A stretch of 20,936 nucleotides of DNA, from IMG/VR virus record IMGVR_UViG_3300023184_004349, positions 1 through 20,936 of that record; one strand, given 5' to 3'. Of this stretch, positions 1 through 20,936 are shown in pieces. Position numbers and translations under genes: made by a program. The DNA is from a virus. Position 1 is the stretch's first letter, and every line of letters begins with the position of its first letter. A model generated the notes under the pieces. That model worked only from the letters and a program-made list of their open reading frames with translations, ran no database searches and was not told the DNA's origin.

Positions 1-2
1 TG

Positions 3-60
3 CAGTGATTTCAATAGGTTGTCACTTTTATGAAAAAATAAATTATTCAGTGATTTCAAT
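3..60. repeat. 13-bp direct repeat at the thyX 3' end
   Basis: The 13-mer CAGTGATTTCAAT occurs at 3-15 and again at 48-60. The second copy is the last codons of thyX (complement), and the first lies just past its stop. Between them is an AT-rich stretch that holds the stop codon. It could be a small tandem duplication of the gene end, or chance; the first copy is too close to the window edge to see what follows. Confidence 0.5.
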
Positions 61-699
61 GAGTTCTGTGAGAGATGGGTAAATACGTGTAATTTCATGC
101 CAACATTTTATCGCTATTTCACGATGTTCTTTTTGAGTACCATTAGCACAGCGTAGCTGGCAATAGTGAATCCAGCTTCTAACAGAACCAGCCATATAAA
201 GACGAGAGACAGTAAGGCCTTCAGGAAGAACTGCACGAGCTTGTTCTTTTGCAATTCCATTTTTAATCGCCCAATGATACGCTTCTGTAAACTTAAAAGA
301 TAATTCTAATTGCAATCTCTCCCAATCCTCTTGCAACTTGTTATCATCAGTTTCAATTGAGTTTTGTCTGTTTTTTGGATCTTGCAAACGGGCTTCACGA
401 GTGACGAATCCGAGGTCTTTGGTTGGGTCCGCATATCTCTGGCTAAATTCTTGGAAAGAAAAGCTACGGTGGCGTAATATTTGTCTAGCGATATCACGAG
501 TTGTCTCTATCTCCATTGTAATATGAGCCATTTCAAATGGCGACCAATGTTTGTTTTTAACAAGATATTTAAGCAGCTTGGAAGATGTCTCTGTGTTTCC
601 TTGATTGGAAGGATTGGAAACTCTTGCAACATATGCAATGAAGTCATCCGCAGACATAGGGGATGTGGGATTGGAATAGGAAACAATATGAGCTTTCAT
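43..699 (-). CDS. thyX: Flavin-dependent thymidylate synthase ThyX
   Basis: Makes dTMP from dUMP using methylene-tetrahydrofolate, FAD and NADPH, so it would supply thymidine for phage DNA synthesis. At 218 aa it has normal ThyX length. The family signature RHR-x7-S-x-R is seen at residues 76-88 (RHRSFSFQEFSQR). The N-terminal block HWSPFEMAH (51-59) and the C-terminal block RSWIHYCQLR, where the substrate-binding arginines lie, are also present. The ATG at 699 is preceded by TAGGTGAAAA and overlaps the stop of the next upstream gene by 4 nt (ATGA), which implies translational coupling. It is the last gene visible on this side. Family assignment is secure from the motifs; the link to phage nucleotide metabolism is known for the family. 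Confidence 0.95.
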   Translation of the reverse strand: MKAHIVSYSNPTSPMSADDFIAYVARVSNPSNQGNTETSSKLLKYLVKNKHWSPFEMAHITMEIETTRDIARQILRHRSFSFQEFSQRYADPTKDLGFVTREARLQDPKNRQNSIETDDNKLQEDWERLQLELSFKFTEAYHWAIKNGIAKEQARAVLPEGLTVSRLYMAGSVRSWIHYCQLRCANGTQKEHREIAIKCWHEITRIYPSLTELIEITE

Positions 700-974
700 T
701 TTTCACCTACAAAATCATAATTGGAATTGAAAATGTCTTCACGAATAGGATAAACATCATTGAAGTTACCCATGATGATCCAATCACCGTATTGGGCCTT
801 CATTGTGCCTTCTAGTGTATTAATCATTGCACAAGGCTCATCATCTCGATCAAGTTGTGTAACAAATGCTTTTTTGTTACTCCATGATCTCAATTCTTCA
901 TCAGTAAGATCAGGAGTAAATTGAATAGTTTTAACAACAATGGGTTTCTTTTTAACTTGATATTCTGTAATCAT
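696..974 (-). CDS. Small conserved phage protein with a GDWI...YPI..DIF motif
   Basis: A 92-residue protein. The C-terminal half reads TLEGTMKAQYGDWI followed by DVYPIREDIFNSNY. This resembles a phage hypothetical family with the pattern T.EG.m....GDWI..G...e.YP...diF...Y, whose function is not known to me. The frame stays open up to a TTG at 989, but ATG at 974 is preferred: GAGGG lies 5 nt upstream, while the TTG start would have no ribosome site. It begins 7 nt after the stop of the upstream 72-aa gene and its own stop overlaps the thyX start, so the three are probably one transcript. No signal peptide or membrane segment is seen. Confidence 0.75.
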   Translation of the reverse strand: MITEYQVKKKPIVVKTIQFTPDLTDEELRSWSNKKAFVTQLDRDDEPCAMINTLEGTMKAQYGDWIIMGNFNDVYPIREDIFNSNYDFVGEK

Positions 975-981
975 CATGCCC

Positions 982-1200
982 TCAATCAATATAAGCCAAT
1001 GGATTCATTAAATCTATAATTTTCCTAGGAGTTTCTTCTACTTCCCATTGTACGCCAGTAAATCCACCAAAAATAAATGTTTTAAGTCCGCCATTATTAC
1101 TAGGAGCATCATAAATTGCAGTAATATGATCTGGATTAATATAAAGCGGATTGCCTTTATGGGCATCTGCATCGTTTGTTAATTTAATAAGCTTTGTCAT
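982..1200 (-). CDS. Small hypothetical protein, FlbD-like layout
   Basis: A 72-residue soluble protein. Its layout (IKLTN near the N-terminus, then PLYINPDHITAIYD, a middle strand pair, then VEETPRKIIDLMN) resembles the short FlbD-like proteins that contain an 'I.LT...g....iNPd.I' and a 'V.Es...ii..i' block. That similarity is weak and gives no function. The start ATG overlaps the stop of the upstream oxygenase gene (ATGA at 1197-1200), so it is probably translated by coupling. It has no catalytic motif that I can recognise. Confidence 0.7.
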   Translation of the reverse strand: MTKLIKLTNDADAHKGNPLYINPDHITAIYDAPSNNGGLKTFIFGGFTGVQWEVEETPRKIIDLMNPLAYID

Positions 1201-1781
1201 TTGTCTATAAACTCCGTATTAAATGCTATAGAAATTCTATCATGTTCAGATAAATTTTGCGATACACCATGTTCCAACCAACCAGGAAACATTATTAACT
1301 GATTTTGCTCAGGACTAATAATCCATTTAGATGAATTGTAGGCATTGTATTCTTCAAATATATCTTCAGTAACAAAAAGTGGTTGTAAAATAGCAGGATG
1401 TTTAAATTCAATGTTTCCGGAATTTTCAGGAACATCTACATAAAACACACCTGAAACATATGAATTGGTGTGTGTATGAAAATTGTTATAACTGAAAGGA
1501 GGATTGATATTGATCCACATGCTTTCAACTGCCAGACGCTTTGTATTTTTAAATTTAAATACTTCTCTTAAATGTTCAAGACGTTCCTCAATCTCAAAAA
1601 TTAGATCTTGAACTTCAGGTGCATGATCAATAAAATCACTTTGAAATCCACCTTTGTTAGTAAATTCTCTAGAATGATGATTGTCTTTGAGACAATATGC
1701 CAATTTTTTCATATCATCTGTATGCAGTTCTAATGTTTCGTAAGATAAAATATTAGCAAATAAGGGAATAGCGTCCATCAT
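1197..1781 (-). CDS. 2OG-Fe(II) oxygenase, TIGR02466-like
   Basis: A 194-aa protein of the putative 2-oxoglutarate/Fe(II) dioxygenase family seen often in marine phages. The family would hydroxylate a substrate with 2-oxoglutarate and O2; the substrate here is unknown. The iron ligands are visible: H102-x-H104 in the block NNFHTHTNSYVSGVFYV, and the distal H171 in FPGWLEHGV, followed by R182-x-S184, which would bind the 2-oxoglutarate carboxylate. The ATG at 1781 follows AGGATAAATT; a second ATG is the next codon. A related but longer enzyme lies at the far end of the window (20108-20848). It is the first protein gene downstream of two tRNA genes and shares its 3' end with the 72-aa gene. Confidence 0.85.
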   Translation of the reverse strand: MMDAIPLFANILSYETLELHTDDMKKLAYCLKDNHHSREFTNKGGFQSDFIDHAPEVQDLIFEIEERLEHLREVFKFKNTKRLAVESMWININPPFSYNNFHTHTNSYVSGVFYVDVPENSGNIEFKHPAILQPLFVTEDIFEEYNAYNSSKWIISPEQNQLIMFPGWLEHGVSQNLSEHDRISIAFNTEFIDK

Positions 1782-1798
1782 AATTTATCCTATAATAT

Positions 1799-1875
1799 TG
1801 GTACCCACGACCGGACTCGAACCGGTAACACGGAGATTTTAAGTCTCCTGACTCTGCCAATTGGTCTACGTGGGC
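1799..1875 (-). tRNA. tRNA-Leu(UAA), atypical: no long variable arm
   Basis: The complement folds as a cloverleaf: acceptor GCCCACG/CGTGGGT with a G1-U72 pair, D-arm GAC/GTC with GG in the loop, anticodon stem GGAGA/TCTCC around loop CTTAAAA (anticodon UAA, codon UUA), T-arm ACCGG-TTCGAGT-CCGGT, then A73 and an encoded CCA. The variable region is only five bases (GTGTT). Leucine tRNAs of bacteria normally have a long class II variable arm, so this 77-nt gene is unusual. A73 and the G1-U72 pair are as in E. coli tRNA-Leu(UAA), which supports the leucine call. Confidence 0.85.
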
Positions 1876-1880
1876 AATAT

Positions 1881-1957
1881 TGGCGATCTCAGGAGGATTC
1901 GAACCTCCGACCTGCGGATTAGAAATCCGTTGCTCTGTCCAGCTGAGCTATGAGACC
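1881..1957 (-). tRNA. tRNA-Arg(UCU)
   Basis: A canonical 77-nt tRNA. Acceptor GGTCTCA pairs with TGAGATC, D-stem GCTC/GAGC, anticodon loop TTTCTAA (anticodon UCU, reads AGA), T-arm GGAGG-TTCGAAT-CCTCC, discriminator G and encoded CCA. The A27-C43 pair of the anticodon stem is mismatched. It lies 5 nt from the tRNA-Leu gene, so the two are probably processed from one precursor. AGA is a common arginine codon in AT-rich phages, which would explain why it is kept. Confidence 0.95.
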
Positions 1958-1964
1958 ATTAGTA

Positions 1965-2198
1965 TTAGTATATAGATACGTTTAGATTTTCACGAAAGAA
2001 TTTCTTTAGTTCTTTCTCAAAAAACTCAGGTGGCATAGTTTGATACGTCGTATACAATTCTCTTATAGTTGATGTAAGAATGTGATTTTCATCTTTACTG
2101 TATACGACAAATCCACGATCCTTAAGTTCATCAATCAACTCATCGTCATCTAAGTCACCTATTTCTAAATCATCTACCCAGACTTCTTGGTATGGCAT
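1965..2198 (-). CDS. Small acidic conserved phage protein
   Basis: A 77-residue protein beginning MPYQEVWVDDLEIGDLDDDELIDEL; the first 30 residues are very acidic. Short proteins with an 'EVWV...dlddd.LieEL..RG' start are frequent in T4-like and other marine phages, with no known function. The helical C-terminal half (ELYTTYQ...FFEKELKKFFREN) has no catalytic motif. AGGAG lies 6 nt before the ATG, a strong ribosome site. The gene sits between tRNA genes, 7 nt from tRNA-Arg and 17 nt from the tRNA-like gene upstream. Confidence 0.8.
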   Translation of the reverse strand: MPYQEVWVDDLEIGDLDDDELIDELKDRGFVVYSKDENHILTSTIRELYTTYQTMPPEFFEKELKKFFRENLNVSIY

Positions 2199-2215
2199 TG
2201 TTGTCTCCTAGAATT

Positions 2216-2307
2216 TGGTAGGCGTGCAAGGATTTGAACCCTGTCGAGAACGGTAATCTGCCGCTGAAAGCCTTATAAGGACTCCCTGTGTACCAACACC
2301 CACGCCC
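2216..2307 (-). tRNA. Class II tRNA-like gene, UAU anticodon loop, reduced D-arm
   Basis: A 92-nt element. Seen: acceptor GGGCGTG/CACGCCT (G1-U72), A73 and encoded CCA, T-arm CAGGG-TTCAAAT-CCTTG, a long variable arm with stem AGCGG/CCGTT, and a 7-bp anticodon stem GGGAGTC/GGCTTTC (with G-U pairs) closing loop CTTATAA. Read normally the anticodon is UAU (codon AUA, Ile). The body is not tRNA-Ile-like: long variable arms belong to Leu, Ser and Tyr tRNAs, and A73, G1-U72 and the D-stem GTG/CAC look leucine-like. The D-loop is only about 6 nt. It may be a decaying leucine tRNA or an odd decoder; charging cannot be told from sequence. Confidence 0.6.
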
Positions 2308-2311
2308 ATAA

Positions 2312-2533
2312 TCACTTATATTTTTTGTCTATTTCTTTTATTCTATTCTCAAGATAGTATATTATGGCCAATTGGTCAATCGAATTTTTTGGTATTAATA
2401 CATTATTAATTTCATCAATAAAAGCAGATTTTTTCAAAGCATCTATTGAATAATTGTGTGTGTCAATCCCAGAGAGCTTCGTAGTATTTTCCAAATAATC
2501 TAAAACCGTTGGACTTTCTAGATTGCCAAGCAT
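2312..2533 (-). CDS. Small protein gene overlapping the conserved gene upstream out of frame
   Basis: A 73-residue protein of unknown function. Its C-terminal part (IDQLAIIYYLENRIKEIDKKYK region) is charged and helical. The first 71 bases lie inside the 3' end of the conserved gene at 2463-2972, in another frame. The frame is open up to 2557, but ATG at 2533 is preferred because a full AAGGAGG is placed 6 nt before it; a second ATG immediately precedes it at 2536. The overlap is longer than the 1-4 nt overlaps elsewhere in the window, so either this is a genuine overprinted gene or the start is further in at a rare codon. The stop lies 4 nt from the tRNA-like gene. Confidence 0.6.
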   Translation of the reverse strand: MLGNLESPTVLDYLENTTKLSGIDTHNYSIDALKKSAFIDEINNVLIPKNSIDQLAIIYYLENRIKEIDKKYK

Positions 2534-2972
2534 CATGACCCTCCTTGTCATATACATGAGTATCTTCTGGACCCCTCACCATCTCATGGAAGGTTTTGCC
2601 ATTTTCTTGTATTTCTTTAAATTGCAAATCAATATGGCCTGAATGAAATTGACTTGAGGCCTCGTCATCTAATTGTTGAGCGAAAGCCCAGATCATTTCA
2701 TCTAGAATCCATTCCCAACGTTTATGATGGTTATCGTCAGTATCATAATCATTCTCTTTGGGCGGAGCAGAAGTTGAACGAAGTCCTTCTGGCACATCTT
2801 CATCTTCTGTCCATGGTGAACCATGCTTGGTTTTTTGTAGCTGAACAAGCATGGGATGAATGATATATGCCAAAGTATGATCCATGGACCAGGTATCCCA
2901 GGGATCAATCTTTACAGAAATTTTTCGCTCACTATTTATTTTTTTAGGAAATTTTCCAAGATTAACTTTCAT
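2463..2972 (-). CDS. Conserved phage hypothetical (DPWDTWSMD ... GFRLFGKYYEALW)
   Basis: A 169-aa soluble protein that I recognise as a phage-conserved family of unknown function. Typical blocks are present in order: DPWDTWSMDHTLA (23-35), EDVPEGLRSTSAPPKEN, KRWEWILDEMIWAF and, at the very end, NGFRLFGKYYEALW. Histidines, tryptophans and acidic residues are abundant, but I can assign no catalytic site. The ATG overlaps the stop of the GT25-like gene (TAATG), so it is coupled to it. The 3' end carries the Shine-Dalgarno sequence and first codons of the downstream overlapping gene. Confidence 0.85.
   Translation of the reverse strand: MKVNLGKFPKKINSERKISVKIDPWDTWSMDHTLAYIIHPMLVQLQKTKHGSPWTEDEDVPEGLRSTSAPPKENDYDTDDNHHKRWEWILDEMIWAFAQQLDDEASSQFHSGHIDLQFKEIQENGKTFHEMVRGPEDTHVYDKEGHDAWQSRKSNGFRLFGKYYEALWD
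2540..2546 (-). promoter_or_regulatory. Strong ribosome binding site inside the upstream gene
   Basis: The complement reads AAGGAGG, a full Shine-Dalgarno match, 6 nt before ATG 2533 (3 nt before ATG 2536). It lies in frame in the conserved gene as codons for Lys-Glu-Gly, and decides the start of the overlapping downstream gene. Confidence 0.65.
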
Positions 2973-3745
2973 TAAAACACCAACCAGTTGTTTTCTTCAT
3001 CATAAGTATATTTTTCTAAATTCTTAAGACCTTTAATAAAACCATTATGTGGTGCCATATTATATCTGGCTACTTTATGTTCAGGTTGTGTATGTGATAT
3101 TTTATCTTCTGTTGCCACAATTACCGGAGCAGGGTCCACAACATACATTGCCATTTTAAATCCGTTTGATACACCCATCATATGATCGATAGAAACACCA
3201 AGAGGAAGATATCCACGATTATGATCAAATTTATCTAGAGCATCCAAACATGATCTGGCAGTATTGGGCGTAAGTGCATAACCATGAGTGCCTTCAAATT
3301 TATTAATTTTAATTTTTTCAAAAGGATCTGAAATACATTCATAGTCGTCTCTATGATCCACACGATAACCCAGGAATACCCATTCGCCATCATTGACATC
3401 AACATCGAGAAAATTGCGTTTTACAATAGCATCATGTTCAAATACTGCTACAGCGCCCTGATGCTTATTTGCTACTTCTTTCCAAATAGCAAGATGTCCA
3501 GTTAGACATAGTTGTTCTTTAAACCAGATAGTCATAACATCATTAGTGGTTTCATGATCATCACAACGAGGATCGACTCTAAATCCCCATTTGTCTAAAA
3601 TGTTTTTTGTTGTGGTAGGAAGTTTTAGACCAAGAAAAGGTGTGACAGGAATTCCATGCTCTTCACACGAAGCTTTACACTCTTCCATATACTTAACAGC
3701 ATCTGGAGTATCAATATACAAAATATAAGCATGTTCTATTTTCAT
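2972..3745 (-). CDS. Putative glycosyltransferase, family 25-like
   Basis: A 257-aa protein with the layout of GT25 (LPS beta-1,4-galactosyltransferase-type) enzymes. The N-terminus reads AYILYIDTPD, followed by a 'P.TPFLGLK' stretch. Then comes LTGHLAIWKE (81-90), matching the 'SH...W' block, and VAVFEHDA (99-106), matching the 'vlEDDa' metal/nucleotide site with EHD in place of EDD. GTHGYALTP corresponds to the later 'a.gYllS' block. No signal peptide or membrane segment. It would transfer a sugar from a nucleotide donor; donor and acceptor are unknown. It stands apart from the main glycan cluster, with an initiator-like tRNA gene upstream and a conserved phage gene coupled downstream. The assignment rests on pattern, not on high identity. 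Confidence 0.65.
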   Translation of the reverse strand: MKIEHAYILYIDTPDAVKYMEECKASCEEHGIPVTPFLGLKLPTTTKNILDKWGFRVDPRCDDHETTNDVMTIWFKEQLCLTGHLAIWKEVANKHQGAVAVFEHDAIVKRNFLDVDVNDGEWVFLGYRVDHRDDYECISDPFEKIKINKFEGTHGYALTPNTARSCLDALDKFDHNRGYLPLGVSIDHMMGVSNGFKMAMYVVDPAPVIVATEDKISHTQPEHKVARYNMAPHNGFIKGLKNLEKYTYDEENNWLVF

Positions 3746-3766
3746 GTCACACCTTTATTAATAAAA

Positions 3767-3840
3767 TGGTTGCGCAGCTAGGAGTTGCACCTAGAATTGA
3801 GGATTATGAGACCGCTGTGATACTGTTTCACTACCGCGCT
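3767..3840 (-). tRNA. Atypical CAT-anticodon tRNA, initiator-like (tRNA-Met/fMet-like)
   Basis: A 74-nt tRNA-like gene with encoded CCA. Anticodon loop CTCATAA (CAU) is identical to that of E. coli initiator tRNA. The acceptor AGCGCGG/CTGCGCA has six pairs, with positions 1 and 72 (A and A) unpaired; an unpaired 1-72 is the hallmark of bacterial initiators. Departures from a normal tRNA: the D-loop (AACAGTA) lacks GG, the T-loop is TGCAACT rather than TTC..., and the anticodon stem GCGGT/TCCTC has two mismatches, so only two of the three initiator G-C pairs remain. It may be a real but divergent tRNA or one in decay. Confidence 0.6.
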
Positions 3841-3848
3841 TCAATTAA

Positions 3849-4211
3849 TCATGCATCACGAGAGATGTAATGATGTCTAATCTTTTGTGGTTTAAAATAT
3901 TTATCTACTAAATCAAACACTGTATCCATATTGTATGGTTTGCAACTAAAGATGTCAATATAAAAATTGCCATCTGTATCACAAAAATGTCCAGTGATAT
4001 TAGATGTTTCAATCATCTGGCAAAAACTGATACCAGCTTTGTCAGCAGCATGTGTTGCAAAACGTTCAATCCACGGATCGCCAAAAGCAATCATATCAAT
4101 GTCCCACACTAAATGAGTGATAAATTCGCGAATATTTTGTTTAGAACCAATAAGTTCTTTATCGCCTGCAGTACAATCGAGAAGTAGATGATAACCCCAA
4201 GTTTTAGTCAT
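3849..4211 (-). CDS. speD: SpeD-like pyruvoyl decarboxylase (AdoMet decarboxylase family)
   Basis: A 120-aa member of the S-adenosylmethionine decarboxylase family, which self-cleaves at a serine to form a pyruvoyl cofactor and acts in polyamine synthesis. The N-terminus TWGYHLLLDC matches the family start, and YIDIFSCKPYN (84-94) matches the conserved 'aaiDlFTCg' block. The self-processing region, 'ESH..IHT' in bacterial SpeD, reads ETSNITGHF (68-76) here, so the candidate pyruvoyl serine is S70 in a changed context. This variant belongs to a phage subfamily; some phage SpeD homologues are reported to decarboxylate arginine or ornithine rather than AdoMet, so substrate is open. ATG at 4211; a CATAAATA motif lies 33 nt upstream. 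Confidence 0.8.
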   Translation of the reverse strand: MTKTWGYHLLLDCTAGDKELIGSKQNIREFITHLVWDIDMIAFGDPWIERFATHAADKAGISFCQMIETSNITGHFCDTDGNFYIDIFSCKPYNMDTVFDLVDKYFKPQKIRHHYISRDA

Positions 4212-4244
4212 TATGGTAGATACCTTTCTAGATGTGTAAAAAAA

Positions 4245-4252
4245 TATTTATG
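4245..4252 (-). promoter_or_regulatory. Possible late promoter, CATAAATA variant
   Basis: The complement reads CATAAATA, one base from the T4 late consensus TATAAATA. It lies in the short gap between tRNA-Gln and the SpeD-like gene, 33 nt before the ATG. One-base variants are expected by chance in such AT-rich DNA. Confidence 0.35.
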
Positions 4253-4267
4253 TTAATTGAATTCATC

Positions 4268-4363
4268 CAATTTAATAGCTGGGGAAGTAGGACTCGAACC
4301 TACAACCTTGGGATTCAAAGTCCCCTGCGCCACCAATTGCGCCATTCCCCAGCTATTAAATTG
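4268..4363. repeat. Perfect 19-bp inverted repeat enclosing tRNA-Gln
   Basis: Left arm 4268-4286 and right arm 4345-4363 are exact reverse complements. The inner 7 bp are the tRNA acceptor stem; the outer 12 bp (CAATTTAATAGC and its complement) are flanking DNA. In the transcript, the tRNA leader and trailer would form one continuous 19-bp helix with the acceptor stem, pairing even the discriminator G73. The right arm also encodes the last codons and stop of the GIY-YIG gene. Confidence 0.9.
4279..4351 (-). tRNA. tRNA-Gln(UUG)
   Basis: A complete 73-nt tRNA without encoded CCA. Acceptor TGGGGAA/TTCCCCA with a U1-A72 pair and G73, as in bacterial tRNA-Gln; D-stem GCGC/GCGC with GG in the loop; anticodon loop CTTTGAA (UUG); T-arm GTAGG-TTCGAGT-CCTAC. 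The G27-A43 pair is mismatched. It lies 4 nt past the stop of the GIY-YIG gene and is followed by bases CTA instead of CCA. It differs in sequence from the broken tRNA-Gln at 5012-5042, so it is not the missing other half of that gene. Confidence 0.95.
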
Positions 4364-4982
4364 TCCTTCCTCTTATCCAACCTGTTGGAATTGGATCATT
4401 TAATTTTATTCGAGTATTAAGAACACCATTAGTAATCCACATTTGTTGGTGTTTTCTTTTGTAACGATATCCCTTTTTTAATTTACCTGTGGTAATACCA
4501 TTAATACCTTTTTTATTGTTTGAAGGTCTACTTTTTAAAGTATTACTTATCTTTTCTTTTCTTAATTGATTATTTTTATTACTTAAAATAACACGGTTTC
4601 GACCTTCATCTGTGAGATATGATTTTCCTAAACGTGATTGTCGTATTTTTTCCTTAGTTTCATTAGAATGAGTTTTACCTAAGAATGTTAAGCCGTTTAT
4701 ATCAGCACCCCCCAAACCACCTCCTATAGAAATATTATAATTATTATCACACCCGATAAAATTTAAATCAACTATTTCTTTTTCTTTTTCTCGAGCTTCT
4801 AGTAAAGTATCAAACACGTACAAAATATCTTTGTGGAAATTTTCTCTACCATATTTCTCTATGGCGTGTTTAATTAATTTGCCACTACCCATATAATCAT
4901 CATACATATTATCAGTTTTATGGATACCAATATAATATTTCTGATTTATTTTATTTGTTATCTTGTAAACTATGTAATTCAT
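4356..4982 (-). CDS. GIY-YIG homing endonuclease with NUMOD3-type motifs
   Basis: A 208-aa free-standing endonuclease of the phage GIY-YIG type. The nuclease domain covers residues 1-90: IVY at 4-6, YIG at 17-19, then YMGSGKLIKHAIEKYG. A DNA-binding part follows with a NUMOD3-like motif (GKTHSNETKEKIRQSRLGK, 102-120) and a lysine- and arginine-rich tail. Such enzymes cut a target in a related genome that lacks the gene and so spread it. The ATG at 4982 has TAGGAG 8 nt upstream, and TATAAATA 20 nt upstream, directly abutting the broken tRNA-Gln. The C-terminal codons lie in the inverted repeat around the intact tRNA-Gln. The position between a broken and an intact tRNA-Gln suggests a tRNA-targeting mobile gene. 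Base composition is lower in GC than the neighbours. Confidence 0.92.
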   Translation of the reverse strand: MNYIVYKITNKINQKYYIGIHKTDNMYDDYMGSGKLIKHAIEKYGRENFHKDILYVFDTLLEAREKEKEIVDLNFIGCDNNYNISIGGGLGGADINGLTFLGKTHSNETKEKIRQSRLGKSYLTDEGRNRVILSNKNNQLRKEKISNTLKSRPSNNKKGINGITTGKLKKGYRYKRKHQQMWITNGVLNTRIKLNDPIPTGWIRGRTI

Positions 4983-5002
4983 ATGCTATACTCCTATAGC
5001 AC

Positions 5003-5010
5003 TATTTATA
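5003..5010 (-). promoter_or_regulatory. T4-type late promoter TATAAATA for the GIY-YIG gene
   Basis: The complement reads TATAAATA, an exact match to the T4 late promoter core. It sits 20 nt before the ATG at 4982 with the ribosome site between them, and starts one base after the last tRNA-like base of the truncated tRNA-Gln. A transcript from here would also cover the intact tRNA-Gln. Confidence 0.65.
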
Positions 5011-5011
5011 T

Positions 5012-5042
5012 ATCCACAGTCCTACCATTAGACGATCTCCCA
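5012..5042 (-). pseudogene. tRNA-Gln 5' half, cut in the anticodon loop
   Basis: The complement starts TGGGAGATCGTC and continues as a typical tRNA 5' half: acceptor TGGGAGA (U1, as in tRNA-Gln), D-arm GTCT-AATGGTA-GGAC with the invariant GG, then T26 and the 5' strand of the anticodon stem GTGGA and T32. The tRNA pattern stops there. No matching 3' half (TCCAC... TCTCCCA) is found on the minus strand down to the next gene. The break coincides with the start of the GIY-YIG unit. Confidence 0.75.
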
Positions 5043-5052
5043 ATAAATTAGA

Positions 5053-5085
5053 CGGCAACATGTAATATTTTCTTACATGTTGCCG
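5053..5085. terminator. Strong hairpin after the lytic transglycosylase gene
   Basis: A perfect 13-bp stem (5053-5065 with 5073-5085; CGGCAACATGTAA and its complement) closes a 7-nt loop. It lies 13 nt past the stop of the transglycosylase gene. On the minus strand the following bases are TCTAATTTATTG, so the U-tract is weak; it may be a terminator or an RNA-end stabiliser. Confidence 0.6.
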
Positions 5086-5098
5086 CCCAATAATATTT

Positions 5099-5554
5099 TC
5101 ATTTTAGATGGGTAAGCATTGTTCTGCAATAAGCTGTTTTATTAGATTTTGGAATTTTTCCACTACCATAATAAGATGCTGCTTTGCATATATCATTATT
5201 TGTTTGATCCAATGCATAACGAAGATATAACATCGTATACTCTAGGTTAGTTTCAGGATCGTGAAGTTGCTCACACTTACCCTTAAATCCCATCAACCGA
5301 GTGGTAGAACATAGAATCTGACCCAGACCGTATTCACCTTTTTTACCCGTCACATTGGGATCGTATTGTGATTCCAATTCGATGATTGCTAACGCAAAAT
5401 CTTTTGGAACATTATGTCTTTCTGCTTTTTGTATAACTAAATTTTGTATTTGTATAGCGTCGTATATTATTTTAATATTTTTATCTTCTTTAGCGTATGA
5501 TGCAGAAACGGACATACTATACCCTAGTAAAAGGGTTAATAGTAGTTTCTTCAT
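5099..5554 (-). CDS. Exported SLT-type lytic transglycosylase
   Basis: A 151-aa protein with a clear signal peptide: MKK, a hydrophobic core LLLTLLLGY, and a likely cleavage near A19-A21. The mature part is a single SLT/goose-lysozyme-type domain: catalytic glutamate E61 in IIELESQYDP, then GEYGLGQI (73-80), and the late tyrosine block SYYGSG (127-132). It would cut the glycan strands of peptidoglycan from the periplasm. Phages use such enzymes in virion entry or lysis, but those rarely carry a Sec signal, so it could be a secreted lysis or entry-exclusion aid; this part is inference. AAGGAG precedes the ATG. The gene follows the exported nuclease after an 88-nt gap and ends in a hairpin. Small size (about 130 aa mature) is typical of a bare catalytic domain. 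Confidence 0.85.
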   Translation of the reverse strand: MKKLLLTLLLGYSMSVSASYAKEDKNIKIIYDAIQIQNLVIQKAERHNVPKDFALAIIELESQYDPNVTGKKGEYGLGQILCSTTRLMGFKGKCEQLHDPETNLEYTMLYLRYALDQTNNDICKAASYYGSGKIPKSNKTAYCRTMLTHLK

Positions 5555-5642
5555 TTTTACTCCTTAGTGTTGATGAATAGGAAACTATCATATTCACTTC
5601 TCGTTTTTCAATAAATCCAATTGAAAGGCGATTCATTATTTA

Positions 5643-6443
5643 TTATTTGCAGATTTCTTTCTTTTTATCTGCATATGATTTTAAATCTACCGGAAGTAGA
5701 GCATTCTTTACTGTTTTACTATCAGGAATAGGAAAAACAATGCCAGATACAGCTTCTATGTCCAAAACTGTAGTCTGATACTTAGTAAAGTCTTGATCTA
5801 ACCCATTTTTATGCGGGAAGATAAAAGCATACGATTTTTTAGTTGCATTGTCAATAAGTATTTTATAAAGATAATCAGGAACTGTTACTTTATTTTCACC
5901 AATTTTTTTGCTATTTTCAGAAAAAACATTGCCTGCGTAAATAGTAAATGTGTGTTTAGTAGAATAAACCCAAGCACGTTCTGCTTGTTCTAAATTTTTC
6001 CATGTGCCGCGATTAACAGAAGGTAATTGTGGACTCATATTAGACATATAAAATGATTCACGTGCAACTTTAACATCCCAAGACATATCTGCATTGTTGG
6101 CTAAATGTCCCTGATCATATCCTGAACCAGCATAATCAGCAGGTGTGGCACGTTGATTCACAGGAAGAGAAGCATCAGCTGCAAATGCATCATCTCTGGG
6201 CACACATCCAATCACGTGTTGAGGTGTTAATGTCCAAGACACCCAATTTGGAATCTTTGCAATAGGATCATGTTCTAAAATATATCCCATTCGACAGATA
6301 ATTGGATGTTTTGCCTTTATCGTTGGCATTCCATAAGGAAGCTGCTCGGAACAAACAGATTGTGGAAAAGGAGGTGTTTGATCAGAACCAAATGCAGCAA
6401 ATGGAAGTAATGCAAATATTATTAAAAATAGAATTTTCTTCAT
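5643..6443 (-). CDS. Secreted DNA/RNA non-specific endonuclease (NUC1 family)
   Basis: A 266-aa protein of the Serratia-nuclease/NUC1 family, which hydrolyses DNA and RNA with a His base and one metal ion. Seen: D110-Q-G-H113 in SGYDQGHLANNADM, where the family norm is DRGH, and the metal-binding Asn144 in SPQLPSVNRGTWKNLE. The open frame extends to 6494, but the ATG at 6443 is preferred because AGGAT lies just upstream and the next residues form a signal peptide (MKKILFLIIFALLPFAAFG). The longer form would overlap the upstream dehydratase gene. Being exported, it would act in the periplasm or outside, for example on host nucleic acid, incoming DNA or debris. The DRGH to DQGH change is the one odd residue; activity cannot be judged from sequence. 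Confidence 0.88.
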   Translation of the reverse strand: MKKILFLIIFALLPFAAFGSDQTPPFPQSVCSEQLPYGMPTIKAKHPIICRMGYILEHDPIAKIPNWVSWTLTPQHVIGCVPRDDAFAADASLPVNQRATPADYAGSGYDQGHLANNADMSWDVKVARESFYMSNMSPQLPSVNRGTWKNLEQAERAWVYSTKHTFTIYAGNVFSENSKKIGENKVTVPDYLYKILIDNATKKSYAFIFPHKNGLDQDFTKYQTTVLDIEAVSGIVFPIPDSKTVKNALLPVDLKSYADKKKEICK

Positions 6444-6453
6444 CGTGTATCCT

Positions 6454-7464
6454 TTATGTAACGAGCCAGTCTGGTCTATTGAGTGTCCAATCAACCACTT
6501 GTTTAATTCTTTCAGTCAAATCAATCTTAGGTTCCCATCCAAGATTCTTCATTCTTTGACCACTCAAAGAATATCTAAGATCGTGGCCTGGTCTTGAAGA
6601 GTGAAAGTCAGTCATTACATATTTCAACTCTTTACCTTGAGCATCAGCAATAATTTGCGCCAGCTCTAAGTTATTTATTTCTTGTTTTCCAACAATGTTA
6701 AACTTTGGAATTGTTGACCATTGCTTACTATCAATATTATTTAAAAGAAATAAAACAGCTTCTGCGACATCAATAGCATGAATATAATGTCTGCTTCCAG
6801 GAATAGTCTTTGTTGCATCACTGTGTACTGTAATTGTTTCACCATCTCTAATTCTCTTAATACACATAGGAATATACTTTTCTGGATGCTGACGCTCTCC
6901 AAATACATTCATAGTATGAGTAACAATGATAGGAAGTTTGTAGGTGTTGCGATAAGCAACTGCTAGTTCTTCGCCACCGGCTTTTGTTGCAGAGTAAGGA
7001 TTAGTACTATTGTAACGATCATACTCATCATAATCTACACCAGGAGGTGCTGGTCCAAATACTTCATCGGTTGAAAAATAGATAAACTTTTCTAATGAAC
7101 CATTACATCTACGAGCAAAATCAAGAATGTTACAAGTTCCAACAACATTGTCAAGAACAAACTCCATAGGATAATCAATAGAGCGATCGACATGACTACC
7201 AGCGGCCAGATGAAGAATAATATCAACAGGACCAATACGGGTAGCAGTAAGAGGAGTAATAGCAGCCTTAAGATCATGATATACAACCCTCACTCTATGT
7301 TTATTTGGATTATCTTTAATAAGATCATGGAGTCTGTTTAGATTTCCTGAGAAGTCCAAACGATCAAGGCTAACAACATTCCAATCTGTATTGTTGAGTA
7401 TGTGGTTTATCAGGTGGTGAGCAATAAAACCTGCACCACCTGTAATCAAAACATTTTTGCTCAT
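6454..7464 (-). CDS. rfbB: dTDP-glucose 4,6-dehydratase-like SDR enzyme (RmlB type)
   Basis: A 336-aa extended short-chain dehydrogenase. The NAD site is GGAGFI (9-14). The catalytic set is STDE at 131-134 (the Asp-Glu pair specific to nucleotide-sugar 4,6-dehydratases) and Y157-x3-K161 in NPYSATKAG. Later blocks NVFGERQHPEKYIP, HYIHAIDVAEA and RPGHDLRYSL match RmlB. It would convert an NDP-hexose (typically dTDP-glucose) into the 4-keto-6-deoxy sugar. The dTDP-glucose pyrophosphorylase (RmlA) and RmlC/D partners are absent from the window, so a different substrate or host-supplied precursor is possible. It starts in the ATGA overlap with the glycosyltransferase upstream and is the last gene of the coupled sugar cassette. 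Confidence 0.88.
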   Translation of the reverse strand: MSKNVLITGGAGFIAHHLINHILNNTDWNVVSLDRLDFSGNLNRLHDLIKDNPNKHRVRVVYHDLKAAITPLTATRIGPVDIILHLAAGSHVDRSIDYPMEFVLDNVVGTCNILDFARRCNGSLEKFIYFSTDEVFGPAPPGVDYDEYDRYNSTNPYSATKAGGEELAVAYRNTYKLPIIVTHTMNVFGERQHPEKYIPMCIKRIRDGETITVHSDATKTIPGSRHYIHAIDVAEAVLFLLNNIDSKQWSTIPKFNIVGKQEINNLELAQIIADAQGKELKYVMTDFHSSRPGHDLRYSLSGQRMKNLGWEPKIDLTERIKQVVDWTLNRPDWLVT

Positions 7465-8417
7465 TTTAATAATCCTAAAATATCATCTACAGTATTTGAT
7501 ATCATTCTGTTATTAATGACATAATTATAAGTTTCATCAGATGAAATTGAACCCAACCGATTAAATTCCTTCATATATTCAATTAATTGTTCTTGAGTAT
7601 CGTATGTAAATCCATATTCTTTCATAGTGGCTGCACCAGCAATATTTCTAGCAGCCCATGGAGTATGATTTAGCATTGACTCAAGAAGAACAAGACCAAA
7701 ACCTTCTTCATAAGAATTTAAAATATAAAGATCTGCTTCAGTAATAGCAGACATAATATCTTCTCTATCATCAATAAGAAACGGTTTTACAAACTCAGTT
7801 GTTGCTGGCATGAGATTGCTTCTATTATCATAACCGGCAAGAACAAGAGTTGTATCCCAAAGATTTGCTTTATTAAAAGAATTTACGAGTTCATCAAATG
7901 CTTTGTTCTGCCAAAAACCTCCAGCAGATAAAAACATTTTAGAAGTTTTAATACTATATTTTTCTCTAAAACCCGGTTTACCTATTGAAATTTTAGGATC
8001 AATACCATGTCTAATTTCTACTGCTTTATCAGTTACATTATATTTTTTAACATGTTCCCAATCAGCCAAAGAAGAACAACCAATATATTTGCTATTTTGT
8101 AATGCTTTAAAACAAATTTCAGTATCTACAGGACGAATAATCATATAAAGAATATCCGAAGGAATAATTTGTGCATGTGCATGAACAAAGTTCTGAGCAC
8201 TGGCATCACCATGGACTACTATTAGATCCCAATTTTCCATAAGAATATTAGGATCGCTAGAGACTCTTACTCCGTTCCAATTACCTTTATGTTCTACTGT
8301 AAATACTGCTACCTCATGACCTCTGCCAAGAGTTTCTTCTGCCATATCACGAACATAGTTTTCCGATCCGCCAGGATAAGGTGCGTATCTATGTACAACA
8401 TAAAGAATTCTTTTCAT
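7461..8417 (-). CDS. Glycosyltransferase, GT4-type (GT-B fold)
   Basis: A 318-aa cytoplasmic GT-B enzyme. The N-terminal PYPGGSENYVRDMA block is the glycine-rich acceptor loop of GT4 proteins. The C-terminal SYEEGFGLVLLESM carries the E-x7-E motif that holds the nucleotide-sugar donor. It is shorter than the usual 350-400 aa, but both domains are present. The donor may be one of the sugars made by the neighbouring genes. It is coupled by ATGA overlaps to both neighbours, the nucleotidyltransferase upstream and the RmlB-like dehydratase downstream. Acceptor unknown. Confidence 0.88.
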   Translation of the reverse strand: MKRILYVVHRYAPYPGGSENYVRDMAEETLGRGHEVAVFTVEHKGNWNGVRVSSDPNILMENWDLIVVHGDASAQNFVHAHAQIIPSDILYMIIRPVDTEICFKALQNSKYIGCSSLADWEHVKKYNVTDKAVEIRHGIDPKISIGKPGFREKYSIKTSKMFLSAGGFWQNKAFDELVNSFNKANLWDTTLVLAGYDNRSNLMPATTEFVKPFLIDDREDIMSAITEADLYILNSYEEGFGLVLLESMLNHTPWAARNIAGAATMKEYGFTYDTQEQLIEYMKEFNRLGSISSDETYNYVINNRMISNTVDDILGLLK

Positions 8418-8845
8418 CTATTTTCCCACTGTTCTAATATTGAAGATGATGAATTACTTTTATATGAACCACCAATACCAAAAGCAAATTCAAAATTATC
8501 ATCCTGAAAACTAGCTTCATTATTATTTGTTTCGTTTCTATCACCACCATTAGCAAAAATAATACGATCATTTTGCCATGTTTGTCTTACAAGTTTAAGA
8601 AGATGTAATGCAGAACCATCATCATCATTAAACTCAATAACATAATCTACTGCTTTTAAATTAGAAACAATGGTTTTTCTTTCTTGCCATGGCATAAAGA
8701 ACTTACCTTTTTTTCTAATTAACCAATTATCTGAATTAATACCAACTACAAGAATATCTCCCAATTCTTTTGCGTTATTGATTAATTTAATATGACCCGA
8801 ATGAATAGGATCAAATCCACCACTTACAACTATAATTTTTTTCAT
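8414..8845 (-). CDS. HxGH nucleotidyltransferase, HldE C-domain-like
   Basis: A 143-aa cytidylyltransferase-fold protein. GGFDPIHSGH (9-18) is the nucleotide-binding HxGH site, and NSDNWLIRKKG and PWQERKTIV match the heptose-1-phosphate adenylyltransferase (RfaE/HldE C-terminal) type. It would join a nucleotide to a sugar or polyol phosphate. It lies between a GmhA-type isomerase and a glycosyltransferase, both coupled by ATGA overlaps, so activation of a heptose phosphate is the best guess. The serine-rich tail (SNSSSS) replaces the usual STT-x-I-x-R signature, so the nucleotide and substrate preference is unsure. A second HxGH protein lies at 18825-19229. Confidence 0.8.
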   Translation of the reverse strand: MKKIIVVSGGFDPIHSGHIKLINNAKELGDILVVGINSDNWLIRKKGKFFMPWQERKTIVSNLKAVDYVIEFNDDDGSALHLLKLVRQTWQNDRIIFANGGDRNETNNNEASFQDDNFEFAFGIGGSYKSNSSSSILEQWENR

Positions 8846-9429
8846 AGTTTAAGCTCATTCACTTCATTATGATATGTTTCACGGATTTGTTGTGCAATAA
8901 CGTGCATAATTGCTTGATGAGAATCTTCAATAATACCATAGTTATTTTCATTTGTATGAAGAACAACATCTGCTAAGAGAGAAATTTTACCGCCATTAAA
9001 ACCAGTAAATGCAATGATAATCATATTCATATCTATTGCTTTTTTAACTGCTTTGACAATGTTAGGAGAATTGCCGGATGCTGATACAACAATAAGAACA
9101 TCGCCAACATCAGCCATCATATCCAACTGTAAAGAAAATATTTCTTCGTAACCAATATCATTAGCAGTAGCTGTAATAATGGGACCTGATGTCAAAGAAA
9201 AAATGCGAGGTTTAAGTCCAGCATCATAATAAAGTCCTTTGCCCATATCACACATAAGATGTTCACTCATAGAGAGCGAACCGCCATTGCCACAAACAAA
9301 AATACTTTTCTTGCCTCTTACGGCATTTAAAATAATATCATGAGCAGATTTAAGCTCTTCTTTGTCTACTGATTGAATTGATGCAGATAAACGATTTGCA
9401 TAATCTTCTAATCTATATGTTATACTCAT
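8842..9429 (-). CDS. gmhA: SIS-domain sugar isomerase, GmhA type
   Basis: A 195-aa SIS protein of phosphoheptose isomerase length. GNGGSLSMSEHL (47-58) and SASGNSPN (116-123) are the two phosphate-binding loops; the GmhA-type ending EDSHQAIMH (168-176) includes the conserved histidine H171. GmhA turns sedoheptulose 7-phosphate into D-glycero-D-manno-heptose 7-phosphate, the first step of all heptose pathways. At the position of the catalytic glutamate of E. coli GmhA (E65), this protein seems to have D61, by my own alignment, so the exact substrate is uncertain. Coupled by 4-nt overlaps to the genes on both sides and two genes away from a HddA-type kinase, which supports a heptose route. Confidence 0.82.
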   Translation of the reverse strand: MSITYRLEDYANRLSASIQSVDKEELKSAHDIILNAVRGKKSIFVCGNGGSLSMSEHLMCDMGKGLYYDAGLKPRIFSLTSGPIITATANDIGYEEIFSLQLDMMADVGDVLIVVSASGNSPNIVKAVKKAIDMNMIIIAFTGFNGGKISLLADVVLHTNENNYGIIEDSHQAIMHVIAQQIRETYHNEVNELKL

Positions 9430-10376
9430 AATGTCCTCTTGAATGCTTCATAAGTTTTTTTAAGACCCTGTTCCAGGGATGTTTTAGGTTGCCAACCTAA
9501 TTGCAACACCTTGGTATTGTCTGTTAATTTTTGCATTGTGCCATCGGGTTTGCTGTCATCATAAACAATATCACCTTCATAACCCACAACATTTTTAATA
9601 TGTGATACAAGTTCTTTAATCGTAATATCAAATCCTACACTTAGATTTATATAATTTTGAAATGGTGATACCAGACTGTCATAATCTTTTTTATCAGCAT
9701 TTAAAACTGTAATACATGCTTCTGCCATATCTTCGGCATAAAGAAATTCACGACGGGCGTTTCCTGTTCCCCAGATTGTTACTGTAGGAGAATTATTAAT
9801 TTTTGCTTCATGCATCTTACGAAGAATACCAGCTGTAACATGTCCGTTGGCAAGATCATAATTATCACCAGGACCATAAAGATTACAAGGAAGAACGCTT
9901 CTAAAATCTGTACCATATTGTCTGTTATATGCATCACACATCTTGATACCGGCAATCTTTGCCACAGCATATGCTTCGTTAGTCCACTCCAAAGGACCAG
10001 TCATAAGATATTCTTCTTTGATAGGATTAGGAGCTAATTTAGGATATACGCATGTAGAACCCAACATAAGAAGTCTATCAACTTTATATTGATGTGCAGC
10101 ACTGATCACGTTCGTCTGGATCATGATATTGTTATAGATAAAATCTGCTGGGTATGTGTTATTGGCTACGATACCTCCGACATATGCTGCTGCCATGTAA
10201 ACCTGTTTGATATTGAACGTACCAAAAAGCCAATTGACATTATCTTTATCTCTTAGATCTAGTTCTTTGCTAGTCCTTGTGATAATATCATCAGGATCAA
10301 TGCCTTGTTTAATAAGAGTTTTTACAATGGAAGATCCCACAAGACCTCTGTGACCTGCTACATAAATTTTACTCAT
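9426..10376 (-). CDS. fcl: GDP-L-fucose synthase-like epimerase/reductase
   Basis: A 316-aa SDR protein of full Fcl length. The NADP site is GHRGLVGSS (8-16). Catalytic residues are S107, C109, Y136 and K140, in GSTCVYP and NEAYAVAKIAG. NLYGPGDNY, NARREFLY and KPDGTMQKL are Fcl hallmarks. Fcl carries out 3,5-epimerisation and reduction of a GDP-4-keto-6-deoxy sugar; with the GMD-like gene at 12677-13699 it could make GDP-fucose, or the heptose analogue as in Campylobacter capsule clusters. ATG 10376 is chosen over the TTG at 10382: AGAGGA lies 6 nt upstream. The stop overlaps the gmhA start by 4 nt. Confidence 0.9.
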   Translation of the reverse strand: MSKIYVAGHRGLVGSSIVKTLIKQGIDPDDIITRTSKELDLRDKDNVNWLFGTFNIKQVYMAAAYVGGIVANNTYPADFIYNNIMIQTNVISAAHQYKVDRLLMLGSTCVYPKLAPNPIKEEYLMTGPLEWTNEAYAVAKIAGIKMCDAYNRQYGTDFRSVLPCNLYGPGDNYDLANGHVTAGILRKMHEAKINNSPTVTIWGTGNARREFLYAEDMAEACITVLNADKKDYDSLVSPFQNYINLSVGFDITIKELVSHIKNVVGYEGDIVYDDSKPDGTMQKLTDNTKVLQLGWQPKTSLEQGLKKTYEAFKRTL

Positions 10377-10378
10377 AA

Positions 10379-11380
10379 TCAATCCTCTTGGTCTTGATAG
10401 TCGTGATATATCATTTGACTACCCAAATGTTCAAAATCAACCGGTACTTCTTTTAATTGCAATTCGTCTGCCACTCTACTATGTAAATGTGGCGGTGTCA
10501 AGAACATAATAAATCCTCCACCACCAGCACCCAATAATTTACCGCCGATAGCCCCGGCATTCAATCCTTTTTCATAGATATCATCAATATCCGTATTAGT
10601 GATGGTTTCTTCTATGCTCTTTTTAATCTTCCACTGATCGTTTAACAACATACCAAGATCATAAAATTTATTTTTGTTAGAAGAAAACAATATAGACTCT
10701 GCTTGTTTTGTAATCTCATTCATAAGATTAAGATCAACTTTTTTAGATTTGATGCTATTGATATTTTTAGTAGCAATATCATGAGAGTTTCTTAATTTAC
10801 TTGTAAAGAATATCTGCACCCAGGATTCAAATTCAGTTATGTCTCGTTTCTTTAGATGCAATGGATAACATGTAAAATTCCATGTTCCACCAAAATCAAT
10901 ACGATTAAGACCTCCAAAAGCAGCAGCAACCTGATCCTGAGATCCCACTGCTTCTTTAATTATATTTTGTTCAAGATGAATGGCATCAGATGCAATATTT
11001 CTTTTTGTATAATTTTGATTTTTAAGAACAGAAAGTCCGTGTACCAATCCTACAGTAAAACTAGAGCTAGATCCAATACCAGTTCTGTTGGGTAGATCTC
11101 CATGGTGTGTTATGTCTATTCCATGTTCAAAATCCATATATTTGATGGCTTCTCTAATAATAGGAACAGATATATCTTCTACGTTATCTGTTTCTTGTTT
11201 TTCCCAATAACGAATGCGATATTTGTAATCAAATATAGAAGGAAGTTTTCTTAAAACAAGAAAAGAATATTTGTTAATTGTCGTAGAAATAACAGAGCCG
11301 GGATTTTCATTATACCAAGCAGGATAATCTGTACCACCACCAAAAAAAGAAATACGATAAGGAGTTCTAATTATGATCAT
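10379..11380 (-). CDS. hddA: GHMP sugar kinase, heptose-7-phosphate 1-kinase type (HddA)
   Basis: A 333-aa GHMP kinase. The N-terminal RTPYRISFFGGGTDYP block is typical of the HddA and fucose/heptose kinase branch. The ATP loop is LPNRTGIGSSSS (96-107), and GAIGGKLLGAGGGGF (276-290) is the C-terminal motif 3. HddA phosphorylates D-glycero-alpha-D-manno-heptose 7-phosphate at C1, ahead of GDP activation. In the window, the isomerase and a nucleotidyltransferase are near, but no GmhB-type phosphatase or HddC is seen, so the host would have to supply the missing step or the pathway differs. The start ATG lies 14 nt inside the end of the upstream FkbM gene, and its stop lies 2 nt before the fcl start. 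Confidence 0.85.
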   Translation of the reverse strand: MIIIRTPYRISFFGGGTDYPAWYNENPGSVISTTINKYSFLVLRKLPSIFDYKYRIRYWEKQETDNVEDISVPIIREAIKYMDFEHGIDITHHGDLPNRTGIGSSSSFTVGLVHGLSVLKNQNYTKRNIASDAIHLEQNIIKEAVGSQDQVAAAFGGLNRIDFGGTWNFTCYPLHLKKRDITEFESWVQIFFTSKLRNSHDIATKNINSIKSKKVDLNLMNEITKQAESILFSSNKNKFYDLGMLLNDQWKIKKSIEETITNTDIDDIYEKGLNAGAIGGKLLGAGGGGFIMFLTPPHLHSRVADELQLKEVPVDFEHLGSQMIYHDYQDQED

Positions 11381-11915
11381 TGTTTACCCATATATCATCA
11401 ATATGATACCCACCTCGACAAGTAAATATTTCATTTAGTAATGTATAACCTCGAGATCTAAAAAATTCTCTGCTTTCTTGTGTAACTGATATTTTATTTC
11501 CATCTTGATCTGTTCGATGATTATCAACTTCAAAAACAATCATTCTAAATTTGTAATCAGTATTTAATATAAGTTTAGCTGCTTCAAAAGTAATTGCTGG
11601 TGGTTCTAAATCTAGAGAAAGAAAATCAATTATTTTTGGAGCATTATTATCATCTAAAATTTTCTGATAATCCAAGGTAATGGCATCTGCTATAATGTAA
11701 ATTGAATTGGGTCTGTTGTCAATCCAAGATTTTGTATAATGTGATTCCAATTCTACAGCTAAACCTCTCCAGTTTTTTTCTTTTTCAAAGAAATAACTAT
11801 TGTTACGATCTATAGGATCAGCAGCACCAATATCTACAAAATAACCATCAGTTTTACCGTTTAAAAAATTATCTACAACTCTGTCTTGACCCAACTCAGA
11901 ATAATATCTCATCAT
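11367..11915 (-). CDS. FkbM-family methyltransferase
   Basis: A 182-aa SAM-dependent methyltransferase of the FkbM type, which O-methylates sugars or related hydroxyls. The start YYSELGQDR (4-12) and the SAM loop YFVDIGAADP (25-34) are characteristic, followed by NNSYFFEK and WRGLAVELE. FLSLDLEPPA corresponds to motif II, and the end FTCRGGYHIDDIWV to the C-terminal strands. In the sugar cassette it probably methylates a glycan unit, as FkbM genes do in surface-polysaccharide clusters; target not known. ATG 11915 is in the ATGATG overlap with the stop of the 60-aa gene; the second ATG at 11912 is equally possible. Confidence 0.85.
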   Translation of the reverse strand: MMRYYSELGQDRVVDNFLNGKTDGYFVDIGAADPIDRNNSYFFEKEKNWRGLAVELESHYTKSWIDNRPNSIYIIADAITLDYQKILDDNNAPKIIDFLSLDLEPPAITFEAAKLILNTDYKFRMIVFEVDNHRTDQDGNKISVTQESREFFRSRGYTLLNEIFTCRGGYHIDDIWVNNDHN

Positions 11916-12094
11916 TTAAAATTCTTTATTTTTTCAACAGTTTCTTGAGATAGTTCTTGTTTTGCAAATTCAATGAATTTTTCTATCGTTAATTCATAAT
12001 ATTTGTTAGCAAATGCTTCCAACCATTCTTGTTCTGTATCATATAATTTGCTATTTGCAGATTTAACTGCTTTAATACCTATAGAGTTCATCAT
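11912..12094 (-). CDS. Small hypothetical protein in the sugar cassette
   Basis: A 60-residue protein with no recognised family. It is lysine- and glutamate-rich and mostly helical (EQEWLEAFANKYYELTIEKFIEFAKQEL), ending VEKIKNF. AAGGATAATACATT precedes the first ATG, and a second ATG is next. It lies 6 nt after one methyltransferase and overlaps the start of the FkbM gene, so it is translated in the same series. It might be a small partner of one of its neighbours; nothing in the sequence proves this. Confidence 0.65.
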   Translation of the reverse strand: MMNSIGIKAVKSANSKLYDTEQEWLEAFANKYYELTIEKFIEFAKQELSQETVEKIKNFK

Positions 12095-12100
12095 AATGTA

Positions 12101-12667
12101 TTATCCTTGTTCCGGAACATATGCCACAATAATATCATCTGCAGGAAATGTTTTACCGTAACTAAATCCACCATCAAGATATTCAAAAACATAATTGGGA
12201 TTGATTTTTAAAATAGCATTTAAATAATCATCTCTTTGCAAATAGTCCCAACCAGGTGTTCCAAACAATCTTTGATCATCAGCAAAGATAACATGATTTT
12301 TAATTGGAGATAATGCTATTGCATTTATTTCATCTACCAAAGGACATGCACCATATTTTTCACTGCCAGGAGTTTTAAGAACACCACTGCGATGCGCATC
12401 CAACCAAAACGTAGATTGTTCTGTAAGAGTGGGAACAATTTCTTTTAATACGTCTGGAGAATCACCTTGCCATATTGTAATATGAGAATCGTTCTTGAAA
12501 GTTTCTGTGCATTGTTCATACAATGGTTGGAATATTTCAATACTATGTATTGTTTTAAATCCGTAATTGTCTGCAGTTCTTACAGTATCACCCTGATACG
12601 TTCCTGTTTCGATAAAAGCATATTTTTTTGAAAATTTATGTAAATATTCTGAAGTTAATCTACCCAT
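12101..12667 (-). CDS. Class I SAM methyltransferase-like protein
   Basis: A 188-aa protein with a Rossmann-type SAM motif: FIETGTYQGDT (18-28), the acidic end of strand 2 in HSIEIF, and GDSP at motif II. FWLDAHRSG (87-95) and CPLVDEINAI follow, ending VIFADDQ. The pattern resembles small methyltransferase-like proteins found in phage and surface-glycan clusters; whether it methylates is not certain because the set is divergent. It follows the GMD-like gene by 9 nt and precedes the 60-aa gene. Not membrane-bound and without a signal peptide. Confidence 0.7.
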   Translation of the reverse strand: MGRLTSEYLHKFSKKYAFIETGTYQGDTVRTADNYGFKTIHSIEIFQPLYEQCTETFKNDSHITIWQGDSPDVLKEIVPTLTEQSTFWLDAHRSGVLKTPGSEKYGACPLVDEINAIALSPIKNHVIFADDQRLFGTPGWDYLQRDDYLNAILKINPNYVFEYLDGGFSYGKTFPADDIIVAYVPEQG

Positions 12668-12676
12668 AATAAATCC

Positions 12677-13699
12677 TTATCTAATTAGATATTTTCCACC
12701 GTTTGTTTTAATTTGATCTCGCCAGTAGTTTAACAAATCTAACATGGTTTTGTCAAAAGGTATCTCGGGTTTCCATCCTGTATGCTTAAAAAATTTATTA
12801 GTATTGGGCACTTGTAGATTGGCATCAATAGGACGCAATCTTTCTGGATCTGTTACAATCTTGATATCATCTTTCATGGTAGACATACCAATAAGAGTGT
12901 TTAACACATCACCAATTTCACATGTATATGTTCCACCAATGTTATAATATTCTCCAGCAGTAGGATTGACTGTCAACAACATATGGTAAGCACGAACAGC
13001 ATCTCTAACATCAGCAATAGTTCTGAGACTATTTAAGTTGCCTACCTTAACAATAGGCTCTTTAATATAACCAGCTTCAATCATTGCAATTTGTTTAGCA
13101 AAAGAAGATTCAGCAAACACATCACCACGTCTTGGTCCTGTATGTGTAAACATTCTGGTTGTCATAACAGTCATGCCATAAGCTTCTGCGTAAAAACGAC
13201 CCATAAGATCTGTTCCTACTTTAGATACAGCATAAGGAGATGCAGGATGAAATGTGCATTCCTCATCAATTGGTAATTTTTCTTTAGGAACTCTACCAAA
13301 GACTTCTGAGGAAGCACAAACATGAACAATGGCATCGTGCTTATATGTCTTAATAGAATCCAAGAGCCTTACAGTGCCTTGAATATTAGTGTTAAGAGTA
13401 TCTACTGGAGCAGTAAAACTTGTCAAAGGAAAACTCTGAGCAGCAAGATGAAACACATAGTCTGGTTGGTGATCTCGTATAACAGCATCTAAAGAGATAC
13501 TATCATTAAGATCACCATTGACTAACGTAATTCTATTCTTAACATTAATTCTTTCTATAAGATGTTTAATGTTATCGAGAGGACTTCTCCATCTAGTAAG
13601 ACCTACAATATTCCAATCTGTATTTTCAATAAGATAGTCTGCAAGGTGGGATCCCACCATTCCAGTAATACCAGTAATAAGTGCGGTCTTAACAGTCAT
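12677..13699 (-). CDS. gmd: GDP-mannose 4,6-dehydratase-like SDR enzyme
   Basis: A 340-aa SDR enzyme. The cofactor site is GITGMVGSH (10-18), then HLAAQSFPLTSFTAP, SSEVFG (130-135, with catalytic S and E), Y156-x3-K160 in SPYAVSKVG, and THTGPRRGDVFAESSFAKQ. The final RPIDANLQVPNTNKF and GWKPEIPFDKTMLDLLNYWR match the GMD branch. It makes a GDP-4-keto-6-deoxy sugar; with the Fcl-like enzyme this gives a fucose-type product, or, if the substrate is GDP-heptose (as for Campylobacter DmhA), a 6-deoxyheptose. The sequence cannot separate these. It starts right at the stop of the CgeB-like gene. Confidence 0.85.
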   Translation of the reverse strand: MTVKTALITGITGMVGSHLADYLIENTDWNIVGLTRWRSPLDNIKHLIERINVKNRITLVNGDLNDSISLDAVIRDHQPDYVFHLAAQSFPLTSFTAPVDTLNTNIQGTVRLLDSIKTYKHDAIVHVCASSEVFGRVPKEKLPIDEECTFHPASPYAVSKVGTDLMGRFYAEAYGMTVMTTRMFTHTGPRRGDVFAESSFAKQIAMIEAGYIKEPIVKVGNLNSLRTIADVRDAVRAYHMLLTVNPTAGEYYNIGGTYTCEIGDVLNTLIGMSTMKDDIKIVTDPERLRPIDANLQVPNTNKFFKHTGWKPEIPFDKTMLDLLNYWRDQIKTNGGKYLIR

Positions 13700-14719
13700 T
13701 TACATCTCCAAAATACTAATAATGTCATTCACTCTATTGACATATGTATGCTTGTCTTTTACTTTCTTCATCTGATTTAAAATCTTATCCTTTGTTTTAG
13801 GATCATTCTGCATCTCACAAGCCACATGAAATAATTCTCCAGTGTCACTGGCATATGCTGCTTCACCATCAAAGAAATCATAAACAGCCTTGGAATTGGT
13901 AATTACTAATTGGCCATAACTTGTATTCTTAAAGGAACGACAAGGCACATAATTATTTGCCAGATGATTTTCTGGGCGTATGTCCAGAGGAAGATATGAT
14001 TCAGTTATAACTTTTCTAATCTGTCCAATCTCTAACGGAGATTCATGTGGACTGTTATGATAGAATGCTATGTCTGCTTTTTTACATTCTTCACTGAAGG
14101 CTGCAAATAAATGTGCGTTGCCATCACCAATGTTTCCCCAACCATTTGAAATAGATCCACCAAAGAAAGCATATTTAGGATCTGCAAAAGGAATAAATCT
14201 ATCTTCAAAATTTATCTCATCAGGAAGCAAATCAGTTCCCCAGAAAGCATAAAATTTATCGTAATCATCACCCTTCTCATAATAACTTGAACCGCCACCA
14301 ATTTCAAGATATTTTTCTTTTTCAAACTTGTAAGCGTAGTTTTTATCTTCTATACCATTAACACCCCAATCACAAGCAAAACGATAATCAATCAAACGCC
14401 CTACTTTACCCAGATACATTCCTGCACCAGGATTGCCTTCTCGTCCGGGTCCTTTATTGCCTAGATAATTTACAACATAAGCAGATGTAGGACGTAATGG
14501 CAGGCGATTGCTATTTGGATTTTCAAATGCCAACCATTGTTCTGTTACAATAATAGAATTATCGAAAAAACTTTCTGGAGCGTTGTCTCTATTGTCTAAC
14601 CAATATGACTCAATACCCATGGATTGAGCTGCTCTATACAAAGCACCGTGTGCAAATCCGTGAGTATGTCTTGTATAGGGTTTACCACCCCATACGATAA
14701 TTTTATTATACTTTTTCAT
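13700..14719 (-). CDS. Putative CgeB-like glycosyltransferase
   Basis: A 339-aa protein. The C-terminal 100 residues follow the Glyco_trans_1_2/CgeB pattern: CRSFKNTSYGQLVITNS (the 'RvFE..a.G...lt' block), FDGEAAYASDTGELFHV, then NQMKKVKDKHTYVNRVNDII (the 'v...HTy..R...ii' end). The N-terminal half has VWGGKPYTRHTHGFAHGALYRA and is unfamiliar. It probably transfers a sugar, but donor and acceptor cannot be read. The frame opens at a TTG at 14740; ATG 14719 is preferred, since GGAG lies 8 nt upstream and the ATG overlaps the stop of the upstream methyltransferase (TAATG). Its stop abuts the GMD-like start. Confidence 0.65.
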   Translation of the reverse strand: MKKYNKIIVWGGKPYTRHTHGFAHGALYRAAQSMGIESYWLDNRDNAPESFFDNSIIVTEQWLAFENPNSNRLPLRPTSAYVVNYLGNKGPGREGNPGAGMYLGKVGRLIDYRFACDWGVNGIEDKNYAYKFEKEKYLEIGGGSSYYEKGDDYDKFYAFWGTDLLPDEINFEDRFIPFADPKYAFFGGSISNGWGNIGDGNAHLFAAFSEECKKADIAFYHNSPHESPLEIGQIRKVITESYLPLDIRPENHLANNYVPCRSFKNTSYGQLVITNSKAVYDFFDGEAAYASDTGELFHVACEMQNDPKTKDKILNQMKKVKDKHTYVNRVNDIISILEM

Positions 14720-15375
14720 TATTTCTTCTCCACATACCAAACGTCATATTGCAATACATTTACATCACCATAATCTTTAGTAAGAAATTCTTTAATTGCT
14801 TGATTAACGCCCGGCCAGTAATAATCATGTCCGGCAAATACACCGCCTGATTTTACCTTTGGATAATAATTAACAATATCTTTTAAAGCACCTTCGTAGC
14901 TATGATCGCCATCAATAAAAATAAAATCCAGATAATTGTCTGGAATCGTTTTATGGAATTCATCACTGCTTACATAATCAAAACTTACTTTGTCACCATG
15001 CTTGGATAAATTTTCAAAAGCATATTGTTTAGTTAGTACCTGTCTGTCTTTATCAAAATATGCTGAGTCACCATCCACATAAGTTGGATAAGGATCTACA
15101 GCATGATATTTTTTAATATTAGGAAGAGTTTTTAAAAATAAATCCGCAGTTGTTCCTAAACAAATACCAATTTCCAATCCCACAAGATCGCCTTGCAGTT
15201 TTTGTAATGCCGGAATCAAACTTGTACCACAGATATTATTGGTACACCAGGCAATCTGAACATCAACCCAATCTTTGGCGTTAAGATGATCATATGGATC
15301 GCTAACCTTTGGTCTATTGGGATCTCTAGGAACAGCTGGCTGACTAGAATCCATTAATGTATAAGTCACTGACAT
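14719..15375 (-). CDS. Class I SAM-dependent methyltransferase (Methyltransf_24-like)
   Basis: A 218-aa protein with SAM loop VGLEIGICLGTT (65-76), motif II in HAVDPYP, and FIFIDGDHSYEGALKDI (151-167). GGVFAGHDYYWPGVNQAI is the typical active-site end of this family, in which the IDGDH aspartates often bind a metal. Members O-methylate sugars or small hydroxylated compounds in glycan and antibiotic clusters. It lies between a putative GT-A enzyme (21 nt upstream) and the CgeB-like gene (TAATG overlap), so a glycan target is likely. Full length for the family. Confidence 0.85.
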   Translation of the reverse strand: MSVTYTLMDSSQPAVPRDPNRPKVSDPYDHLNAKDWVDVQIAWCTNNICGTSLIPALQKLQGDLVGLEIGICLGTTADLFLKTLPNIKKYHAVDPYPTYVDGDSAYFDKDRQVLTKQYAFENLSKHGDKVSFDYVSSDEFHKTIPDNYLDFIFIDGDHSYEGALKDIVNYYPKVKSGGVFAGHDYYWPGVNQAIKEFLTKDYGDVNVLQYDVWYVEKK

Positions 15376-15396
15376 AAGGTATACCTTTCACTTTAA

Positions 15397-16200
15397 TTAT
15401 TGATAAATGTTTTCAATTTGAGATTTCCAAATGGTTCTGTCATACTGATGTGCAATGACAGGAACGCCACCATAGCCAGTAATAAATTTACCATCAAATG
15501 CTGGTTCTGGTTCCAATAGATTTGGTCTAAAATAATGCATCTTATGCGGATCAGCAAGAGTGCCAAGATTGGCTACCCAATTATTCTGCAAATTAGCAAA
15601 ATACATTTTATCTTTATACATTTTGTTCATGATAAGAAAATTAAAAACAGATTGATCACAAATTTTAATAGGACGATTGATTGTATGCACAGCAATATCT
15701 AAACAAATGTCTCTGACATATTCACCAAGGCCACCTATAACACCCACATTATATATTACATTGTCTTTCATTATGTTATAGATGTAATCGCCAAACGTTT
15801 CTTTAATGTTATTATCACCCCAGGGTTCATCTTTATATCTGAGACATTCAGAAGCAACTGCTACTGCTTTATTACCAAGATATAAATCTAACCAATCAAC
15901 AGGATTTTTTTGAAAAACAACATCTCTTACATCAGTCGTAATAACATAACGAGCAGGATTATCTGCCAAATACTGATAGATAGAAACAAATCGCTGTACA
16001 TGGGGCGCCATGTCAGGATTAAATGGTTGTCTAACTACTTTGAAATCGTTTTTTTCTATTTGAGCGGCAAGTTCATCAGTACAATCATATACAATTAAAA
16101 CTTTGTCTCCAACAAATCCTGATCTATTAACAGAATTAATCCAATATTTAATTTGGTCATAATTATAATTATAACAACCGCCAATGATTAAATCACGCAT
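15397..16200 (-). CDS. Putative GT-A fold glycosyltransferase
   Basis: A 267-aa protein. The start LIIGGCYNYNYDQIKYWINSV resembles GT-A N-terminal strands. YVITTDVRDVVFQKNP (85-100) has the D90-V-R-D93 arrangement of a metal-binding DxD-type site with the usual 'tD.rDvlFq.nP' context of eukaryote-like and bacterial GT-A families. NVGVIGG and DQSVFNFLI are typical substrate-side blocks. The specific family is not clear to me. The ATG at 16200 lies 40 nt after a TATAAATA motif, so it is likely to head a late transcript that continues into the sugar cassette. No membrane segment. Confidence 0.7.
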   Translation of the reverse strand: MRDLIIGGCYNYNYDQIKYWINSVNRSGFVGDKVLIVYDCTDELAAQIEKNDFKVVRQPFNPDMAPHVQRFVSIYQYLADNPARYVITTDVRDVVFQKNPVDWLDLYLGNKAVAVASECLRYKDEPWGDNNIKETFGDYIYNIMKDNVIYNVGVIGGLGEYVRDICLDIAVHTINRPIKICDQSVFNFLIMNKMYKDKMYFANLQNNWVANLGTLADPHKMHYFRPNLLEPEPAFDGKFITGYGGVPVIAHQYDRTIWKSQIENIYQ

Positions 16201-16239
16201 ATCACACCCTCATAAAATATAATTGTATATTAGTCTGAA

Positions 16240-16247
16240 TATTTATA
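16240..16247 (-). promoter_or_regulatory. T4-type late promoter TATAAATA upstream of the GT-A gene
   Basis: The complement reads TATAAATA in the 63-nt gap between the GT2 gene and the GT-A gene, 40 nt before the ATG at 16200. It overlaps a small inverted repeat (TTGTATA at 16223-16229 and its complement at 16244-16250). Only two perfect TATAAATA sites are seen on the minus strand of this window; both are intergenic. Confidence 0.6.
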
Positions 16248-16263
16248 CAAGTAAAAAATAAAA

Positions 16264-16956
16264 TTATCTAGCAGATATTATTTCGTGGATAATCTTTGGC
16301 ATCTCTCTGTTGTATATCATGCTTTCTCTTGTTAAAATTTCGTTAGCATTCTCAATAGTAGATGTTGTCTGTGCATTTGGAGAATAATAAAAACAATTTG
16401 TAATATGATAATTTCTATTCATTTTATAATAAAGAGTATCGTAAATAAAATTATCGCCCCAATAAAGATTTAAACCATCAATGATAGGAATATAAACATC
16501 TTTATGAAAAAACATTAATGTTCCGAGACCAAAATGTGTTCTTGCATTATATTGAAATGGTGTGTGTATTAAATCTATCTCTCCGGTTGTAATTGGAGCA
16601 TGATTAAATTCTTCTGACAGTCCAGGACATATACCACAAAGTCCAACAGAAGGATTTAAAAACATATTCATTCTATTAAATATTTTTAAATCCACAATCA
16701 CATCATCATTAAGCAAACATATTTTATCATACTGTGCTTGTTCTACACCCAAATTCCATGCAGGATTAACGTAAATATTATGACCAAAAGTGACCAATTT
16801 AATACGAGGAAAATTCAATACTCTATCATCAGGTCTTTCTATTGGATTGTTATCGATAATAATGATCTCGCCAATAGAAGAAACCCAAGTAAGATCCGTC
16901 AAAAATCTTATAAATGGTTTGTATTTCCACATGGTAGGAATAACAACAGTAATCAT
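16264..16956 (-). CDS. Glycosyltransferase family 2
   Basis: A 230-aa GT-A enzyme. VVIPTMWKYKPFI starts the nucleotide-binding domain, EIIIIDNNP follows, then NPAWNLGVEQA (64-74) and the metal site LLNDDVIVD (81-89, the DxD equivalent). LGTLMFFHKDVYIPI and the acidic WGDNFIYDTL supply the acceptor part and probable catalytic base. Inverting transfer from an NDP-sugar is expected; donor unknown. It follows the GT4 gene by 7 nt and is followed by a short AT-rich gap with a late promoter motif. At 230 aa it is a bare catalytic domain without a membrane part. Confidence 0.85.
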   Translation of the reverse strand: MITVVIPTMWKYKPFIRFLTDLTWVSSIGEIIIIDNNPIERPDDRVLNFPRIKLVTFGHNIYVNPAWNLGVEQAQYDKICLLNDDVIVDLKIFNRMNMFLNPSVGLCGICPGLSEEFNHAPITTGEIDLIHTPFQYNARTHFGLGTLMFFHKDVYIPIIDGLNLYWGDNFIYDTLYYKMNRNYHITNCFYYSPNAQTTSTIENANEILTRESMIYNREMPKIIHEIISAR

Positions 16957-16963
16957 ATCACCC

Positions 16964-17992
16964 TCAAATATTTAAAAAGAAAAAATCTGTATCGTCGCTA
17001 TGGTCTATCAAATTGCTTTTAAATTGTTTCCATGCTGTTGACCAATTATATATTTCTCTTGCTTTAGTACGACAAATATTACGATCTAACTTCAATGCCG
17101 ATTCAATTGCTTTTTCTATATCGTCATCCATTGCACCAGTCTCGGATAGTATTACATCCAGCGGTCCATTAACAGGATAAGCAGCAACTGGTGTTCCAAG
17201 ACATTGTGATTCAATCATTACTAATCCAAACGTATCTGTCTTAGAAGGAAAAACAAAACAATCGGCATTGATATATTCATTAGCAAGTTGTTGACCTTTT
17301 AACACTCCCGAAAAGTATACCCAAGGATAACGATTTATCAATTCATGTTTGTATGGCCCATCGCCTACGACCAACAATTCATATTTGTTTGGGCTCAATT
17401 TACAAAATGCATCTAGATTTTTTTCTTTGCTTATTCTGCTAACACATACTAATCTGGGTTTACCTTTAGATTGTTTAAACTTAATAGAAGGTTTAAGGTT
17501 GTCTAAATTGACTCCGCGTCCAAACAATACAACAGACTCACCAACGCCATATTGTTCTAGTTCTTCTTTAATGCCCTTGGTTGGTACCATTACCTTGCCA
17601 TTACCATGAAACCATTTAATAAATTTCCAAGTGATCCATTCAGGAACTTTTAAGATGTTTTTGAGAAATTGTGGCCAGTTAGTATGATATGCAGTAGTGA
17701 ATGTTTTATTGCGAAATGAGATGCGTGCTCTTATACCAAGAGGGCCCTCTGTTGCAATATGCAGATGATGTGGTTTGAAGTCTTTAATCATCTGCTTAAG
17801 ACCATAAGGCCATGATAATTTAACTTCTGAATATCCAGGTGCAGGAATATTATAAAAAAGGCCAGGATGTATTACAAGTACATCCCAGCCATCATTGGTA
17901 GCCTGTTCTATTAAATTTGAAAGAGTTGTTACAACACCATTGACCTGAGGGTGCCAGGCATCTGTTACGATGCAGAGTCTTGTTCGTTCCAT
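16964..17992 (-). CDS. Glycosyltransferase GT4, MgtA/alpha-mannosyltransferase-like
   Basis: A 342-aa GT-B enzyme. CIVTDAWHPQVNGVVTTL at the N-terminus and FVFPSKTDTFGLVMIESQ near the C-terminus (donor site with E-x7-E) are typical of the group that puts mannose or other sugars on glycolipids. HLHIATEGPLGIRAR and AYHTNWPQFL are also family blocks. The gene overlaps the end of the LpxH-like gene by 28 nt from ATG 17992; a GTG at 18007 with GGATGG upstream is an alternative. The GT4 plus metallophosphoesterase pair is also found side by side in bacterial chromosomes, which suggests transfer of both as a unit. Lipid modification in the host membrane is inference. Confidence 0.88.
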   Translation of the reverse strand: MERTRLCIVTDAWHPQVNGVVTTLSNLIEQATNDGWDVLVIHPGLFYNIPAPGYSEVKLSWPYGLKQMIKDFKPHHLHIATEGPLGIRARISFRNKTFTTAYHTNWPQFLKNILKVPEWITWKFIKWFHGNGKVMVPTKGIKEELEQYGVGESVVLFGRGVNLDNLKPSIKFKQSKGKPRLVCVSRISKEKNLDAFCKLSPNKYELLVVGDGPYKHELINRYPWVYFSGVLKGQQLANEYINADCFVFPSKTDTFGLVMIESQCLGTPVAAYPVNGPLDVILSETGAMDDDIEKAIESALKLDRNICRTKAREIYNWSTAWKQFKSNLIDHSDDTDFFFLNI

Positions 17993-18708
17993 CGTATAAT
18001 TTCCCACTTACCATCCAAGTGTTCAACAAGGGCAGTACAACTTTCTACCCAATCACCACAATTCATATATTGAAGACCATCAATATCTCTGATGTTTGCA
18101 TGGTGAATATGACCACAAATCATTCCATCAGCTTTAATACTTTTACCATAATTGGAAAGATTCTCTTCATAAAGAGAAATAAAATTAACAGCTTGTTTTA
18201 CTTTATATTTTGCCCAGGCACTAAGTGACCATGGCTTAAGACCTAACATTCTTCTGCAAAAATTAAATGCAATGTTAAGATACATTACCATATCATAGGC
18301 CCAACTGCCAAGATGAGCCAACCATTTTGCATTTTTAATTACAATATCAAATTGATCACCATGACAGATGTAATACTTCTTGCCATCAACACCAGTATAA
18401 AGATCTGACATTGCAATACCAATATTACCAAATACATGATAACCAAATGATCTTAAGAACTCATCATGGTTACCAGGAAGATATATTACTCTAGTACCTT
18501 TACGAGCCTTACGCAGAATCTTTTGAATAACATCATTGTGTTCTTGTGGCCAATAAAAGTTCTTGTGCATGGCCCAACCATCAATAATATCTCCTACAAG
18601 ATATAGATTCTCAGACTCAGTATTCTTCAAGAAGTCAATTACCCTATCGGCTTGACTCATCTTAGTGCCTAAATGAATGTCGGAGATAAAGATTGATTTG
18701 TATTGCAT
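17965..18708 (-). CDS. LpxH-like metallophosphoesterase
   Basis: A 247-aa calcineurin-type phosphoesterase of the UDP-2,3-diacylglucosamine diphosphatase (LpxH) kind. Metal ligands are all visible: D10-x-H12 in ISDIHLG, D40 in VGDIID, N80-H81-D82 in PGNHDE, H116 in CHGDQFD and H200-x-H202 in CGHIHHA. LpxH cleaves UDP-diacylglucosamine in lipid A synthesis, but close homologues act on other substrates, so the exact role is open. The frame is open to 18750, yet that would run into tRNA-Ser; ATG 18708 gives the family-typical start MQYKSIFISD. It overlaps the following GT4 gene. Confidence 0.88.
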   Translation of the reverse strand: MQYKSIFISDIHLGTKMSQADRVIDFLKNTESENLYLVGDIIDGWAMHKNFYWPQEHNDVIQKILRKARKGTRVIYLPGNHDEFLRSFGYHVFGNIGIAMSDLYTGVDGKKYYICHGDQFDIVIKNAKWLAHLGSWAYDMVMYLNIAFNFCRRMLGLKPWSLSAWAKYKVKQAVNFISLYEENLSNYGKSIKADGMICGHIHHANIRDIDGLQYMNCGDWVESCTALVEHLDGKWEIIRWNEQDSAS

Positions 18709-18722
18709 ACATTTATTTATGA

Positions 18723-18814
18723 TGGCGGAGAGTGTGGGATTCGAACCCACGGAACCTATCTCTAGGTTCGCTCATTTAGCAAACGAGTGCTTTCGGCCAC
18801 TCAGCCAACTCTCC
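18723..18814 (-). tRNA. tRNA-Ser(GCU)
   Basis: A 92-nt class II tRNA: acceptor GGAGAGT/ACTCTCC, G73 and encoded CCA; D-arm with GG; anticodon stem CTCGT/ATGAG with loop TTGCTAA (GCU, reads AGC/AGU); a long variable arm with stem GAACCTA/TAGGTTC; T-arm GTGGG-TTCGAAT-CCCAC. It is fully canonical, in contrast to the odd tRNAs at the other end of the window. It lies between the TagD-like gene (10 nt) and the LpxH-like gene (14 nt). Confidence 0.96.
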
Positions 18815-18824
18815 GTTAACTCTG

Positions 18825-19229
18825 TTATAGCATCATTCTTTTGCGCAATTCGGTTGTAGAATAATCATGCTGTCTTGTATTATAGAAAAGTTTAATGTTA
18901 TTGTCAATACAATATTGCTTGCCTGTAAATTCAACTTTTTCATATTCTTCACCTAAAAATCTGATATCAATTAAATTGGTTTTTAGTATATTCATCACAT
19001 CTCTTTCAGTAGAATATGGTATAATCTCATCTACAAAAGCACATCCCATAAGCTGAATATATCTTTCATATACAGATTGCGCTGGTTTATTTTTAGTATC
19101 CGGTCTGTCTATTGTGGGATCTGTCTGCATTCCCACCACAAGATGATCGCAATGCTGTTTACATTCTTTAAGCATTAATATATGACCGGCATGTAAAAGA
19201 TCAAACGTAGAAAAAGTAATTCCAATCAT
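18825..19229 (-). CDS. TagD-like cytidylyltransferase
   Basis: A 134-aa protein of glycerol-3-phosphate cytidylyltransferase size. FSTFDLLHAGHI (6-17) contains the HxGH nucleotide site, VGMQTDP and VYERYIQL follow, and YSTTELRKRM (123-132) matches the 'STT.I..R' signature. These enzymes make CDP-glycerol or similar activated polyols or sugars. No CDP-glycerol transferase is in the window, so the product may be used for another glycan. Its start overlaps the galE stop (ATGA), so it forms a pair with that gene. The second HxGH protein (8414-8845) is in the heptose group and differs at the C-terminus. Confidence 0.85.
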   Translation of the reverse strand: MIGITFSTFDLLHAGHILMLKECKQHCDHLVVGMQTDPTIDRPDTKNKPAQSVYERYIQLMGCAFVDEIIPYSTERDVMNILKTNLIDIRFLGEEYEKVEFTGKQYCIDNNIKLFYNTRQHDYSTTELRKRMML

Positions 19230-20095
19230 AACGATAATTCTTTCTTGTATGCACTAAGACACATATCTTCTAAAGATCTATTACCATAAAAATATTTTGA
19301 TTTGTGTTCCGGCATCAAAACTTCTGCTGTATCTCCTTTTCTTCGAGGAGCTTCTATAACTTTAAAATTTTGTCCAGAAACATCTTTCATTATATCAATA
19401 ACTTCATTAACTGTATAACCAATGCCACTTCCTATGCATTCGTAATCAGTATTAGAAGGTGTTTCTATTGCTTTAATAATACAATCAACAAGATCCATAA
19501 CATGCACATAATCTCGAATGCAAGTACCATCTCTTGTATTCCAATCAGTACCATTTACAGTCATATGAGTTTTTTTACCTGCAGCTGCTTCTGCTGCAAT
19601 ACGTATCAGATGAGTTGATTCACCAATCTGTCCAAACTCACCATTGTTGCCTGCAACATTAAAGAATCTAAAAATTGTATAGTTTTTGCTTTGAGATTTT
19701 ACCAAATGTTCACATGCTATTTTAGATGCTGCATACGGAGATATAGGATTAAATGCTGCTGCTGTAGAAGCAAAAATTACATGATCTGTATTAACATAAT
19801 CAAGAATATTTTTTGTTCCTAAAATATTGTTTTTAAAATACAACCAGGGATGTTTTACAGAGTCTTCTACTGATATTAACCCGGCAAGATGCACAACAGC
19901 ATCATAGTCACCCCACCAATCATACAAATCTGAACGAGAGATATCTCTCATTCTGTCTGCATTGACATATTTTTTAATGTTATTTTTGGATTGTCTATAA
20001 TCCAAACTATCAACTTTATACCCAGCTTCTGCAAGAGCTTTGATAGTGTGCGATCCAATATATCCATAACCGCCAGTAACCAATACTGTTTTCAT
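19226..20095 (-). CDS. galE: UDP-glucose 4-epimerase-like SDR enzyme
   Basis: A 289-aa GalE-like protein, about 50 aa shorter than typical GalE (near 338). NAD site GGYGYIGSH (8-16), HLAGLISVEDSVKHP, catalytic S110-T111 and Y121-x3-K125, then RDGTCIRDYVHVMDL and APRRKGDTAE, which are GalE hallmarks. The segment between the catalytic Ser and Tyr (ASTAAAFNPISPYAASK) lacks about 15 residues, removing part of the usual loop; both catalytic residues remain. It would interconvert the 4-OH of a UDP-sugar. It is coupled to the TagD-like gene downstream, and 12 nt separates it from the oxygenase upstream. Confidence 0.88.
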   Translation of the reverse strand: MKTVLVTGGYGYIGSHTIKALAEAGYKVDSLDYRQSKNNIKKYVNADRMRDISRSDLYDWWGDYDAVVHLAGLISVEDSVKHPWLYFKNNILGTKNILDYVNTDHVIFASTAAAFNPISPYAASKIACEHLVKSQSKNYTIFRFFNVAGNNGEFGQIGESTHLIRIAAEAAAGKKTHMTVNGTDWNTRDGTCIRDYVHVMDLVDCIIKAIETPSNTDYECIGSGIGYTVNEVIDIMKDVSGQNFKVIEAPRRKGDTAEVLMPEHKSKYFYGNRSLEDMCLSAYKKELSL

Positions 20096-20107
20096 ACTTA
20101 CACCATA

Positions 20108-20848
20108 TTAAACAAATTTTTTCATAAGATCAAGACTTACTCTTCCTGACTCATAGCTATTTAGGTTTGGTTTCAAAACAAGACTAATATCACCCGATAA
20201 TCCATTACGACGACCTTTTGGTTTTTCATTAACATATGTATTCTCAACAGTACCATGCATCAAAGTGCTACCAGGCCACATGACAAGCAAACCTTCATTT
20301 GGCATTATATTAAAAGAAGTATAATTTAATTGATTTCTTACGCTATAAAAAGTTTTTTCTTCAGGTCTGTTATCATCCATCATACCTCTAAAAAGTTCAT
20401 TGGGTCTATATTTGTTACTAAAAGAAATACAATCTGAACCTGCAGGTGCTTCTAGATAATACACAAAAGAAATGTCTGAATTAGAATGAATATGCGGTGT
20501 AATGTGAGAATTAGAATCTGTTATTAAAGACAACCATGTTTTATGAATATAATAATCAAATAGATAATCTTTCATACCCAATATTCTAACATAAGCTCTA
20601 GCATGCTGAGCAATTTGTTTGAATAAAATATCAAATTTATCATTCATATGAAGATCAATTTTACCTTCATATTCACCTGTCGTTTTCCAACCGCCACCCA
20701 AAACAGAATCATTATAACTTGTATCAAAAAGATAAGGATCTATGTTATCCAATACTGTTTTATTTAATTTTTTATAATCATTCAATCGTGCAGTATATAT
20801 TGCGGTTGGAAATATACAATGTACTTCAGCGTCATCATTTTCTATCAT
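20108..20848 (-). CDS. 2OG-Fe(II) oxygenase (second copy type)
   Basis: A 246-aa dioxygenase-like protein of the same broad family as the enzyme at 1197-1781, but longer and divergent. Iron ligands: H119-x-H121 in TPHIHSNSDISFVYYLE and H198 in MWPGSTLMHGTVEN. The 2OG-binding R/S should be near GRRNGLSGDISLVLKPN (212-228). The extra length relative to the other copy is an insertion before the distal His (residues 145-180). Substrate unknown; such genes are abundant in marine T4-like phages. ATG 20848 follows a 13-nt gap after tRNA-Met; the start has AAGG a few bases before it. Confidence 0.82.
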   Translation of the reverse strand: MIENDDAEVHCIFPTAIYTARLNDYKKLNKTVLDNIDPYLFDTSYNDSVLGGGWKTTGEYEGKIDLHMNDKFDILFKQIAQHARAYVRILGMKDYLFDYYIHKTWLSLITDSNSHITPHIHSNSDISFVYYLEAPAGSDCISFSNKYRPNELFRGMMDDNRPEEKTFYSVRNQLNYTSFNIMPNEGLLVMWPGSTLMHGTVENTYVNEKPKGRRNGLSGDISLVLKPNLNSYESGRVSLDLMKKFV

Positions 20849-20861
20849 AATAAAACCTTTA

Positions 20862-20936
20862 TGGTGCAGATAGTTGGAATCGAACCAACCTTGGACGCCT
20901 TATGAGAGCGTGTCGACACCTTGCCGACCTACCTGC
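20862..20936 (-). tRNA. tRNA with CAU anticodon (elongator Met or Ile2)
   Basis: A 75-nt tRNA ending exactly at the window edge, complete by its pairing: acceptor GCAGGTA/TATCTGC, A73 and encoded CCA; D-stem TCGG/TCGA with a U10-A25 pair; anticodon stem ACGCT/GGCGT with loop CTCATAA; T-arm GTTGG-TTCGATT-CCAAC. Position 8 is G instead of U. With a paired 1-72 it is not an initiator. Whether it carries Met or, after lysidine modification, Ile cannot be told. Confidence 0.9.

Follow-up and report, generated by a model that had tools for sequence, protein, structure and literature searches.

A GIY-YIG endonuclease gene and a substitute tRNA-Gln in a broken phage tRNA-Gln gene: a probable homing element resembling cleave-and-rescue

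The window, the whole 20.9-kb viral contig that was analysed, carries a SegB-like GIY-YIG endonuclease gene and a replacement tRNA-Gln(UUG) behind the remains of a broken resident tRNA-Gln gene. We read this unit, with a probability of roughly three in four, as a selfish homing element that would act by cleave-and-rescue. On the minus strand, the order is tRNA-Gln 5' part, promoter, hairpin with the ribosome-binding site (RBS), GIY-YIG open reading frame (ORF) and complete tRNA-Gln(UUG):

5012..5042, minus strand: 5' part of the resident tRNA-Gln, TGGGAGATCGTCTAATGGTAGGACTGTGGAT, ending at T32 in the anticodon loop and identical over its first 24 nt to the intact tRNA-Gln of contig L036
5003..5010, minus strand: T4-type late promoter, TATAAATA, 1 base past the half tRNA, read from the sequence
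4984..5001, minus strand: hairpin TGCTATA-GGAG-TATAGCA, directly before the start codon, whose loop holds the RBS (-8.7 kcal/mol, z -2.3)
4356..4982, minus strand: SegB-like free-standing GIY-YIG homing endonuclease, 208 aa
4278..4351, minus strand: complete replacement tRNA-Gln(UUG) (ARAGORN, ttg; Rfam, 65.4 bits), 4 nt past the nuclease stop codon
4255..5018, minus strand: segment that the empty allele L036 does not have; the 3' part of the L036 tRNA-Gln occupies this place

ARAGORN, Rfam and the sequence place the cut tRNA-Gln, the promoter, the GIY-YIG gene and the whole tRNA-Gln where a preliminary description of this DNA had put them. The half tRNA is not a chance resemblance, because its identity with the intact tRNA-Gln of L036 scores 24, whereas 800 dinucleotide shuffles reach a maximum of 14. 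Nothing of the resident tRNA-Gln is kept past T32 in the window. The replacement has the same anticodon as the resident gene and a good tRNA score, with U1-A72 and G73 present and CCA not encoded. The cassette is flanked by a transglycosylase-like gene and an AdoMet decarboxylase-like gene. Elsewhere in the window (3770-3840, minus strand), Rfam detects a tRNA missed by ARAGORN (43.6 bits), with the anticodon loop CTCATAA.

By family, the nuclease is a SegB-like homing endonuclease. Specifically, it belongs to PHROG 314 (homing endonuclease; 1e-39), and T4 SegB matches it over the full length (3e-18, 37.7% identity); its score against Pfam GIY-YIG is sub-threshold (19.8 vs 22.6 bits). Residues Y17, G19, E67 and N83 are invariant in the nuclease alignment. 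The best PDB match of the fold predicted from an alignment that left out T4 SegB is the I-TevI catalytic domain (Foldseek probability 1.00, E 0.004); PDB sequence searches with this protein and with the second-family nuclease described below gave no matches. The gene is free-standing, with no intron family among the gathering-threshold Rfam matches in the window, and the 3' part of the cut tRNA-Gln is not retained downstream of it, either in the window or in L005, a contig from another metagenome.

Relatives were found by searching with the two neighbour genes of the cassette. Contig L036/L042 is 98.99% identical to the window over 5536 bp on one flank and 99.08% identical over 2062 bp on the other. 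The junctions of L036 lie at window 5019/5018 and 4255/4254, with 99% identity resuming at 5019 and 4254; where the window has 5018-4255, L036 carries the 3' part of an intact tRNA-Gln, TGGGAGATCGTCTAATGGTAGGACCGCAGACTTTGAATC...TCTCCCAGCCA. This tRNA-Gln, with acceptor TGGGAGA, is the only one at the locus, and L036 has neither the nuclease nor a second tRNA-Gln. Comparison of the two alleles thus indicates loss of the tRNA-Gln 3' part from the window allele, which has the nuclease and another tRNA-Gln, the exchanged tract being the cassette alone. A nuclease-free relative with one TGGGAGA tRNA-Gln had been predicted in the preliminary description, and L036, 99% identical on both sides, is such a relative. 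In the more distant L037-L040, L048 and L049, tRNA-Gln is likewise present as one intact gene, and the nuclease is absent. The arrangement that the same description had named as contrary to its reading, namely a half and a second tRNA-Gln without the nuclease, is absent from all relatives found without the nuclease.

The same unit occurs elsewhere, as had been proposed for checking. L005 has a matching cassette at the matching locus, with identity to the window of 60/60 over half and promoter, 91.5% over the nuclease and 73/74 over the new tRNA, while the flanking genes are 72-76% identical and the spacer is unalignable. The cassette is far closer than its flanks, which marks it as a transferable unit. 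The right end of the Gln cassette is seen in L010, and L005 keeps CAGCCA past the new tRNA-Gln, possibly the end of the old tRNA-Gln. On the left, the exchange point in the window lies within 27 bp, TATTGGGAGATCGTCTAATGGTAGGAC, common to the half and the intact genes, and the half tRNA may serve as the left homology arm. Matches to the junction and the new tRNA in IMG/VR are confined to Gln-cassette contigs, a search of bacterial genomes gave a single distant match, and no Gln cassette was found in 50,697 cultured-phage records at blastn sensitivity.

All Gln-cassette contigs are metagenomic, as would be expected if the arrangement were an assembly chimera, or if the half were a decayed, functionless duplicate tRNA. 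We consider this explanation hardly credible. The identical 60-bp junction recurs in L005, an independent contig whose flanks are diverged, only one tRNA-Gln is present in the empty allele, and whole nuclease clades keep the arrangement; a chimera is already refuted by L005 and L010.

The resident and the carried tRNA-Gln share 47 identical of 78 columns, a divergence so wide that neither was copied from the other. The carried gene is complete and, as first suspected, is not the other half of the cut gene. A split or intron-containing tRNA-Gln was also considered and rejected: no part is missing from the downstream gene, and pairing between its 3' half and the resident 5' half is impossible, the anticodon stem being mismatched by inspection (GTGGA in the resident 5' half, TCCCA in the downstream 3' half). 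A pre-existing second tRNA-Gln was rejected as well. In public viral contigs the new tRNA is found only with the cassette, which argues that it came with the cassette.

The pattern is not limited to glutamine. A profile survey yielded 160 distinct SegB-like units, 48 of them with a tRNA starting at most 30 nt from the stop codon, and tRNA 5' parts were sought isotype-blind (shuffle control maximum, 14 in 800). Strong halves were found for Ile (34/34, L198), Met (34/34, L194; also L193 and L128), Gln (window and L005) and Gly (L147); a further one, in L213, lacks a nearby replacement. A half, a SegB-like gene and an intact tRNA of the same isotype are combined for Gly (L147), elongator Met (L128, L193, L194) and Ile (L198); the same design is weaker but readable for initiator Met (L139, L155, L106, L118, L138) and Cys (L259), with Cys tails also in L169 and L179. 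Breakpoints lie around U33 and the anticodon, most halves ending after U33, those of Gln after 32 and those of Cys after 35. In the six units above the null maximum (window, L147, L198, L194, L193, L128), the isotypes of half and downstream tRNA agree in 6/6, with a chance product of ~1e-7, or ~1e-6 if L193 and L194, which have a common cassette, are counted once. In the GIY protein tree, half-bearing units are clustered (6 changes vs 13.8 when shuffled, 0/500); at least 4 changes are forced by starred branches, and several origins or losses are needed.

Empty alleles were also found for these units. Identity between L213 and L198 is 98.9% over 2.1 kb. A tRNA-Ile is intact in L213; in L198, the 5' part of this gene remains, followed by a nuclease and a new tRNA-Ile. 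Similarly, tRNA-Met and tRNA-Arg are intact in L112, and in L194 halves of both are present, each with a nuclease and a replacement, along with short 3' remnants of the old genes, AGTCCTACCA (Met) and GGTTCGAATCCTTCAGGGACCGCCA (Arg). The pairs window/L036, L198/L213 and L194/L112 thus each show a locus in its filled and its empty state among close relatives.

The Arg unit of L194 and one unit of L005 encode a non-GIY protein, similar to PHROG 15137. A PD...DPK motif, invariant in 15 rows, suggests that this second family is a PD-(D/E)XK nuclease; its Foldseek matches include PD-(D/E)XK nucleases, none of them significant. A UCU anticodon loop lies upstream of the second-family ORF in 45/51 units. 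Half-tRNAs above the control maximum were found in 22/51 units, and the best match is Arg(UCU) in 21 of these 22, the tRNA library having been collected before this family was fetched. The late promoter of L005 lies at the same position as that of the window, as do the promoters of most units in either nuclease family.

These counts bear on whether the unit represents ordinary SegB-type homing, in which neighbouring tRNA genes spread by co-conversion and a same-isotype tRNA is an incidental hitch-hiker, as with T4 segB. T4 and T6 segB do lie between intact tRNA genes (Tyr and Arg in T6), as do many other SegB-like genes; among 27 intact tRNA pairs with a SegB-like gene between them, just 6 are of one isotype. 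SegB homologues are reported to be enriched near tRNAs with no isotype preference (PMC13096335). Nevertheless, the adjacent tRNA matches the broken isotype in all six strict cases and in nearly all second-family halves, and the tract exchanged in the window is just the cassette. We therefore regard incidental hitch-hiking as unlikely, and a carried tRNA that replaces the broken one as the better reading.

In L005, the second-family unit has replaced two genes that are intact in the window:

L005, 6362-7375: second unit, with the non-GIY nuclease; its empty allele is window 1799-1957
Window 1881..1957, minus strand: intact tRNA-Arg(UCU), empty allele of the L005 second unit
Window 1799..1875, minus strand: intact tRNA-Leu(UAA), second gene broken and replaced by the L005 unit

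The two window genes are 5 bp apart, and the L005 unit spans from a tRNA-Arg 5' half to a tRNA-Leu 3' half. It carries a UCU-loop tRNA-like gene (33.9 bits, no normal D arm, long variable region) and a new tRNA-Leu(UAA) (56.8 bits), so that both broken genes are replaced. This double replacement, like the general agreement between carried and destroyed isotype, is left unexplained if the carried tRNA is mainly anti-defence or codon-supply cargo, for example a variant resistant to tRNA-cleaving host defences, with loss of the resident gene as a by-product. Phage tRNAs do counter such defences, and T6 SegB amplifies tRNA-Tyr against Septu (PMC13096335), but we judge the cargo explanation distinctly unlikely.

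The second family also differs in order: half-Arg, late promoter, complete Arg(UCU), nuclease. In GIY-YIG units, the tRNA begins no more than about 20 nt from the nuclease stop codon or overlaps it, as if the tRNA served nuclease expression (an RNase P cut site, an mRNA end or an insulator) and isotype identity arose by recombination between like tRNAs. A tRNA upstream of the second-family ORF does not fit such a role, and the diverged carried tRNA-Gln is no recombinational copy of the resident; we hold this explanation to be highly improbable. In contrast, the reading that an endonuclease breaks the resident tRNA-Gln and brings a substitute, put forward in the preliminary description, is supported by the empty allele L036 and by recurrence of the pattern in other isotypes and in the second family.

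Second-family nucleases also occur in cultured phages. In the T4-like Escherichia phage F25 (L368, 630-1391), the nuclease accompanies a degraded Arg-like half, GTAGAGCAGTCAACTTCT; a tRNA-Arg(UCU) that nearly equals the tRNA after segB in T4 overlaps the end of the ORF. In Acinetobacter phage Apostate (L370) and Citrobacter phage CkP1 (L371), the nuclease lies in a tRNA-Met anticodon, the halves would rejoin to a near-perfect tRNA, and there is no adjacent replacement, which makes these two exceptions to the design; the insertions gave no Rfam intron match.

The sequences directly show filled and empty alleles with their junctions, movement of the cassette across diverged backbones, and isotype-matched replacement for several tRNAs by two nuclease families. 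The cut site, the immunity of the carried tRNA, functional rescue and drive in co-infection are inferred. In a co-infecting phage with an intact tRNA-Gln gene, the probable target of the enzyme is the stretch from anticodon loop to acceptor stem, which filled alleles do not have; cleavage in the anticodon loop is suggested by where the tRNA genes are broken. Recombinational repair on element-bearing genome copies would then bring in promoter, nuclease and substitute tRNA, leaving just the 5' part of the old tRNA-Gln. The carried tRNA, with the same anticodon and a diverged sequence, would probably escape cleavage and restore tRNA-Gln to the recipient.

SegB homing proceeds through phage recombination. 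The window nuclease shares with T4 and T6 SegB the PHROG 314 family, with conservation of Y17 and G19 (required in T6 SegB), and also the immediately downstream tRNA, the late promoter, the hairpin and the association with tRNA genes. Cleavage by T4 and T6 SegB within tRNA genes has been reported (PMC13096335; PMC2988022), with a preference for the motif RAWTSGAAC (PMC13096335), which we read as the T-arm loop. We found no support for immunity by loss of this motif, since carried tRNAs do not significantly lack it (14/47 vs 345/910, p 0.28). They are modestly more diverged from the nearest same-anticodon tRNA (median 0.73 vs 0.79, p 0.002), but so are those of half-less units, and neither comparison revealed a specific escape signature.

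Unlike segB, which lies between intact tRNA genes, the window unit lies inside a broken one, and in the literature examined neither a half-tRNA of the carried isotype nor an isotype-matched replacement is described for T4 or T6 SegB. Free-standing homing endonucleases insert into genes, and group I intron endonucleases at tRNA anticodon loops. The window unit resembles these in its conserved insertion site and in homing by double-strand-break repair, but no intron or splicing is involved; the old gene is destroyed and a separate full gene replaces it. A fungal mitochondrial homing element in Allomyces atp6 reportedly carries a substitute for the gene end that it disrupts; there the substitute is the terminus of a protein gene, whereas here complete tRNA genes are carried, by two nuclease families. 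To our knowledge, cleave-and-rescue is known as an engineered gene drive. Synthetic Cleave-and-Rescue and Home-and-Rescue drives pair a nuclease that disrupts a gene with a linked, recoded functional version (PMC7951863, PMC7968924). The window unit would work alike and differs in being natural, in phage and aimed at a tRNA gene; the likeness is an analogy and not a claim of membership.

A truncated tRNA together with a homing endonuclease had no prior description in the literature searched, a weak negative with most subscription papers outside coverage. In the preliminary description, a free-standing homing gene bringing a complete substitute tRNA had been called unfamiliar. Free-standing GIY-YIG genes that spread with tRNA genes are known from T4 SegB; isotype-matched replacement of a broken tRNA gene appears to be undescribed.

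On balance, we favour a view in which natural, selfish cleave-and-rescue elements form a general class in phages. Their homing endonucleases, from two or more unrelated nuclease families and each specialised for an isotype, would break tRNA genes at the anticodon and bring a recoded tRNA of that isotype (once two, for two broken neighbours), making the recipient element-dependent. If so, natural examples across several tRNAs would mean that evolution reached the cleave-and-rescue design repeatedly. Such elements could explain the odd, redundant-looking and rapidly replaced tRNA genes of large phages and the SegB-like nucleases that accompany tRNAs; selfish elements may then be one of the forces behind tRNA turnover, beside codon usage or defence. 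The view predicts isotype-specific tRNA-gene nucleases with resistant tRNA alleles attached.

Several units depart from the design. A tRNA-Met-like half and a GIY-YIG gene in L213 (2450-3030) have no nearby replacement tRNA, possibly lost by deletion; a class-II-like half precedes tRNA-Thr in L008, and the half in L127 has no assignable isotype. Sixteen cultured SegB-like loci have no annotated half/whole pair. In related phages L055-L057 (e.g. L056, 5374-6133), another SegB-like gene (40%) directly follows an intact tRNA-Met at a nearby site; a hairpin there contains the promoter, and a second tRNA is absent. In L138 (3001-3570), the TAA stop codon of the GIY-YIG gene lies inside the anticodon loop (CTCATAA) of the initiator tRNA-Met that it overlaps.
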